From Vicinamibacterales bacterium (lineage in GTDB: Bacteria > Acidobacteriota > Vicinamibacteria > Vicinamibacterales > UBA2999), in assembly GCA_030680175.1 (NCBI GenBank), contig JAUXWO010000051.1, positions 1-64,000 of the forward strand: a stretch of DNA of 64,000 nt, read 5' to 3'. Shown here piece after piece: positions 1-64,000 of this stretch. Made by a program: the position numbers and the translations under genes. The notes beneath the pieces were generated by a model. The model had not been told where the DNA came from, did no database searches, and saw only the letters and a program-made list of their open reading frames with translations. Within the stretch, counting starts at the first letter, position 1. Every line of letters starts with the position of its first letter.

Positions 1-168
1 TTGGGCACCTCGGGCACCTCGGGCACCTCGGGCACCTTGGGCACCTCGGGCACCTCGGGCACCTCGGGCACCTTGGGCACCTCGGGCACCTCGGGCACCT
101 CGGGCACCTTGGGCACCTCGGGCACCTCGGGCACCTTGGGCACCTCGGGCACCTCGGGCACCTCGGGC
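1..168. repeat. 9-bp tandem repeat array (cut by window edge)
   Basis: Nearly 19 head-to-tail copies of a 9-bp unit, TCGGGCACC, run to position 168. Every third or fourth copy is TTGGGCACC (at 1, 37, 73, 109 and 136), which makes a higher-order period of 27 or 36 bp. The array starts outside the window. It begins right after the stop codon of the minus-strand permease gene; read in that gene's frame it would give Glu-Pro then Glu-Val-Pro/Lys-Val-Pro repeats. There is no start codon or ribosome site for a plus-strand gene, so the Gly-Thr-Ser reading on the plus strand is not called as coding. Confidence 0.93.
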
Positions 169-170
169 TC

Positions 171-2660
171 TCAGTCGGCGCGCAGGGCCTGCGTGGGGTT
201 CACGCGCATCGCGCGCCTGGCGGGAATCAGGTTGGCGAGCGCGCTGATGCCGACGAGCGTCGCGGCGGCGCCGCCCCACGCCACCGGATCGGCCGTGCCG
301 ACCCCGTAGAGGGCGCCCGCCAGCACCTGGGTGGCTGCGGCGGCCAGCGCGAAGCCCACGAGGAGCCCGGCGGCCGTGATCGCCGTGCCCTGCCGCAGCA
401 CGAGCCCCAGGACGTCCGCGGGCCGCGCGCCGATCGCCATGCGGATGCCGATCTCCCGTGTGCGCCGCTCGACGCCGGACGCGATCACGCCGTAGAGCCC
501 GACCGCCGCCAGCAGCAGGCCGAGGCCGCCGAAGATCGACACCAGGCTGGCCGCGGCACGCACAGGGAACAGCACGCCGGCCACCTGCTCCTTCATCGTC
601 TGGTTGTCGATGAAGAGCGCGTCCGGCTCCATGGCGAGCAGCGTGCGCCGCATCTCGGCCAGCAGGGCGACTTCATCGCCACTCGTCCGCGCGACGAGCA
701 CGCCGTAGGAGGAGGGACGCTGCGTGGTGGACGTGTAGAATGCGGGCACCGCGCCCTCCCCGACGGTCCTCATCCGGTGATCGGCCGCAACGCCCACGAT
801 TTCGATCGGCTGCCCGCTCGAGAGCGTACGCGCGTACATGACGCGGCCGATGGCGCTCTCGCCAGGCCAGAAGCGCTTCGCCATGGTTTCATTGACGATG
901 GCGACGCGCGGCGTGCCGGGTCCGTCGGCATCGACGAAGCCGCGCCCTTCGAGGAGGGGGATCTCCAGCGTCTCGAAGTACGTGGGCGACACTTCGGCGG
1001 TGTCGATGGCCGGGCCCATCTCGTCAGGCGCCTGCTGATGACCGGGAACGGCGATGTTGCTCTGGTTGAAGTTCAACGAGAACGGCAGGCGTGACGCGCG
1101 GGCGGCGGCGGTGACGCCGGGAATCGTACGGAGGCGACGGTCTGCCTCCTCGAAGAACTGCGCGGTCTGCTCCGCGTCGTAGCCGGCCATCTCCATGTCC
1201 AGCCCCACGAGGGCCAGCCCGTCAGAACGGAACCCGACATCCGCGGCTTGCGCGGCGCCGAGGCTCCGCACGAGGAGGCCCGAGGAGACCAGCAGGAGGG
1301 CCGTGACGGCGATCTGCCCGGCCGCCAGTGCATCCCGCAGCGTCAACCGCCGACCGGCGACGTGTCCCGCCGTGATCTCCCCCTTGAGATCGGGCACGAG
1401 ATCCGGACTGGACGCCTTGAGGGCCGGCACGAGACCGGCGACCACCCCGGTGAGCAGGGTGGCGCCTGCGACGAAGCTCAGAACACGCCAGTCGATTCGG
1501 AGGTCCACCATCACGGGCACGGGGAGCGGAAGCGGCACCAGCGACAGGATCTGCGTGATCCAGACGGCCAGCGCCAGGCCCGCCACGGCCCCGAGGCTGG
1601 CGAGCACGAGGCTTTCCGTCAGCAGCTGCTGCACGAGCCGGGCTCGGCTCGAGCCCACCGCCAGGCGAATGGCGATCTCGCGCTGGCGGGCGGCCGCACG
1701 CGCGAGCAGCATGCCGGCAACGTTCGCGCACGCAATGAGCAGCAGCAGCCCGACGGCCGCCATGGTGCCGCCGACGGCCCACCGGGCGACTCCGTCGACG
1801 GCGGGGTTGACGCGTACGTCACCGGTCGGGACGAGGGACATCTGCCGATCGCGGTTCGTGAGCGGGTGTTCGGCCTGGAGCTGCGAGGCGATGAGCTGGA
1901 CGTTGGCGCGCGCCTGCGCGAGGGTGGTACCGGGCCTGAGCCGCCCCTTCACGAAGAACCACCGCTGACCGCGGCGATCGAGGCGGTTCGTCCCCGTCGG
2001 GGAAGGCACGACGCTCTGCATACCCGCCGGCTCGATCAGGTCGTGCTGGGCGAACGGGATGAACAACTGCGGCACGAGCAGCGGCAGCATGCCGCTGAAG
2101 CTCGCGTCGCTCACCCCGACAATCTCGAACACTTCGCCACGGATCTTGAGCGTCCGGCCGAGGACCGCGGGATCGCTCCCGTACTGCCGCTGCCAGAACT
2201 GGTGCGAGAGCACGACCACGCGCGCCGCCCCGGGCCGGTCATCGTCCGGCAACAGGATGCGGCCGAGCGCCGGCGTGATGCCCAGCCCCTGAAAGAAGTT
2301 GCCGGTGACGATTTCGCCGATGAGCAGTTGCGCACGCTCGCCGGTGTTCACGGGCGCCAGCATGGGCGTATAGCCGACGACGTCCCGGAACACTTCGTTC
2401 CGATCCCGCAGGTCGAGGTAATCGGGCACGGAGGACGTCGCGTAGACATCGCCGTCGGGGCTGCTCGTATAGACCTCGACGAGCTGGTCGGGAAAGGCGA
2501 CGGGAAGAGGCCTCAGCAGCAACGCGTCGACCACCGCGAAGATGGCCGTGTTGAAGCCGATGCCGAGTCCGAGCGACAGGATGGCCACCAGTGAGAAGCC
2601 GGGGCTGCGTCGCAGCCAGCGCACCGCGTACCGGATGTCCTTGCCGATCGCCTCGATCAT
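171..2660 (-). CDS. ADOP-type MacB/FtsX ABC permease
   Basis: Inner-membrane permease of 829 residues with the double MacB_PCD-FtsX layout called ADOP in Acidobacteria. The N-terminus ([20 protein letters not shown]) leads into a membrane segment at about 24-46, then a periplasmic MacB-like core, then a cluster of helices around 300-420 with the FtsX signature [13 protein letters not shown] second periplasmic core follows, and the C-terminal FtsX block carries [14 protein letters not shown] and ends NPTQALRAD. The start at 2660 is preferred over longer versions because it matches the family N-terminus and has a purine-rich AAGGGGGA site just upstream. No cognate ATPase is adjacent, as is usual for these orphan permeases. 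Substrate unknown; MacB relatives act in peptide or drug efflux. Confidence 0.93.
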
Positions 2661-2748
2661 GCGTCCCCCTTGCTTCTTCCACATACGGGAACGGGGCGGC
2701 GGAGTTCCCGCCGGCCGCTGGCAGGGGCGCGGACGGGACCCGGGCGGC

Positions 2749-3567
2749 TCAGGTCTTGCGGAACTTCCCGGCGTTACGTCGCAGGAACAGGCCCAGCACC
2801 CAGGCGGGCAGCAGGCGCACGAGGACCGCCAACACCCGGTAGACCCGGCCGGGGATGACGACCGCCCGGCCGTCCGTGACCCCGGCCCAGCTCTCCGCCG
2901 CGACGGTCCCGGCGTCGAGCCAGAGCCAGCCGGGCAGCCGGCTGACCGTGGCGCGCATGCCGTTGACGTCGTGGAACTCGCTGTAGGTGAATCCGGGGCA
3001 GGTCGCACTCACGTGCACGCCGTGCGGCGCCGCCTCGAGGGCCAGCGACTCCGAGAAGCGCACGAGGAACGCCTTCGACGCCGCGTACTGCGTATGGCCC
3101 GCGACGCCGGGAATGAGCGCCGCGAACGAGGCGACGTTGACGATGCACCCCGAGCGGCGCGCTTCCATGCCCGGCAGGACGCGGTAGGCGAGCTCGCACA
3201 TCGCGGTGACCATCACCTGCAGGAACGCGGCGTGGGCCGCCCACGGCGACTGCAGAAAGGTGCCCGGCACGCCGTAGCCCGCGTTGTTGATGAGCACATC
3301 GACGCGCAGGCCGCGCGCCTCGATCGCCTCGAGCAGGGCGGCCGGCGCACCCGGATCCGCCAGATCGGCCGGCAGCACCACGGCCGAGACGCCGTGCGTG
3401 CGCGTCAGCTCCGCGGCCAGCGCCTCGAGCCGGTCGGCGCGGCGCGCCGTGAGTATCAGATCGTAGCCGCGCGCAGCGAGATGGCGTGCGAACGCCGCGC
3501 CAATTCCGGCGGAGGCGCCCGTCACCAGGGCCGAACGGCCGTCGCCTTCACGAAGCATGGCACTCAT
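2749..3567 (-). CDS. short-chain dehydrogenase/reductase
   Basis: NAD(P)-dependent oxidoreductase of 272 residues with the classical SDR signatures. The cofactor loop TGASAGIG lies near residue 17, NNAG near 94, the catalytic Ser in NVASF near 147, and the YAASK Tyr/Lys pair near 160. The C-terminal 60 residues are hydrophobic and basic (VLAVLVRLLPAWVLGLFLRR), suggesting membrane association as in SDRs that act on lipids. Two ATGs three codons apart could serve as the start; the upstream one is given. The gene is divergent from the lipoprotein gene across about 136 bp that must hold both promoters. Substrate not predictable. Confidence 0.92.
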   Translation of the reverse strand: MSAMLREGDGRSALVTGASAGIGAAFARHLAARGYDLILTARRADRLEALAAELTRTHGVSAVVLPADLADPGAPAALLEAIEARGLRVDVLINNAGYGVPGTFLQSPWAAHAAFLQVMVTAMCELAYRVLPGMEARRSGCIVNVASFAALIPGVAGHTQYAASKAFLVRFSESLALEAAPHGVHVSATCPGFTYSEFHDVNGMRATVSRLPGWLWLDAGTVAAESWAGVTDGRAVVIPGRVYRVLAVLVRLLPAWVLGLFLRRNAGKFRKT

Positions 3568-3703
3568 GGTGTGTATCGACTGCAGAGGTACTACGAGTGC
3601 CTCTGTTCCGTCGCGATTCTACGGGCCGCCCAACGGGCGGCCCGGTCGTAGACCGTCAACGACACGCCACTAGTATAGGTATGATGGGAGTCTGGAGGCA
3701 GGT

Positions 3704-4513
3704 ATGCATCGCGTGGGACGTCTCATGGTCTTCGCCGCCGCCATCGTCACGACCGGGTGCCTGTCGAGCACGACGCTTGTGCAGGTGCAGCCGGACGGCA
3801 GCGGCACGATCGAGCAGGTCCTGCTCGTCAATCCCCAGGCCGCCAAGATGATGATGGGCGGGCTCGGCGCCGACGGGGCCTCGTCGTCCGCAACGTTCAA
3901 CCAGGAGAATCTGGCCCGCGCGGCCGAGCGTCTGGGCCCCGGGGTGCGCCTCGTCTCCGCCGAACCGATGCGGCAGGGCCTCTTCGAGGGCAGCAAGGCC
4001 CTCTACGCATTCGACGACATCACGACGCTGCGCCTGGATCAGGACTCCGCGATGGCGGGCGCGACGAGCAACCTTGCGGCCTCCCGCGGGGAGAGCCCGC
4101 TTTCGTTCCAGTTCACGCGCCAGCCCGGCGGCACGTCGCTCCTGACCGTGACATTCGACGAATCCAAGGCCGACACCGACGACGAGGAGGACGACACGGC
4201 GCCGCCGCCGGCGGGCATGTTCTCCGACCCGCAGATGCTGCAGATGCTGAAGTCGATGTTCGCGGGCTTCCGGATGTCGGTGGACATCGAGGTCGGCGGC
4301 ACGATCGTGCGCACCAACGCGGATCACGTCAACGGCCCCCGCGTGACGCTGCTCGAACTCGACCTGGAGTCGCTCATGGCCGACGAGGCCGTGCTGACGG
4401 ACCTGCAGTCGCGCATGGGCGCCGACATGTCGATCGCCGCGCTGCGCCCGTTCCTGAAGAACGTCCGCGGGCTGAAGTTCAACGAACCCGTTGTCACGAT
4501 CGAGTTCCGCTGA
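3704..4513 (+). CDS. predicted secreted lipoprotein of unknown function
   Basis: A 269-residue protein with a short hydrophobic signal followed by a lipobox ending TTGC (Cys19), so the mature protein would be lipid-anchored at +1 Cys. After the anchor comes a beta-rich start (TTLVQVQPDGSGTIEQVLLV), a Met-rich stretch (AAKMMMGG), and an acidic linker around 150-160 (DTDDEEDD) followed by prolines. I do not recognise a named family. An alternative start is the Met eight codons in (MVFAAA), which would still keep the lipobox. Its TGA stop lies inside one arm of the mirror-image repeat that also holds the stop of the next gene. Confidence 0.85.
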   Translation: MHRVGRLMVFAAAIVTTGCLSSTTLVQVQPDGSGTIEQVLLVNPQAAKMMMGGLGADGASSSATFNQENLARAAERLGPGVRLVSAEPMRQGLFEGSKALYAFDDITTLRLDQDSAMAGATSNLAASRGESPLSFQFTRQPGGTSLLTVTFDESKADTDDEEDDTAPPPAGMFSDPQMLQMLKSMFAGFRMSVDIEVGGTIVRTNADHVNGPRVTLLELDLESLMADEAVLTDLQSRMGADMSIAALRPFLKNVRGLKFNEPVVTIEFR

Positions 4514-4651
4514 CACGGACAAACACGAAGGTCACGAAGGCCACGAAGGACGTACAAAGGGCACTCCTGGGATCCGGTTGCGCTACCGGATCCATGAATG
4601 ACCTTTCGTACGCCTTCGTGACCTTCGTGACCTTCGTGTTTGTACGTGTCA
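4511..4651. repeat. large imperfect inverted repeat containing two convergent stop codons
   Basis: The left arm (about 4511-4555) and right arm (about 4607-4651) are near-perfect inverted copies of about 44 nt. Each is built from repeats of CACGAAGG(T/C) and flanked by TGACACG or its complement. A second inner hairpin, GGATCCGG (4570-4577) with CCGGATCC (4586-4593), sits between them. The outermost TGA of each arm is the stop codon of the flanking gene (4511-4513 for the lipoprotein, 4649-4651 for the PQQ protein). It could act as a bidirectional terminator, although no T-run is present, or be a dispersed repeat inserted at the gene ends. Confidence 0.85.
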
Positions 4652-5788
4652 GCCGAAGCAGAGCAGGCGGCCGTCGGCGGAGCCGATGACGATGCGGCCG
4701 GAGGCGATGGCCGGGGAGGCCTGCAGCGGGGCGCCTTCCTCGTGCTCCCAGAGCCGCTTGCCCGAGGCGAGGTCCAGCACGTAGAACCGGCCGTCGTTGC
4801 CGCCCACGTAGACCCGCCCGCTGGCCACGGCCGGCGACGATTCGACGCGCGCGCGCGTGAAGTAGCTCCACACTTCCTTGCCGGTGGCCGCGTCGAGGGC
4901 CTTCACAAAGCGGTCGCGGCCGCCGAGGATCACCGTGCCGTCGATGATGGCGGCCGACGAGTAGTAGGGAAACTTCCGATCCGGGTGCTCGTACTGCCAG
5001 AGGATCCGCTGCGTCGCGATGTCGAGCGCCACCACCTGGTTATCGAACGTCCCGAAGTAGGCGACGCCGCGGTCGATCGCGACCGAGGCGCCGGTGTAGG
5101 CGCTGGCGGAGGTCGCAAAGAGCTTGCGCCCATCGCTGAGGCGCACGGCATGGAAGATCTCGTCGCACCCCGCGAAGTACGCGACTCCGTCCACCACCGC
5201 GGGCGTGCCGTGCACGTAGTTGTCGGTCATCACCGACCAGCGCGGCGTGCCGTCCGCCGCGCCGAAGGCATACAGCCCGCCGTCGTACGAGCCGATGGCG
5301 ACCGTGTCGCCGAAGACGATGGGTGACGATTTGATCTCGGACGGGGTCTTGGCACGCCAGAGTCGCGTGCCGTCGCTGGCACGCACCGCGTGACACACGC
5401 CGTCGAGGTCGCCGATGAAGACGCGGCCGTCCGCCACCGCCGGCGAGGACTCGCCGATCGACTCCCCCGCCTTGTAGCGCCAGCGCAGGGCGCCGTCGGC
5501 CAGGGCCAGGGCCACGAGCTCGCCCTCGCCCGTCCCGACGAACACGGTGCCGTCCACGATCGCCGCGGACGAATCGATGGCCTCCGCCGCCTCCCAGGTC
5601 CAGCGCACCGACAGGCGGGCGGGCACGGTCGCCGCGCTCACGCCGACGAGCGACGGGACGCCGCGAAACTGCGGCCAGCGATCGGCGGGCGCCATGGCCG
5701 CCGGCCGGCCCTGCGCCCATGCGCGCACGGCCGGGTGCGCGGCGAGGCCGGCTGCGGCGACGGCCGTGAGGAAGCGGCGGCGATCCAT
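4649..5788 (-). CDS. PQQ-type beta-propeller protein, Tat-exported
   Basis: A 379-residue predicted periplasmic protein. The N-terminus MDRRRFLTAVAAAGLA has the twin-arginine pattern RRxFL followed by a hydrophobic stretch and AWAQ cleavage site. The rest is about seven blades of roughly 40 residues with the repeated pattern 'SSPAVADGRVFIGxxDGxxxALxxxxGxxxW' typical of PQQ_2/PQQ-like repeats. No dehydrogenase catalytic residues were recognised, so it is more likely a binding or scaffold propeller than a quinoprotein enzyme. It lies 10 bp downstream of another PQQ-propeller gene in the same direction; three such genes form one likely operon. Confidence 0.9.
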   Translation of the reverse strand: MDRRRFLTAVAAAGLAAHPAVRAWAQGRPAAMAPADRWPQFRGVPSLVGVSAATVPARLSVRWTWEAAEAIDSSAAIVDGTVFVGTGEGELVALALADGALRWRYKAGESIGESSPAVADGRVFIGDLDGVCHAVRASDGTRLWRAKTPSEIKSSPIVFGDTVAIGSYDGGLYAFGAADGTPRWSVMTDNYVHGTPAVVDGVAYFAGCDEIFHAVRLSDGRKLFATSASAYTGASVAIDRGVAYFGTFDNQVVALDIATQRILWQYEHPDRKFPYYSSAAIIDGTVILGGRDRFVKALDAATGKEVWSYFTRARVESSPAVASGRVYVGGNDGRFYVLDLASGKRLWEHEEGAPLQASPAIASGRIVIGSADGRLLCFG

Positions 5789-5798
5789 CCGTCCCGGG

Positions 5799-7247
5799 CT
5801 ACCGGCCGCCGGCCGTGGCCGGCTTCAGCGTCGCGCCTTCGGCCAGCGCGTACAGCTGGTTGCGGTTCATGATGAACAACGCGCCGTTGGCGGGGACGGG
5901 CGTCGCATAGACGGAGCTGCCCATGTTCTGCTCGCTGAGGACCTTCAGCTCGCGGCCGTGCTGCAGCACCGTGATGTCGCCGTCCTCGTCGCCGAGGTAC
6001 ACCTTGTCATCGATGATGATGGGCGATCCCCAGATGGCGGCGAACATGTCGTGCACCCAGAGCGGCTCGCCCGTCTTCAGGTCCAGGCAGTGGAGGAAGC
6101 CGCTGAAGTCGGCCATGTAGATCAGGCCGTCCTTGATCGCCGGCGTCGAAATCGAGCGGCGGATCTTCTGGTAGTGCCAGATCTTGCCCGTCTCGGTCAG
6201 GTCGCCCCGCTTGGTCGCGTCGATGGCGTAGGCGTGCGCGACGCCCTCGCCGTGTTCGGGATCCTGGCCGTTCGCGATGTAGACGACGTTGTCGTAGATG
6301 ACCGGTGTGCTGATCACCTCGTTGCGCGTCTTCGGCCACACCGAGTCCTTGGGGTTCGTGTCGAACTCCCAGAGCTTCGTCCCGGTCGCGGCCTCGTAGC
6401 CGCGAATCCAGCCGTCGCCCTGGGCGTGCACGACCTGGAGCACGCCGCCGATGGTGCCGAGCGCCGGCGTCGACCACTGGCCGTGGAGGATGCGGTCCCC
6501 GACGGAGTTGTCCTCCCAGACGAGCTCGCCGGTGACGCGGTTGAGCGCGATGATCGACGGCGCCTTCGGCGACGGCACGTTGACATGGCTCTCGTCCTGC
6601 CCGTTCGACGTGCTGATGAACAGCAGGTCGCCGTGCGCGACGGGCGAGGAGTTCGCGAGGTTGTGCGGAAACACCCCGACCTCTTCGATCATGTCGTAGA
6701 TCCAGAGGAAGTCGGGGTCGTGCTGGCCGGTGAGCGTCTCCTCTGTGTAGGGTCCGTTGTTCTCGCCGTCGCGGAAGCCGTGAATGTCGATCGCGATGAC
6801 CTGGGCGCGGTTCGAAACGTAGTAGGCGACATCGCCGATGATGAGCGGCGAGCTCGCAATGCCCTGGAACGGCCAGTCGTTCGCCCGGCCCGACGCCAGC
6901 TTCTCGTGCGTCGCCTGCCAGAGGAACTCCCCGTCCGACTCGCGGAACGCCATCAGCACCCCGCGATCGCCCGGCTGCTTCGGGTCGCGCAGCGCCTCGT
7001 TGTTGGTGCCGATGAGCACGACGCCGCCCGCGACCACGGGGTTGCCGTAGGACTGGGAGCCGAGTTCGGCGACCCACCTCACGTTCTTCCCCGAGCGGAT
7101 GTCCCACTCGGTGGGCAGCCCCGTCATCGGCGAGACCATGTTGCGGTCGGGCGAGCCCCCCCACATCGGCCAGTCGCCGTCAGCGGCGGTGCCGGCCGGG
7201 GAGAGGGCCGCGGTGGCCAGCGCGAGAGCGAGCAGTACACGCGTCAT
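5799..7247 (-). CDS. PQQ-type beta-propeller protein
   Basis: A predicted secreted 482-residue protein with a Sec signal (MTRVLLALALATAALS) and a mature start at the conserved WPMWGGSPDRN motif found at the head of PQQ-binding-like propellers. Blades repeat the 'STPVIYDNVVYIANG' and 'GSPIIIDDKVYLGDEDG' type motifs to the C-terminus. The start at 7247 was chosen because the residues before it in the open frame are low-complexity Arg/Ser and because it lies 7 bp after the stop of the upstream gene. Members with this layout are often annotated as outer-membrane protein assembly (BamB-like) or quinoprotein; no catalytic site was seen. Confidence 0.9.
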   Translation of the reverse strand: MTRVLLALALATAALSPAGTAADGDWPMWGGSPDRNMVSPMTGLPTEWDIRSGKNVRWVAELGSQSYGNPVVAGGVVLIGTNNEALRDPKQPGDRGVLMAFRESDGEFLWQATHEKLASGRANDWPFQGIASSPLIIGDVAYYVSNRAQVIAIDIHGFRDGENNGPYTEETLTGQHDPDFLWIYDMIEEVGVFPHNLANSSPVAHGDLLFISTSNGQDESHVNVPSPKAPSIIALNRVTGELVWEDNSVGDRILHGQWSTPALGTIGGVLQVVHAQGDGWIRGYEAATGTKLWEFDTNPKDSVWPKTRNEVISTPVIYDNVVYIANGQDPEHGEGVAHAYAIDATKRGDLTETGKIWHYQKIRRSISTPAIKDGLIYMADFSGFLHCLDLKTGEPLWVHDMFAAIWGSPIIIDDKVYLGDEDGDITVLQHGRELKVLSEQNMGSSVYATPVPANGALFIMNRNQLYALAEGATLKPATAGGR

Positions 7248-7254
7248 AGTTCGA

Positions 7255-9492
7255 TTACCGATTCGGAGTGACCCGGAAGTTGTCGAAGTACATGTCGGAG
7301 ATGCCGTCGGCGTAGAGGCCGGGGGCGCCGGTGACATGCGGAATGCGATCGACCTTCTCGACGGTCCACGCCTCGGGCTCGGGCGCGGCCGCCGGCCAGA
7401 CCTTGCCGCGCACGAGCGTCGTGCCGTCGGCCTGAGTGTCCACACGGAGCTTCATGCGGTACCAGGTGTCGGCGTCCCACGCGAACGGCACCTGGACGGT
7501 CATCTCGTCGGCCGCCTGCCACGGATGCAGCTCGAGCTTCTGGCCGTTGCCGAAGAGCACCATGGCGTAGCGTTGATTGATGAGGCCCGCGTCCCCGCGC
7601 TGGCGCCGCTGCTCGCGGCCGCGCACGTCGGCCTCGACGGTGTATCCCTGCCAGTCGGGCATCCCCATCAGGATCTTCGCGCGGCGGCCCACGGTGTCGT
7701 CGCGCGGACGCAGCAGCACGTTCCCGACGCCCTCAATCGTGCGCTGCTGGACCTTGCCCGCCGCGCCGACCCACCACGAGGGCGGCTGCTCGCTGGCCGG
7801 CTGCTCGAAATCGAACGCCCACGGCAGCGGCGGCACCACGCGCACGCGCGCCTGGCCGGTCACGCCGTCGACGGTCGCCTTCACGAACCCGGCCGCGGGT
7901 CCGGACGCGGGCGCCGCGTAGGTCCCCGCGGCCACCTGCCCGGCGAGCTGGTCCACGGCCCACGTCGCCTGATCCGCCGCGGCCTCCCGGATGAGGTTGC
8001 CCTTCGCGTCGAACAGCTTCAGCGTGAACGCCTGCGTCGCGCCCGGCGCCAGGAGCGCCTCGTACGGGAAGACCTGCACCGACGCCACGATGCCGTCGCC
8101 GGTGTACGGCGGACGTGCCGTTGGACGCGCCGCCGCGGCCGCGCGCGGACGCCGTTCGCCGATGGCGTACATCGCCGACATCGACGTGATGTAGACCCGC
8201 CCGTCGGCGATAATCGGCGAGGCCACGATCGGCTCGGGCTCGGCGGGGTCGCCGAGCATCTGCTCGCTCAGGATCTCGACACCGGTGGCGGACGGCCGCA
8301 GGATGAAGACGCGGCCGTTCTCGGTCCCGACGTACAGCTTGCCGTCGGCCAGCACCGGCGACCCCTTCTGCAGGGTGCCCAGGCTGCGGGTCCACACCTG
8401 CGCGCCCGTCTTCAGGTCGAACGCGGCCAGCACGGCGCCATTGTCGACCGAGTAGAGACGCTCGCCGTCCATGACGGGGGAGGCAAACGTCGGCATGAAG
8501 CCGAGCGTACGCCAGCGGAATGCCTCGGGCGTCAGGTCGCCCGTGCGCCGCGCGTCGACCGCCGCCACCATGCCCATCTCGGTCGTGCCGAGATTCTCCT
8601 CGCCGTGCGTGATGTAGGCCACGCCGTCGCGGTAGAGGGCGCTGTTCAGGATCGCGCGCTTGCTCACGTCGAACCGCCAGAGCGGCGTGCCGGTGTGGGC
8701 GCGGATTGCGTGGAACGCGCCGTCGGTGCCGCCGACGATCAGCAGCCGCTCGCCGTCCTGGTCCACCACGATCGGCATCGAGTAGTTCGTGTCGTAGTGC
8801 CGGGCCTGCGGCGAGCTGATCCAGACCGTCTCGCCCGTCCGCTTGTTGAACGCGAAATAGCGGTTGCCGGGACGGTTGAGGTCGCCCCACGCCAGGATGA
8901 GCGCGTTCAGGATGACGAGGTCGCCTTCGATGATCGGCGACGTCGTCCGGCCGCCGTGCGTCGTCACCGCGCCGTGCTCTTCCGGCATCGAGCGCGTCCA
9001 GAGGACCTCGCCCGCCGGCGACAGCGCGATGAGTTCGGCGCCCACCGTGAAGACGTAGATCGTGCCCGTCTCGGGATCGACGGAGGGTGAGGCCCACGCG
9101 GCGCGGTGCTGCGGCACGTCGCTCAGATACACGCTGAAGCGCCGCTCCCAGACGACTTTCCCCGTCGCCGCGTCGATCGCGACGAGCTGCTCCTGCGTCG
9201 TCGAGGGATCGCCGACGGCGGTCAGCAGGTACAGGCGGTCGCCGAACGCCACCGGCGCCGAGCGCCCCCCATACGGGATCCGCCAGGCGAGGTTCTCCCC
9301 CGAGGGCGACCACGAAGAGGGCAGGTTGGTCTCGGCGGACCGGCCATCACGGGACGGCCCCCGCCACTCCGGCCAGTCGTGAGCCTCACCGGCCGCCTGC
9401 ACAGCCGGGGTCCCGGCGCCGGACGCCGCCATCGCAAGCCCGGCCAGGAGCGAGGCCGCCACGGCAGCCCGTCGAAAAGTCAGCTTCATCAT
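7255..9492 (-). CDS. large PQQ-type beta-propeller protein with C-terminal lectin-like domain
   Basis: A 745-residue secreted protein with a Sec signal (MMKLTFRRAAVAASLLAGLA) and the WPEWRGPSRDGRS motif at the mature start. A propeller of PQQ-like blades spans about 40-470. A Pro/Ala linker follows, then a beta-sandwich region (about 480-570, TQAFTLKLFDAKGN), and a C-terminal jelly-roll like domain from about 590 that resembles the concanavalin/LamG-type domains used to bind carbohydrate. The second or third Met of MCTMMK is the probable start; no strong ribosome site decides it. It is first in the three-gene PQQ operon. Confidence 0.9.
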   Translation of the reverse strand: MMKLTFRRAAVAASLLAGLAMAASGAGTPAVQAAGEAHDWPEWRGPSRDGRSAETNLPSSWSPSGENLAWRIPYGGRSAPVAFGDRLYLLTAVGDPSTTQEQLVAIDAATGKVVWERRFSVYLSDVPQHRAAWASPSVDPETGTIYVFTVGAELIALSPAGEVLWTRSMPEEHGAVTTHGGRTTSPIIEGDLVILNALILAWGDLNRPGNRYFAFNKRTGETVWISSPQARHYDTNYSMPIVVDQDGERLLIVGGTDGAFHAIRAHTGTPLWRFDVSKRAILNSALYRDGVAYITHGEENLGTTEMGMVAAVDARRTGDLTPEAFRWRTLGFMPTFASPVMDGERLYSVDNGAVLAAFDLKTGAQVWTRSLGTLQKGSPVLADGKLYVGTENGRVFILRPSATGVEILSEQMLGDPAEPEPIVASPIIADGRVYITSMSAMYAIGERRPRAAAAARPTARPPYTGDGIVASVQVFPYEALLAPGATQAFTLKLFDAKGNLIREAAADQATWAVDQLAGQVAAGTYAAPASGPAAGFVKATVDGVTGQARVRVVPPLPWAFDFEQPASEQPPSWWVGAAGKVQQRTIEGVGNVLLRPRDDTVGRRAKILMGMPDWQGYTVEADVRGREQRRQRGDAGLINQRYAMVLFGNGQKLELHPWQAADEMTVQVPFAWDADTWYRMKLRVDTQADGTTLVRGKVWPAAAPEPEAWTVEKVDRIPHVTGAPGLYADGISDMYFDNFRVTPNR

Positions 9493-9883
9493 GGTGCACA
9501 CGATCGGGAAACTTCAGATTGGACGCGTCCGCGACGATATCGGCTCGGGCAGACCAGCGTCAAGGGACCGGGGCTGAATGGGTTACGGACCGCCGGTCAG
9601 TCGTGTTTACCGAGGGACCAGCCATCCGGCCCCATGTCACCCATAGTGCCCCAGTCGCGTCTAACGAGTGTCAGTGAATGCGAATTGTCGTCACCTCCGC
9701 TCAGCGACAGAAAAGACGAGCCTGCTATCGACTATCGTCTTTGCACGCAATCACTTAGATGCCGTTGACAGGCCACATCATGTGTGACAGCATGCATCAT
9801 TAGATAGTCATCTTGTCGCATAGAGTCTTTTCAGGCTGGCGGTCCCGGTCTTGCAACCGATAAGTAGAGTGAAAGTTCTGAAC
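9493..9883. promoter_or_regulatory. divergent intergenic region, lower GC, probable promoters
   Basis: About 390 bp without a gene, separating the PQQ operon (minus) from the kinase/ligase operon (plus). Base composition is clearly less GC-rich than the genes. A TTGACA box is present at 9765-9770, but the sequence 17 bp downstream (CAGCAT) is only a weak -10 match. An AT-rich block at about 9791-9826 (GCATCATTA then GTCGCATAGAGT) partly resembles a block upstream of the giant NHL protein gene. No hairpin-type riboswitch was recognised. No convincing sigma-54 box with correct spacing was found. Confidence 0.45.
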
Positions 9884-10399
9884 ATGGGCCGGTGGATTCT
9901 TGGTGTGATCGTCGCCTTGGTGCTCGCGGTGCCTGGAATGGCACAGCAGGGTACGTTTGTGCGGACCGAGCGCCTGGGCCTGCCGGCGGTCGAGGAGGGT
10001 GTCGGCGCCTTCGGCGCCTCGACAAACGCGATCATCGGCACCGCGCGGGGCGCCGACCGCAGTCCCATCCCCGAGGCGCAGCTGCAGTTGCGCGACCTGC
10101 GCGGCGGCCAGGTCGTCGAGCGCGCCACGGCTGACGCCGAGGGGCGATTTGCCTTCCGCTCGCTCGAACCCGGCACCTACATCATCGAGATGACGCTCAT
10201 CGACGGCAGCGTGGTCGCCCTCAGCGAGGCGGTCACGATCGGTTCGGGCGAGATCATCCAGACCCTCGTGCAGCTCGCCAGCCGCACCCGTACGTTCGGG
10301 TGGTGGCTCGGCAGCACGACTTCGAGCGCGCTCGCGTCTGCCGCCAGCCTTGGCGTGCTGTCCGTGGAACCTGGCGCGCCCGCCAGCCCAGTGTCATGA
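9884..10399 (+). CDS. secreted carboxypeptidase-regulatory-like (Ig-fold) protein
   Basis: A 171-residue protein with a signal peptide (MGRWILGVIVALVLAVPGMA, cleavage before QQ). A single CarboxypepD_reg-like domain spans about 50-125: 'IIGTARGADRSPIPEAQLQLRDL ... ATADAEGRFAFRSLEPGTYIIEM', the pattern of a pre-albumin-like beta sandwich. The ATG at 9884 was preferred to the upstream TTG (9851) because it places the signal peptide at the very N-terminus. Its stop overlaps the start of the tyrosine kinase gene by 4 bp (ATGA), so the two are probably translationally coupled and the protein may assist envelope polysaccharide assembly. Confidence 0.82.
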   Translation: MGRWILGVIVALVLAVPGMAQQGTFVRTERLGLPAVEEGVGAFGASTNAIIGTARGADRSPIPEAQLQLRDLRGGQVVERATADAEGRFAFRSLEPGTYIIEMTLIDGSVVALSEAVTIGSGEIIQTLVQLASRTRTFGWWLGSTTSSALASAASLGVLSVEPGAPASPVS

Positions 10400-12657
10400 G
10401 CCACACGCCCGCCGACTCCACACCGGCCGCCGCGACCTCGTCCGGTTCGCAGTTCCAAGGTCTCGGCCTGCCGCGCGAGCCGCACCTGCTCGACAAGCTG
10501 ACGGTGATCCACAAGCACCGCCGGCCGGTGATTATCGTGTTCCTCGCGGTGCTCGGCTGGTTCATGCTCGACAGCTACACCACGATTCCGCAGTACCGCG
10601 CCTCTGCGCGGCTGATGATCGAAGAGGAGTCGTCGGGGGTCAGCGCGGCGGCCGCGGGCGATCTGGCGCAGGCGATCTTCTACCAGGATCCCGAGATCTA
10701 CTTCCAGACGCAGTACCGGGTGCTGCGCGGCCGCGAACTCGCGCGGCGCGTGGCGGGGGCGCTCGATCTGTCGCGGGTACCGGAATTCAACGGCCAGGGT
10801 GCGAAGCCGACCCCGCTCGCCGAGGGCATCTCGACGGTGAAGTCGGCGCTCCGGGCCCCCCTGCGGTGGGTGGCCCCGGCCGACCCGGGCGCGCCGATCG
10901 AACCCCCCGCCGTGAACGAATCGGCAATCGAGCGCGCGTACGTCGATGGCCTCCTCAGCCGCATCGGCGTGGAGCCGGTGCGGGGCAGCCGCCTCGTGGA
11001 CATCTCGTTCCAGGCGGCCGATCCGGAATTTGCCGCCCGCGCCATCAACACGCTCGCGGAGCAGTACGTCACCCAGAACCTGGAGTTCAAGGTTCAGGAG
11101 ATCCAGAAGAGCCTCGAGTACCTCGCGCAGGAGCGCCGCCGCCAGCAGGCCGTCGTGCAGGCGAGCGAGCGCGCGCTCGCCGAGTACCGCGAGCAGCAGA
11201 ACGCCCTCTCGCTCGACAGCAGCCAGAACATCGTCGTCTCACGGTTGAACTCCCTCAACGACTCCGCGGTGCGGGCACGGACGGAGCGGATGCAGCGGGA
11301 GACGCTGTGGCGGCAGGTGCAGCAGGCCGGCAACGACCGCGACTCCCTGTCGTCGATCGTGCAGAACACGTTCATCCAGACGCTCAAGGGGCGCCTGACC
11401 GATCTCGAACGCGACCGCACGCGGCTCTCGGAGCGCTACGGCGAACGCCACCCCGAGATGGAGGCGATTCGCGTCAGCATCGCGAACGCCGAACGCCAGC
11501 TCGCCAACGAGATCGACCGCGCCGTGCAGACGATTCGCAGCGAGTACGAGGCGGCCGCCACCCAGGAGCGCGAGCTCGCCCGGGCCCTCGAGGAGCAGAA
11601 GACCGCCGCGATGGACCTCAACTCCAAGCGTATCGACTACACGGTGATCGAGCGCGAAGCCGAGACCAACCGCGAGCTGTACAACTCCCTGCTGCAGCGC
11701 GAGAAGGAACTCCAGGTCATCGCCAACAGCCGCGCCAACAACGTACGGATCATCGACCGTGCCGAGGTCCCCAGCGGACCGTTCACGCCGAACCACCGCC
11801 GCGACTGGCTGCTGGCGCTGCTGTTCGCCACCGTCTTCGGGTGCGCTATCGCCTTCGGCCTCGACTACCTCGACGACACCGTCAAGACGCCCGACGACAT
11901 CGCGCGGCGGCTGAAGCTCCGTTTCCTCGGCCTGGTGCCCTCGGTGAGCGGCGACCGCCACCCGCTGCTGTCCGGCCCGGTGCCGCATGACTTCGGCGAA
12001 GCCTTCCGCGCGCTGCGCACGGCGCTCGTGTCCCAGGCGACGGCCGATGGCCCCAAGGTCATCTCCGTGACCAGCGCCCAGCCGCTCGAAGGCAAGACGA
12101 CGACGGCGGTGAACCTGGCGATGGCGCTGGCCGTCGGCGGCTCGCGGGTGCTGCTGGTCGACGCCGACATGCGCCGGCCCAGTGTGCACAAGGCGCTCCG
12201 CATCGCCAACGACCGGGGCCTGTCGCAGCTGCTCGCCGGCCAGGTGCGCATGCGCGAAGTCGTCAACCGCACGCACGACCCGAACCTGCTGGTCATCACG
12301 GCCGGACGCACGCCCTCGAATCCGTCCGAGCTGCTCTCGGCCGACCGGATGCGGGCGCTCGTGCACGGGCTCGAGAGCGGGCCGTTCGACTGGGTCATCA
12401 TCGACACGCCGCCGGTGCTCGCCGTCACGGATGCCGTCATCGTGGCGCCGCTTGTCGCCGGCGTGGTCTTCGTCGTGGGCTCCGAGATGACCCGCTGGCA
12501 GCTCGCCGAGCGCGCCGTGCAGACGCTGCTGTCCGGCAACCCGCGCTCGGTCGTCGCCGTACTCAACAAGGTGGACTTCGCGCGGAACCGCTACTACTAC
12601 TCCCGCTACTACGGGCATCAGTACAAGAGCTACTACGCCGAAGCGCCGGCGGCCTGA
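10396..12657 (+). CDS. polysaccharide co-polymerase / tyrosine autokinase (Wzc-like)
   Basis: A 753-residue bacterial tyrosine kinase of the PCP-2a class. A Wzz-type domain with TM1 at about 44-60 (VIIVFLAVLGWFML), a long periplasmic coiled coil (about 230-430), GNVR-like motif and TM2 around 475-490 are followed by a cytoplasmic ATPase. Walker A ends GKT at 566-568, Walker A' is VLLVDADMRRPS near 586-597, and Walker B is WVIIDTPP near 665-672. The C-terminus carries a tyrosine cluster (RYYYSRYYGHQYKSYY), the autophosphorylation tail. It would control chain length and export of the polysaccharide built by the minus-strand locus starting at 64000. Confidence 0.95.
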   Translation: MSHTPADSTPAAATSSGSQFQGLGLPREPHLLDKLTVIHKHRRPVIIVFLAVLGWFMLDSYTTIPQYRASARLMIEEESSGVSAAAAGDLAQAIFYQDPEIYFQTQYRVLRGRELARRVAGALDLSRVPEFNGQGAKPTPLAEGISTVKSALRAPLRWVAPADPGAPIEPPAVNESAIERAYVDGLLSRIGVEPVRGSRLVDISFQAADPEFAARAINTLAEQYVTQNLEFKVQEIQKSLEYLAQERRRQQAVVQASERALAEYREQQNALSLDSSQNIVVSRLNSLNDSAVRARTERMQRETLWRQVQQAGNDRDSLSSIVQNTFIQTLKGRLTDLERDRTRLSERYGERHPEMEAIRVSIANAERQLANEIDRAVQTIRSEYEAAATQERELARALEEQKTAAMDLNSKRIDYTVIEREAETNRELYNSLLQREKELQVIANSRANNVRIIDRAEVPSGPFTPNHRRDWLLALLFATVFGCAIAFGLDYLDDTVKTPDDIARRLKLRFLGLVPSVSGDRHPLLSGPVPHDFGEAFRALRTALVSQATADGPKVISVTSAQPLEGKTTTAVNLAMALAVGGSRVLLVDADMRRPSVHKALRIANDRGLSQLLAGQVRMREVVNRTHDPNLLVITAGRTPSNPSELLSADRMRALVHGLESGPFDWVIIDTPPVLAVTDAVIVAPLVAGVVFVVGSEMTRWQLAERAVQTLLSGNPRSVVAVLNKVDFARNRYYYSRYYGHQYKSYYAEAPAA

Positions 12658-12668
12658 TCAGCCCCGCT

Positions 12669-14051
12669 GTGCCCGTCCAGCGCCTCGCGCTCGCCGCCCT
12701 CCTCGCCGGGACTCTCGCGGCCTTCGGCGGGATCTACCCCTGGGCCACCCCGTTCATCCTCGCCGCCGCCGCGATCGTGTGTGCGCTCGGCGGGGCCGAG
12801 TCCTGGCGCGTGGCGCCGGACACGCGCGGCCTGCATCTGGCCTTTGGCTGGCTCGTCGCCGCCGTGGCCCTGCAGCTCCTCCCGTTGCCCGGCCTCGTGC
12901 GCGGCTGGCTCTCCCCCGCCGCCGACACGCTGACCGCGCGCCTCCGCGTGGACGCCCTCCTGCACGACGCGGGCGAGATGGCGGCGCTGTCGATCGACCC
13001 GCGCGCCACGCTCCACGCGCTCGCCCTGCTGCTGGCCGTGGGCTTGACGTACCGCGCCGCCCTGACGGTCTTCGCGGGTGGCGGCCTGCGCCAGCTCACG
13101 CGCATCCTCGCCTGGACGGGGGTCGTTGTGGCGGGCGTCGCCATCGTCCAGCGCGCGGTGTCGCCCGGCCGGATCTACGGCTACTGGGTGCCGGACGACA
13201 TCGGCGCGCAGCCCTTCGGGCCGGTCGTGAACCGCAACCACCTCGTCGCCTGGTTCCTGATGGCGAGCGCCCTCGCCTGCGGGTACATGGTGGCGCGGCT
13301 CCGCACCCGGCTCGACGGTCCCGTCGTCGGCGCCTCGTGGCGGCACGTGTTGCGCCGGGTGCTCGATTCGGGGGCCCCCTCGATGGCGCTGGCCTGGGCG
13401 GTGATGGCCGCCACGATCACCGTCTCGCGATCGCGGTCGGGGCTGATCGGGCTGGCCGTGGCCGTCGCCGTGCTGTGGCGCGGCGGCGCGACGCGCGACT
13501 GGCATCCCCGCCTCGCGACCGTGGTGGCGCTGCTGCTCTCGGCCGGGATCGGCCTTGCGTTGCTCGCGGGGGACGTCCCCGCGATCACCAGCCGCTTCGC
13601 CGCGGGCCTGGGCGGCGCCGAGACCGACCGCACGGCGATCTGGCGCGAGACGCTGCCGATCGTGTCGGACTTCCGGCTCACAGGCACGGGCGCCGGCACG
13701 TTCGGCATGGCGATGGCCGGCTACCAGCAGACGCTCCCGGTGTTTTCGCACCTCGACAGCGTCGTGCGCTTCAATCACGCCCACAACCACTACCTGCAGG
13801 TCGCCGCCGAAGGCGGCCTGTGGCTGGCCCTGCCCGCCCTCGCGTTGCTGGTGGCCTTCGGGCGCCTCGCCCGGACGCGCATGCGGCAGGAGCGCGGTGA
13901 AGCCCTGTGGCTGCGGCTCGGGGCGTTCGCCGGCCTGATGGCGGTCGCCGTCCAGAGCCTCTGGGAGATCCCCGTGACCATGCCCGCCAACGCCCTGCTC
14001 GCCGCGACGATGGCCGCGGTGGTGACGTACCGCCGTAACGGACACGAGTAG
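12669..14051 (+). CDS. O-antigen ligase/polymerase family membrane protein
   Basis: A 460-residue multi-pass membrane protein with a GTG start, 11 bp after the kinase gene. The central region has the RSRSGLIGLAVAVAVL motif of the Wzy_C/O-antigen ligase family, followed by a periplasmic loop ending in HAHNHYLQVAAEGGLW, the conserved His/Asn-rich motif of the large loop. Family members either attach polysaccharide to a lipid carrier or polymerise repeat units; which applies cannot be told from sequence. A second polymerase-like protein is encoded at 35237-36658. Confidence 0.9.
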   Translation: MPVQRLALAALLAGTLAAFGGIYPWATPFILAAAAIVCALGGAESWRVAPDTRGLHLAFGWLVAAVALQLLPLPGLVRGWLSPAADTLTARLRVDALLHDAGEMAALSIDPRATLHALALLLAVGLTYRAALTVFAGGGLRQLTRILAWTGVVVAGVAIVQRAVSPGRIYGYWVPDDIGAQPFGPVVNRNHLVAWFLMASALACGYMVARLRTRLDGPVVGASWRHVLRRVLDSGAPSMALAWAVMAATITVSRSRSGLIGLAVAVAVLWRGGATRDWHPRLATVVALLLSAGIGLALLAGDVPAITSRFAAGLGGAETDRTAIWRETLPIVSDFRLTGTGAGTFGMAMAGYQQTLPVFSHLDSVVRFNHAHNHYLQVAAEGGLWLALPALALLVAFGRLARTRMRQERGEALWLRLGAFAGLMAVAVQSLWEIPVTMPANALLAATMAAVVTYRRNGHE

Positions 14052-14090
14052 ACGCCGGCCGGCTGTCGGCGATCGGCAATCGGCGATCAG

Positions 14091-14250
14091 CTTTCGGCTT
14101 TCGGCTTTCGGCTTTCGGCTTTCGGCTTTCGGCTTCCAGCTGACCGGTTCACCGCCCACCGTCCACCGCCCACCGTTCACTACCCACTACCCACCACCCA
14201 CTACCCACCGCCCACTACCCACCACCCACAACCCACCGCCCACTACCCAC
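14091..14250. repeat. two adjacent microsatellite arrays
   Basis: Six exact copies of a 7-bp unit, CTTTCGG, run from 14091 to about 14132. A looser array of 7-bp CCCACTA/CCCACC(G/A) units covers about 14151-14250. Together they fill most of the gap between the ligase-like gene and the hairpin at 14256. The reverse strand of the first array is GCCGAAAG repeats. No gene is supported here. Confidence 0.9.
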
Positions 14251-14255
14251 CCCGT

Positions 14256-14296
14256 ACACACGCAAGGCCCCGGGGGAGCCGGGGCCTTACGTGTGT
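14256..14296. terminator. strong bidirectional hairpin, probable terminator
   Basis: An 18-nt arm (14256-14273, ending GGCCCCGG) pairs with 14279-14296 (CCGGGGCC...) with one mismatch and a 5-nt loop GGGAG. It lies between the convergent ends of the plus-strand ligase-like gene (stop 14051) and the minus-strand giant gene (stop 14313). There is no obvious T-run on either side, so termination may be factor-assisted. Confidence 0.75.
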
Positions 14297-14312
14297 CGCC
14301 CCGAGATGGGGC

Positions 14313-17300
14313 TCAGGGAACGAGGTAGCCGTTGTCCGCGGTGCCGTCGACGAAGTTGTTGTTGATCTTGTCGACGACGGTGTTCAGGTCACCGATCTTG
14401 ACGCCCGAGGGCAACGCCCCCGTGTTTCCGCCAAGCACCTGGTTCGCCAGCGCGAGCACCTGGTTCACGGTGGAGCCGGCCAGCTTGCCGGCGCTCACAC
14501 GGAGACTGCCGAGCCCGCTTCTGGTGACGCCAGCGCTCGAGAAGTCCACGCTCAGCCTGAGTGCCAGCACCTGGCCCGCGAGGTTCGTGATCTTCTTCGT
14601 CGGGTTGACTTCGCTCTTCTTCAGGGCCGCCACAGTGCCGCCCTGCGGAAGGAACGCCCGCACGGCGGCGGCGGAGGTGAACCGCAGCGTCTTGCTGCCA
14701 CCGATGGTCACCCCGGCGCTGCCGTAGATGCTGCCGAAGTTCGCGTCGAGAAGCGAACCCGGGCCGCTCGTCGACGGCGAGCCCCAGCCCCCCTGTGACT
14801 GCGTCCGGTAGGAGCCCGACGACGGCGGCGGGGTCGACAGCGTCACCGTCACGGTGAACGTCGTCGTCGCGGTGCTCCCGGCCGTATCGGTCGCGGTGCA
14901 CGTCACCGTGGTCGTGCCCACCGGGAACACGCTGCCGCTCGCGGGAGCGCAGGCGACCGTCACCGGTCCGTCGGCGCCGGTCGCCGACGGCGCGGCGTAG
15001 CTGACCGCCTGGCCGTCAGGGTCAGTGGTGGACACCGTCTGGTTCGGCGCCGGGTCGATCACCGGCGGCGTCGTGTCGCCACCGCCGCCGCCCGGGGCCA
15101 CCGGTTCGCCGGTCATCGAGTTGTAGCGGACGCCGCTGTCGACCGGCGGCGTGCCACGCTGGTCGTGCGGGACGCCGATGAAGACAGTCCCGCTGCACGC
15201 GGCCCCCGACGGGTCGGTGGCCGTGAAGCGGATCTCGTAGACCCGGCCGTCACCGTCGCCCATGCGCTCGGCGCGCACCCAGGGCTGGCCGTCGGGCAGG
15301 ACACCACCGTCGACGTTGGTGTTGCCGTCGCCCTGCGTGTTGGTCGGCTCATCCTGCCAGATCGAGTCCACAGTGAGGGTGAGGGTGTCCCCGTCCGGAT
15401 CCACAATCCCGAGGATCGAGATCGGCACCACGCGGTGGTTCGGCGGCCACGCGATGAACTGCGGGCTGCCGTAGGCGTCGCCACAGAACGGCGCCTGGTT
15501 CGACGGCAGCACGGTGATCGTCACCGTGGCCGGCGCGCTCTGGAGCTGGCCGTCAGTGGCGATGTAGGTGAACGCGTCGGTCCCGACGAAGCCCGGGGCC
15601 GGCGTGTAGGTGATGCGCCCGTCAACGCCCACCACCGCGGTGCCATTCGCCGGCGTGGAGACGCTCGCGACGCTCAGGGTGTCGCCGTCCGCATCGGTGT
15701 CGTTGGCGAGCACGTCGATCACGACGGCCGCACCGGCAATCACCGAGGCCGCGTCGTTCACCGCGACCGGCGCATCGTTGACCGGCGTCACGATGATGGT
15801 GATGACCGCCGTGGCGGTGCCCCCCTGCCCATCGCTCACCTGCACGGTCACCTCGTCGGTGCCGTGGAAGTCTGCCTCAGGCGTGTAGGTCAGTACGCCG
15901 TCCACGATCACGACGGTGCCGTCCACGGGCCCACTCAGCACGGTATAGGTGAGCGTGTCTCCGTCCACGTCCGTCGCGCCGAGCGTGACGTCAACCGGCG
16001 TGTCCTCGGGCGTTTCGACGCCCTGATCCGCGATGACGGGCGCGTCGTTGACCGGCGTCACGATGATGGTGATCGTGGCCGTGGCGCTGCCGCCCTTGTC
16101 ATCGGTCACCAGCACCGTGAAGGTGTCGGTGCCGTGGAAGTCCGCGGCGGGCGTGTAGTCGATGCTCCCGCCCGTCAGGACCGCGGTCCCGTGCGCGGGG
16201 CCGCTGACGATGGCGTAGCTCAACGGGTTGCCGTCCGGGTGCGAGGCCCCGATGGCAATCGCGATCGGCGTGTCCTCGGGCGTCGTCACCGTCTGGTCGC
16301 TCACGCTCGGCGGGTCGTCCACCGGCGCGACGATGATGGTGATCGTCGCCGTCGCCGTGCCGCCGGCGCCGTCGCTGACCTCGACCGTCACGCTGTCGGT
16401 GCCGTTGAAGTTCGGCGCGGGCGTGTAGGTCAGCACGCCGTCCACGATCGCGACGGTGCCGTTCGCCGGTCCGCTCGTGATCGTGTAGGCGAGCGTGTCG
16501 CCGTCCACGTCGGTCGCGCCGAGCGGCACGTCAATCGGCGTGTCTTCCGGGGTCGTCACGCTCTGGTCGGCGATCACGGGCGCGTCGTTCACCGGCGTGA
16601 CGATGATGGTCACCGTCGCCGTGGTGACGCCGCCCTGCCCATCGCTCACCTGCACGGTGACCGTGTCGGTGCCGTGGAAGTCCGCCGCGGGCGTGTAGGT
16701 CAGGACGTTACCGACGAGCACGGCGGTGCCGTTCGCCGGCCCGCCCGTGATCGTGAACGTGAGCGGGTCGCCGTCCACGTCGCTCGCGATGAGCGTGACG
16801 TCCACCGGCGTGTCTTCCGGGGTCGTGGCCGTCTGATCGTCGAACACCGGCGCGTCGTTCACCGGCGTCACCGTGACGGCAATCGTCCCGAACGACGTGC
16901 CGCCGTTGCCGTCGTTCACCTCGAACGTGAAGCTGTCGGGCCCGAAGTAGTTGGCGGCCGGCGTGTAGGTCGCCACGTTGCCGGCCAGCGTCACCGTGCC
17001 GGACGAGGGCCCGGCGGTGACGGTGTAGGTGAGCGCGTCGCCGTCGGGATCGCTGGCCACGAGCGTCACGTCAGCCGGGGTGTCCTCGGCCGTCGTCAGC
17101 GTACCGTCCGACGCGGTGGGCGGGTTGTTGAGGACGAGGCTGATTTCGCGGGCCTGCTCGATGTTGCCCGCCACGTCGCGCGTCCAGTAGCCGAACGTCG
17201 TCGATGCCGGCAGGACGACCGGGCCACTGTAGGCCACGGGCGCGCCCGACACCTGGTAGAAGGTCTGCTTCACCCCGGAGGTCGCATCGGTCGCGGAGAG

Positions 17301-19865
17301 CGTGACCGTCGCCGTGCCGCCAGGGAAGATCCCGCCAGCCGAGCAGTCGAGCGTCGTGGTCCCGTCAGTCCACGTGCAGGCAAGCGTCGTCACCGGGGCG
17401 ACGCGGTCGATATGGACGATGCGGCCGTTCAGCAGCGGATCCGACGACGAGGCGACGCTGGTGTTGCCTGCCAGGTCCTCGAGGCTGAAGACCATCGCGG
17501 GGTTCTCGCCCTCCAGATCGAAGATGAGCGGGACGTTCGATGCTCCGGCCACGCCGTTCACCAGGATCTGGTTCGACGACGTGAAGTTGTCGAAGACGCT
17601 GTATGGCACCGTCACCGACGAGGTGTACCAGCAGTGGCTGCCGGAGGCGTCACTCCAGCACGGGCCGGTCGGCGCCGGGTAGGCAAACGCTGCGCGCGGC
17701 GGCGTCAGGTCCAGCGTCACCACGATCTGCTGGCGCGTCGTCCGGTTGCCTGCGGCATCCTGCGTCCAGTACTCGAGGATGTTGTAACCCTCGGCCCAAT
17801 CGGCCACGGGGACTTCCACGTCATAGGTCGCGGGGTACGGGAAGCCCACCGGATCGCCGTCCGCCAACCCAGGCCCGTCGCAGTTGATCGGCGCGCCCGG
17901 GAAGTCATCGCAGCCGATGAAGGAATCATCCTCGAATGCGAGCGGGCCGTACACCCACTGCCAGTAGATCCGCTTGATGCCCGCCGCCGGCAGGCCCGCG
18001 CGCGGGTCGTCGACGTTGGTCGAGTCCACGACATCTTCGGCAAACAGGCCGAGCGTGACTTCCTCGTTGTAGAACACCCGCGGCGCCGGGTTGACGACCT
18101 CCGCGGTGATCGCTGGCAGCCCGGTCTCGCACTCGGCGCAGCCGACCGTGGCCTCCGACGTGCGGCTCGAACTCGCACTGGTCATCCCGTCATTGCCGTC
18201 GGCCGTCAACTCGAACGCCAGCGGGCCTTCGACACGCGCGACGACCGTGCACCGGAAGCGGTACACGTCGCTCGTGGCCGGGCTCGCGGGGGCGATGGGC
18301 CGAATCAGCCCGATCTCGCCAGACGACCCCAGGGACGTGTGCAGCGCCGTGGGGATCCAGCCGACGAGTTCGGGACCGACGGGCGCATCATCGAAGAGGA
18401 ACGGCCCCTGGCTGTCGCTGACCGCGCAGCCCGGAATCACGTTCTGCACCGCGGGCCGGCCCTCGGGAACGATGACACTGAATTCGACCGCCACCGTGTC
18501 GCCCTCGACCGCGCCCACACTCAAGGTGGCGCCGGGCCGCAGCACGTCGGGGGCGTGGGCGCGGGGCCCTGCCACCGAGACGTCGACGATGGCGAGGCTT
18601 GGAATCTGGAAGATCTCGATCTCGTGGTTCGCCGTGTCCACGACGATCAGACGGCCGAACGCGTCCTCGACGACGCCGCGCGGGTACCCGTTCAGGCCCC
18701 CCTGGGCGTTCAGTTCGAACAAGAATGTCGCCGTCGCCGGGCCGTCCGCCGGGTAGTCCGGCTGGAACACGACGAGACGCTGGTTGTCGGTGTCGCCCAC
18801 AATGATGCGGCCGCGGCTGTCCACCGTCACGGAGAATGGACTCTGCAGGTCGGCGCGGCTCGGCGCCGCGAAGCTCGCCGGGCGGCCGAAGGTCAGCACG
18901 GGCGTCATCGTCGGGATGCCCGCCGGGTGGTCTTCGTCAATCGAGAAGGGGATGATGCCGTCGTTCGGATCGCCGTCCACGAGCAGCCCGTTCGCGCTGG
19001 TGTTCCACACGACGATTCGACTGTTGTCGAGGTCGGCGACCAGCAGGTGGCTGCCCGTACGGTCGTACGAGAGGCCCGTCGCCAGCAGCAGGCTGCCCGG
19101 CACGGCGTCGCCCACGGGCGCCTCGTAGCGATCGAGCCAGCTGCCGTCGACGGCGCTCAGGAAGGCGATGTTGTTGACGGCCGAGCCGAAGTCGATCCCG
19201 TTGACCGCGATCGTCCCCTGCACGCCCCACGCGGTGCCCGGAAGCACGTCGATGCCGTACACCTTGAAGCCGACCGGGAGGGTGGCGAGAATCTGACCCG
19301 CCGGATCGAACACCACCACGCGATCGTTGCCGTAGTCGGCGACGAACACATTGCCGGCCGTGTCCACCGCGAGGTGATCCGGCAGCAGCAGGTTGTCGGA
19401 GTTCCACTCGGCGCCAGGCACGTCCACTTCCGCCCAGCCGTAGCCGTCGAGCGGGTCGTCGTCGGCGGCCGCGGGGTCGAAGCGATACACCACGACGCGA
19501 TGATTGAAGCTGTCGGTGACGTAGAGGCGGTAGTCGTTCGGGTTGACCGGGAAGCCATTCGCGCCGAGCGGCCCGGTCTGATAGAGCGCGACGTCCACCG
19601 GGTACATCAACTCACCCGGGCCAGGCGCCGGGTCGCTGCAGCCCTGGTAGCTATAGGTGTTGAAGTTGTAGAAGTCGATGCACGCTGGTGTCGTCCCGAA
19701 CGAGGGCAGGGCCTGCCAGATCTCGCCCTCGAATCCGGGCTCGAACACGAGCGTGCCGCCCTGTCCGTGGCCGGGCATCGGCGCGAGAACGAGGCCCACG
19801 GCCATCAGGAGGCCCAGGGTGAGCGCTCGAAGGCGCGTGCGCAAGTTCATGGGCTGACGCATCAT
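14313..19865 (-). CDS. giant secreted NHL-repeat / cadherin-like repeat protein
   Basis: An 1850-residue exported protein with a Sec signal (LRALTLGLLMAVGLVLAP, cleavage near GHGQ). Residues about 90-430 carry NHL-type beta-propeller repeats ('SRGRIIVGDTDNQRLVVFQ', 'AFGRLIVVDTANHEIEIFQ'). A middle region of Ig/bacterial surface domains follows (about 430-910). From about 910 to 1450 there are six tandem repeats of about 90 residues with the signature PEDTPxDVxLxAxDxDGDxLTYTxxxGPxxG, each joined by TPVNDAP: the tandem-95/bacterial cadherin-like type. A HYR domain lies near 1590-1680. The C-terminal ~150 residues are not recognised. A likely cell-surface or matrix adhesin. No sorting signal was seen. 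Confidence 0.92.
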   Translation of the reverse strand: MMRQPMNLRTRLRALTLGLLMAVGLVLAPMPGHGQGGTLVFEPGFEGEIWQALPSFGTTPACIDFYNFNTYSYQGCSDPAPGPGELMYPVDVALYQTGPLGANGFPVNPNDYRLYVTDSFNHRVVVYRFDPAAADDDPLDGYGWAEVDVPGAEWNSDNLLLPDHLAVDTAGNVFVADYGNDRVVVFDPAGQILATLPVGFKVYGIDVLPGTAWGVQGTIAVNGIDFGSAVNNIAFLSAVDGSWLDRYEAPVGDAVPGSLLLATGLSYDRTGSHLLVADLDNSRIVVWNTSANGLLVDGDPNDGIIPFSIDEDHPAGIPTMTPVLTFGRPASFAAPSRADLQSPFSVTVDSRGRIIVGDTDNQRLVVFQPDYPADGPATATFLFELNAQGGLNGYPRGVVEDAFGRLIVVDTANHEIEIFQIPSLAIVDVSVAGPRAHAPDVLRPGATLSVGAVEGDTVAVEFSVIVPEGRPAVQNVIPGCAVSDSQGPFLFDDAPVGPELVGWIPTALHTSLGSSGEIGLIRPIAPASPATSDVYRFRCTVVARVEGPLAFELTADGNDGMTSASSSRTSEATVGCAECETGLPAITAEVVNPAPRVFYNEEVTLGLFAEDVVDSTNVDDPRAGLPAAGIKRIYWQWVYGPLAFEDDSFIGCDDFPGAPINCDGPGLADGDPVGFPYPATYDVEVPVADWAEGYNILEYWTQDAAGNRTTRQQIVVTLDLTPPRAAFAYPAPTGPCWSDASGSHCWYTSSVTVPYSVFDNFTSSNQILVNGVAGASNVPLIFDLEGENPAMVFSLEDLAGNTSVASSSDPLLNGRIVHIDRVAPVTTLACTWTDGTTTLDCSAGGIFPGGTATVTLSATDATSGVKQTFYQVSGAPVAYSGPVVLPASTTFGYWTRDVAGNIEQAREISLVLNNPPTASDGTLTTAEDTPADVTLVASDPDGDALTYTVTAGPSSGTVTLAGNVATYTPAANYFGPDSFTFEVNDGNGGTSFGTIAVTVTPVNDAPVFDDQTATTPEDTPVDVTLIASDVDGDPLTFTITGGPANGTAVLVGNVLTYTPAADFHGTDTVTVQVSDGQGGVTTATVTIIVTPVNDAPVIADQSVTTPEDTPIDVPLGATDVDGDTLAYTITSGPANGTVAIVDGVLTYTPAPNFNGTDSVTVEVSDGAGGTATATITIIVAPVDDPPSVSDQTVTTPEDTPIAIAIGASHPDGNPLSYAIVSGPAHGTAVLTGGSIDYTPAADFHGTDTFTVLVTDDKGGSATATITIIVTPVNDAPVIADQGVETPEDTPVDVTLGATDVDGDTLTYTVLSGPVDGTVVIVDGVLTYTPEADFHGTDEVTVQVSDGQGGTATAVITIIVTPVNDAPVAVNDAASVIAGAAVVIDVLANDTDADGDTLSVASVSTPANGTAVVGVDGRITYTPAPGFVGTDAFTYIATDGQLQSAPATVTITVLPSNQAPFCGDAYGSPQFIAWPPNHRVVPISILGIVDPDGDTLTLTVDSIWQDEPTNTQGDGNTNVDGGVLPDGQPWVRAERMGDGDGRVYEIRFTATDPSGAACSGTVFIGVPHDQRGTPPVDSGVRYNSMTGEPVAPGGGGGDTTPPVIDPAPNQTVSTTDPDGQAVSYAAPSATGADGPVTVACAPASGSVFPVGTTTVTCTATDTAGSTATTTFTVTVTLSTPPPSSGSYRTQSQGGWGSPSTSGPGSLLDANFGSIYGSAGVTIGGSKTLRFTSAAAVRAFLPQGGTVAALKKSEVNPTKKITNLAGQVLALRLSVDFSSAGVTRSGLGSLRVSAGKLAGSTVNQVLALANQVLGGNTGALPSGVKIGDLNTVVDKINNNFVDGTADNGYLVP

Positions 19866-20047
19866 GAGCAGAGGTCCTATTGACGAGCGTGCAAACGATC
19901 GCAGTGGCGCAGAGGAGAGCGAGCCGCCGAGGCTGAATGCTCTTGACCACTATGTCATATAAAGTCGCATAATGATGCTGCACTGAGCGCGAAGTGTCAA
20001 GCGATTCGCCTGCAAAATCGTTCGTGGCAGCTACAGAAGTGTTCGTG
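19866..20047. promoter_or_regulatory. AT-rich divergent intergenic region
   Basis: This stretch of about 180 bp is notably AT-rich around 19943-19980 (ACTATGTCATATAAAG, CATAATGATGC), against a very GC-rich background. It must contain the promoters for the giant NHL gene (minus) and the nucleotidyltransferase gene (plus). Read on the minus strand, the GCATCATTA block near 19978 is similar to that at 9791 upstream of the kinase operon. No precise -35/-10 pair is claimed. Confidence 0.4.
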
Positions 20048-21154
20048 ATGGCAGCCATACAGACTAAGTCTCTCTGGCACAACATCTTGGAGGTGGCAGC
20101 CCCTGCCACTTCCGGGGGGGTGACGACGGTTCTGTCCGTGGCTGGCCGAGGGAGGGTGGGCGTGATGCTCGCCCACGAGTTCCTCGCCGAGACGGATGCG
20201 CCGCCGGCGACCCGCGCGCGGCTCGAGCAGATCGTGCGCGACGCGCTCGCCGTCGACCTGATCCGGACGGCGTCGCTCCGGTGCGTTCTCGACCGGCTCG
20301 CGGCCGACGGGGTCCCGGTGCTGATCATGAAAGGGGCCGCGCTCGCGCACACCTGCTACCCCGCGCCGCACCTGCGGCCACGCAATGACGACGACCTTGT
20401 CGTGAGCCAGGCGGCGTTTGCGTCCGCGTGCACCTCGCTCGAGCGACAGGGCTACATCGCGGAGCCACAGGCGTCGGGCGACCGCGTGACTGGCCAGCGC
20501 CACTTCGCGCGCACGGGAGGGGGGGGGACCACGCACCACGTCGATCTCCATTGGCGCCTCGTGAACCCCGCGGCCTTCGACGATCTGCCCGGCTTCGACA
20601 CCCTGGCCGCGGCGTCGGTCCCCTTGCCGGGCCTCGGTCGGCACGCGCGCGGTTTCGGCTCGGTGCACGCGCTGCTGCTGGCGTGCGCACACCGCGTCGC
20701 GCATCACACGCCCACCGAAGACCCGCAGTGGCTGCTCGACATGCACTTGATCGCACGCACCCTCGACGATCGGGGCTGGGCGGAGTTCGCGATGCAGGCC
20801 GAGCAGTCCCGTCTGGCCGAGGTCTGCGCCTCCGAACTGCGCCGGACACGGGAGGCGTTCGGCACGCCGGTCCCGGACGGCGTGCTGGCGCGGCTCGCCG
20901 CGGTCACCGGCGAACCCACCGCGGAGCATCTGGGCGCGCACGATCCGCTGCACGTCCAGTGGCTGAACCTGCGCCATGCCGGCGGGTGGCGCGCACGCCT
21001 CACGCTCGTGCGGCAGCACGTGTTCCCTCCACCGGCCTACATGCTCGCGCGCGACCGCCCCCGCCATCCGGCGCTGCTCCCCTGGCTCTACGTACGGCGC
21101 GCGGGGGTCGGCCTGGGGCGATGGATCCGCGAAGCCCGTGCGCGCCGGAGCTGA
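20048..21154 (+). CDS. nucleotidyltransferase family protein (NTP_transf_5-like)
   Basis: A 368-residue protein of the uncharacterised nucleotidyltransferase family that recurs beside lasso-peptide and related RiPP genes. The motif VPVLIMKGAALAHTCYP...LRPRNDDDLVV (about residues 77-115 from this start) is the family hallmark, with the acidic pair of the metal site in NDDDL. A second His-rich segment, THHVDLHWRLV, follows. The frame is open back to a GTG at 19994, adding 18 residues; the ATG at 20048 is chosen because the extra residues look unstructured, but either is possible. It is 3 bp upstream of a 2OG-Fe(II) oxygenase gene. Possible role: nucleotidylation of the peptide; substrate unproven. 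Confidence 0.85.
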   Translation: MAAIQTKSLWHNILEVAAPATSGGVTTVLSVAGRGRVGVMLAHEFLAETDAPPATRARLEQIVRDALAVDLIRTASLRCVLDRLAADGVPVLIMKGAALAHTCYPAPHLRPRNDDDLVVSQAAFASACTSLERQGYIAEPQASGDRVTGQRHFARTGGGGTTHHVDLHWRLVNPAAFDDLPGFDTLAAASVPLPGLGRHARGFGSVHALLLACAHRVAHHTPTEDPQWLLDMHLIARTLDDRGWAEFAMQAEQSRLAEVCASELRRTREAFGTPVPDGVLARLAAVTGEPTAEHLGAHDPLHVQWLNLRHAGGWRARLTLVRQHVFPPPAYMLARDRPRHPALLPWLYVRRAGVGLGRWIREARARRS

Positions 21155-21157
21155 CCC

Positions 21158-21784
21158 ATGCCGTCACCACGCGCCTTCAGCGACCTCGGCCTTTTCGTGC
21201 ACGCGGACTTCCTCGATCCGGCGAGGCGCGTCGCGCTGGCCGTGCGGGCCGCCGCGGCCCCGCACACGCCGGCGGCGATCGAAGCGGGGCCCGGCACCGC
21301 GGTCGATCCCGACGTCCGCCGCACCGACGAGGTCACGGCCCTCGACGACACGCTCGCGCCACTCGACCGGCGCCTCGATGCCCTTGGTCCCGCGCTCGGG
21401 CGCCACTTCGGCGTGACACTCGGATCCGCCGAACCCCTCGGGATGCTCCGCTACGGGCCGGGCAGCTTCTACCGGGCCCACCGCGACCGGTCCTCCGGCA
21501 CGCCCGGCACGCGCGAGCGCGCGGTGTCGGTGGTGCTCTTCGTGAATGGACGGGACGGCGACGGGTCTTACGAGGGCGGGGCGCTGCGTTTCTACGGGCT
21601 GCTGGGCGAGGGGCCGCTGGCGGGCGTGGGTCTGGACATGGACCCGGCGGCGGGCACGCTCGTCGCCTTCCGCTCGGAGGTGCTGCACGAGGTGACGCCC
21701 GTCACCTCGGGGGTCCGGTACACGCTTGTCACCTGGTTCTCCGCGCGCGACGCCGCCGCGGGCGGTGGGTCGCCGCTACCGTGA
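21158..21784 (+). CDS. 2-oxoglutarate/Fe(II) oxygenase, prolyl-hydroxylase-like
   Basis: A 208-residue oxygenase of the prolyl-4-hydroxylase-like double-stranded beta-helix type. The iron triad is visible as H108-x-D110 (YRAHRD) and H177 (EVLHEV), with R187 (SGVRYTLVTWF) as the 2-oxoglutarate anchor. The EGGALRFYG motif near 139 is typical. It starts 3 bp after the nucleotidyltransferase stop, and its 3' end overlaps that of a second, minus-strand 2OG oxygenase by 9 bp. In this setting it may hydroxylate the lasso peptide (for example its Pro or Val residues); that is inference. Confidence 0.88.
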   Translation: MPSPRAFSDLGLFVHADFLDPARRVALAVRAAAAPHTPAAIEAGPGTAVDPDVRRTDEVTALDDTLAPLDRRLDALGPALGRHFGVTLGSAEPLGMLRYGPGSFYRAHRDRSSGTPGTRERAVSVVLFVNGRDGDGSYEGGALRFYGLLGEGPLAGVGLDMDPAAGTLVAFRSEVLHEVTPVTSGVRYTLVTWFSARDAAAGGGSPLP

Positions 21785-22399
21785 CGGATCGACACAGAAC
21801 CACCCCGCCAGGGCGGTCTTCGGCGTGACGCCGCGCATCGGCGCGATGCAATGCTCGAGCGACGGATCGATCGCGAAGAGCACCCCGTCACCGGGTCCGG
21901 TGTTCGCAATCGTCGCGAGCGGGCGTCCGGCCTTCTCTCGCAGCTGGAACTCGCCCCCCTCGAACGGCGCCTCACTCAGGTTCACCGTCAACGCCACGCG
22001 CCGGTTGCCGTCCGCATCGTCATGCCACGAGTCGCGATGCCCGGCGCCTGGCAGCAGCCGGTAGACCGCCCCCACGAACCCGCCAATCTCCGGGACCCCG
22101 GCCACGTGCTGGACGGTCGCCACCACCGCGGGATCGTTCAGGAGGAAGTGCAGGACGCCATGGAGGTGGTCGTCGCGCAGTTTCAGGTCCACCGCTGGCG
22201 GATACACGCCGTGCGCGATCCGGGTCGTGAACGCCGCGGCGGCGAGGTGCCGCTGCAGCAGTGCCAGCAGATCCGCGTCGAACAACCGCGGCAGGCGCAG
22301 CACGCGCGCGGTCGCGAACGCCGCGGCCAACGCGTCGAGTGCCGCGCCGGCCGGCCGCCGGCCAACGCCCCGCCTGGTCAGCTGCAGTGCGGATGACAC
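21776..22399 (-). CDS. 2-oxoglutarate/Fe(II) oxygenase
   Basis: A 207-residue oxygenase, distinct in sequence from the plus-strand one. HDD at 126-128 (DSWHDDADG) supplies His and Asp ligands, the family motif FEGGEFQL lies near 146-153, and the distal His is H183 (SLEHCIAP). The 2-oxoglutarate-binding basic residue is probably K194. The GTG at 22399 is taken as start: it is 4 bp past the stop of the kinase gene, whereas the longer frame would run 53 bp into that gene. Last gene of the minus-strand lasso operon. Confidence 0.85.
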   Translation of the reverse strand: MSSALQLTRRGVGRRPAGAALDALAAAFATARVLRLPRLFDADLLALLQRHLAAAAFTTRIAHGVYPPAVDLKLRDDHLHGVLHFLLNDPAVVATVQHVAGVPEIGGFVGAVYRLLPGAGHRDSWHDDADGNRRVALTVNLSEAPFEGGEFQLREKAGRPLATIANTGPGDGVLFAIDPSLEHCIAPMRGVTPKTALAGWFCVDPSR

Positions 22400-22403
22400 C
22401 GGC

Positions 22404-23366
22404 CTATCCTGCGGCACGCCGGGATGGTGCAGGCACGCCGATCGCCGCCAGCACATCGTCGAGACGGTCGAGCGCGCGCGGGTAGACGAGGCCCACCACC
22501 GCCACGCGCTCCACGAGCGTGGCGAGCTGCCCGAAGCTCGTGCGCAGGGCCGCGCGATTCGTCACGTCGAGTACGAACGCACAGCGCGTGAGCGCAACAA
22601 CGGCATCCCGTGGCGCGACCGGGACGCGCGTGACGGCCTGGTCGTCGGACGCCATCGCGCGATCGATCAGAAAGAGGCGGGCGAGCGGCGCCGGGTGTGC
22701 CAGGAAGCGCAGGTTTGTCTCGGGACCGAGCCGCCGCTTCGTCGAGTAGTCCGCCACGGCAGGCACGGCCGCCGCCTCCGGAAAGACCGCGTCGGCCACG
22801 TCACGCCACAGGCGCAGCTCGCAGAAGCTCGGCACCGCCATCATCTGCCCGGTCTGCGGCGTGACGATGAGGACATCGTCGGTCACGAGCGACCAGCCGC
22901 GCTTGACGCACGCGGCCGCCAGCGTGGACTTGCCGCTGCCACCTGGGCCGACAAATGCGACGATGCCCTCGGGGCCCGCGACGGCGCTGGCGTGCAGGGC
23001 GAGGCGACCCGGCGCCGCGACGAGCAGCGGCAGCACCTGGTTGAGCAGCAGGTGGCGCACCGTGTCGTCTGGCGTGCCCGGCATCGCATAGGCGCGGATC
23101 GTCCGTTCCGCGGGACGCACCTCGAAGCTGGCGGAGTGCGCGAACTGCAGCAAGTATCCCGAGGCGAGGCGGCCGAACGAGAGCCAGAGCGACCCATCCT
23201 CTTCGTCCCAGTGATGGAACCACTCGTGGCAGGAGGGTGGCAGCTCGTCGGCGACGGTGATCGTCCAGTCCGGCGCACCCGCCGGTGCCGCCGACAGCGG
23301 CGGCAGCGGCAGTGTGCTCGCAAGGCGGAGACCGCCGGCGAGGTACACCGCCGGGCTACTCAGCAT
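22404..23366 (-). CDS. HPr-kinase-like kinase of the lasso cluster
   Basis: A 320-residue HprK-related kinase. The P-loop is FVGPGGSGKSTLAAA (140-148 core), followed by a conserved SLVTDDVL acidic segment that would bind metal. The N-terminal ~110 residues are beta-rich. HprK-like kinases in lasso clusters (paeninodin PadeK and relatives) phosphorylate a precursor side chain, in that case the C-terminal Ser. Here the precursor ends in Leu, so the target would have to be Ser35, Ser38, Thr39 or Thr50. The start is the ATG at 23366, which overlaps the methyltransferase stop by 11 bp; the longer open frame reads only Arg/Ser residues. Confidence 0.87.
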   Translation of the reverse strand: MLSSPAVYLAGGLRLASTLPLPPLSAAPAGAPDWTITVADELPPSCHEWFHHWDEEDGSLWLSFGRLASGYLLQFAHSASFEVRPAERTIRAYAMPGTPDDTVRHLLLNQVLPLLVAAPGRLALHASAVAGPEGIVAFVGPGGSGKSTLAAACVKRGWSLVTDDVLIVTPQTGQMMAVPSFCELRLWRDVADAVFPEAAAVPAVADYSTKRRLGPETNLRFLAHPAPLARLFLIDRAMASDDQAVTRVPVAPRDAVVALTRCAFVLDVTNRAALRTSFGQLATLVERVAVVGLVYPRALDRLDDVLAAIGVPAPSRRAAG

Positions 23367-24492
23367 AGCGGGTGAGGACTTCGGCCACGAATGCGGCCGC
23401 CGCGGCTGGCGTCGGCAGCAGATCGCGGTGCCGGTCGAAGACGCCCGCCTCAATCGCCGCCACCGAATGCGCGCCGTCGCAGAGTTCGAGCACGGTGCGC
23501 CGCGCCTGACCGGCCGGCGACAGCACCGGCACGCGGCCGGGCGCCGTGCGCAGGAGATCCTCGGTCGAGATCAACATCCCATGGAAGGTCGAGTGCCGGA
23601 ACCGCGCGCGCGGCGCCTCGGCCTCCCCGACGTCCACCTGCCACTCGAGGATCGTGTTGGTCGGACGCACACGGAGTCGCACGGCGATCGGGTCGCCGCG
23701 CCCGACCGTGGTGCGCTGGTCCACGGGCAGCAGCGCCTGCCTGCGGCGAATACGCGCGGGGCTGTCGGGCGCGTTGGTCATCGTGATGCCGGGGGCCAGG
23801 TCCGCGACGAACCAGCCGGCCAGCGCATCGAGCGTGCCGGCGCGATCCACGACGAACGACGCCGCCCCTTCCGTCATCTCCCCCGACGCGGTGGCCAGAT
23901 CGAAGCGCACGACCGGCGCGCCGGGCGCCAGGGCGCCGGATGGATCGAGGGCGAACGGATACCCGGTGCTCGCGGCCATCGGCCGGACGAGCGACACATC
24001 GAGGCCGGCCACGGGACGGCTCCAGCACTCCACGGCCTCGCGCACCCCGTCGTGCTCCCATGGCGCCATGTGAATCGCCACCGCCGAGGGCACCAGACGC
24101 CCGCCGGGCTTCAGCCACCGCGTGCGCGCATCCGACATGTACTCGACGATCCCTGCGTTGAAGCCGAGGTGGCCGATCTGATCGGTCACAATCACGTCCA
24201 CGGGCTCCGGAGGCGGCGTCCAGGTCGACACCGACCGAATCACCTCGACCCGATCGGCCAGGCCGTTGGCGCGCGCCAGCGCGCGCGCCAGTTCGACGAT
24301 CGCGCCGTCGTCCACGGCGTAGACCTTGCGCGCGCCGGCCTGGCAGGCCAGGTAGCCGAGGATGCCGGTACCCGACGCCAGGTCGAGCACCACGTCGCCG
24401 GGCCGCACGGCCTGCGCGATGGCGCGACGGAACGCGTCGATACGCGGCGCATCGAACAGGTACTCCCGGTGTTCGTCGATGATCAGGGACAC
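23356..24492 (-). CDS. PRMT-like class I methyltransferase with C-terminal PqqD-like segment
   Basis: A 378-residue SAM-dependent methyltransferase. An N-terminal DEHREYLFDAPRIDAFRRAI resembles the PRMT start; motif I is VLDLASGTG (35-43), and the acidic end of strand 2 is YAVDD. The region that in PRMTs carries the double-Glu loop reads TDQIGHLGFNAG (103-114), so both Glu are absent and true arginine methylation is uncertain. After a beta domain, the last ~60 residues (VPVLSPAGQARRTVLELCDG...) resemble the C-terminal half of PqqD/RRE domains. It sits directly downstream of the precursor gene, so it probably modifies that peptide. Confidence 0.85.
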   Translation of the reverse strand: MSLIIDEHREYLFDAPRIDAFRRAIAQAVRPGDVVLDLASGTGILGYLACQAGARKVYAVDDGAIVELARALARANGLADRVEVIRSVSTWTPPPEPVDVIVTDQIGHLGFNAGIVEYMSDARTRWLKPGGRLVPSAVAIHMAPWEHDGVREAVECWSRPVAGLDVSLVRPMAASTGYPFALDPSGALAPGAPVVRFDLATASGEMTEGAASFVVDRAGTLDALAGWFVADLAPGITMTNAPDSPARIRRRQALLPVDQRTTVGRGDPIAVRLRVRPTNTILEWQVDVGEAEAPRARFRHSTFHGMLISTEDLLRTAPGRVPVLSPAGQARRTVLELCDGAHSVAAIEAGVFDRHRDLLPTPAAAAAFVAEVLTRYAE

Positions 24493-24529
24493 GGATCAGC
24501 TGCGGGGGAGGAAAGGGGCGCGTGTACGG

Positions 24530-24557
24530 GACGAGGCGAGGGGGGCAGGGCCTCGTC
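24530..24557 (-). terminator. hairpin just after the lasso precursor gene
   Basis: An 8-bp perfect stem GACGAGGC/GCCTCGTC with a 12-nt C-rich loop on the minus strand. It starts 2 bp past the precursor stop and ends 37 bp before the methyltransferase start. There is no T-run. Hairpins at this spot in lasso operons commonly protect the precursor transcript or attenuate downstream genes. The gap 24493-24559 holds nothing else of note. Confidence 0.5.
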
Positions 24558-24559
24558 GC

Positions 24560-24721
24560 TCAGAGGCATCCCGTGCGCATGACCGGCACGCCGCCTTCCT
24601 GGCGAGTGCTGCCTCCGGACTGCGTGAGCTTCGCGATGGTGCCGTACTCCACGAGCACAGGCGGCTCGTAGGTCCGGTCACGGTCGCCGACCTTCGCGGG
24701 AGACGAGGTCTTCTCAGTCAT
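24560..24721 (-). CDS. lasso-peptide precursor (leader plus 19-residue core)
   Basis: A 53-residue peptide, too short for routine gene calling. The leader contains the full lasso signature YxxPxLxxxGxxxxxT: Y18, P21, L23, G27, T33. That Thr is the conserved penultimate leader residue, giving a leader of 34 residues. The predicted core is SGGSTRQEGGVPVMRTGCL, with Ser1 as amine donor and Glu at position 8 as acceptor for an 8-residue ring; the 11-residue tail ends in Cys-Leu. A weak TAGGCGC precedes the ATG. Upstream are the B1, B2 and C genes; downstream are methyltransferase, kinase and oxygenase. Alternative cleavage one residue later would give a Gly start and a 7-residue ring. Confidence 0.9.
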   Translation of the reverse strand: MTEKTSSPAKVGDRDRTYEPPVLVEYGTIAKLTQSGGSTRQEGGVPVMRTGCL

Positions 24722-24770
24722 GCGCCTATGTTACGCCGGCACCGGACGGCACGCAACACGCGGCGCCCCC

Positions 24771-26624
24771 TCACCTCCCTTCCGCGCCCCGGCACCAGAG
24801 CTCCACGGCGAGGACCGCCCACAAATCGTCAGCAAGGGCTGGCCAGTTGTCCAGCCCCCCTGCGACGGCGGTGTCGAGCGCGTCATGCAGGCGTACGACC
24901 GCGCTGGCTCGTACCCAGTCCCTCCGAGCGATGGCGAGGTCAGCTACGAGGCTCCGGCTCCCGACCCCCGCGAACGCCTCCAGCAGGAAATGCGAGTAGT
25001 CACCGTAGGTGACGCTTCGCAGAGTCGAAGCGGGCAGCCGCCCGGCCATCGCCCGTCGAAGCACGGCCTTGGGCAGGCCGTCCCCACGCCGCTGCTCCTC
25101 CGGAAGGCCGAGAGCAAACGTCACGATCCGGCGGTCGTAGAAGGGGGCGCGGTCCTCGAGGCCGGCGCCGACGGCAAAGCGCTCCTGCTCCTCGCGCGCC
25201 GCGATCGCCCCTGGGGACCATGCCTCCGTCACGAGATACCGCGCGGCATGGCTGCGCGCCTGCACGGCCGGCACCGTCAGTCGCAGGCGATCAGCGAGCG
25301 CCACGCGGCGCGCGAAGTCGGGGGCGATCCACACGGGCAGCCGTCGCGGGCGGACGAGCCGTCGCGCCACCGGACGCAGCGCCTGCGGGACCAGGGGCCA
25401 CAGTGCATCGCGCCAGACGCCCCTCGTCCCCACTGAATCGGGCATCGCGAGCTCCGCACGCCAACGGCGGACGAAGGCGCGTGCGCGACCGTGCGCGATC
25501 AGATCCGCTAGATGCGCACGCGTGCCGAACAGCCACTCGTCGCCGCCCACCCCGTTCAGCAGCACGCCAGCACCCGCGGCAGCGGCCCGCCGTCTCAAGC
25601 CGTGCGAGGCCGCGCCGGCCGGATGCGCCGGCAGCGCCCCAGTGGCCGCGGCCTCGGCCGCGAAGTCGAACGCCGCGACACTCGCCTCGACGCGCGTCCA
25701 GTGCGCGCCGCCCACGTGCGCGACGGTCGCCCGCGCCGCAGCGGTCTCGTCGAGCGCCCCATCGGCCACGCCGAGGGTGAAGGCGTGCAGGTCGTGACCA
25801 AGCGCCGCCGCCGTCGCGTAGATCGAACCGGAATCGAGGCCCCCGCTGAGCATCAGCCCGGCCGGGCGGCCCTCGGTCGCACGCAGCCTGTCGGCGACCG
25901 CCGCGGTGAGCCGCGTGCGCAGGTCGTCGGCGTACTCGTCGTCGCGCGCGTAGCGGAGTTCCTCTCGCGCATCGGGCGTCCAGTACGGCGCGACATCCGT
26001 ACGGTCGCGCCCGACGATCAGCCGGTGCCCGGGCGGCAGGCGCTCGACGCCGTCGTAGAGCGTGCGCGTCACGCTCACGGTGCGGCCACACAGGGCCTCG
26101 GCCACCGTCCCCTCGTCGATCGGCCGGTGGAGGTGACGCGCCAGCGCCGGCGCGGAGGAGGCGCAGTACACGGCGTGCGGCGTCACGGCCAGGCACAGCG
26201 GTCGAAGGCCCAGGATGTCGCGGGCGGCCACGAGGCGCTGCCGGCGCGCGTCCCAGATGATGAGGGCGAAGTCGCCGGCCAGCCGTGCGAACGCCGCCTC
26301 GCCCCAGGCACGATAGGCCGCGAGGACGAGCGGCGCGTCATCGAGATCGCCGGGCGCGCCGAGCGCACTGGCGAGCGCCGGCCGATCATCGAGCCGGCCA
26401 TCGAAGACGAGGACGAGGCCCGCGCCGGCGTCGTGGAGGGGCCCGGCGGCCTGCGTGGACCCGGGCGTCGACGTGCGGGAGGTCTGTCCCAGTGCGGCGG
26501 GACCGTCGAGACGCATGGCCTCTCGATCGGGACCACGGTCGCGGACGGCGGCGAGGAGCGGCTGCAGGTCGGGCGCGGCCGCCGGGCGGCCGTCGCGGTG
26601 GAACACGGCGGCCAGTCCGCTCAT
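24771..26624 (-). CDS. lasso cyclase, asparagine-synthetase-like (C protein)
   Basis: A 617-residue AsnB-like protein. An N-terminal glutaminase-fold region (1-190) begins MSGLAAVF, so the catalytic Cys2 of true asparagine synthetases is replaced by Ser: no ammonia should be made from glutamine. The synthetase domain has the ATP pyrophosphatase loop SGGLDS at 260-265 and the GVGGDEWLFG acidic motif near 353. In lasso clusters this enzyme adenylates the side-chain carboxylate of the ring Asp/Glu, which is then attacked by the core N-terminus. Overlaps the B2 stop by 4 bp (ATGA). The stop lies 49 bp before the precursor ATG. Confidence 0.88.
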   Translation of the reverse strand: MSGLAAVFHRDGRPAAAPDLQPLLAAVRDRGPDREAMRLDGPAALGQTSRTSTPGSTQAAGPLHDAGAGLVLVFDGRLDDRPALASALGAPGDLDDAPLVLAAYRAWGEAAFARLAGDFALIIWDARRQRLVAARDILGLRPLCLAVTPHAVYCASSAPALARHLHRPIDEGTVAEALCGRTVSVTRTLYDGVERLPPGHRLIVGRDRTDVAPYWTPDAREELRYARDDEYADDLRTRLTAAVADRLRATEGRPAGLMLSGGLDSGSIYATAAALGHDLHAFTLGVADGALDETAAARATVAHVGGAHWTRVEASVAAFDFAAEAAATGALPAHPAGAASHGLRRRAAAAGAGVLLNGVGGDEWLFGTRAHLADLIAHGRARAFVRRWRAELAMPDSVGTRGVWRDALWPLVPQALRPVARRLVRPRRLPVWIAPDFARRVALADRLRLTVPAVQARSHAARYLVTEAWSPGAIAAREEQERFAVGAGLEDRAPFYDRRIVTFALGLPEEQRRGDGLPKAVLRRAMAGRLPASTLRSVTYGDYSHFLLEAFAGVGSRSLVADLAIARRDWVRASAVVRLHDALDTAVAGGLDNWPALADDLWAVLAVELWCRGAEGR

Positions 26625-27049
26625 GCGGGGCGGGAGTCCGGCAACGCCCAGCGCGCCACGGGGACGAGGTGCGCCTCGGGCACGGGTCCAGCCACCTCGC
26701 CGCTGGCCACCACCCACGCGTGGGCCGCGAACGCGGGCGCCCCGGGTTCGGTGCCGATGACCAGCTCGCACGCGCCGCCAACGGAGGCAATCAGCCGCGC
26801 GGACACGGCCGCCCGCACCAGGCAGGTGGTCGACCAGGGCAGGCGCGCCGCCACGGCCTCGACGATCCATGCCACGCGCGCGGGCGCGATGGTGGTTGGC
26901 GCGCGCTGCACGCCGCTGATGCGAGTGAGCTGCCGGAGGCCCCAGCCCGGACCGGGCCATCGCACGACGCACGACGCCACGGCGAGGAGCGCCGTGGCCC
27001 GCAGGACCAGCCCGCGCTCGGCGCGCGACAGCCGCGCGAATCGCGCCAC
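26621..27049 (-). CDS. lasso-peptide leader protease B2 (transglutaminase fold)
   Basis: A 142-residue protease of the Transglut_core3/lasso B2 family. The catalytic Cys is C76 in PWSTTCLVRA and the His is H110 in AHAWVV, both in the usual order. The third residue, an Asp in a short stretch after the His, is not evident: only Glu residues follow until D138. The GTG start at 27049 lies 7 bp after the PqqD-like gene. It would cut the leader after residue 34 once the peptide is presented by B1, coupled to ring closure by the cyclase. Confidence 0.87.
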   Translation of the reverse strand: MARFARLSRAERGLVLRATALLAVASCVVRWPGPGWGLRQLTRISGVQRAPTTIAPARVAWIVEAVAARLPWSTTCLVRAAVSARLIASVGGACELVIGTEPGAPAFAAHAWVVASGEVAGPVPEAHLVPVARWALPDSRPA

Positions 27050-27056
27050 GGCGCCG

Positions 27057-27344
27057 TCAGTCAGCGGCCGCCCCCGCGGGTTCGACGAGGCCCTTCTCGA
27101 CGAGTGTCCCGACCAGCGCCAGCACGTCCTCGCGGATGCGCGCGACGGGGGCCTCGAACTCGACCGCCAGCGCGTCGCACGTGCCCGCCACGTCGTTGGT
27201 CTGCAGCAGTTCCCAGGCCCGCGTGCCGACGGGGTTCAGCCCGTAGTACATCCCGCTCTCCAGGTTGAGCAGGAGCGCCTCGGTGCCGAGCGTGCGGAAC
27301 ACGACATCGGGACGGATGACGAAGCGTGCGTGCAAATCTGACAT
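27057..27344 (-). CDS. PqqD-like RiPP recognition protein (lasso B1)
   Basis: A 95-residue stand-alone PqqD/RRE protein. The pattern FVIRPDVVFRTLGTEALLLNLESGMYYGLNPVGTRAWELL followed by a helical V..LV..LVEKGLVE is the PqqD fold: a three-stranded sheet and a helix bundle. In lasso systems B1 binds the leader motif YxxPxLxxxG and hands it to the B2 protease, which is encoded 7 bp downstream here. First of the B1-B2-C group; 46 bp after the flavoprotein gene. Confidence 0.9.
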   Translation of the reverse strand: MSDLHARFVIRPDVVFRTLGTEALLLNLESGMYYGLNPVGTRAWELLQTNDVAGTCDALAVEFEAPVARIREDVLALVGTLVEKGLVEPAGAAAD

Positions 27345-27390
27345 CGATCTCCACCGGCGGGGCCCTGGCAGGCGCCGCGGATCAGACGGG

Positions 27391-28587
27391 TTACAACACC
27401 GACGACGTCAGCCGCCGGAACAGCACCTGCCGCGCCGGGGGATGGCGCAGCAGTTCGAAGATGAAGCGCCGGTGCTCGTTGAACTTCGCCGAGCGCCGCA
27501 CGATCGGCATCACCCCATCGGTGAGCGCCAGTTCGAACAGGCCGTCGATGTCCGCGTCGGTCATTCGGTGCGACAGCATGCGCAGCGCCATCTGCGCGCC
27601 GAACTCGGTGCGGAACCGCCGGCGCCAGCGACGCTCGTACACGGCCAGGTCTCCGGCACCGAGGCGGTCGGCCACGAGTGCGTCACCGAGGACCTCGGCC
27701 GCGAGCCGGCCGGTGACGACCCCGTAGTAGATGCCCCCGCCGGTCGTCGGCTTCACCAGGCCCGCGGCGTCACCGACGGCGAGCACGCGGTCGGCATAGG
27801 TGCGGGACAGGCTGCCGAGCGGCAGCATCTTGCGGCGCGGCGGCGCGTCGGGACGGGCCACGCCCCATGCCGGTCCGATCCGCGCGATCAGATGGTCGAA
27901 GCACTGCTCCGCGTCGTGCTCGGCCATCACGCCGACGCGCACATGCGGCCCGTCGGGACGCGCGACCGGCACCACCCAGGCGAAGCCCTTCGGGGCGACG
28001 GTCGTGCCGAAGTACACCTCGACATCGCCGCCGCGCGCGGCCGGCAACTCCCGCTGCGCCGACTGCAGGAAGACCGAGGGCAGCCCGAGCCCCAGCCGGC
28101 GCTGCAGCGTGTAGTTGGCCCCGGTGGCCAGCACGACGGCGCGCGGCTCGAGGCTCGTCCCGTCGGCGCACTCCACGGTCACGCCCCGCGCATGCGGCGT
28201 GACGCTCGTGACACGGCACCCGGTGCGCAGGTCCACGCCGGCCGCGCGTGCGCGATCGGCCAGCGCGGCATCAAGGGCGCCACGGTCGATCACCACCGCC
28301 TCAACCGTCGGGGTCTCGTACTCGACCTCGGCCCCGCCCGGCGCGTGGAACCGCACCGTGCGCAACTCGTTCAGGATGACGTGCGCCGGAAGGCTGAGCT
28401 CCTCGAACGCCTCGCGCGCGAGCACCCCGGTGCAGTGCACCGGCTCCCCCACGGTCGCGTGCTCCTCGGCAACGACGACATGCCGTCCCGCGTCGGCAAG
28501 GGCACGGGCGGCAGACAGGCCCGCCGGGCCGCCGCCGACCACGAGCACATCCGGGGAGTCCGGGTTCAAGACGCGGGTCTCAGGCAC
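27391..28587 (-). CDS. geranylgeranyl-reductase-family flavoprotein
   Basis: A 398-residue FAD-dependent oxidoreductase. The dinucleotide-binding motif VLVVGGGPAGLSAARAL lies at 14-30, the second FAD motif is RVLAVGDAAGLVKPTTGGGIYYG near 265-287, and a C-terminal tail of helices completes the digeranylgeranylglycerophospholipid reductase-like fold. Family members reduce isoprenoid double bonds or hydroxylate aromatic substrates. It could belong to isoprenoid/undecaprenyl metabolism tied to polysaccharide synthesis, or be the first gene of the lasso operon; 46 bp to the B1 gene is compatible with co-transcription. Confidence 0.88.
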   Translation of the reverse strand: MPETRVLNPDSPDVLVVGGGPAGLSAARALADAGRHVVVAEEHATVGEPVHCTGVLAREAFEELSLPAHVILNELRTVRFHAPGGAEVEYETPTVEAVVIDRGALDAALADRARAAGVDLRTGCRVTSVTPHARGVTVECADGTSLEPRAVVLATGANYTLQRRLGLGLPSVFLQSAQRELPAARGGDVEVYFGTTVAPKGFAWVVPVARPDGPHVRVGVMAEHDAEQCFDHLIARIGPAWGVARPDAPPRRKMLPLGSLSRTYADRVLAVGDAAGLVKPTTGGGIYYGVVTGRLAAEVLGDALVADRLGAGDLAVYERRWRRRFRTEFGAQMALRMLSHRMTDADIDGLFELALTDGVMPIVRRSAKFNEHRRFIFELLRHPPARQVLFRRLTSSVL

Positions 28588-28634
28588 AGGGATTGACCAC
28601 GGGCATTATAGCCGCCCGCCTTCGCTCGCTCTGT

Positions 28635-28750
28635 CTTCGGCGGGACACGTCCGCACCTCTGCGAGCTTCGGCGGGACACGTCCGCACCTCCGCGAGCTTC
28701 GGCGGGACACGTCCGCATCCTCCGCGAGCTTCGGCGAGACAGGCCCGCAC
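28635..28750. repeat. 31-bp minisatellite, about 3.7 copies
   Basis: Units at 28635, 28666 and 28697 begin CTTCGGCGGGACACGTCCGC and end in CGAG; the third is 1 bp longer, and a fourth (28729 to about 28750) is partial and diverged. It fills most of the 204-bp gap between the sugar transferase gene and the flavoprotein gene, so it lies where the promoter of the lasso operon would be expected. Confidence 0.9.
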
Positions 28751-28791
28751 GCGGCACGCCCTGGGTTCAGCGGATACGTCAGGCCGGGGCC

Positions 28792-29391
28792 TCAACGTTC
28801 CGGCGATTCCCAGCGCCCGCGGAACGTGATCCAGAACGAGTGCAGCACCAGCCGGAGATCGAGCGCGAGGCTCGCGCGCCGGACGTACTCGAGGTCCAGC
28901 ACGAACTTCTCCGTGCGCGGGGCATCGCGCGGCGCATAGACCTGCGCGAGCCCCGTCAGACCGGGGCGGACGCGGTGACGTTCCTCGTACCCCGGAATCT
29001 GGTCGAGCGGCAGCAGCCGGCCATCCGCCGTCCGGTCCTGCTCGGCCGGACGCAGCGGCCGCGGGCCGACGAAGCTCATGTCTCCGCGCAGGATGTTCCA
29101 GAGCTGCGGCAGCTCATCCATGGCCGTGGCGCGGAGAAACCGTCCGACCGTGGTCACCCGCGGGTCGCCCGCGGTGGCCTGCACCGCGCCCGTGTGGCGT
29201 TCGGCATCCGGAATCATCGAGCGGAACTTCCACGCGAGGAACACACGCCCGCCACGCCCCACCCGCTCCTGCGGAAAGAACACCGGGCCGCCGTCCTCGA
29301 GCTTGACCGCCAACGCGAACAGGGCCCACAGCGGCGCCGAGACCAAAAGCCCACACGACGACAGCGCGATGTCGAAGGCGCGCTTCATCAT
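28792..29391 (-). CDS. initiating sugar-1-phosphate transferase (WcaJ/RfbP family)
   Basis: A 199-residue bacterial sugar transferase. One N-terminal hydrophobic segment (about 8-32, ALSSCGLLVSAPLWALFALAV) leads to the catalytic block AWKFRSM, DELPQLWNILRGDMSFVGPRPL and PGLTGLAQV, the hallmarks of polyprenyl-phosphate phosphoglycosyl transferases. It would place the first sugar-phosphate on undecaprenyl phosphate. It is the last gene of the long minus-strand polysaccharide locus and overlaps the preceding GT gene by 4 bp. Confidence 0.95.
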   Translation of the reverse strand: MMKRAFDIALSSCGLLVSAPLWALFALAVKLEDGGPVFFPQERVGRGGRVFLAWKFRSMIPDAERHTGAVQATAGDPRVTTVGRFLRATAMDELPQLWNILRGDMSFVGPRPLRPAEQDRTADGRLLPLDQIPGYEERHRVRPGLTGLAQVYAPRDAPRTEKFVLDLEYVRRASLALDLRLVLHSFWITFRGRWESPER

Positions 29392-30587
29392 CGCCGCGCC
29401 GCCATGCGAATCACCGCCGCGTGTGCGGCCACCTGTCGCGTCCGCGCAAACGACGCCGCGGCCTCACGCGCCCGCGCCCCCATCGCCGCACGCGCCGGCG
29501 CATCGTCCACCAGCGCCTCCACCGCCTGTGCGAGGGCATCGGCATCGCCGGGTGGCACGAGCCGCCCGCAGTCGTGCGCACGGGTGATTGCCGCGGTCTC
29601 CGACGACTCCTCCACCGCGGCGACATACGGCCGGCCGGCCGCAAGGATCGTGTAGAGCTTGCTCGGCACGATGTAGCCGGCGAGCCCGGGCTTGAGCGAC
29701 ACGAGGCAGACGTCGGCGGTGGCGTACGTCCACGTGAGGTGCTCGCGCGGCTGGTAGGGCAGGAAGCGCACGTGCGCGAGCCCGCGTTCGGCCACCTGCG
29801 CTTCGAGGCGCGCCCGCCGCGTGCCGTCCCCGATGAACAGCCAGGTGATGTCGTCGCGGTGCGCGAGGCGCGCCGCCGCATCAATCACGACATCGAGGTT
29901 CTGCGACTGGCCGAGGTTGCCCGCGTGCAGCACGACGAACCGGTCCGCCAGCCCCTGCGCCTCCGAGAACGGATTGCGCTTCGGTCCGGGCGTCACGGCA
30001 TCGGGGTCGGCCCAGTTGTGGATGACCTCCACCTTCGCGGGATCCGCGCCCTTGCCGTCGACGAGCCGCGCCTTCATCGTGTCGCCGAGCGCGATGATGC
30101 GATCGGCGCGCGCGACGAGCAGACGATTCAGGCGCTCGAGCACGCCGTTGACGAGGTCGCTGCGGAAGTCCTCCAGCAGCGTCGCCACCTCGGGGAAGAT
30201 GTCCTGGCAGTAGAAGACAAAGCCGCCGCCGCGCCGGGCCGCGAGCGCAGCCAGCCCGATGATGGGCGGATCGGTGAGCGCGACGACCACGTCCTGTGCC
30301 GGCAGCCGCCGCCCTGCCCACGCCGCCGTGAGGAAGTAGGTGACGTAGTTCAGCGCGCGCCCGGCGAATCGCGCCGGCGCGAAGGTCGTGCCCGCCGCGC
30401 GGATGATCGTGACCCCGCGGCGCACGTCGCGCGCGGGCACATCGCCGCCCGCTGCCACCGGATACCCGGTGACGACGGTGACCTCCATGCCGTAATGGGC
30501 GACGAGGTCCTCGGCCAGCTCGGTGAGCAGTTGGCCGGTCGCGCCCGTATCGGGCCAGTACGACCTGTTGAAGAAGCAGACGCGCAT
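29388..30587 (-). CDS. glycosyltransferase family 4 (WcaI-like)
   Basis: A 399-residue cytoplasmic GT-B enzyme. It opens MRVCFFNRSYWPDTGATGQLL, has an N-terminal acceptor domain to about 190, and a donor domain with FVVLHAGNLGQSQNLDVVI and the C-terminal motif GYIVPSKLYTILAAGRPYVA. This layout matches WcaI-type colanic-acid transferases. The longer open frame is ignored because residues before this ATG are Arg/Gly low complexity and overlap the carbamoyltransferase gene. The ATG shares one base with that gene's stop. Confidence 0.92.
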   Translation of the reverse strand: MRVCFFNRSYWPDTGATGQLLTELAEDLVAHYGMEVTVVTGYPVAAGGDVPARDVRRGVTIIRAAGTTFAPARFAGRALNYVTYFLTAAWAGRRLPAQDVVVALTDPPIIGLAALAARRGGGFVFYCQDIFPEVATLLEDFRSDLVNGVLERLNRLLVARADRIIALGDTMKARLVDGKGADPAKVEVIHNWADPDAVTPGPKRNPFSEAQGLADRFVVLHAGNLGQSQNLDVVIDAAARLAHRDDITWLFIGDGTRRARLEAQVAERGLAHVRFLPYQPREHLTWTYATADVCLVSLKPGLAGYIVPSKLYTILAAGRPYVAAVEESSETAAITRAHDCGRLVPPGDADALAQAVEALVDDAPARAAMGARAREAAASFARTRQVAAHAAVIRMAARR

Positions 30588-32350
30588 CACGCCGCCTCTT
30601 CCCGGCGACGAACGACGACGTGCGACCCCAGCACGAGCACGTCCATGTCGGTGCGCCGGAAGCAGTCGATGGCCTGCGACGGGTGCTCGACGATCGGCTC
30701 GTTCTCGTTGAACGACGTATTGAGCAGCACCGGCACGCCCGTCCGCGCCTCGAAGGCCTTGAGGAGCGCCCAGTAGCGCGGGTGCGCGGCGCGTCCGACG
30801 GCCTGTAGTCGCCCGGTGCCATCGACGTGCGTCACCGCCGGAATGCGCGCGCGGTGGGACGCCCGCACGACCGCCACCTGCGCCATGAACGGGTCCGGTG
30901 CGGCATCCTCGAAGTACTCGTCGACCGCCTCTTCGATGATCGACGGGGCGAACGGGCGGAAGCGCTCGCGGAACTTGATCTTCGTGTTGATGATCTCGCG
31001 CATGTCCGCGCGGCGCGGATCCGCCAGGATGCTGCGCGCGCCGAGCGCGCGTGCCCCCCACTCCATCCGGCCCTGGAACCATCCGACCACGGCGCCGGCG
31101 GCGAGGTGACCGGCCACCTCGTCGCAGAGCGCGGCCTCCTCCTCGATCACGCGATGGACGTACCCGTCCGCCGCCGTCAGGCCGCTCGCCTCGAGCGCGC
31201 CGGCCAGCGCCGCATCGTCGTAGGCGGTGCCCCAGTACGCGTGGTCCATCCGCCAGCCGTCCGTCCGTGGCGCCCGCGCGTGCCACACCGCGAGCGCGGC
31301 GCCGAGCGCCGTGCCGTTGTCGCCGGCGGCCGGCTGCACGTACACCTCGGTGAACGGGGTGTGCCTCCGGATCTTGCCGTTGGCCACGCTGTTCATCGCG
31401 CACCCGCCGGCCAGGCAGAGACGGTCGTGCGGCACGCGCGCGTGGGCCCCGCGCAGGACGTGGAACGCCGCCTCCTCGAAGAGCGCCTGCACCGAGGCCG
31501 CCAGGTCTTCATGATGCGACGTCACCGGCTCGTCGGGACGCCGCGCCGGGCCGAGGAGCGTCTCGAGGGCCTCCGTCCAGACCCGCCCCACCACCGGCGG
31601 CCCGTCATCCCACTGCATCGCCACCTCGCCGGACCAGTGGCGGAAATACTCGAGCGCCAGCCGGAAGCCGCCGCCGGGGTCGAGTGTGACGAGCGAGGCC
31701 ATCCGGTCGACATGGCGGGGCGTGCCGTACGGCGCGAGTCCCATCACCTTGAACTCGTCACCGTAGTGCGGGAACCCGAGGTACTGGGTGATCGCCAGGT
31801 AGAGCATGCCGAGTGAATGCGGGAAGAACACGCGGTGCCGGACATCGATCGTCGACCCGCGGCCGTCGGCCACCGACGTGCTCACGAAGTCGCCGAAGCC
31901 GTCGATCGCGCACACCGTTGCCTCGTCGAACCCGCTGGCGTAGAAGGCGCTCGCAAGGTGCGCGGGATGATGCTCGATGTGGCGCGTCCGCGCGGCCACA
32001 TGTCCGGCCGGAAGGCCGAAGGCGCGATCGAGGGCGCCGGCCAGATCGCGATGCCGCGTGGCGCGCGCGCGGTAGCTCTGCAGGAGCCCCCGCCCCGGCC
32101 CGTGCGTGAGGGCGAACCACGCCTTGCGCCACAGGTGCGCGCGTGGCAGGCGCGGCACGGCGAAGACGTCCACGTCCGCGGCCGTCACGCCCGCGATCCG
32201 GAGGCAGGCCTCCGCGGCGAGCGTCGGCACACCGGCGCAGTGCTTGACGCGGCGGAAGCGCTCTTCCTCGAGCGCGGCGACGAGGACGCCATCCCGGAGC
32301 AGGACAGCGGAGACGTCGCCGTGGTACGCGTTGAGGCCGAGGATCAGCAT
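30587..32350 (-). CDS. carbamoyltransferase (NodU/CmcH family)
   Basis: A 587-residue O-carbamoyltransferase. The N-terminus MLILGLNAYHGDVSAVLLRDG and the HIEHHPAHLASAFYASGF motif (about 137-154) belong to the Kae1-like domain that makes carbamoyl-adenylate from carbamoyl phosphate and ATP. The C-terminal YrdC-like transfer domain carries GRMEWGARALGARSILADPR, FRPFAPSI and NTSFNENEPIV. In this locus it would carbamoylate a sugar of the polysaccharide. Confidence 0.95.
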   Translation of the reverse strand: MLILGLNAYHGDVSAVLLRDGVLVAALEEERFRRVKHCAGVPTLAAEACLRIAGVTAADVDVFAVPRLPRAHLWRKAWFALTHGPGRGLLQSYRARATRHRDLAGALDRAFGLPAGHVAARTRHIEHHPAHLASAFYASGFDEATVCAIDGFGDFVSTSVADGRGSTIDVRHRVFFPHSLGMLYLAITQYLGFPHYGDEFKVMGLAPYGTPRHVDRMASLVTLDPGGGFRLALEYFRHWSGEVAMQWDDGPPVVGRVWTEALETLLGPARRPDEPVTSHHEDLAASVQALFEEAAFHVLRGAHARVPHDRLCLAGGCAMNSVANGKIRRHTPFTEVYVQPAAGDNGTALGAALAVWHARAPRTDGWRMDHAYWGTAYDDAALAGALEASGLTAADGYVHRVIEEEAALCDEVAGHLAAGAVVGWFQGRMEWGARALGARSILADPRRADMREIINTKIKFRERFRPFAPSIIEEAVDEYFEDAAPDPFMAQVAVVRASHRARIPAVTHVDGTGRLQAVGRAAHPRYWALLKAFEARTGVPVLLNTSFNENEPIVEHPSQAIDCFRRTDMDVLVLGSHVVVRRREEAA

Positions 32351-33450
32351 GGGTTGTCGGGCACCGGTGCGGGCATCATGATCGCGGACACGTCGCGCGC
32401 AAAGCGATCGAAGGCGAAGGCCTCGCGGGCGCGGGCACGGCCCGCCTCGCCGAACTGCCGGCGCCGTGGCTCGTCGGTGAAGAGCGACACCAGCGCGTCC
32501 ACGAGATCGGCGGAGCGGTCGGGATCGATGACGACGCCCGTACGTCCGTGCTCGATGATCTCGGACGCCGCGCCGACGCCGCCGATGCACGCGCGGCCGT
32601 GAGCCATCGCCTCGAGCAGCACGAACCCGAAGCCTTCATGGCGGCTGGGCAGCACGAAGAACGCGCAGTGCTCGTACAGCGCGGCCAGCGCCGCTGGCGG
32701 CACGATGCCGGTGAACCCGATCGAACCGTCGAGTCCGGCGGCCGACACACGGTCGCGCAGTCGCGGCAGGTCGTCGCCGCCGCCTGCCACGACCAGTCGC
32801 GCCTCGGGCGCGCGCGCCCTCACCTGCGGCCAGACGTCGATCAGCAGGTCGTGTCCCTTGTAGCGCTCGTCGCGGGCCATGCGGCCGACGATCAGTGCGA
32901 ATGGCGGCATCGCGGGCACCGGCAGGTCGCCGGGCACGACCGCGGGTGGCAGCGCCGGGTGGCAGATCGTCACGGGCCGTTCCGCCAGCGACGGATTCGC
33001 CTTCGCCCACCCGCGCACCGTATGCGCCGAGATCGCCACGAGGGAGGGGGCCCGCCCGATCATCGTCCGGCGCAGGAGATCCAGGGGACGCCAGGCCTCG
33101 ATGCCGACGAGGACCGGGACGAGGCGCGCCCCGCGCCGCACGAGCGGCCACGCCACGGGCAGCAGGTGCAGGTGCAGGACGACGACCACCGTGCCGCGCC
33201 AGGAGTGACGCGCCGCGGAGAGTGCGTGCGCCGCGTACCGGACGCGGCTCCCGCCGAAGGGACGGACCGTCACACCGGACGGGCAGGTCCCCTCTGGAAT
33301 CCCGTCCTCCGTCAGCGTCCACACCGACACACCTACCGGCGGCTGAAGTTGGGCCAGCGCCCCGGCCCACTGCCGGGCGAGGCAGGAGACGCCATCGGCG
33401 CCCGCGAGCGTCGGCGTCAGCAGCACCACGCGATCCACGGACGTGCTCAC
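32344..33450 (-). CDS. glycosyltransferase family 4
   Basis: A 368-residue GT-B glycosyltransferase. The donor domain contains FALIVGRMARDERYKGHDLLI and the GT4 EX7E region SRHEGFGFVLLEAMAHGRACI, with the two Glu that bind the nucleotide sugar. Its ATG overlaps the preceding GT by 4 bp; its stop is 7 bp inside the carbamoyltransferase gene. Donor and acceptor are not predictable. Confidence 0.92.
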   Translation of the reverse strand: MSTSVDRVVLLTPTLAGADGVSCLARQWAGALAQLQPPVGVSVWTLTEDGIPEGTCPSGVTVRPFGGSRVRYAAHALSAARHSWRGTVVVVLHLHLLPVAWPLVRRGARLVPVLVGIEAWRPLDLLRRTMIGRAPSLVAISAHTVRGWAKANPSLAERPVTICHPALPPAVVPGDLPVPAMPPFALIVGRMARDERYKGHDLLIDVWPQVRARAPEARLVVAGGGDDLPRLRDRVSAAGLDGSIGFTGIVPPAALAALYEHCAFFVLPSRHEGFGFVLLEAMAHGRACIGGVGAASEIIEHGRTGVVIDPDRSADLVDALVSLFTDEPRRRQFGEAGRARAREAFAFDRFARDVSAIMMPAPVPDNPC

Positions 33451-34622
33451 GAGGGGGCCACACTCCCGCGGCCTGCCGCCACCCTCGCGTAGCAGTCACG
33501 CCAGCGCTCCGCCACAGCCGCAGCGCTGAACTCGCGCGCGACAAGCGCACGCCCCCGCGCGCCCATCGCCTCGGCCAGCGCCGCATCGTCCACCAGCCGG
33601 CGGAGGGCCTCGGCGATGGCGGCGCGCTCCTGCGGCACCCAGAAGCCCGCGCCCGCCGCGTCGAGTGAGGGCCACGGGCAGGTCCGCGTGACGACGGCGG
33701 GCGTACCGGCCGCGAGGGCCTCGGCCACGCTCATCCCGAAGCTCTCGGAGTCCGAGCACATGACGAGCGCACGCGCCCCGGCCAGCAGCCCGGCCTTCAC
33801 GTCGCCCTCGACCGCGCCGAGCCAGTGCACCCGCGCGCCGAGCGCCGCCATGCGCTCCCGCATCTGCGCGCCGTAGCCGGCCTCGTCGGGTCCGGCGATC
33901 ACCAGATCGATGCCGGGGTGCGTCGCGGCGACGTCGGCGAACGCCTCCGCCAGCAGGTCGAGGCGCTTGATGGGATGCAGCCGCCCGAGGAACAACACGT
34001 ACGGCCGGTCCGTGAGGCCCGCCGCCGCCCGCGCCTGGGCTCGCATTGCGGCGGTGGCGTCGATGGCGTCCACGGAGTTGGGAATTTCGACCACGGGCCG
34101 CGCGCCGGGACGGGCCATCAAGGTCTGTGCCTCGCCGGGCGACGTCGCGTGCCAGCAGGCCGCATGCGCCAGCACCGAACCGTCACAGAGCGCGTAGGCC
34201 ACCCGCTTGCGCCACTGGTGATGCCGCAGCGCCGCCGGCTCGAGCATCCCGCGTGGCGACACGACGTACGTTGCGCCGGCCTGTCGCGCGATCCGCCCCG
34301 CCATCCAGATCGTCCGATTGAACAGGCCGTGCAGGTGCAGGACGCCGGCCTCGCGTGCGGCCGCCTCGAGAGGTGCGGCCATCGTGGGCGCGCCCAGCCA
34401 CGCCCGCGGCGCCCCGCGGACGAAGCGACGGACGCGCACGCCGTCCACGATCTCTCCCTCGGGCCGAGCCGGCAGCTCCCGTCCCGGATTGGCGGTGGTC
34501 GTGAACACCTCCACCTCCATCCCTGCCGCCTGCTGGACCTGGCAGAGCGTCAGCAGGCTGCGCGGCGGCCCGCCGAACCCGAACGCGGGGGCGAAGTAGG
34601 CCGCGACGTGCACCACCTTCAT
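33447..34622 (-). CDS. glycosyltransferase family 4
   Basis: A 391-residue GT-B enzyme. The N-terminal glycine-rich loop AYFAPAFGFGGPPRSLLTL and the donor domain YVLFLGRLHPIKRLDLLAEAF plus SDSESFGMSVAEALAAGTPAVV (EX7E) are clear. The stop/start overlaps on both sides are 4 bp (ATGA). Likely one of the side- or main-chain transferases of the locus. Confidence 0.93.
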   Translation of the reverse strand: MKVVHVAAYFAPAFGFGGPPRSLLTLCQVQQAAGMEVEVFTTTANPGRELPARPEGEIVDGVRVRRFVRGAPRAWLGAPTMAAPLEAAAREAGVLHLHGLFNRTIWMAGRIARQAGATYVVSPRGMLEPAALRHHQWRKRVAYALCDGSVLAHAACWHATSPGEAQTLMARPGARPVVEIPNSVDAIDATAAMRAQARAAAGLTDRPYVLFLGRLHPIKRLDLLAEAFADVAATHPGIDLVIAGPDEAGYGAQMRERMAALGARVHWLGAVEGDVKAGLLAGARALVMCSDSESFGMSVAEALAAGTPAVVTRTCPWPSLDAAGAGFWVPQERAAIAEALRRLVDDAALAEAMGARGRALVAREFSAAAVAERWRDCYARVAAGRGSVAPS

Positions 34623-35206
34623 CGCGCTGCCGGCGCCACGCGCCGCAGGACCGTCAGCGAGTCCACGGCCTCAACGACGGTGAACGCAGGATCGGGGAGC
34701 ACCACGGTCTCCGTGAACCGCACCGTGTCGTAGACCGTCCGGTCCGGTATCGGACGGCTGTCGTGCAGCGCCACCAGCCCGCCTTCGACGACGAATGGTG
34801 TCCAGCCGTGCCAGTCGTGCGCGATCCCCTCCCACGAGTGATCCGCGTCGATGAACAGGAAGTCGATCGGATCGCCCCAGCCGGCCAGTGCCCCCGCGCT
34901 CGTCTCGCGCATGAAGCGGCAGCGCGCGCCGCGGCCACGGGCGACCTCGCGCCGCGACAGCGCGTACTCGAAGCTCACGCCCAGGCGGCCGGGTGGAAAC
35001 GGATCGACGGCCGTGACCTGCCCCTCCGGCGCCGCCGCCGCGCAGAGCAGGCGCGTGGTGGCCCCATGCATCACCCCGATCTCGACCAGGGCGCGCCGGC
35101 CGGCGGCGTGTCGTGCCAGGCACGCGCGTTCCGCAGGCGTCGTCTGCGTGGACGCCGCGCGGAGGCCTGCAGCGTGCAGGGCCCAGTCGAGGAGGCTGCT
35201 GTGCAT
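34619..35206 (-). CDS. class I SAM methyltransferase (Methyltransf_24-like)
   Basis: A 195-residue soluble methyltransferase. The SAM motif is ALVEIGVMHGATTRLLCAAA (about 39-58), with the acidic residue in VTAVDPF and a post-motif DFLFIDADHSWEGIAHDW typical of Methyltransf_24 members, which act on sugars or small molecules. It lies between the Wzy-like polymerase and a GT4 gene, so a sugar O-methylation is plausible. Confidence 0.9.
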   Translation of the reverse strand: MHSSLLDWALHAAGLRAASTQTTPAERACLARHAAGRRALVEIGVMHGATTRLLCAAAAPEGQVTAVDPFPPGRLGVSFEYALSRREVARGRGARCRFMRETSAGALAGWGDPIDFLFIDADHSWEGIAHDWHGWTPFVVEGGLVALHDSRPIPDRTVYDTVRFTETVVLPDPAFTVVEAVDSLTVLRRVAPAAR

Positions 35207-35236
35207 GGCTCAGGGATGCCGGGCGGGCCGGCCGGC

Positions 35237-36658
35237 CTACCGCTGCCCGATCGGCGGCGTCAGCGGGCCGGTGGCCTGGGGCAGGGCGGCGTCGGCCGCC
35301 TCGCGCTGCCGCAGCCACCAGTCGATCGCGTAGGTCATGCCGCCGAGGTAGATGAGCAACGTGCCGGTCGAGCCCATCCACTTGATCCAGGATCGTTCGA
35401 ATAGGAACACCGACATCCAGAAGATCACGGTCACCACCGGGATCGCCAGCTCCCGGTGCCTGATCAGGCGCAACACGGTCTGGTAGGCAAAGCCGAGGAA
35501 GACGCCCCACAGCAACACGGGCAGGAACATCAGCGGGACCCCGAAGTCCACGTACGCTTCCGCGGCGTAGCCGAACGCGATGCTCGTGTCCTGCTCGGCG
35601 CCGGCGACGAACACGCCGGAGTACGTGCGCACCATCTCGCTGTCGGACGGCAGCACCGGCTTGTCAGGGAAAAACACGCGTGGCGTGACGATGTGCCGCA
35701 GGGCCCCGCCGATGATCGAGCCTTCGGTGTGGGGCAGCACACTGGGCACGCGTGCGACGGCCAGCGCCGGATAGTAGATCGCCCAGAGCCGGTCCACCAG
35801 GAAGTCGACGTTCCAGAGCATCTCCTGGGCGTCGCTGCGGACCCAGTCGCTGGCCAGCACGTTGATGCGTTCGAGGCGCATCGACCGCGTCTCGGCAAAG
35901 GCCTCCACGTCATAGAAGTCCTGCCGGTACTCGGCGCGCACCCCCGACCAGAACAGCCCCACGAGGACGATCCCCGCCACGACACCGCTGGCCGTGGCCC
36001 AATGGGAGGCGCGCTTCGAGTCGAACACCTCCGAGAGCGCGATGGCGGCGAGAATGAGCGGTTCCCGGAAGCTGGCGAAGAAGCCGGTGAGGCCGAGTCC
36101 CACCTCGACGGTCAGCAGGACCGCGATCCGCAAGACGTCTGGCGAGGGCACGGACAGCCGGCGCATCAGCACGTAGACCAGCCCGAGCCGCAGGTAGCTC
36201 ACGGCCAGGATCGCCTGCGTGAAAATCGGGAACTGCCAGGCCAGCTGCTGGACGCCGCCCGCCGTCGCCACGAGCCCGATGTAGATGACGATGAGCGTGT
36301 TGAGCCCGAAGATCGGCGCGTGAATGGGCGGGGCCGTCTCGGAGCGGGACGGAGTGGCCCGCATGCCGAGGTGCAGGCCCGCCGCCAGCGCGAGGACGCA
36401 CCCGAGTCCGATGAGCACCATGGTCCGGTAGTCGGAGGAGGTGATGGCGCTCAGCGTGCGGCCCGTGATGGACGCGTAGAAGAGCCCGATCGAGACCTGG
36501 ATCCAGTGGAAGGTGAGCGCGGCTGCCAGCACCGGCGGACCGTCCGCGATCCGGACCAGCCACCATGCGGCAAAGAGCACGGCCACGGCCACGCTGCCCA
36601 GCCAGTCGCCCGTGACGAGGCCGCCGAGCAGTACGCCGACACCCGCCGCCGTTTTCAC
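35237..36658 (-). CDS. oligosaccharide repeat-unit polymerase-like membrane protein
   Basis: A 473-residue multi-pass membrane protein with a GTG start that overlaps the upstream stop by 4 bp (GTGA). There are about ten hydrophobic segments, with a large periplasmic loop (roughly 255-350) carrying charged and aromatic residues (RVPSVLPHTEGSIIGG, TPRVFFPDKPVLPSDSEM). These features fit Wzy-like repeat-unit polymerases such as EpsG or O-antigen polymerases, where sequence is poorly conserved. It is in addition to the ligase-like protein at 12669-14051. Confidence 0.8.
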   Translation of the reverse strand: MKTAAGVGVLLGGLVTGDWLGSVAVAVLFAAWWLVRIADGPPVLAAALTFHWIQVSIGLFYASITGRTLSAITSSDYRTMVLIGLGCVLALAAGLHLGMRATPSRSETAPPIHAPIFGLNTLIVIYIGLVATAGGVQQLAWQFPIFTQAILAVSYLRLGLVYVLMRRLSVPSPDVLRIAVLLTVEVGLGLTGFFASFREPLILAAIALSEVFDSKRASHWATASGVVAGIVLVGLFWSGVRAEYRQDFYDVEAFAETRSMRLERINVLASDWVRSDAQEMLWNVDFLVDRLWAIYYPALAVARVPSVLPHTEGSIIGGALRHIVTPRVFFPDKPVLPSDSEMVRTYSGVFVAGAEQDTSIAFGYAAEAYVDFGVPLMFLPVLLWGVFLGFAYQTVLRLIRHRELAIPVVTVIFWMSVFLFERSWIKWMGSTGTLLIYLGGMTYAIDWWLRQREAADAALPQATGPLTPPIGQR

Positions 36659-38502
36659 GTCGTCGCCCTCCTGTCCTTCGCCGTGCGCGCCCGCCCGGCA
36701 TGCCGGGCCGACGCGAGATGCGCGCCGAGGTCCGCATGATACCGTTCGTAGACGTACAGCGCCCCGATCACCTGCGCCGGTGCAGCCTCGCGCGTGAACC
36801 AGTCCGTGAGCAGTTGCCCGACCGCGGCCCGGCCGAACACCTCGCAGGTGAGGGACCCTGGACGCAGGATCGTCTCGGTAATCCGACGCTGGACGTCCGG
36901 GACCGACCATTCCATCCCGTCGTCGAAGTACGATCGGCGCCAGGGCCGATGCGGCAGGCCGGCGGCCCATGCGGCCCGCATCCACACCCGGCGGGCAAGC
37001 CGCCCGGCTCGTGCCCTCTGCAGCCGCAGGGGCGAGGCCAGCACGGGCGCGCCCGTCTTGTGGTTCGGAATCCTCGCGAACAGCTCCGGGTAGTGCCGGC
37101 GCAGCCAGACCTCGTAGACCCGCTGCCGGCCGCGGAGGTCCCAACTGAGCGACTGGGCATGGTCGAAGAAGTCGTGGTCCATGAAGGGCTTCCGCACGCG
37201 CACCCACGGGCGCCACGCCTCGCTCCATCGGTTGGTGGACTGCGGCCGCTTATGCTCGAAGATCAGGAACCGGCTGCCCAGCAGGTCGCGTGACTCGGTG
37301 ACGGACTCGAGGCGCGCCAGCGCACCGTGCCACCCGCGGCTGATGGCCGTTTCGTAGTACGGCATCGCGAGCAGGGCCGACTCCGGGTCGTGCACCGCGC
37401 CGAACGTGGGACCCGCCACCGCGTCACCGGCATAGCCGGACAGGTGCGTCTCGAAGAGCTGGTGCTGCAGCGGCAGCGATTCGAGGTGCATCATGTCGAC
37501 AAGTTGAATCAACCCGTCCGTCTGCTGAATGGCGTCGGTGCGCGTCGCCAGCCAGTCGCCCCCGTAGAGCGGGAGGAACCGCCAGTCGATCTTCGCGGTC
37601 CGCGCCACGCGGCGCGCGATGTGCTCGTCCTGGCTCCCGGGCAAGCCATAGGTGATCGCCGTCAGTGGCACGCCCTGCTTCAGGGACTCGGCCAGGACGA
37701 GCCGGCTGTCCAGCCCGCCGCTGAGGGTGAGGCCGGCGCGGCCCGTGCCGCGCAGCCGCCTGCGCATCGCCTCGCGCCACAGCACGACCGAGGTCTCGGC
37801 GGCTTCATCGACCGTCAGGTCGTCCCGTTCACGCATCTCCGTCCACTGCCAGTGCCGATCGACCTCGACCGACGTGGCGGTGAGGGTGGCGACCAGCGCG
37901 TCGGGAAACATCCGAACGGCGGCCACGTTCGTGTGGGTGCCCAGGCGGAATCCGCCGAAGGTCGTCACATCACGGACCGACTCGAGGTCAGGAGCGGCAG
38001 ACACCCCCGGCGCCATCAGCACGCCGCGCACGCCGCTCGCGAAGGCCACGCCTTCCGGCGTCCGCGCCCAGTAGCACGACAGGCCGCCGAAGCGGTCCGA
38101 GAGCACCCGCATCGTCCGTGCCGCTCGGTCCCACCACGCAATCAGGAACTCGCCGTCGACGTCGCGCAGGGCGGTGGGGCCGCGTGCGATGAGGCGACCG
38201 AGGATCGCGGCACGTATGGGCGCGGTGGAGGCATCCTGGGGAACGTCGAGCGGCAGGCCAGGGGCGTCGTAGATCTCCCCGGCCAGCCACAGCGCGTGCT
38301 GTCCGTCCGCCGACCACACGGGCGCCGCCCACTCACCGACGCGTGCCGGCGTCATGCCATCGAGCACCCCGACGCCGAAGCCTTCGCCGGCGTGGATGGC
38401 CCATCCCTCGGCCGCATGGGCCTGCAGGGCGCAGCCCATCTCGGTGAGCACGCGCGCCGGGTCGCCCCCATCACGCGGCAGCCAGCCGAAGAGCCCCGTC
38501 AT
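36655..38502 (-). CDS. asparagine-synthase-like protein without glutaminase Cys
   Basis: A 615-residue AsnB-like protein starting MTGLFGWLP, so Thr replaces the catalytic Cys2. A synthetase ATP-pyrophosphatase loop LTLSGGLDSRLVLAES is present near 258-273. The protein is therefore likely a ligase or amidating enzyme using another nitrogen donor, or an activating enzyme without amidation. It resembles AsnB-like proteins in polysaccharide gene clusters, whose substrate is unknown. It overlaps both neighbours by 4 bp. Confidence 0.85.
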   Translation of the reverse strand: MTGLFGWLPRDGGDPARVLTEMGCALQAHAAEGWAIHAGEGFGVGVLDGMTPARVGEWAAPVWSADGQHALWLAGEIYDAPGLPLDVPQDASTAPIRAAILGRLIARGPTALRDVDGEFLIAWWDRAARTMRVLSDRFGGLSCYWARTPEGVAFASGVRGVLMAPGVSAAPDLESVRDVTTFGGFRLGTHTNVAAVRMFPDALVATLTATSVEVDRHWQWTEMRERDDLTVDEAAETSVVLWREAMRRRLRGTGRAGLTLSGGLDSRLVLAESLKQGVPLTAITYGLPGSQDEHIARRVARTAKIDWRFLPLYGGDWLATRTDAIQQTDGLIQLVDMMHLESLPLQHQLFETHLSGYAGDAVAGPTFGAVHDPESALLAMPYYETAISRGWHGALARLESVTESRDLLGSRFLIFEHKRPQSTNRWSEAWRPWVRVRKPFMDHDFFDHAQSLSWDLRGRQRVYEVWLRRHYPELFARIPNHKTGAPVLASPLRLQRARAGRLARRVWMRAAWAAGLPHRPWRRSYFDDGMEWSVPDVQRRITETILRPGSLTCEVFGRAAVGQLLTDWFTREAAPAQVIGALYVYERYHADLGAHLASARHAGRARTAKDRRATT

Positions 38503-40916
38503 GACGCGCGTACCTCCACAGGCGGTGCGGGAGCCCCCGCGCGCGGCGCCATCCCGAACACCCGCGCCCAGTTGACGGCGAACCGCGCCTGGCTGAAGCG
38601 ATCCAGTGAGGCACGCGCTGCGGCGCCCGCACGCTCGCGCGCGGCGCCGTCCGTCAGGAAATGCCGGAGTCCCTCGGCGATCGCCTCCGCGCTCGCATCC
38701 CGTGCGATCCACCCGTCGACGCCGTGCTGGACCAGTTCCGGCAGCGACCCGGTAGGGGTGACGACCGACGGCACGCCCGCAAGCTTGGCCTCGAGCACCA
38801 CCCCGGCCATGCCCTCGCGCTGTTCAGGCCGCGACGGACAGCAATGCACGGCCGCGCCCGCCAGCCGCGCGACCACATCGTCGCGATGCCCGCTGAAGGT
38901 GACACGGCCGGCGAGGTCGGGCTGTGCCGCCCGCGCCAGCAGGGCCGCGCGGTGGCCGGCCCACGGCGGCGACTCCCACCCGTCCATCTCGCCGACGATC
39001 TCGACGGTCACGGGCAGGCCGGCCGCCGCCACGAGCGCCACCGCCTCGAGCAAGAGGTCGGCGCCCTTCGGCGGGATGATCTGCCCGACGAAGATGACGC
39101 GGGCCGGATCGCGCGCGGGCATCGTCGCCGGCGGCACCCGCGCCACGGCGTTCGGCACGACCTCGATCCGGCCACGATCGATGCCGGTGGCCGCCACCTC
39201 GCCGGCGATGAACTGCGAGTTGGCCACGAACTGATCCACGAGGGGGCCAATGGCCCATCGCCACAGCGCGGCATGGCGCCGCGCGTCGGCCGGCGCATTG
39301 CCCAGGCGCATGACGACGCGGCAGCCGCCGAGGCGCAGCCACACCAGCGCCGGCGCGTTGCGCAGCACGGCCACCCACTCCGGGACGAGCACATGCGTCG
39401 GCCGGAACCGCCGGGCATCCCGCAGCAGCCCCGTGCTCGTCCGTACGATGTCGGCGGCGATCGCCAGTACGGTACCCGGCGACGACGGCCGTCGAAACGG
39501 CTCCCAGTAACGCCCCGTGGACCACGACGCGCCCGCCTCCTCGGCCAGCGCCACGATTCGCGCGCTCTCCCACCCATTGACGATCGCGTGCACGGCCGCG
39601 CCCTGAGCCTGACACGCCCCGAGGGCCCGGAACGTCATGCGTTCGAGGCCGCCGGGAATCACCATGTTGCCGCAGCACGCGAGGATCCGCGGGTGTCTCG
39701 TGGCGTTCAGTCGCGGCGCGTCGGCGCGCCGGCGAAGGCGGGCACACGCGGCAACCACACCGTCCGAGGCGTGGCGGAACGTGAACCCCTCGGCGCGCGC
39801 GCGGCAGGCTTCGGCCACCGCGGGGCCGGCGAGCGCGGCCTCGAGCGTGTCGTCCAACGCCCGGGCCAGCGCGTCGAGGTCGCCACGCGGCACCACGCGC
39901 CCGGTCTGCGTGCCATCGATGAGATCGGGCGCGCAGCCGACACCGTCCGAGACGACGCACGGCACGCCGGAGGCGAGTGCTTCGTTGACGACGAGGCCCC
40001 AGGTCTCGGACACGCTCGGCAGGGCCAGGCAATCGGCGGCGGCGAACGCCTCCGGCATCCGCGACTGATTCAGGAACCCCGCGAACGATGCCGCCACCCC
40101 GGCCTCGGCCGCCAGCGCACGACAGGCGGCCTCATCGGGGCCCGCGCCGGCGAACAGCAGATGCACAGGGCGCGACGTGCGCGCCGCGGCGCGAATCAGG
40201 TCACGCGGGCGCTTGTGCGACGAGAGCTTGCCGGCGAACAGCACCACCCGCGCATCGGCGGCGATCCCGAAGGCGGCGCGAACGGCGGCGCGCCGCTCCG
40301 GGACCTGCGCCACGCCAGCGGCCCCGGCGAACCGTGCGTTGTCGACCGCGTGGGGTGACGCGAACACGAGCGGCTCGGGTACACCGAACGACGCAAGGTA
40401 GTCGCGCGCGTGCGCGCCCACGGCGAGCCACGCGTCGTAGCGGTGCAGCCGACGCCGCGTGTGCACGCGCCACAGCGGCCGGCGCCAGCCGCCTGGCCCC
40501 GACAACAGGGTGGAATCGCCTCGATAGATCGCGGGCACGCCGCGCGCCTGGCACTCGGCCATCGCGCGGAGATAGATCGCCGCATGCCATCCCGGCACGA
40601 CGACGGCATCCGGACGCGTCTCCGCGATCGCGTCGCCGAGACCGGGCGCATCCACGCGCGAGAACCCGTCCGCGTGGAGGTCGAGCGACGCCAGCGCCGG
40701 GGAGAGCACGCGGGACGTGTAGCCCTCGCGCAGCGGCACGTCCCACGCAAACGCGCCCCCGAAGCCGGCGGCCTGCGCCTCCGGCGTGGGCTCCGTGCCG
40801 TACAGCACCGACACGACGACATCGTCGCGCGTCGCCGCCATGTCGCGAAACCACGGCGCCATGTACTGCGACGGGTGCGTCAGCACGAACGTCACGCGGA
40901 AGGGCTGTTCAGCCAC
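38499..40916 (-). CDS. two-domain glycosyltransferase (GT4-GT4 fusion)
   Basis: An 805-residue protein containing two complete GT-B glycosyltransferases in tandem. Copy 1 (about 1-400) has VVLFAGKLSSHKRPRDLIRA and the EX7E segment SVSETWGLVVNEALASGVPCVV. Copy 2 (about 410-800) restarts with ILACCGNMVIPGGLERMTFRAL and has VIFVGQIIPPKGADLLLEAV and REGMAGVVLEAKLAGVPSVV. A fusion would add two sugars in sequence. The GTG at 40916 gives an 8-bp overlap with the upstream stop; the frame continues open to 40934. Confidence 0.88.
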   Translation of the reverse strand: MAEQPFRVTFVLTHPSQYMAPWFRDMAATRDDVVVSVLYGTEPTPEAQAAGFGGAFAWDVPLREGYTSRVLSPALASLDLHADGFSRVDAPGLGDAIAETRPDAVVVPGWHAAIYLRAMAECQARGVPAIYRGDSTLLSGPGGWRRPLWRVHTRRRLHRYDAWLAVGAHARDYLASFGVPEPLVFASPHAVDNARFAGAAGVAQVPERRAAVRAAFGIAADARVVLFAGKLSSHKRPRDLIRAAARTSRPVHLLFAGAGPDEAACRALAAEAGVAASFAGFLNQSRMPEAFAAADCLALPSVSETWGLVVNEALASGVPCVVSDGVGCAPDLIDGTQTGRVVPRGDLDALARALDDTLEAALAGPAVAEACRARAEGFTFRHASDGVVAACARLRRRADAPRLNATRHPRILACCGNMVIPGGLERMTFRALGACQAQGAAVHAIVNGWESARIVALAEEAGASWSTGRYWEPFRRPSSPGTVLAIAADIVRTSTGLLRDARRFRPTHVLVPEWVAVLRNAPALVWLRLGGCRVVMRLGNAPADARRHAALWRWAIGPLVDQFVANSQFIAGEVAATGIDRGRIEVVPNAVARVPPATMPARDPARVIFVGQIIPPKGADLLLEAVALVAAAGLPVTVEIVGEMDGWESPPWAGHRAALLARAAQPDLAGRVTFSGHRDDVVARLAGAAVHCCPSRPEQREGMAGVVLEAKLAGVPSVVTPTGSLPELVQHGVDGWIARDASAEAIAEGLRHFLTDGAARERAGAAARASLDRFSQARFAVNWARVFGMAPRAGAPAPPVEVRAS

Positions 40917-42243
40917 GCGCGTCCACGACCTCATTCAAGAGCGCCGCCAGGCGGCCCGCCAGCGCCGGCGCCATGGCGTCGTCCACATCCGCAGGCAGGA
41001 CGGGCGCCTCGGGCGGGGCGTCCGCCCACTGCGTCAGCGTGGCGGCGATCGTGTCCACGAGCGTCTCGACGGGCCGCGCCTCGTCGTACGTCAGCAGGCA
41101 CACGCCCGGCGCGCGGGCGGCCAGGGGCGCCAGGGCCCGGGTCACGTCGCTCGCCGCATGGAACACGGCCAGCAACGGACGACCGGCCGCGAGCGCGCCG
41201 TGCAGCTTGCTCGCCGTGTAGCGTGCCTCGCTGGTGCCGGCAAGCAGGATCACGCTGGCGCGGTCGAGCACGCGGAGGGCATCGAAGAACGGGACGCGCG
41301 GCGGGTGCTCGGAGACCAGATCGGCAATGCCCGCACGCGTGGCGAGGGCCGTCACGCGCGGCGCCGCGTGCGGCCGCGCTTCATTGCTCGTCCCGATGAA
41401 GTGCAGCCGGATCCGGTCGGCGCGCGCCGGGTCGGACGCGCGCACGCGTGCCACCGCGGCACAGACCGCCGCCAGCACGTCCTGCCCGAGTGGCAGGGCC
41501 GTGCCGACGTAGCAGACATGCAGTCGCCCGTCACGCGAGGGCAGCCAGGACGCGGGCCGATCGTGCGCGCGTGCCCAGTCCATGTCGCCGGGGTCGATGC
41601 CGATCGGCAGCGCCGCCCTCGGCCTGGCCGCCAGTGCGGGGTAGCGTGTGACCAGTTCATCGAGCAACGCCGTCGAGACGCCCGTCAGCGCGGACGCACG
41701 TGGCACGACGTACCGCTCGAGCCGCATCGCCACCGCGCGGCTCATCCGGCTCTTCATGTCCACGGCGCCGGCCCGTCCCCCGCCGACCGTCGCGCCCCAC
41801 GCGCCGACCCAGGGATCCTGCAGGTCCAGCACGAACGGCACGCCGAACCGCCGCGCCAGCCACGGACCGATGAGCGCCGGGTAGATGGGATAGGTCGTGA
41901 TGTACACCGCGTCGTAATGGCTGCGCTCCACCTGCGCACGGCTCTCCCGCCACAGGCCGCTGAGCGCGCGCAGGCCGAGGTCGCCGAGGCCCAGGCGCCG
42001 GGTCCGGCCCGGCGACCACGCACGGCACCGCACGACATCGAGGGAGGCCGGCACGCGTGCCTCAAGATCTTCGTCGAGCGTGCCCTCGTAGTCCCGTGGA
42101 TCCACCGTGAGCACGGTCGGCCGCCAGCCGTGCGCGTCGAGGTACGGCGCGAGCACACGCACGCGGTGCGCGCCGGCCGTGGCGTCCGGCGGAAAGTGCG
42201 GGCTGATGACGAGCAGCGACCGCCCCCCGGTCCCTACGCCCAT
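40909..42243 (-). CDS. glycosyltransferase family 4-like
   Basis: A 444-residue GT-B type transferase. It starts LLVISPHFPPDATAGAHRVRVLAPYLDAHG, the pattern of GT4-like enzymes with a glycine-rich acceptor loop. The donor half shows LHVCYVGTALPLGQDVLAAV and TSEARYTASKLHGALAAGRPLLAV. The EX7E pattern is atypical, so the family is assigned by overall layout. Confidence 0.85.
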   Translation of the reverse strand: MGVGTGGRSLLVISPHFPPDATAGAHRVRVLAPYLDAHGWRPTVLTVDPRDYEGTLDEDLEARVPASLDVVRCRAWSPGRTRRLGLGDLGLRALSGLWRESRAQVERSHYDAVYITTYPIYPALIGPWLARRFGVPFVLDLQDPWVGAWGATVGGGRAGAVDMKSRMSRAVAMRLERYVVPRASALTGVSTALLDELVTRYPALAARPRAALPIGIDPGDMDWARAHDRPASWLPSRDGRLHVCYVGTALPLGQDVLAAVCAAVARVRASDPARADRIRLHFIGTSNEARPHAAPRVTALATRAGIADLVSEHPPRVPFFDALRVLDRASVILLAGTSEARYTASKLHGALAAGRPLLAVFHAASDVTRALAPLAARAPGVCLLTYDEARPVETLVDTIAATLTQWADAPPEAPVLPADVDDAMAPALAGRLAALLNEVVDARG

Positions 42244-42980
42244 CGCACGTCCTGCGCCAGCGCATGCGACCGCGCGACGAACACGGCATCCCCCGACCGC
42301 AGCCGCCCATCCCGCGGACGGCCCGCCAGCGCCGCGATGTCGAAGAGATCGAAGCCCGACGCGTCGAGGGCCGCCACGAGGTCCTTCACCAGCGGATGGC
42401 CGTGATGGTCCACGTCGTAGAACGTCACTTCACAAATCACGACCGCCGTGCGCGCCAGCAGCGCCCTGGCGCCCACCAGCACCTCGAGCTCGTGGCCTTC
42501 CACATCCAGCTTCAGCAGGACGACATCCGCCTCGGCCAGCCGGGGCACGATCAACGCGTCCAGCGTGCTCGCGGGCACGACGTCGGCGGGCACCTCGTGC
42601 GCAGGCCCCGCCACCCAGGCGCCGGTCGAGTCCCCGGCGCCGCCGCCCGCCAGGCGCACGGACGTGACGCCGGGGCCGGTCGCGGCCACCGCGTGCAGCG
42701 TCACCGGTCCCGACTGGTCCCCCCACTGCGTCAGCCGGTCGTGCAGCCCGCGTTGCGGCTCCACCAGATGCAGATGCGCTGCGGGAAACGCCTCGCGTGC
42801 CAACCGCGCCCACTGCCCCGCGTTGGCCCCGACGTCCACGACCACCGTGGGCAGGAAGCCCGTCTCCGCCAGTCCCTGGAGCACCTGCGGCATGGCGTCG
42901 AAGCGGTGCTCCGTCCGCGCCCGCCTGACGACGAGGCCTGCGCGGCCGAGCAGCGCATTCACGAACCGGCCGAGCCTCAC
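42234..42980 (-). CDS. FkbM-family methyltransferase
   Basis: A 248-residue SAM methyltransferase. Motif I is VVVDVGANAGQWARLAREAF (about 46-65), with HLVEPQR at the acidic strand and the FkbM signature ADVVLLKLDVEGHELEVLVGARALL near 150-175. FkbM members O-methylate sugars or macrolides. The stop overlaps the downstream GT gene by 10 bp and the start overlaps the upstream gene by 4 bp. Confidence 0.93.
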   Translation of the reverse strand: MRLGRFVNALLGRAGLVVRRARTEHRFDAMPQVLQGLAETGFLPTVVVDVGANAGQWARLAREAFPAAHLHLVEPQRGLHDRLTQWGDQSGPVTLHAVAATGPGVTSVRLAGGGAGDSTGAWVAGPAHEVPADVVPASTLDALIVPRLAEADVVLLKLDVEGHELEVLVGARALLARTAVVICEVTFYDVDHHGHPLVKDLVAALDASGFDLFDIAALAGRPRDGRLRSGDAVFVARSHALAQDVRWA

Positions 42981-44023
42981 GCCGCCGGCTCCTGACTCAG
43001 GGCCGCGGCGTAGACCCGCTCGTACGCATCGATGAGCGCCGTGGCGCTGAAGCGCCGCGCCGCGTCGTCACGACACGCCGCACGGTCGATGCGGTCCAGG
43101 CGGGCGACGGACGCGATGGCTTCTTCCGGCGTCCGGCACACGAACCCCGTGCGGCCGTCGACGACGACCTCGGGCACCGATCCCCGCGCGAAGCCGATGA
43201 CAGGCGTCCCGCACGCGAGCGCCTCGGCCATCACGATGCCGAAGGGCTCCTCCCACTCGATCGGCATCAGCAGGGCCGCGGCTCCGACCAGCCACCGCGC
43301 CTTCGCCTCGTCATCCACCTCGCCCACGTAGGCCACGGCGTCATCAAGGTGCGGCGCGATCTCATCGTCGAAATACGCCTCGCCCTCGGGGGTGGTCACG
43401 CGGTTGCCCGCGATGACGAGCCGGCGGCCGGCGCCGCGGGCGATGGCGATCGCGTGGTGCACGCCCTTGATGCGTTCAAGGCGCCCGAGGAACATGAGCG
43501 GCGCGTCCGGCTCGACGGCGAGCGCCACGGGATACCGTGTGAGATCCACGGCGTTGTAGACCGTGTGCCAGTCGCCGGTGCCCGCGGGTCGTGCGGCGTA
43601 CATCGACGACGAGCATGCGGTGAAGTGCACGGAGGGTCCCGCCAGCCGCACGGCGCGCGCCACGCCCCGCCACGGCACGGCGCGCTGGTAGCTCTGCACC
43701 TTCGGCAGCCGCCGCCGCGGCAGCAGCGGCGCCAGCGCGGCGAGGCGCCCGAAGCTGTGCACGAGGTCCACCGTGTTCCGGGCCGCCCACGCCACCACGG
43801 CCGCCTGCACGAGTTCGCCCGTACGCGCCATCGCGCCTTGATGCGGCGGGATGCCGTAGGGGATCAGCTCCGCGGGCGTGCGGCTGCCCGGATGCGCCAG
43901 CAGCGTCACCTCGTGTCCACGCGCCACGAGGCCGTCCACGAGCAGGGCGATCACGCGCTCGATGCCCCCGTAGTAGGCCGGCGGCACCGGGAGGTAGGGA
44001 TCGGCGGTGATCAGCAGGCGCAT
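42977..44023 (-). CDS. glycosyltransferase family 4
   Basis: A 348-residue GT-B enzyme. The N-terminal ITADPYLPVPPAYYGGIERVIALLVDGL and the donor domain PLMFLGRLERIKGVHHAIAIARGAG are classical. The EX7E segment is IEWEEPFGIVMAEALACGTPVIGFARG. Starts 3 bp downstream of the GT4 gene at 44027. No membrane segments. Confidence 0.93.
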   Translation of the reverse strand: MRLLITADPYLPVPPAYYGGIERVIALLVDGLVARGHEVTLLAHPGSRTPAELIPYGIPPHQGAMARTGELVQAAVVAWAARNTVDLVHSFGRLAALAPLLPRRRLPKVQSYQRAVPWRGVARAVRLAGPSVHFTACSSSMYAARPAGTGDWHTVYNAVDLTRYPVALAVEPDAPLMFLGRLERIKGVHHAIAIARGAGRRLVIAGNRVTTPEGEAYFDDEIAPHLDDAVAYVGEVDDEAKARWLVGAAALLMPIEWEEPFGIVMAEALACGTPVIGFARGSVPEVVVDGRTGFVCRTPEEAIASVARLDRIDRAACRDDAARRFSATALIDAYERVYAAALSQEPAA

Positions 44024-44026
44024 GGC

Positions 44027-45253
44027 TTACCCGACGACCTGCGCCACGAGGGAAAGCAGCCGGCCGCGTTCGTCCTCGTGCTCCCAGTGCCAGCGCCGTG
44101 CCGCCGCCTCCGCCGCTGCATGCCGCGCCGTGAGAAGCGCGGCGCGGTCCTCGTGCCAGCGCCGGAGCCCGCGCGCCAGCGCCGCGATGTCGCCGGGCGC
44201 GTAGGTGCAGGCGGCTGATCCGAGGTCCTTGATGACGGGCTGGTGGCCCGGGGACTCGGTGAGGATCACCGCCAGGCCGGCAGGCAGGTACGTAAACAGC
44301 TTATTGCTGATGCAGCGGCGACGGTTCTCGATGGGAAGCAGCTCCGCGGCGACGCCGACGTCGTATCCCTCGCAGCTGGCCAAGAGCGTGTCGGGGGCAA
44401 CTGGAGGGAGCACCTCGATGACCAGGCCCGGCACCCCGGCGGCCGCGTGTCGCACGAGCCCGGCCGCAAAGGGCGTCACGCGACCGCGCAGGTGGAGGAC
44501 GGCAGGAATCCCGGCCTCGCCGACCGCGGCGATCACGTCCTCGATGCCTCGTCCAGGGCCGATCGCCTGGCCCACCCAGTAGAGACGCAGCGGTCCGTCA
44601 TGTCCCACGACCCGCGGCGACGACACCGGTCTTGGAAACACGTTGTGGATCGTGGACACGGACACGGCGTAGCGATCGCGGTACACCTCGCCAATCGCGT
44701 CGCTGCTCGTCGTCAGGAATGCCGCGCCTGGCAGCACCTCTCGTTCGATCCGCGCCGCCAGCGCATGCTGATGCGCGGCATCCGGCTCCGTGCTCTCCGC
44801 CGTGTGCAGGTCCTCGAGGTCGAGCGCATAGGGCACGCGGAGGCGGCCGGCGGCCTCCGCGACGGCGGCCAGCGCTCCCGTCGTGCCGCCGTAGAGGAGA
44901 TCCGCAGGCACCGCGTTCGCCGCGCGCACCAGTTCCGGGTGCAGCGGCGCATACGCGCGCACGACCGCCGCCCACGGCGCGCGCGCCGCCCCGACGGTGT
45001 CGACGACCGCCGTCGCCACCCGGGACCGCAGGCCGCGACGCCGGCCGAGCGCCGTGCCCGTCGTGTGGTCGAGGCAGGTCCACGCCCAGTGGCGGGTGGC
45101 TCGCAGGGCGGCATCCCCTTCGGTGGCCCACGCGACCGACCGCGTGCTGACGACGTGCACGTCGTGTCCGGCCTCCGCGAACGCGTCGGCTGCCTTGACC
45201 ATACGCGGACAGGTGCTGAGGTGCCCCGCCGTGACGACGGTGATGCGCGCCAT
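44027..45253 (-). CDS. glycosyltransferase family 4-like
   Basis: A 408-residue putative glycosyltransferase. It begins ITVVTAGHLSTCPRMVKAADAFAEAGHDVHVV, a GT4-like acceptor domain start, and the donor domain has PLRLYWVGQAIGPGRGIEDVIAAV and PIENRRRCISNKLFTYLPAGLAVILTESPGH. The catalytic EX7E is not canonical. Adjacent genes on both sides are within 4 bp. Confidence 0.85.
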   Translation of the reverse strand: MARITVVTAGHLSTCPRMVKAADAFAEAGHDVHVVSTRSVAWATEGDAALRATRHWAWTCLDHTTGTALGRRRGLRSRVATAVVDTVGAARAPWAAVVRAYAPLHPELVRAANAVPADLLYGGTTGALAAVAEAAGRLRVPYALDLEDLHTAESTEPDAAHQHALAARIEREVLPGAAFLTTSSDAIGEVYRDRYAVSVSTIHNVFPRPVSSPRVVGHDGPLRLYWVGQAIGPGRGIEDVIAAVGEAGIPAVLHLRGRVTPFAAGLVRHAAAGVPGLVIEVLPPVAPDTLLASCEGYDVGVAAELLPIENRRRCISNKLFTYLPAGLAVILTESPGHQPVIKDLGSAACTYAPGDIAALARGLRRWHEDRAALLTARHAAAEAAARRWHWEHEDERGRLLSLVAQVVG

Positions 45254-45256
45254 CGG

Positions 45257-46174
45257 TCAGGCCACCGTCAGGCGGAGCAGTCGCCACACGAGTGCGTCTT
45301 CCGTCCAGCCGTCCACCACCACCAGCCGCGGGATGCGCAGCCGGTCGCCATCCGGCGCCGCCAGCGACGGCGTCGTCGTGAAGGCATCAGTGATGCCGGC
45401 CTCGGACAGATGCCGCATCGTGACCACATCGAAGTCCACGCCCTCCCGGCCGTTCGGGTAGGCAAAGGCTGTGACGGGACGGCCTGTCCACGAGGCGACC
45501 GCCGCCTGGCTCTCGCGGATCTCGGCGCGCTGCACGTCATGCGACGCCCGCGCGAGGATCGGATGATGGACGGAGTGCGCACCCAGCTCGATCAGCGGAT
45601 GTGCGGCGAGGCGCTGGACCTCCTCGACTGACAGCGGCGCGTGCGGGTCGCCGGCGTGCGCGGGCATCCGCGACGCATCCACCGCCGCCTGCCACGCCGC
45701 ATGGTCTGCCGCCTTCAACCCTTCGACGGCAGCCTCACCGTCCCGCGCCGCGACCGCGTCGTACCAGAACCGCTCCTCCATCGCGATGGGGCCAGTACAC
45801 GCGAAGACCGCGGCCGGCACCGCGTGCCGTTCGAGCACGGGCAGCGCCTCGGTGAGGACGCTGCGGTACCCGTCATCGAAGGTGACGAGCACGGGGCGTG
45901 CGGGCAGCGGCCTGCCGGTCTCGCGGTGGGCGCGCCAGTCTGTGAGCGAAATCGGGTGACACAGCGTCGCCAGCACGCGGCAGTGCGCCTCGAACTGCGC
46001 GGCCGTGACGTGCAGGCCGGCGAACACCATCGACGGCGCCCCCGGTCCCGCGGGCTTGATTGCGTGGTAGCTGAGGACGAGCACGCCGGGAAGCCGTCGC
46101 GTGCGGATGCGCCGCGCGGGCCAGCCCGACGCGACCGCCAGCCGGCGGAGCCCCGCGCGCATCACGCCGGTCAC
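45257..46174 (-). CDS. polysaccharide deacetylase family protein
   Basis: A 305-residue NodB-homology deacetylase. The N-terminal VLVLSYHAIKPAG precedes the catalytic motif VLVTFDDGYRSVLTEALPVL (TFDDGY metal/base pair near 98-103), and the second motif is HSVHHPILA near 203. The final acidic/His motif is FAYPNGREGVDF. It would remove N-acetyl groups from polymer or lipid-linked sugar. A GTG at 46174 (GTGA overlap) is taken as start; an ATG 12 bp on is the alternative. Confidence 0.9.
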   Translation of the reverse strand: MTGVMRAGLRRLAVASGWPARRIRTRRLPGVLVLSYHAIKPAGPGAPSMVFAGLHVTAAQFEAHCRVLATLCHPISLTDWRAHRETGRPLPARPVLVTFDDGYRSVLTEALPVLERHAVPAAVFACTGPIAMEERFWYDAVAARDGEAAVEGLKAADHAAWQAAVDASRMPAHAGDPHAPLSVEEVQRLAAHPLIELGAHSVHHPILARASHDVQRAEIRESQAAVASWTGRPVTAFAYPNGREGVDFDVVTMRHLSEAGITDAFTTTPSLAAPDGDRLRIPRLVVVDGWTEDALVWRLLRLTVA

Positions 46175-46914
46175 GGGTGTCGCAGCACGAAATACACGTG
46201 CTGCTGCCGGCGGGCGATCCGGCCGGGGTCGCGCTCGCCCGTCGCGCCGCGGACCTCGAGTACCTCGAACCCCGCGGCGCGCGCCTGCGCCACCGTGCGG
46301 GACGGCGGCGCGCTGAAGAGGTGCTGTGCCCCGCCGGGATCGTCGTACCGCCAGTACCACTCACGCAGGTACGGGTTGCCGCGCTGCCGCCACAGCCCGG
46401 CGAGCGCGTTGAGGTAGCCACGCGGATAGAAGTAGCCGCCGCTGAAGATGGCGCCGATCGCGTTGTGGCTGCTCAGGAGAAACACGCCGCCGGGACGCAG
46501 CACGCGGTACACCTCGGCGAAGCACCGCTCGCGCGCGGACACCGGATACAGGCAGTCGATGCCGTTGTAGCTGAAGAACGCAACGTCCACGCTGGCGTCG
46601 GGCACCTCGAGCGCGGTCGCATCCATGAGCCGCACATCGATGGCGGGATACAGACGCCTGGCTTCCGCCACGAGCGCCTGCGACAGGTCGATCCCGGTGA
46701 CGCGGTAACCGGCCTCGTGGAGGGCCACCGTCGTGCGTCCGGCGCCGCAGCCAAGATCCAGGACGGTCGAGGGCGGCGGCGGAAAGTACTCGTCGATGAT
46801 CGCCTGCTCCGCCGGGAACAGCCCCCGCAGGTTCGCGCCGTACGCCGCCACGCTCCACGGCGAGTCGTAGTTGGCGAGGTTGGCGGAGGTGACCGACGCG
46901 GGCTCCGTCGTCAT
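46171..46914 (-). CDS. class I SAM methyltransferase (Methyltransf_11-like)
   Basis: A 247-residue methyltransferase. Motif I is VLDLGCGAGRTTVALHEAG (about 51-69) with GIDLSQALVAEA at the acidic strand and EVYRVLRPGGVFLLSSHN as motif III. C-terminal aromatic-rich region (YLREWYWRYDDPGG) may form the substrate site. Overlaps by 4 bp with both the acyltransferase gene upstream and the deacetylase downstream. Substrate probably a sugar. Confidence 0.92.
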   Translation of the reverse strand: MTTEPASVTSANLANYDSPWSVAAYGANLRGLFPAEQAIIDEYFPPPPSTVLDLGCGAGRTTVALHEAGYRVTGIDLSQALVAEARRLYPAIDVRLMDATALEVPDASVDVAFFSYNGIDCLYPVSARERCFAEVYRVLRPGGVFLLSSHNAIGAIFSGGYFYPRGYLNALAGLWRQRGNPYLREWYWRYDDPGGAQHLFSAPPSRTVAQARAAGFEVLEVRGATGERDPGRIARRQQHVYFVLRHP

Positions 46915-47987
46915 GCGTGCCTCCCCAGCCGGTCGTGCAGGGCGAGCACCCGGCCGCGCGCCGAAGGGGCGTGCCAGCGGACGGCCATGAGCGGCGGCCA
47001 CGCGGGCTGCCACGCCTGCTTGTAGGCCTGCGCCCCCGTCTGGAAGTGCAACTCGCGCCACCCGTCGTCGATGAGCCGCGCGACGAGCAGGGCCAGCAGC
47101 AGCTTGCCCGGGGCAAGGGCGTCGTGCGCCGGGTCGTGCACCGGCAGCCACCAGTACACGCGGCCGGCGTCCGCAAGCCCCAGATGCCAGGCCACGGGTG
47201 CGTCTCCGACGCGAAGGACCGCGAAGTGCGCCCACCCGCCGGCCACGCCCTCACGCACCACACGCTGACAGAATGCGGCAAGCCCCGGACGCGTGTGCAG
47301 GCCCCAGCCGTGCTCGGCGCTCGCGGCCGACCACACGGGCCAGAAGGCCCCGTCGAACTCCGCCATCGCCTGCGTCGCCGTCGACGGATCGAACACCTGC
47401 AGCGCGACAGCGCCCTGTTCCTGCGCGCGGCGGATGCGCCGGCGCACATCGCCGCGGTGGTTGGCCGAACACCGCGCCAGCATCGCGTCGAGTGAGGGCA
47501 CGCCCTCGAGCGAGAGGACGGGGCACTCGTCGCCCGCGGGCTCCGCCCGCACGCGGCCGCTCATCGATGGTGGCACGAACCGGAACAGCGCCTGATCGAC
47601 ACCCACGGCAGCATCGCGCACGGCGTCCCAGAAGGCGTCCCAGTCGACGGCGTCTGCATCGCCGTCCACCAGCGGATCGTGAGCACCGAAGAGATCCTGC
47701 CCCGCGGGCTCGAGCACACGCCGCCCCGCCCATCGTCCCTGGTAGGGCACGACGGTGGCCGCGAGGTACACGCGAGCGCCCGCGGGAGCGGTGTAGCGGA
47801 TCATGACGGGCTCGTGCTGCTGGGTACGTGCCACCGTGTCGTACCAGGCCCGCAGCACGTCTGCGCGATGGAAGACGTGGGATCTCGGGGCACGTGCACG
47901 CGCCGCCTCCCACCCATCCCACCAGGCCGCGTCGGCCAGCACGGGCCAGCCGGTCCGCCACTCGAGCGAGGGTCGTTCACCGGACAC
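46911..47987 (-). CDS. FemAB/GNAT-like acyltransferase
   Basis: A 358-residue protein with a duplicated GNAT-like fold of the BioF2-like/FemAB type (Acetyltransf_6). The recognisable core is SANHRGDVRRRIRRAQEQGAVALQV followed by AHFAVLRVGDAPVAWHLGLADAGRVYWWLPVHDP and a C-terminal LHFQTGAQAYKQAW, the standard motif of this family. Such proteins in polysaccharide loci transfer acyl or aminoacyl groups to sugars. The GT gene upstream overlaps by 11 bp. Confidence 0.9.
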   Translation of the reverse strand: MSGERPSLEWRTGWPVLADAAWWDGWEAARARAPRSHVFHRADVLRAWYDTVARTQQHEPVMIRYTAPAGARVYLAATVVPYQGRWAGRRVLEPAGQDLFGAHDPLVDGDADAVDWDAFWDAVRDAAVGVDQALFRFVPPSMSGRVRAEPAGDECPVLSLEGVPSLDAMLARCSANHRGDVRRRIRRAQEQGAVALQVFDPSTATQAMAEFDGAFWPVWSAASAEHGWGLHTRPGLAAFCQRVVREGVAGGWAHFAVLRVGDAPVAWHLGLADAGRVYWWLPVHDPAHDALAPGKLLLALLVARLIDDGWRELHFQTGAQAYKQAWQPAWPPLMAVRWHAPSARGRVLALHDRLGRHA

Positions 47988-49317
47988 GTGTGTAGAGCTC
48001 CAGGTACTCGCGCGCGATCAGGTCAGTGGTCCGGGGCGCCGGCAGGGCCGCGCGCCAGCGATCGATCGACTCCGGCGGGTTGGACGCGGCATCGAGGAGG
48101 ACGCGCGCGAGAGCCCGCCAGTCGCCTGGGGGCACCAGGCGGCCGTTGACACCGTCGGTCACGATCTCCGTCAGCGCCGGCATCGCCGTGCCCACCACCG
48201 GGGTGCCGGCGGCGTGTGCCTCGAGCGCCACGGTCGGGCCGCCCTCCACGGCACGCGAGGGACACACGAGCAGGTCGAGCGACGACAACAACGCCGGCAC
48301 CTGCCCTGGCGAGACCGCGGGTTCGAAGGCGATGCGCGGGTCACCCGAGGCCAGCTGCCGGCACCGATCGAGTTCCGCGCGATCAGCGTCGGTGGAGGCC
48401 ACGACGATGGCGCGCAGCCGGATCGGGAGGTTCGCCGGCAGGCTCGCCACCGCCCGCACCGCATCGTCCAACCCCTTGATGGCCTCGGCCCGGCCCACGA
48501 ACCCGATCGTCACGGGCGTCTCCGTCGGCCGCGCGTCCGGCCCGGGCTTGCGCGTGGACGCTCCAGGCCGGGCGGCATCAATGCCCAGGCGGTTCACGAC
48601 GACGCGGTCGGCGGGCGCGCCGTTGGCGCGGAGCACGGCGGCCGCCCAGTCGCTGAGGACGACGACGGCGTCCGCGTGCGCGAAGAGCCGTCGCTGCCTG
48701 TCGATGTTGCCGTCGATGAGCGCGCGCATCGCGAGCGCCGTGCCGGCGCCCCCCGGCCACCGCCGCGCCGCGCGCGAGAGCGGCCCCGGGATCCGGGCCA
48801 GCGCGTCCGCGAGCGGCTCCGGAACGTGGCGCGCCTCGAGGGCACAGGCCGCGCACTTCACCGGCTCGGTCAGCCCGTCGCACAGCGCACGTCCGAGGCG
48901 CAGCATCGTGCCGCGTTCACAGACGAACCCGAGGCTCGCCGAGTGCGACGTCACGATCACGCGGGCGCCCGTCGCCTGCGCCGCCTCGATCTCCGCCAGG
49001 CCAAGTCCGGTGACGAACGTGTGCACGTGCACGATGTCCGGCGTCAGCGCCTCGAGCCAGCGATGGAAGCGCTCCGCCCCCCGCACGGGTGTGCGGCCTC
49101 GGGCCTCGTCGCGCGTCGCACGCGACGGGATCGGGTAGCGATAGACCGGCACGCCCGCGTACTCGTACCGTCGCTCACCGGCCTGCGCCGCATCGGGGGC
49201 CGCGACGTGCACGTCGTGGCCGGCGCGCTGCAGCCAGGCCGCCAGTGCCGCCACGTACAACTCCGTGCCCCCGAGCGAATCCGGGAGGTACCAGCCAACC
49301 GCCTGCACGATACGCAC
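47977..49317 (-). CDS. glycosyltransferase family 4
   Basis: A 446-residue GT-B enzyme with a GTG start. Acceptor domain: VQAVGWYLPDSLGGTELYVAAL. A CAAC-like cysteine set near 168-173 (VKCAACALEARH) is unusual and resembles a metal- or acceptor-binding loop. Donor domain: VTIGFVGRAEAIKGLDDAVRAV and EX7E PSRAVEGGPTVALEAHAAGTPVVG. It lies 5 bp downstream of the GT2 gene. Confidence 0.92.
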   Translation of the reverse strand: MRIVQAVGWYLPDSLGGTELYVAALAAWLQRAGHDVHVAAPDAAQAGERRYEYAGVPVYRYPIPSRATRDEARGRTPVRGAERFHRWLEALTPDIVHVHTFVTGLGLAEIEAAQATGARVIVTSHSASLGFVCERGTMLRLGRALCDGLTEPVKCAACALEARHVPEPLADALARIPGPLSRAARRWPGGAGTALAMRALIDGNIDRQRRLFAHADAVVVLSDWAAAVLRANGAPADRVVVNRLGIDAARPGASTRKPGPDARPTETPVTIGFVGRAEAIKGLDDAVRAVASLPANLPIRLRAIVVASTDADRAELDRCRQLASGDPRIAFEPAVSPGQVPALLSSLDLLVCPSRAVEGGPTVALEAHAAGTPVVGTAMPALTEIVTDGVNGRLVPPGDWRALARVLLDAASNPPESIDRWRAALPAPRTTDLIAREYLELYTRVR

Positions 49318-49322
49318 GCGGA

Positions 49323-50285
49323 CTACGGCTCTCGCGGCGGGAGCCGCACCCATGCGGGCGACGGCGGATCGCCGTTCGCATCGAGCGGCACGCCCGCCAT
49401 CTCGTGACGGCGCGGCCGGCGCACGTACCGCGCCAGATCCACCAGGCTCATCTGCGACTGGCGCAGGCGGTACACGGCCAGGCCGAGGCGGCCCGCACGG
49501 ACGTCACGCCAGGTGTGCTTCGCCACGCCCCACGCATGGTTCCGACGGGCCTGTTCGAGGTCGTCGCCATCGAGCGGACACTCGGCGCTCGCGAGCGCGT
49601 CCCAGACGCGCCCGGGCAGCCGCGCATACTCGCGTGCCGCCCTCGGCGAGAGAAACTCCTGGCCGGCATGCGTGCGGTACCAGAACAGATCGGCCGGAAG
49701 CAGCAGCACGGAGTGGCGGGCGCACGCGCGCAGCCAGAACAGGTGATCCGCGTGCACACCGTCTTCGTCGAACCCGCCGAGTGCGCGGAACACATCCGCC
49801 CGGAACAACCCGCAGGCGGGGCCGCACATGAACAGGCCGAACCCGAGGTACTCCCGCTCGTAGCATTGCCGCGGGCTGAGCAGCATGGGCATCGGCCCGC
49901 CGGGCCAGGCCCAGGCCGTCGACAGGGCAAACCCCGCACGGGGCTCGGCCTCGAGGTGCGACACCATCTGCTCGAGGCAGTGCGGGTACATCAGATCGTC
50001 GGAGTCGTGGTACTTCAGATAGCGCCCGCGTGCCAGCGTGGCCGCGCGGTTGCGATTGCCGAACTGGCCGAGGTTGCGCTCGTTGACGACGACACGCACG
50101 CGCGGGTCGCGCGCCTCGTAGGCACGCGCGATGGCGAGCGTGCCGTCGGTGGACTGGTTGTCGGTGATGACGAGTTCGAAGTCCGCGAAGCGCTGCGCCA
50201 GCACGCTTTCGATCGACGCGGCGATGTAGCGCTCCCGGTTGTACGCCGTCATGAGCACGCTGACGACCGGCGCGGGCCCCGTCAC
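49323..50285 (-). CDS. glycosyltransferase family 2
   Basis: A 320-residue GT-A type inverting glycosyltransferase. The opening PVVSVLMTAYNRERYIAASIESVL and the DXD motif in LKYHDSDDLMYPHCLEQMV (about 83-101) are diagnostic; the C-terminal half holds GGFDEDGVHADHLFWLRACA. It is the only GT2 in the window. The GTG start overlaps the epimerase stop by 4 bp (GTGA), consistent with translational coupling. Confidence 0.93.
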   Translation of the reverse strand: MTGPAPVVSVLMTAYNRERYIAASIESVLAQRFADFELVITDNQSTDGTLAIARAYEARDPRVRVVVNERNLGQFGNRNRAATLARGRYLKYHDSDDLMYPHCLEQMVSHLEAEPRAGFALSTAWAWPGGPMPMLLSPRQCYEREYLGFGLFMCGPACGLFRADVFRALGGFDEDGVHADHLFWLRACARHSVLLLPADLFWYRTHAGQEFLSPRAAREYARLPGRVWDALASAECPLDGDDLEQARRNHAWGVAKHTWRDVRAGRLGLAVYRLRQSQMSLVDLARYVRRPRRHEMAGVPLDANGDPPSPAWVRLPPREP

Positions 50286-51223
50286 GCGCGCGCTCCCGCG
50301 AGATGGGCACGCGTCCAGGCCGCCGTGCGGCGCAGCCCGTCCTCGAACGACACGCGCGCGCCAAAGCCCAGGTCGCGCGCCGCGGCCGACACGTCCGGCA
50401 CCATCTCCCAGATCTCGTCGTCGCGGTACGGCCGCGCGCCGAACGCCAGCCGGCCCGGCCCGTCGACGATCGCGGCGACCTGCTCGAGCGCGTCGCGCAA
50501 GGTGATCGCGACGCCGCTGCCGATGTTGTAGATCGCACCGGGCGCGAGGCCCTCGCGCGTCGCGGCGAGCACGAGCGCCTCGACGTGGTCGGTCACGTAG
50601 GAGAAGTCGCGCCGCTGCTGTCCGCCGGTCACTGCCACCTCGTCGCCCCGTAGCAGGCCAGCGATCGTCGACGGGATGACCCGCGACGGATGATCCGCGG
50701 GACCGTAGGGGCCGTACGGCCGCAGGATCACCGCGGGCCGGCCCTCCGCGCATGCGCCCTCGACGACAAGGCGCACGGCCGCATGCTTGGCCGCCGCATA
50801 GGGCGACGCCGGGTGGCAGGACCTCGTCTCCACGGCCGGCCCGGCGACCTCGCCGTACTCGGCGCACGTCCCCGTCATCACGAAGCGCGTGGCGGGCGGG
50901 AGCGCCTCCCACACGGTGCGCGTGCCATCCACGTTCACCGCGGTGAGGAGTGCCGTGTCGCGCTGGTCGGCGCTGGCGCCGTAGGCCGCCAGGTGAAACA
51001 CCACCGTGGGCTCGGCTGCATGCACGACGGCCGCGACCTCCTCCGGGCGCCGCAGATCGGCGCGATGCCACCTGACGGGACCCGGCGCCGCCGTGTGTGG
51101 GCGGGTGGACATCGCATGCACCTCGGCTCCGCGGTCGAGGAGCGTGGGGAGCAGGTGACCGCCGATGAACCCGGTCGCGCCGGTCACAAGGACGCGCTGC
51201 CCGGCCAGGCGCGACGTGGTCAT
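50282..51223 (-). CDS. NAD-dependent sugar epimerase/reductase
   Basis: A 313-residue extended SDR. The cofactor loop is VLVTGATGFIGGHL (about 11-24), the active-site Tyr/Lys pair is YAAAK near 144-148, preceded by the TGTCAEYG Ser/Thr substitute. It is downstream of the RfbG/RmlC-like genes, so it probably reduces or epimerises the CDP-6-deoxy-4-ketohexose produced there. Starts with ATGA overlap on the cupin gene. Confidence 0.93.
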   Translation of the reverse strand: MTTSRLAGQRVLVTGATGFIGGHLLPTLLDRGAEVHAMSTRPHTAAPGPVRWHRADLRRPEEVAAVVHAAEPTVVFHLAAYGASADQRDTALLTAVNVDGTRTVWEALPPATRFVMTGTCAEYGEVAGPAVETRSCHPASPYAAAKHAAVRLVVEGACAEGRPAVILRPYGPYGPADHPSRVIPSTIAGLLRGDEVAVTGGQQRRDFSYVTDHVEALVLAATREGLAPGAIYNIGSGVAITLRDALEQVAAIVDGPGRLAFGARPYRDDEIWEMVPDVSAAARDLGFGARVSFEDGLRRTAAWTRAHLAGARA

Positions 51224-51681
51224 GGGCACAGCCACCGGTAAGGCTCCTTCAGTGCCTCCGCCTCCTGACGATCGACTTCGTCCGGATGGTGCGGGTCGGT
51301 GGCGCAGTTGGCGACCAGCGCGAGACCGGGGCCCAGGCCGCGCCACCCCGTCCAGAGGCCGGGCGGAATCGTCACCAGCGCGTAGTCGGTCTCGCCGGTC
51401 TCGATCACCTGAATGACCCCCGCCGTTGGGGAGCCGTCGCGGTCGTCCACGAGCACGATCCGGATGCGCCCGACGGGCACGGCGAGGTTGGACGTGGTGC
51501 GGCGATGACGCCGCCACGCCTTCACGGCGCCCTCGTGCACGCCGCTGAAGTACACCTCGCCGAAGCGCTCGAACGCCGGGTCGTCGGCGCGCAGCATGCG
51601 GCAGACCACGCCGCGCGCATCGGCGATGCGCGCCAGCGGCCGTACGGTCACGCCGTCGATGGCGCCGGTCGCGGTCCTCAT
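51220..51681 (-). CDS. RmlC-like cupin (sugar 3,5-epimerase-like)
   Basis: A 153-residue cupin of the dTDP-4-dehydrorhamnose 3,5-epimerase-like family, shorter than full RmlC (about 180). The motif FGEVYFSGVHEGAVKAWRRHRRTTSNLAVPVGRI has the conserved His of the jelly roll. Later DYALVTIPPGLWTGWRGLGPGLALVANCATDP matches the RmlC fold end. Located between CDP-glucose dehydratase and the epimerase, it may epimerise the 4-keto sugar at C3 and/or C5. Confidence 0.88.
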   Translation of the reverse strand: MRTATGAIDGVTVRPLARIADARGVVCRMLRADDPAFERFGEVYFSGVHEGAVKAWRRHRRTTSNLAVPVGRIRIVLVDDRDGSPTAGVIQVIETGETDYALVTIPPGLWTGWRGLGPGLALVANCATDPHHPDEVDRQEAEALKEPYRWLCP

Positions 51682-52751
51682 CCGGCCGACTCGTAGTCGT
51701 GAATCTGCGCCAGGCACATCGCCCGCATCTCCTCGCCGGCGGCCCACGCCCGGTACCACTCCACGGTGCGCGACACGGCCTCGTCGAACGCCCAGCGCGG
51801 ACGCCAGCCGAGGCCGGCCGCGGCCTTGGCGATGTCCAGCCGCAGCAGCCCCGCTTCGTGCGGGGCACCGTGGACGGCGCCGTCGATCATCGCGCCCGCA
51901 CCCCACCGGGTGATCAGCGCCTCGACCAGCTCCCCGACGGTGCGCGTGTTCTCCACCGCCGGCCCGAAGTTCCAGGCATCGGCGGCCGCGGCATGGACCG
52001 CCGGCGCGGGGTCGAGCAGCTGCGCCCCGAGGAGCAGGTATCCCGACAGCGGCTCGAGCACGTGCTGCCACGGGCGCACGGCCCGCGGGTGGCGCACGGT
52101 GACGGGCCGCCCGGCCATCAGGGCGGTGATCGCATCCGGGACGATCCGATCGACCGCCCAATCCCCGCCGCCGATCACGTTGCCGGCGCGCGCGCTCGAC
52201 GCGCGCACGCGGCCGTCGAAGAAGCTGCGGCGGTAGCTGCTGATGATCACCTCCGCCGCGGCCTTACTGCCGCTGTACACGTCGCGTCCGCCGAGCTGAT
52301 CGTCCTCGGTGTAGCCGCGCTCCCACTCCTGGTTCTCGTAGCACTTGTCGCTCGTGACGAGCACGAGGACCACGGGCGCCGGCGACCGCCGCGCGAGTTC
52401 CAGCACGTGCGTCGTCCCGAGCGTGTTGGTCGTGACCGTGGTCAGCGGGTCGCGGTAGCTCTCGCGCACGATGGCCTGCGCGGCCAGGTGGAACACGACC
52501 TCGGGACGGGCCGCGTCCCAGGTGCGACGGAGCGACTCGAGATCACGGATGTCGCCCTCGACATGCCGGAGGCCCTCGGCCACGCGCGCGGCCTCGAAGA
52601 GCGTGTGCCCCTCGACGGCGGGCAGGCTGTATCCCGTCACCTCCGCGCCGAGCGCCTGCAGCCAGACCGCCAGCCACCCGCCCTTGAAGCCGGTGTGCCC
52701 GGTCAGCAGCACGCGGCGCCCCGCGTACGCGTGCGCCCAGGGCGGCGTCAC
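51678..52751 (-). CDS. rfbG: CDP-glucose 4,6-dehydratase
   Basis: A 357-residue extended SDR that makes CDP-4-dehydro-6-deoxyglucose. The hallmark TGHTGFKGGWLAVWL (from residue 17) distinguishes it from dTDP-glucose dehydratases, and the catalytic set is SDKCYENQEW with YSGSKAAAE. The preceding gene makes CDP-glucose, forming the standard RfbF-RfbG pair. The GTG at 52751 overlaps the RfbF stop by 4 bp. Confidence 0.95.
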   Translation of the reverse strand: MTPPWAHAYAGRRVLLTGHTGFKGGWLAVWLQALGAEVTGYSLPAVEGHTLFEAARVAEGLRHVEGDIRDLESLRRTWDAARPEVVFHLAAQAIVRESYRDPLTTVTTNTLGTTHVLELARRSPAPVVLVLVTSDKCYENQEWERGYTEDDQLGGRDVYSGSKAAAEVIISSYRRSFFDGRVRASSARAGNVIGGGDWAVDRIVPDAITALMAGRPVTVRHPRAVRPWQHVLEPLSGYLLLGAQLLDPAPAVHAAAADAWNFGPAVENTRTVGELVEALITRWGAGAMIDGAVHGAPHEAGLLRLDIAKAAAGLGWRPRWAFDEAVSRTVEWYRAWAAGEEMRAMCLAQIHDYESAG

Positions 52752-53542
52752 CGCGGCCCCCACACGGCCCACGGCGCGCGCCCGCCGGCCCAGAGCGACT
52801 GCAGCTGCTGATAGTCGCGCGGCGTGTCGACGCAGAACCAGAAGCCCTCGTGCGGATACGCGACCAGCTCGCCGTCGCGCGCCAGCTGCTGCAACGGCTC
52901 GCGCTCGAGCATCAGGCCGGGATCGTCCGGCAGCCGGTCGAGCACGCGCCGCGAGAACACGAAGAAGCCGCCGCTGATCCAGCCGGCCGACACCTGTGGC
53001 TTCTCGTTGAAGTGCTGCACACGGCCCTCGGGCGTGAGTGTCAGCTCGCCGAACCGGCCGGGCGGATGCACCGCCGTCACCGTGGCGAGCCGGCCGTGCG
53101 CGCGGTGGAAGGCCACCACCCGACGGAAGTCGAGGTCGGTCACGCCGTCGCCGTAGGTCACGCCGAACAGATCATCGTCCGGGTCGAGGTGCGCCGCCCC
53201 GCGCCGTACGCGCGCGCCCGTCATCGCGTCGTCGCCCGTCTCGGCCATCGTGATGCGCCACCCCTGCTCCTCCACCGCGCCGGCCACCGCCGGCGCCGCC
53301 GACGCGCCGAGCTCGAGCGTCACGTCGTGCAGCATCACCGGCAGGTTCAGGAAGTACTGCTTGATGACGTCGGACCGGAAACCGAGGCACAGGATGAAGT
53401 CGCGCAGCTCGTGATGCGCCAGGCCGCGCATGATGTGCCACAGGATGGGCCGGCCGCCAATCGGCACCATCGGCTTCGGCAGCTCACCGCCGGCGCCGCC
53501 GAGCCGTGTGCCCTGGCCGCCGCAGAGGATCAGCATCTTCAT
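52748..53542 (-). CDS. rfbF: glucose-1-phosphate cytidylyltransferase
   Basis: A 264-residue nucleotidyltransferase, MLILCGGQGTRLGGAGGELPKPMVPIGGRP at the start, with YGDGVTDLDF near 130 and FNEKPQ and GFFVF motifs, as in RfbF (about 257 residues). It converts glucose-1-phosphate and CTP to CDP-glucose, the substrate of the adjacent dehydratase. The longer reading frame is ignored since this ATG overlaps the upstream GT stop by ATGA. Confidence 0.95.
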   Translation of the reverse strand: MKMLILCGGQGTRLGGAGGELPKPMVPIGGRPILWHIMRGLAHHELRDFILCLGFRSDVIKQYFLNLPVMLHDVTLELGASAAPAVAGAVEEQGWRITMAETGDDAMTGARVRRGAAHLDPDDDLFGVTYGDGVTDLDFRRVVAFHRAHGRLATVTAVHPPGRFGELTLTPEGRVQHFNEKPQVSAGWISGGFFVFSRRVLDRLPDDPGLMLEREPLQQLARDGELVAYPHEGFWFCVDTPRDYQQLQSLWAGGRAPWAVWGPR

Positions 53543-54729
53543 ACGGGTTTCCCCTGACACGTGCGCACCATCGTCCGGATGGCGCGCACGACGAGATTCG
53601 GAATCCACGGCTGGTCCAGCCGGCTGCCGTACGGCAGCGGCAGACGCGCCGGGCCCGGCCGGCGGCGCGTCTGCCACCCGGCATACAGCGCCTCGTAGCC
53701 GGCCGTCCGTTCGCGCGCCTCGAAGCGCGCCTCGACCGCGGCCCGCGCGGCCCCGCTCATCGTGTCGAGCCGCGCGCGATCGCCGGCGAGCGCGCCGATG
53801 GCCGCGGCGAACCCCGCCACGTCCCCCACCGCCGGCCGGAGGCCCGTCACGCCCTCGTCCACCACCTCGGGCACGCCGCTCGGAATGTCGCTCACCACGG
53901 GCACGAGCCCTGCCGCCATCGCCTCGACAAGACCGACCGGAAACCCCTCGGCGCGCGTGGGCAGCACGAACACGTCGAAGTCCGCCAGACGATCGAGCAG
54001 CGCCTGATTCGGCAGGACGCCAGCCCAGTCCACGCGTGTGGACGCCCAGCGCCGGCGCAGCTCGTCTTCGTCGGGGCCGCCGCCGATGATCGTCCAGCGC
54101 ACGTCCACGCCGGCGGCGGCCAGCGCCGCGTCGATGCCCGGCAGGTCGAACACGCCCTTCTGTCCGTGCTCGAGCCGGCCCGCGAAGACGAGCCGCAGCG
54201 GGCCGGGCGCCGCGGTGCGCGTCCGGGACGGCAGGGGGATCCCGTACGGCAGGTGCACCACATCGTCCGCCCGGTGCGGCAGGCGGCAGCGCAGCGTGTC
54301 GTACATCACGCGGCTGTAGGCGACGAAGACGTCGATGACCGCCTGGTGGCGCTCCGCGAGGTCGTAGTAGTAGTCGTGATCGCCATGGAGGATCTGCACG
54401 ACCATACGGCCGGGATCGTGGCGATGCAGCATGGCGAGCTCGATCAGATCGTTAGTGACCAGAACCCCGCCACCGGGCGGCAGCGCGCGGTGCACCCGGT
54501 CTACGACGGTGTAGATGTTCTCGACCGGCAATGCGTACCGGACGGTCTGCTGCGTGTCGGCCGCCATCCGTTGCCCCCACCTGGTGTCGGTGCTGAGGCG
54601 GTTGTCGGTGAGGATCACGTGATGCGGCATCGGCCCGGACCGGTGCGCGACGAGCGATGCCACGATGTTGAGCATGCCGCCCATCTTGTCGGGGACGACG
54701 TACACGACGTTGGGCGCCGCGCTGGTCAT
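53539..54729 (-). CDS. glycosyltransferase family 4
   Basis: A 396-residue GT-B enzyme. The N-terminal domain begins NVVYVVPDKMGGMLNIVASL; the donor domain has PLRLVFAGRLEHGQKGVFDLPGI, and EX7E TRAEGFPVGLVEAMAAGLVPVV. Both flanks show 4-bp ATGA overlaps. It is placed just upstream of the CDP-sugar genes, so it may use a CDP-sugar donor; that is inference. Confidence 0.93.
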   Translation of the reverse strand: MTSAAPNVVYVVPDKMGGMLNIVASLVAHRSGPMPHHVILTDNRLSTDTRWGQRMAADTQQTVRYALPVENIYTVVDRVHRALPPGGGVLVTNDLIELAMLHRHDPGRMVVQILHGDHDYYYDLAERHQAVIDVFVAYSRVMYDTLRCRLPHRADDVVHLPYGIPLPSRTRTAAPGPLRLVFAGRLEHGQKGVFDLPGIDAALAAAGVDVRWTIIGGGPDEDELRRRWASTRVDWAGVLPNQALLDRLADFDVFVLPTRAEGFPVGLVEAMAAGLVPVVSDIPSGVPEVVDEGVTGLRPAVGDVAGFAAAIGALAGDRARLDTMSGAARAAVEARFEARERTAGYEALYAGWQTRRRPGPARLPLPYGSRLDQPWIPNLVVRAIRTMVRTCQGKPV

Positions 54730-55565
54730 GCGGCCCGCCACGCGCGTACGAGGACGATCCAGGACGGCACGGCGTGACGAAACGGCCCACGCCGGGTCCC
54801 CTCGGGGCGCCAGCCCGCGACGGCGAAGTCGTCGAGGGCGTAGGTGAAGCCGGCGCGCTCGAGCACGGTCAGGCACCGGGGAAGCAGGCGCGTCGCCGGG
54901 TCGAAGTCGTGCACCTCGACGTGCAGCGCCCCGACATGGTCGAGCACGCCCTCCAGGTCCTCGAGCAGCGCCCACTCGGCGCCCTCGACGTCGAGCTTCA
55001 GGAGATCGATGGACTCCCGGGCCACGAGGTCACGCAGGCGCACGGCGGGCACCGTGATGGACGAGCCCGGGGTGTCGGCGGCCACGCCGTCAATCGCCCC
55101 CGAGTCGGAGCCCTCCTGCCGGAAGGTCACCTCGCCGGCCTCGCGCCAGACCGCCGCCGCGACCACCTCGACATCGGCCGCGCCGTTGCGCGCCAGGTTC
55201 CGCGCGCAGATCGCCGCGATCGCCGGGTCGGCCTCGAACGCCGTGACCCGCGCGCGCGGATACGCGCGCTTCACCGCCAGCGTCGCCAGGCCGACGTTGG
55301 CGCCGCAATCGAGGACGCGCGGGGCGTCGGTCGCGGCGGTGAAGGCGAGCGTCTCGCGGACGAAGAGGTCATGCCACTGCGGCGCCAGACTGAGCGCGTC
55401 GGGGTACTCGATGTCGAGACCGCAAAGCGACAGACTACCGGGTGTGTAGCGCGGTGCCCGCTCGCCCGCCGCGATAATCTGCCGCCAGGCCGCCTCGGCG
55501 GGTGTCGGGCGCAGGCGCCGCTTCGCGCGGGAGGCCAGCGACCGCACCAGGCGCCACGCGCTCAT
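54726..55565 (-). CDS. FkbM-family methyltransferase
   Basis: A 279-residue methyltransferase. RVLDCGANVGLATLAVKRAY is motif I (about 83-102), TAFEADPAIAAIC carries the acidic residue, and SIDLLKLDVEGAEWALLEDL is the FkbM signature. It is a second FkbM in the locus and is not closely similar to the first. Probably methylates a hydroxyl on a sugar residue. Confidence 0.93.
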   Translation of the reverse strand: MSAWRLVRSLASRAKRRLRPTPAEAAWRQIIAAGERAPRYTPGSLSLCGLDIEYPDALSLAPQWHDLFVRETLAFTAATDAPRVLDCGANVGLATLAVKRAYPRARVTAFEADPAIAAICARNLARNGAADVEVVAAAVWREAGEVTFRQEGSDSGAIDGVAADTPGSSITVPAVRLRDLVARESIDLLKLDVEGAEWALLEDLEGVLDHVGALHVEVHDFDPATRLLPRCLTVLERAGFTYALDDFAVAGWRPEGTRRGPFRHAVPSWIVLVRAWRAA

Positions 55566-56989
55566 GCGCGCCGGTCCTTCAGGGGCGCCGGGCGCCGGGC
55601 GTTCACGCGGTCCGGGTGGTGCAGGGTTTCCTCGTCGGCGCCAGACAGCCACGCGTCCACGGCCTCGACGCCCTGTGCGAAGCTGTGGTCCTGGTTCGAT
55701 ACCTCGTATTTCCAGGCGCCGAAGCGCCCGCGCGAGCGGACGCCGCGCGCTTCGAAGGCCGGCAGCACCCGCGCGAGCGCGCGGTCGCGGTGGAGCGACG
55801 GGATCGGGTAGCCGCGCTCGAGACGCCGGTGCCACGTGTGATGCACGGCAGCCCGGTCGGCGACGAGCCCGGTCGCGAGCATGCCGTCGACCGTGTCGGC
55901 CACCACGTCGGCGCGGCGCAGGGGCCGGTGCGGTGACTCGGCCACCTCCGCCATCAACGACCACTGGGTCGCGGCGTCGGCGACGTTGTGCGGCGAGTAG
56001 TGGGAGAAGTGCGTGACGCGGTAGAACGGGCAGTCGTCTTCCGGGAAGTACATCCAGCACTTCCCCGCCAGCGCCTCCGGCGCCTGGCCGTGCAGGCCGA
56101 CGCCGATCACGTGCGTCGAGGAGTACTCGAGATCTTCGAGCGCGGGACCGAGGGCGGGCGCGAGATCGCTGAGGCGCGTCAGCTGGTCCACCGCGATCGT
56201 GCTCAGCAGCCGCTCGTACCCGATCACCGTGCCATCGTCGAACGTGGCGCGGCGCGCGGCCGTGTCGAGCGCGGCGAGCCGGCGGCCGAACTGGAGGCGC
56301 GAGGGATGGCGGGTGGCCAGGCGATCGCCGAGCGTGCGCCAGATCGCGCCCGTGCCCCCGCGCCGGGGGAAGCGGAACCGGTTGTTCGGCCCCCACGACA
56401 CGTCATCACGGTTCAGCCGCACGTTCTCGACGACGCGCGGCAGATCGACGGTCGCCACCCGGTCGCCGATCCAGTGCCACGCCATCCGCTCGGGCTCGCG
56501 CGCCCACACCTTCGTGTTGTACGGCCGCATGAAGATCTCGCCGATGCCCGGACCGAAGGCGGCGTCGATCCACGCGCCGAAATCCGCCGGCGGGGGGCCG
56601 CCCTCGCTCGCCCGGCGTGCCGCGGACACGAGGCCCGCCACGGCGCGCGCCGTATCGTCCTCGGGCAGGCGATGCACGTTCAGCTGAAACGGGTACGGAA
56701 CGAAACGGCCGCGCACCCACACCCACGATTCCCGATCGTGGTGGTACCACCCGTCCTCGCCCAGCAGGTCGTCCATCAGCGCGTCGAAGTACGCGTAGTG
56801 GCTGAACTGCACGTGGCCGCCGTAGTCCCAGGTGAAGCCGTGCTCGTCGACTTCCGAACCGGCGAGGCCGCCGGCAAGCGGCGCCGCCTCGCACGCGATC
56901 CAGTCGGGGTGCCCGAGCGCGTCGAGCCGCCACGCCGCGCCGAGGCCGGTCGGGCCCAGCCCGACCACGAGCACGTCGGTGGCCGTCAT
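55562..56989 (-). CDS. FAD-dependent amine-oxidase/UDP-galactopyranose-mutase-like protein
   Basis: A 475-residue flavoprotein. The dinucleotide motif VLVVGLGPTGLGAAWRL lies at 6-22, then GGLAGSEVDEHGFTWDYGGHVQF, typical of UGM/protoporphyrinogen-oxidase-like flavoenzymes in polysaccharide loci. Motifs RPYNTKVWAREPERMAWHWIGDRV and GRFGAWKYEVSNQDHSFAQG near the end are shared by these members. Could convert a pyranose to a furanose sugar; catalytic Arg pairs were not verified. Confidence 0.87.
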   Translation of the reverse strand: MTATDVLVVGLGPTGLGAAWRLDALGHPDWIACEAAPLAGGLAGSEVDEHGFTWDYGGHVQFSHYAYFDALMDDLLGEDGWYHHDRESWVWVRGRFVPYPFQLNVHRLPEDDTARAVAGLVSAARRASEGGPPPADFGAWIDAAFGPGIGEIFMRPYNTKVWAREPERMAWHWIGDRVATVDLPRVVENVRLNRDDVSWGPNNRFRFPRRGGTGAIWRTLGDRLATRHPSRLQFGRRLAALDTAARRATFDDGTVIGYERLLSTIAVDQLTRLSDLAPALGPALEDLEYSSTHVIGVGLHGQAPEALAGKCWMYFPEDDCPFYRVTHFSHYSPHNVADAATQWSLMAEVAESPHRPLRRADVVADTVDGMLATGLVADRAAVHHTWHRRLERGYPIPSLHRDRALARVLPAFEARGVRSRGRFGAWKYEVSNQDHSFAQGVEAVDAWLSGADEETLHHPDRVNARRPAPLKDRRA

Positions 56990-58257
56990 CGTGCCGCCCC
57001 CGCCGCCGCGCCCGCGCCGTCGTAGAGCGCGACGTGGCGATTGCGCAGATGCGCCAGGCTCAGATGGTCCGCGTAGCAGGCGCGCGAGGCGGCGCCGAGC
57101 CGGCCGCGCACCTCCGGCGTCATGGCGAACATCTCAGCGAGCCCCCGCGCGATGGCCCCGGGGTCGAGGGACGGCAGCATGACGGCGCCCGCGCCGAGTG
57201 CGGCGAAGCGCCGGTTGCCGCCCGTCTCGTGCATCAGCAGCGGGCGGCCGGCCTCGAGGGCCTCGATGGTCGACAGGTCGAACAGGCTGAAACGGTTCAC
57301 ATTGATGACGAAGTCCACCGACGCCAGCAGATCGCCGACGTCCGAGACGGATCCGAGCGCACGGAGTCGGCGCCGCAACGGCAACTGATCCGGCGGACAC
57401 CCCGCGACGGCGACGACGCCGGGAGGACCGCCGTCGGCCTGCAGGCGATCGAGACCGGCCAGCAGCGTGTCGAGCCCGCGATACGGCTGGGCGTTGCCGA
57501 GGTACAGGCCGACCGGGCGGTTCGCGGGCAGCCCCCACCGCCGCCGGCCCGCGACCGCGCTGGACGAGACGGGCGGGCCCGACGCCCCGGTCATCAGTTC
57601 CTCGGCGCCCGACAGGGCGGGACCGAACCGTGCGGCGATGCGCACGAGTTCCTCCACCGCTTCGCGACACGGGATCAGCACGCGATCCACTCGCTCGATG
57701 ATGCGCAGCTCCTTCGTCATCCAGCGCTGCACGTCCGGAAACGCCGCCACCTCCGTCCACGGACGGTCGGGCACGCCCCAGCACCAGCCGAGGTACAACC
57801 CGAGCGGCATCGGGCTGTGCATCAGCAGCCAGACCTGCTGGTGCGGCCCGCGCCGCTCGAGCGCGGCCTCGGCGCTCGGGGCATCGTGCGCCACGATCAC
57901 CGCGGCGTCCGCGCCGATCGCCTGCTCCAGCGAGGGTGCGATCTCGTGCTGCACGTCGCGCCAGGCCCGGGCGATCATGCCGTCGAGTTCGCCGCCCATG
58001 CGGACCAGCTCCGACATCGAGGGGCGGTAGTAATCGGGCGGCTGCGCGACCGTGCGGCGCAGCCGCCGGAGCCCCTGCAGCGCGCGGGCGCGAACGGACG
58101 GACGCAAGGTGGACCGTGGCGACTGGGGGGCCGGCGCGGGCAGCCGCACGTCGTGTCCGCCGCTGCCGAACGCCTCGAGCGCCGCGCGGAGCTGCGCCAG
58201 GTACCCGCCGGGACCGCCCGTCCGCCCGAGCGGCGGACCGAGGTGCGCGACGATCAC
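56986..58257 (-). CDS. glycosyltransferase family 4
   Basis: A 423-residue GT-B enzyme, GTG start overlapping the TylF-like gene by GTGA. The N-terminal region VIVAHLGPPLGRTGGPGGYLAQL is the glycine loop; the donor domain has RPVGLYLGNAQPYRGLDTLLAGL and VNRFSLFDLSTIEALEAGRPLLM, in which only one Glu of EX7E is obvious. A Pro/Arg-rich stretch at 30-65 is likely a flexible insert. Confidence 0.88.
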   Translation of the reverse strand: MIVAHLGPPLGRTGGPGGYLAQLRAALEAFGSGGHDVRLPAPAPQSPRSTLRPSVRARALQGLRRLRRTVAQPPDYYRPSMSELVRMGGELDGMIARAWRDVQHEIAPSLEQAIGADAAVIVAHDAPSAEAALERRGPHQQVWLLMHSPMPLGLYLGWCWGVPDRPWTEVAAFPDVQRWMTKELRIIERVDRVLIPCREAVEELVRIAARFGPALSGAEELMTGASGPPVSSSAVAGRRRWGLPANRPVGLYLGNAQPYRGLDTLLAGLDRLQADGGPPGVVAVAGCPPDQLPLRRRLRALGSVSDVGDLLASVDFVINVNRFSLFDLSTIEALEAGRPLLMHETGGNRRFAALGAGAVMLPSLDPGAIARGLAEMFAMTPEVRGRLGAASRACYADHLSLAHLRNRHVALYDGAGAAAGAAR

Positions 58258-58982
58258 CGCCGCACCAGGATGAAGGCGTTGCAGAAGGTGGCGTAGCTCC
58301 GCCAGTGCACCGCCTGCCACTCGGGATGCGCCGCCAGGAACTCGTGGAAGGCGCGCGCCTCGCCGCGCCCGGGATGGCCCTTGTAGTGGAACCAGTCGTC
58401 GAACAGGATCAGCGTCCCGTCCTGGAGCGCCGGCGCCACGCCTTCGAGCACGTCGCGGGTGCTCTCGTAGAGATCGCAATCGACGTGGAGCAACGCGATC
58501 GCCCTGTGCGGGTCGGGCACGATCCGCGGGAACACCGCGTCGAAGCGTCCTTCGTACAGCACTGGCGGCTCGAGGCGGCACTCCGCGAAGAGCGCGCGTG
58601 TCAGATCAGCGGTCACCGGCGTCCCGGGCTTGTGCAACGGATGCCAGCCGTGAATCGACGCGCAATCGCCCGCCTCCCACCGCGCGTGCGACTCCTCCGA
58701 GGGGGGCAGCCCCGTGAACGTGTCGACGCCCACGATCCGCCGCGTCATGCCCTTGGGATCAAAGGTCGCGCCGTGCGCGAGAAGGGAGAGGCTCAGACCG
58801 CCGAACACGCCGCACTCGAGGATGTCACCCTCAACGGCTTCGAAGTTCACATACTCGATGGCCTGGAAGAACGTGCTCGCGCGCGCGTCCGCGTGCACGA
58901 TCTGCGCCCGCAGGTCGCGGCGCGGCGGCGGCAGCAGACGGCGCGCGACCGCGCGCAGGCCGCGAGCGAGGACGTGTCTCAT
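58254..58982 (-). CDS. TylF/MycF-family O-methyltransferase
   Basis: A 242-residue methyltransferase. GDILECGVFGGLSLSLLAHGATF (about 52-74) is the SAM loop of TylF members, GVDTFTGLPPSEE follows, and ALLHVDCDLYESTRDVLEGV is the metal-binding HVDxDLY motif. LFDDWFHYKGHPGRGEA supplies further metal ligands. TylF enzymes methylate sugar hydroxyls. ATG overlaps the Wzt gene stop by ATGA. Confidence 0.94.
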   Translation of the reverse strand: MRHVLARGLRAVARRLLPPPRRDLRAQIVHADARASTFFQAIEYVNFEAVEGDILECGVFGGLSLSLLAHGATFDPKGMTRRIVGVDTFTGLPPSEESHARWEAGDCASIHGWHPLHKPGTPVTADLTRALFAECRLEPPVLYEGRFDAVFPRIVPDPHRAIALLHVDCDLYESTRDVLEGVAPALQDGTLILFDDWFHYKGHPGRGEARAFHEFLAAHPEWQAVHWRSYATFCNAFILVRR

Positions 58983-60208
58983 GCGATCTCCCAGCGGCAG
59001 TTCACGTGGACGGCGCCCTTGCGCTCGGCGTCGATGCGGTAGAGCGCCGAGTCGCCCGTCGCGGCCGAGAACGAGAATGCCGGCTCCTGCAGGTCCACGA
59101 TCTCGCGCGCGTGCCAGAGACACGTGACCACGTGATAGTCCCCGGCCAGCAACGTGTGCGCGGGGACGACGGCCGTCACCGTGATCGTGCCCGGCCCCGC
59201 CGGCAGCGTCAGGCCGACGTCGTCGAGACTGGAGGTAAAGAGCGGGATGCCGTCCGCCATCAGCACGCCGATCCCGAACCGCGTGCCGGGCGCCGCGTCG
59301 GGCAGGTGGATGGTGGCGCGCAGGCCGATCGGCTCGGTGATGACCGGACGCGGAAGCGGACCACCCTGCGCATCGACCAGCTCGGCTTCGGCCACATACG
59401 GTTCGGTCTTGGCAGACGCCGCGATGTAGCGTACGCGCCCTTCGTCCGAGAGGTACCGCGCGACCGCGGCCCGCGGTTCGCCACGGAACACTAGCCGCCC
59501 CTTCTCGAGCAGCGCGGCCGTCGTACATAGCCGCTGGACCGCGGCCATGTTGTGGCTCACGAAGAGCACCGTGCGCCCGCCCTGCGCGACCTCGCCGATC
59601 TTGCCGAGACACTTCTTCTGGAACTTCGCATCGCCGACCGCGAGCACCTCGTCCACGATGAGGATCTCCGGCTCCAGGTGCGCGGCCACCGCGAACGCCA
59701 GCCGGACGTACATCCCGCTCGAGTAGTACTTCACCGGCGTGTCGATGAACCTCTCGACCTCGGCGAAGTCGACGATGGCGTCGAACTTGCGGTGGATCTC
59801 GGCGCGCCCCATCCCGAGGATGGCGCCGTTCAGGAAGACGTTCTCGCGCCCCGTCAGCTCCGGATGGAACCCCGTGCCCACCTCGAGGAGCGATCCCACG
59901 CGGCCCCGGATCTCCGCGCGGCCCTCGGTTGGCGACGTAATGCGCGAGAGGATCTTGAGGAGGGTGGACTTACCGGCACCGTTGCCCCCGATGATGCCCA
60001 CCACCTCGCCGGACGCGACCTCGAACGACACGTCGCGCAGCGCCCAGATCGTCGGCGCGACCGCCCGCGGCACCCCGCGCCCGCCCAGCCGGCGCGCCAG
60101 GCCCAGGACGCTCCCGGCCAGCCGCTCGCGCAGGTGCCCCTCCGGCGCCGCCGCGCCCAGCGTGTACTGCTTGCCGAGGCCCTGCACGGTCACCGCCGCG
60201 GCGCTCAT
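58979..60208 (-). CDS. wzt: polysaccharide ABC exporter ATP-binding protein (Wzt-like)
   Basis: A 409-residue ATPase. The nucleotide-binding domain (to about 250) has Walker A GGNGAGKSTLLKIL, signature YSSGMYVRLAFAVA, Walker B ILIVDEVLAVGD and switch His SHNM. The C-terminal 150 residues form a beta-sandwich like the carbohydrate-binding domain of Wzt that reads the glycan end group. It pairs with the permease 12 bp upstream. Confidence 0.95.
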   Translation of the reverse strand: MSAAAVTVQGLGKQYTLGAAAPEGHLRERLAGSVLGLARRLGGRGVPRAVAPTIWALRDVSFEVASGEVVGIIGGNGAGKSTLLKILSRITSPTEGRAEIRGRVGSLLEVGTGFHPELTGRENVFLNGAILGMGRAEIHRKFDAIVDFAEVERFIDTPVKYYSSGMYVRLAFAVAAHLEPEILIVDEVLAVGDAKFQKKCLGKIGEVAQGGRTVLFVSHNMAAVQRLCTTAALLEKGRLVFRGEPRAAVARYLSDEGRVRYIAASAKTEPYVAEAELVDAQGGPLPRPVITEPIGLRATIHLPDAAPGTRFGIGVLMADGIPLFTSSLDDVGLTLPAGPGTITVTAVVPAHTLLAGDYHVVTCLWHAREIVDLQEPAFSFSAATGDSALYRIDAERKGAVHVNCRWEIA

Positions 60209-60220
60209 CGTCTCCCCGCC

Positions 60221-61048
60221 TCAGATGACATCCGCGAAGCTCGACTCCATCCGGCGGAAGTACCACACGCCGCCCGCGAGCAGCAGCACGACCGACACCG
60301 ACGAGGCCACGACCATCTCGACGGACGGTGCGGGCGTGCCGATCAGCGACCAGCGGAACCCTTCAATTACCGTCACCATCGGGTTCAGCCCGTACACGCC
60401 GCGCCACGCCTCGGGCACGATCGAGGTCGGGTACGCGACCGGCGTCGCGAACATCCAGAACTGCAGCAGGAAGGGCATCACGTAGCGCACGTCGCGGTAC
60501 TTCACGTTGAGCGCCGCCAGCCAGAGGCCCGCCGCCGTGGCGGCGAGCACCGCGAGGATCGCGAAGCCCGGCAGCCACAGCAGCGGCCACCCCGCCGGCA
60601 CGCCGAACCACACCATCAGCACCACCAGCAGCCCGAGCGCGATCACGGCGTCCACGAGCGGCGTGATGATCGCGGCCATGGGCACGAGGAGGCGCGGGAA
60701 GTAGACCTTGGAGATGAGGTGCTGGCTGCCGGTCAGCGAACTGGCGCCGCCGGCCAGCGCCGTCGAGAAATAGGTCCAGGGCACGAGCGCGGCGTACGAG
60801 AACACCGGATACGGCACCCCGTCCGAGGGAATCCCCGCGAGCCGGCCGAAGAACAGCGAGAAGACGACCATCGTCGCGAACGGCTGGATGAGCGCCCAGG
60901 CCGCGCCGAGCACGGTCTGCTTGTAGCGCACCTTGAGATCGCGCCAGACGAGGAAGTACAGCAGCTCGCGGAACGCCCACAGCTCGCGGCCGGCGGCGGA
61001 CCGCATGCGGACGCCCGCGTCGATCACGGTGACGATCGGATCAGCCAT
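60221..61048 (-). CDS. wzm: polysaccharide ABC exporter permease (Wzm-like)
   Basis: A 275-residue ABC-2 type permease with six predicted membrane segments. The cytoplasmic start LLYFLVWRDLKVRYKQTVLGAAWALIQPF is the conserved amphipathic motif of O-antigen ABC permeases, and LISKVYFPRLLVPM and NVKYRDVRYVMPF are the usual loops. It would export lipid-linked glycan across the inner membrane with Wzt. It overlaps the AsnB gene stop by 8 bp. Confidence 0.95.
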   Translation of the reverse strand: MADPIVTVIDAGVRMRSAAGRELWAFRELLYFLVWRDLKVRYKQTVLGAAWALIQPFATMVVFSLFFGRLAGIPSDGVPYPVFSYAALVPWTYFSTALAGGASSLTGSQHLISKVYFPRLLVPMAAIITPLVDAVIALGLLVVLMVWFGVPAGWPLLWLPGFAILAVLAATAAGLWLAALNVKYRDVRYVMPFLLQFWMFATPVAYPTSIVPEAWRGVYGLNPMVTVIEGFRWSLIGTPAPSVEMVVASSVSVVLLLAGGVWYFRRMESSFADVI

Positions 61049-62903
61049 GACTCAGGAAGCGGCCGAGCACCGCCAGGCCCCACGGGCGGGTCCAGTGCAG
61101 GCGGCGCGCCTGCCACGCGGTCCAGATCATGTCGGGGACGCCAGGCGCCAGCCAGCCGCCGGCCTCGAGGTCGGCGAGCCCCCCGCGCACGAGATCGCGC
61201 AGCGGCCCATCGAGCCAGTGGTCGAACGGGAGGAGGAAGCCCTGCTTCGGCCGGCGCGCCACGGAGGGGAGATCGGCGGACAGCCAGCGCCGCAGCACCT
61301 GCTTGTCCCGGACGAGGCCGGGATGCGCGCCGAGCGCCGGCCACGCGCGCGCCAGCAGTTCGTGATCCACGAACGGCGTCCGCACCTCGATGCCATGCGC
61401 CATCGACATCGCATCGACATCGCGCAGCAGCTGCTGCCGCAGGTAGCCGCAGGTCTCGAGACGCGCGACCGACGCGAGGCGACGTTCGTCGCCCCGTCCC
61501 GCGAGTCCGTCGTGTTCGACCTCGTCCACGCGCCGGCCGGCGCCGGCCGCATCGCGCAGGGCCGGGCCCGCCATCGCCGCCACCTCGCCGGGCATGAAGA
61601 AGCCGCGCGTGGCGCGATAGAGCTCGGTCAGGTCCCCGCCGCTGCCCGCGGCATGCCGCCACCGCGCGGCCTGCGCCGGGGCGGCCAGCGCCGGAAGCCA
61701 GGCGGCGGCGCGCGGCAGCATCGACGGCCAGTGCCGCGTCAGCCGCGCGGCCCGCGGGATCCGCGTGAACGACGGATAGCCGCCGAGGAGTTCGTCGCCG
61801 CCGATGCCCGAGAGCACGCACTTCATGCCGGCGCCGGCCACGGCGCCCGCGACGAGGAACGTGTTCACGCCGTCGACGGACGGTTGGTCGAGCGCGCGCA
61901 GCATCCGCGGCCAGCTGGTGACGACCTGGCCGGGATCGGCGTGGAGCACGTGGTGCTCGGTCCCGTAGGCGCACGCGACGGCCTCGGCCTCCGCCGCCTC
62001 CGAACGCTGCGCGTCGCCGGTCACCACGGTGAACGTGCGCACCGGCGCGTCCGAGACCGCGCGGCTCGCCTTGACGAGCGCGGCCGAGTCGAGTCCCCCC
62101 GACAGGAAGACGCCAACGGGGACATCCGCCACCAGGTGCGCGCGCACCGCGTCGGTGATCCCCTCCTCGATGCGGTGAGCCAACGCGCCGGTGCCCGCGG
62201 GAGGTCCTGCCTCGCTCACCCATGCCTCACGGACGTCGGCGAACCGGCCGTCTGTCGCGTGCCCATCCGGCCCGAAGCGGCGCCAGACGCCGGGCATCAG
62301 GGCGTGGACGTCCTCCACCCAGGTGAGCGGCGGCGGGATGCTGGCCCAGTGCAGGTACGCGAGCACCCCGGCGGCGGACGGACGGCGTGGGACGAGATCC
62401 GCCGCCAGCAGCGCGCCGACCTCGGAGGCGAAGACCACGCCCTCGCGCGTCGCCGACCAGTAGAGCGGCTTGATCCCGAAGCGGTCACGCGCGAGGAGCA
62501 GCGTCCGGTCCGCGCGATCCCAGAGCGCGCAGGCGAACATCCCGCGCACGCGCGCGAGCCCGGCCGCGCCCTCATGGATGAGGAGCCGCAGCAGCACCTC
62601 GGTGTCGCTGTCCGATCGCCATGGCTCGCCACCGGCCAGCGCGGCCCGCAGCTCGCGGTGGTTGTAGATTTCCCCGTTGTAGGTCAGCCAGTACCGCCCG
62701 TCCGGCGAGGCCATCGGCTGGCGCCCGCTGTCGCCGGGCGCGATGATCGCCAGGCGGCGATGCACCAGGAGCGCACCGCCCTCGGCGTCGGTGTACACGC
62801 CCTCGCCGTCGGGCCCACGATGGGCCAGCGCCGCCAGAAGCGCCGCCGCGTGCCGATCGGACACCGGCGCCCCGAAGCGCACGACGCCGGCGATGCCGCA
62901 CAT
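61041..62903 (-). CDS. asnB: asparagine synthetase (glutamine-hydrolysing)
   Basis: A 620-residue AsnB. MCGIAGVVRFG exposes the catalytic Cys2 after Met removal; the glutaminase motif continues HRGPDGEG and LTYNGEIYNHRELR. The synthetase part has LSGGLDSAALVKAS (about 263-276) and GIGGDELLGGYPSF. It is thus the only one of three AsnB-like proteins here with a complete glutaminase site. Real asparagine synthesis or amidation of a uronic acid in the glycan are both possible. Confidence 0.93.
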   Translation of the reverse strand: MCGIAGVVRFGAPVSDRHAAALLAALAHRGPDGEGVYTDAEGGALLVHRRLAIIAPGDSGRQPMASPDGRYWLTYNGEIYNHRELRAALAGGEPWRSDSDTEVLLRLLIHEGAAGLARVRGMFACALWDRADRTLLLARDRFGIKPLYWSATREGVVFASEVGALLAADLVPRRPSAAGVLAYLHWASIPPPLTWVEDVHALMPGVWRRFGPDGHATDGRFADVREAWVSEAGPPAGTGALAHRIEEGITDAVRAHLVADVPVGVFLSGGLDSAALVKASRAVSDAPVRTFTVVTGDAQRSEAAEAEAVACAYGTEHHVLHADPGQVVTSWPRMLRALDQPSVDGVNTFLVAGAVAGAGMKCVLSGIGGDELLGGYPSFTRIPRAARLTRHWPSMLPRAAAWLPALAAPAQAARWRHAAGSGGDLTELYRATRGFFMPGEVAAMAGPALRDAAGAGRRVDEVEHDGLAGRGDERRLASVARLETCGYLRQQLLRDVDAMSMAHGIEVRTPFVDHELLARAWPALGAHPGLVRDKQVLRRWLSADLPSVARRPKQGFLLPFDHWLDGPLRDLVRGGLADLEAGGWLAPGVPDMIWTAWQARRLHWTRPWGLAVLGRFLSHG

Positions 62904-62957
62904 GCAGAAGTGGAGGAGGGTCGCGCGGGCGGGCCGGCCCCGAGGGGCCGGCGCACG

Positions 62958-63815
62958 TCAGATCAGACGCTGCGCGATCATGATGGTGTCGCCCGGCAAC
63001 ACCGGATCCGTGAGCTGGATGCTCAGTTCCTGGAACTCGCCCTTGATCTGCCGGCGCACCTTGATGCGGCGGTTGGATCCGCGTTCGGTGAGCCCGCCGG
63101 CGACGGCGATCGCCTGCTGGACGGTCATGCCCTTCTCGAGCACGTAGGTCCCAGGCGTCCGCACGTGTCCCGTGATGTAGAAGCGCTCGACGACCGGCAC
63201 GAAGATGGTGTCGCCATCCTGGAGGATGAGGTTGCTGGCCAGGCGGCCGGCCTGCAGGTCGTCGCGGTTCACCCGCAGGATTTCAGCCGCCGCCTCGTCA
63301 TCGGGCATCGCCGGGGTCTCGGTCCGGGCCGGGTCCTGCGGTCGCAGCACGATGATCTCGCTGCTGGCCGTCGGCGTGAACGAGCCGGCCAGCGCCAGCA
63401 CCTCGAGGAGCGTCACCTCGCCGGCCAGCGGGTACTTCCCGGGCGACCGGACCTCGCCCATGATGAAGATGCTGCGGCTGCGGTACTGCTCGATCCCGAC
63501 TGACACCTGCGGACGCCGCACGTACCCGTCCTGCAGCAGCTCCGTCAACCGGGCTTCCACCTCGCGCACGGTCATCCCGCCCACTTCCACGCGGCCGAGG
63601 ATGGGATAGCTGATGCTGCCATCCGCGTCGATCCGGAACTGCCCGCTCAGGGCGGCCTCGTCGTACACCGTGACGCGGATCAGGTCCTGCGACCCGAGCT
63701 TGTAGTTCAGATCGGTGGTGGTCGACGTCGGCGCGAGCGGTTGCGGCGCCTGGGGGGCGACGGCCCCCTGGGCGACCACGGCCAGCAGCGCCAGTGCGAC
63801 GAAGTGGGTATGCAT
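62958..63815 (-). CDS. polysaccharide export outer-membrane protein (Wza-like)
   Basis: A 285-residue exported protein with a signal peptide (MHTHFVALALLAVVAQGAVA). The poly_export domain (about 35-115) begins NYKLGSQDLIRVTVYDEAALSG, with VEVGGMTVREVEARLTELL, followed by two SLBB repeats (RSIFIMGEVRSPGKYPLAGEV and RFYITGHVRTPGTYVLEKGM). No lipobox Cys is visible, unlike classic Wza. First complete gene of the export set; 54 bp upstream of asnB. Confidence 0.94.
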   Translation of the reverse strand: MHTHFVALALLAVVAQGAVAPQAPQPLAPTSTTTDLNYKLGSQDLIRVTVYDEAALSGQFRIDADGSISYPILGRVEVGGMTVREVEARLTELLQDGYVRRPQVSVGIEQYRSRSIFIMGEVRSPGKYPLAGEVTLLEVLALAGSFTPTASSEIIVLRPQDPARTETPAMPDDEAAAEILRVNRDDLQAGRLASNLILQDGDTIFVPVVERFYITGHVRTPGTYVLEKGMTVQQAIAVAGGLTERGSNRRIKVRRQIKGEFQELSIQLTDPVLPGDTIMIAQRLI

Positions 63816-63847
63816 GATTTCGTGTGACGAACCCGGCGGAGGCGCCG

Positions 63848-64000
63848 TCAGAATTCGTATGTCCAGGAACCGTAGATCCGTTGCCTGTCGAAGCGGCGGT
63901 CCGCGCGCGTCGGGGCGCTGCGTTCCGTGTACTCGTAGTTCAGGCCGATCCGGGACCGATCCTGCAGATTGTACCCAAGGCCGACCGCATAGGTATCCAC
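63848..64000 (-). CDS. outer-membrane beta-barrel protein, 3' end only
   Basis: The last 50 codons of a protein that continues past the window edge, ending before a TGA at 63848. Alternating polar/hydrophobic strands (VGLGYNLQDRSRIGLNYEYTE, RQRIYGSWTYEF) and a C-terminal Phe are typical of beta-barrel outer-membrane proteins recognised by the Bam machinery. It is 32 bp upstream of the Wza-like gene and may be the barrel partner of the export system. Confidence 0.7.
   Translation of the reverse strand: MDTYAVGLGYNLQDRSRIGLNYEYTERSAPTRADRRFDRQRIYGSWTYEF

Follow-up and report, generated by a model that had tools for sequence, protein, structure and literature searches.

A Lasso Peptide Precursor in a Vicinamibacterales Gene Cluster and the Association of a Cys-Leu Core End with a PRMT-Fold Methyltransferase Clade

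Organization of the Gene Cluster

The window analyzed here, a stretch of 64,000 nucleotides from a Vicinamibacterales bacterium, contains a series of genes that run on the same strand in the order GGR-like FAD enzyme, B1, B2, C, A, methyltransferase, HprK-like kinase, and 2OG-Fe oxygenase (Table 1). A reading made from the sequence alone had proposed an unannotated 53-residue lasso peptide precursor, encoded by a minus-strand ATG-to-TGA frame between the AsnB-like cyclase gene and the methyltransferase gene, with the three maturation genes immediately upstream. Re-translation returns this frame exactly as described (MTEKTSSPAKVGDRDRTYEPPVLVEYGTIAKLTQSGGSTRQEGGVPVMRTGCL*), its location between the two genes is confirmed, and domain matches identify B1, B2, and C directly upstream on the same strand.

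Table 1. Features of the lasso peptide locus, in coordinates of the window
Feature	Coordinates	Strand	Basis
Lasso precursor A	24560..24721	(-)	53 aa, ATG..TGA; NF033521 match, conserved homologues
Predicted leader, residues 1-34, ends Leu-Thr-Gln	24620..24721	(-)	YxxPxLxxxGxxxxxT motif
Predicted core SGGSTRQEGGVPVMRTGCL, ring Ser1-Glu8, 11-residue tail ending Cys-Leu	24563..24619	(-)	Acid at core 8 and CL end in homologues
B1, PqqD-like leader-binding protein (RRE)	27057..27344	(-)	PF05402, E 2.6e-17
B2, leader peptidase	26621..27049	(-)	PF13471; NF033537 56.3 bits, cut-off 33
C, AsnB-like macrolactam synthetase, ~617 aa	24771..26624	(-)	PF00733, E 1.6e-39; SGGLDS motif
PRMT-fold methyltransferase MT1	23356..24492	(-)	PRMT_C domain; PRMT6 profile match; fold model
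HprK-related kinase, start codon uncertain	22404..23453	(-)	TIGR04352 44.3 bits, below its cut-off
2OG-Fe(II) oxygenase, possible tailoring enzyme	21776..22456	(-)	PF13640; homologues in lasso loci L045, L148, L070
Second 2OG-Fe(II) oxygenase	21158..21784	(+)	PF13640, E 3.1e-18; homologues in L045, L046, L124, L147, L154
NTP_transf_5 protein, nucleotidyltransferase class	19994..21154	(+)	PF14907, E 1.3e-33; homologues in L045, L051, L056, L124
Geranylgeranyl-reductase-family FAD enzyme, upstream of B1	27391..28587	(-)	TIGR02032 201.6 bits, cut-off 158.8

The B2 protein contains the Cys and His residues of a transglutaminase-like site. The best NCBIfam match of the cyclase is the lasso cyclase model NF033535, at a score below the cut-off of that model. 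The stop codon of B2 overlaps the start codon of the cyclase as ATGA (cyclase ATG at 26624), which argues for a cyclase of ~617 residues rather than the 733 residues of the mechanical open reading frame. Scans for promoters and terminators gave no signal above chance. No export gene was identified; the peptide is presumably exported. A second lasso cluster in the source genome was considered and rejected, a single B2 having been found.

The geranylgeranyl-reductase-family FAD enzyme is present in 26 of the 36 genomes that have the cyclase and in 26 of the 126 that do not, and the two genes share a contig in ~17 genomes. This recurrence by lasso clusters makes a tailoring role possible. Near the cluster, positions 14313-19865 of the window hold a minus-strand open reading frame of 1850 residues in which repeated cadherin-like segments can be seen by eye.

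The Precursor Gene and Its Homologues

The residues Y18, P21, L23, G27, and T33 lie in the translated frame in the YxxPxLxxxGxxxxxT spacing that the sequence-only reading had reported, and the peptide scores 30.8 bits against the NCBIfam model NF033521 lasso_leader_L3 (cut-off 19, E 1.9e-7). Across the 64 kb window, read in six frames, the strict pattern occurs once; in 40 third-order Markov simulations, windows contained a mean of 0.025 matches, none of them with a tail of lasso length.

When the precursor alone was used as the query, two weak relatives only were recovered among 59 genomes. The cyclase was found in 36 of the 162 genomes of the order and, in a search of a contig database, at four distant loci only; when the cyclase loci were read for the leader motif, many proved to have a precursor close to that gene. 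A profile built from 17 precursors has matches in 40/162 genomes of the order and in 40/396 genomes sampled from the phylum. In the homologous loci, the frame between cyclase and methyltransferase is intact and the leader motif is conserved. Locus L045 (genome G089) has the same gene set as the window, comprising GGR, B1, B2, C, A, MT, kinase, oxygenase, NTP_transf_5, and oxygenase. In the closest pair of precursors, those of G089 and G091, 20 nucleotides differ, 12 of them in the third position of a codon.

A chance or decayed frame that encodes no functional precursor would fit two observations, namely that the precursor-alone search returned no homologue among 35 genomes of the same family and that no clear ribosome-binding site lies upstream. 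Against such an origin stand the leader-model score above its cut-off, a chance rate of at most 0.025 per window, and the presence of precursor homologues at the corresponding position in several further families of the order, and it is rejected here as highly improbable. The frame is not a product of chance, because homologous precursors occupy the same kind of neighborhood in many genomes of the order. Judged from its sequence, it is very probably a real lasso precursor gene. Every feature of a lasso precursor that can be tested from sequence is present, and a threaded product is predicted.

Leader, Predicted Cleavage Site, and Predicted Ring

Within the alignment of 17 precursors, P21, G27, L32, and T33 are invariant, and T33 supplies the Thr at leader position -2 that is required of a lasso precursor. 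Twenty-one cores were aligned at Leu-Thr-x, with the residue that follows taken as residue 1. An Asp or Glu is found at core residue 8 in 20 of the 21, and those 20 cores contain no other Asp or Glu. This distribution supports cleavage after Leu-Thr-Gln and an eight-residue Ser1-Glu8 ring, in which Glu8 falls within the range of positions 7-9 where a ring acceptor is required. It also lends support to the isopeptide ring and 11-residue tail ending in Cys-Leu that had been proposed for the window peptide. The same proposal had called Ser1 less common than Gly1. Ser1 is indeed present, but it is not unusual in this family, where 15 of the 21 cores begin with Ser or Thr. Non-Gly first residues are also known from the caulonodins, in which residue 1 is reportedly Ser or Ala; the title of a 2014 paper by Zimmermann on these peptides, cited in PMC13352647, speaks of unprecedented N-terminal residues. 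The caulonodin cores are unrelated to the window core, and we know of no methyltransferase for these peptides.

The mature product would thus be a lasso peptide that has no disulfide in its ring. B1 would bind the YxxPxLxxxGxxxxxT leader, B2 would cut the precursor after Leu-Thr-Gln, and the AsnB-like enzyme C would activate Glu8 and join it to the amine of Ser1, forming an eight-residue ring threaded by the 11-residue tail. The calculated monoisotopic mass of this predicted macrolactam is 1872.893 ([M+2H]2+ 937.454).

A core without any acid belongs to a precursor of the Cys-Leu group in genome G066 (L042, 9301-9430). This core, TCGITTKATGNMLRVCL, has no Asp or Glu, has GCC as the codon at position 8 and Cys as residue 2, and adjoins an intact cyclase open reading frame. 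A decayed gene, a sequencing error, or another mode of closure could each account for this core.

Fold and Active-Site Residues of MT1

The methyltransferase family matches PRMT6 in a PDB profile search with an E value of 1.6e-60. The AlphaFold2 model of MT1 has a mean pLDDT of 93.3 and matches PRMT1/2/6 with E values of 1e-28 to 1e-29 (Foldseek). A tree of 45 homologues places the window enzyme in a 15-row clade, the MT1 clade, with support of 100/100.

Structural and sequence comparisons show that MT1 and PRMT1/2/6 have the same fold over ~315 aligned columns. The main differences are that MT1 lacks the double-Glu loop and the THW motif and has an extra three-helix segment at its C terminus. 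In the profile and family alignments, the double-Glu loop of PRMT6, SEWMG..HES, is replaced by [TSA]DxxG..xAG in most of the MT1 clade, the window enzyme having NAG. In place of THWKQ of PRMT6, the MT1 clade has mostly IxRR[QN], and several other homologues have residues of the Ile-Tyr-Gly type. MT1 thus falls in the PRMT class by fold and outside it by both motifs, and their absence disfavors a canonical arginine methyltransferase. A fused PqqD/RRE domain at the C terminus of the methyltransferase had been suspected by eye; it was rejected at an hhalign probability of 6.5%.

As judged from these substitutions, the residues that hold arginine appear to be gone from MT1 and the site looks more basic, which would favor an acidic acceptor such as a C-terminal carboxylate. 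A retained Asp of MT1 could also act as the base that deprotonates a Cys thiol.

Association of MT1 with the Cys-Leu End

A Cys-Leu end is found in 16 of the 17 precursors that lie beside a member of the MT1 clade (14 genomes) and in none of ~33 other precursors of the order and phylum. Fisher's test gives p 3e-12 with no correction for relatedness, and this value is not a true probability since the sequences are related. The sole exception is G087 (L148, 8745), which encodes an MT1-clade enzyme next to a core that ends in HMKP, so MT1 enzymes do not all need the Cys. The clade also includes the G114 enzyme, on a long branch, with the precursor of that genome on another contig. In G078 (L044, 10191-10760), three tandem precursors, all ending in Cys-Leu, lie between one cyclase and one methyltransferase.

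Two genomes form a natural pair. G060 encodes TGGITTKDNGNMFRVCL with MT1, and G068 encodes TGGITTKDQGNMFRQGP without it. The cores end in VCL and QGP, respectively, and are nearly the same elsewhere in ring and tail. G060 has MT1, the kinase, and a second methyltransferase, whereas G068 has the kinase and the second methyltransferase. There is no room for MT1 between A and the kinase of G068, and its 99% complete genome contains a single methyltransferase match. The two genomes differ mainly by MT1 and by VCL versus QGP. The second methyltransferase, a more distant PRMT-like enzyme, follows the kinase in both loci (G060, L146, 2845-3750; G068, L040, 4760-5692). The two copies are sisters (99/91), and many lasso loci across the phylum, with cores that end in other residues, contain a homologue.

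The tie between the methyltransferase clade and the Cys-Leu end, as drawn from sequence comparison, suggests that MT1 acts on the end of the peptide tail. MT1 may methylate the C-terminal Cys-Leu, at either the Leu carboxylate or the Cys thiol, before or after ring closure; we give this site about an even chance.

Two other explanations of the tie were weighed. MT1 might methylate a tail Lys or Arg by PRMT-like chemistry, Cys-Leu being kept only as a recognition, plug, or end element. The PRMT fold suits such a reaction, and Lys or Arg is present in every tail associated with MT1; however, the residues that grip arginine are replaced in MT1, several tails (G072, G080, G115, and G073) have Lys only, and G068 retains the Arg of G060 yet lacks both MT1 and Cys-Leu. 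Methylation of Lys or Arg is therefore considered unlikely. Alternatively, Cys-Leu might serve the finished peptide, for example in metal binding, dimerization, or target contact, and travel with MT1 by common descent. Both belong to one clade, so part of the association is inheritance. Descent as the whole explanation is nevertheless rather unlikely, given that the last two residues stay fixed while cores and tails vary widely and that, in the G060/G068 pair, the end changes together with MT1 on nearly the same ring and tail. The reading in which Cys-Leu is the methylation site can be stated for the group as a whole: these precursors would form a lasso peptide subfamily in which a PRMT-fold methyltransferase that has lost arginine specificity acts on the near-invariant C-terminal Cys-Leu, yielding S-methyl-Cys or a Cys-Leu methyl ester, a proposal that we hold to be evenly balanced.

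The Kinase and Its Possible Target

The kinase open reading frame contains the motifs HAS...GPGGSGKS...TDD, which correspond to the His, P-loop, and Asp-Asp motifs listed for lasso kinases (PMC10368454). The known enzymes PadeK, ThcoK, and PsmK modify a C-terminal Ser (PMC9266682), and BsfK modifies core Ser3 (PMC10368454). The window core ends in Cys-Leu instead, so phosphorylation of a C-terminal Ser as in paeninodin is excluded, and the target of the kinase should lie elsewhere. Residue 3 of the window core is Gly, and Thr is found at core residue 5 in 17 of the 21 cores. From these features, Thr5 is guessed as the target: the HprK-like kinase would phosphorylate a hydroxyl of the ring, of which Thr5 is the leading candidate, although the assignment is tentative and somewhat doubtful.

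Comparison with Known Lasso Peptide Clusters

Similar to the window, the clusters of paeninodin, pseudomycoidin, and other kinase-tailored lasso peptides (PadeK, ThcoK, PsmK/PsmN) include an HprK-like kinase, and that of pseudomycoidin has a nucleotidyltransferase-class gene nearby (PMC9266682). The NTP_transf_5 protein of the window belongs to the nucleotidyltransferase class, which is also the annotation given to PsmN and BsfN in other lasso clusters. A PRMT-fold methyltransferase is present here and is not mentioned for clusters of the paeninodin and pseudomycoidin type in the review PMC9266682. The Bsf cluster of Bradymonas sediminis also resembles the window in its nucleotidyltransferase-class gene and in a kinase that acts, with the assistance of B1, inside the ring region, where the window kinase is proposed to act; it differs in having Ile at leader position -2 and a core that ends in Asp, compared with Thr and Cys-Leu here, and its gene list contains no methyltransferase in place of MT1 (PMC10368454). 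Earlier work has described both lasso kinases and lasso clusters from soil DNA of acidobacterial origin (PMC9064862, PMC10368454).

Tailoring at the C terminus, which is proposed only for MT1, is established for the carboxyl methyltransferases of lassomycin and StspM, a C-terminal methyl ester being known for lassomycin (PMC9266682). StspM was modeled on mitomycin 7-O-methyltransferase with a His/Glu site (PMC9266682), a description that sets it apart from the PRMT fold of MT1. In the literature searched, which included only a minority of subscription papers, no paper was found that places a PRMT-fold methyltransferase in the biosynthesis of a lasso peptide, nor was a report of the MT1/Cys-Leu pattern found there. 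One paper, PMC12637814 (saskemycin), mentions lasso peptides, once, as well as an arginine methyltransferase.

Implications for Lasso Peptide Tailoring

The assignment of the lasso precursor is the ordinary part of this analysis, and the precursor alone would be one more lasso peptide; what is new, and was not part of the sequence-only reading, is the tie of the MT1 clade to the last two residues of the core. A fixed Cys-Leu end together with the MT1 clade constitutes a testable pair of substrate and enzyme, for which G060 and G068 provide a ready natural control. A core ending in CL beside MT1 is also a simple signature for genome mining. If the proposed pairing is true, a PRMT-fold enzyme would join the repertoire of lasso peptide tailoring.
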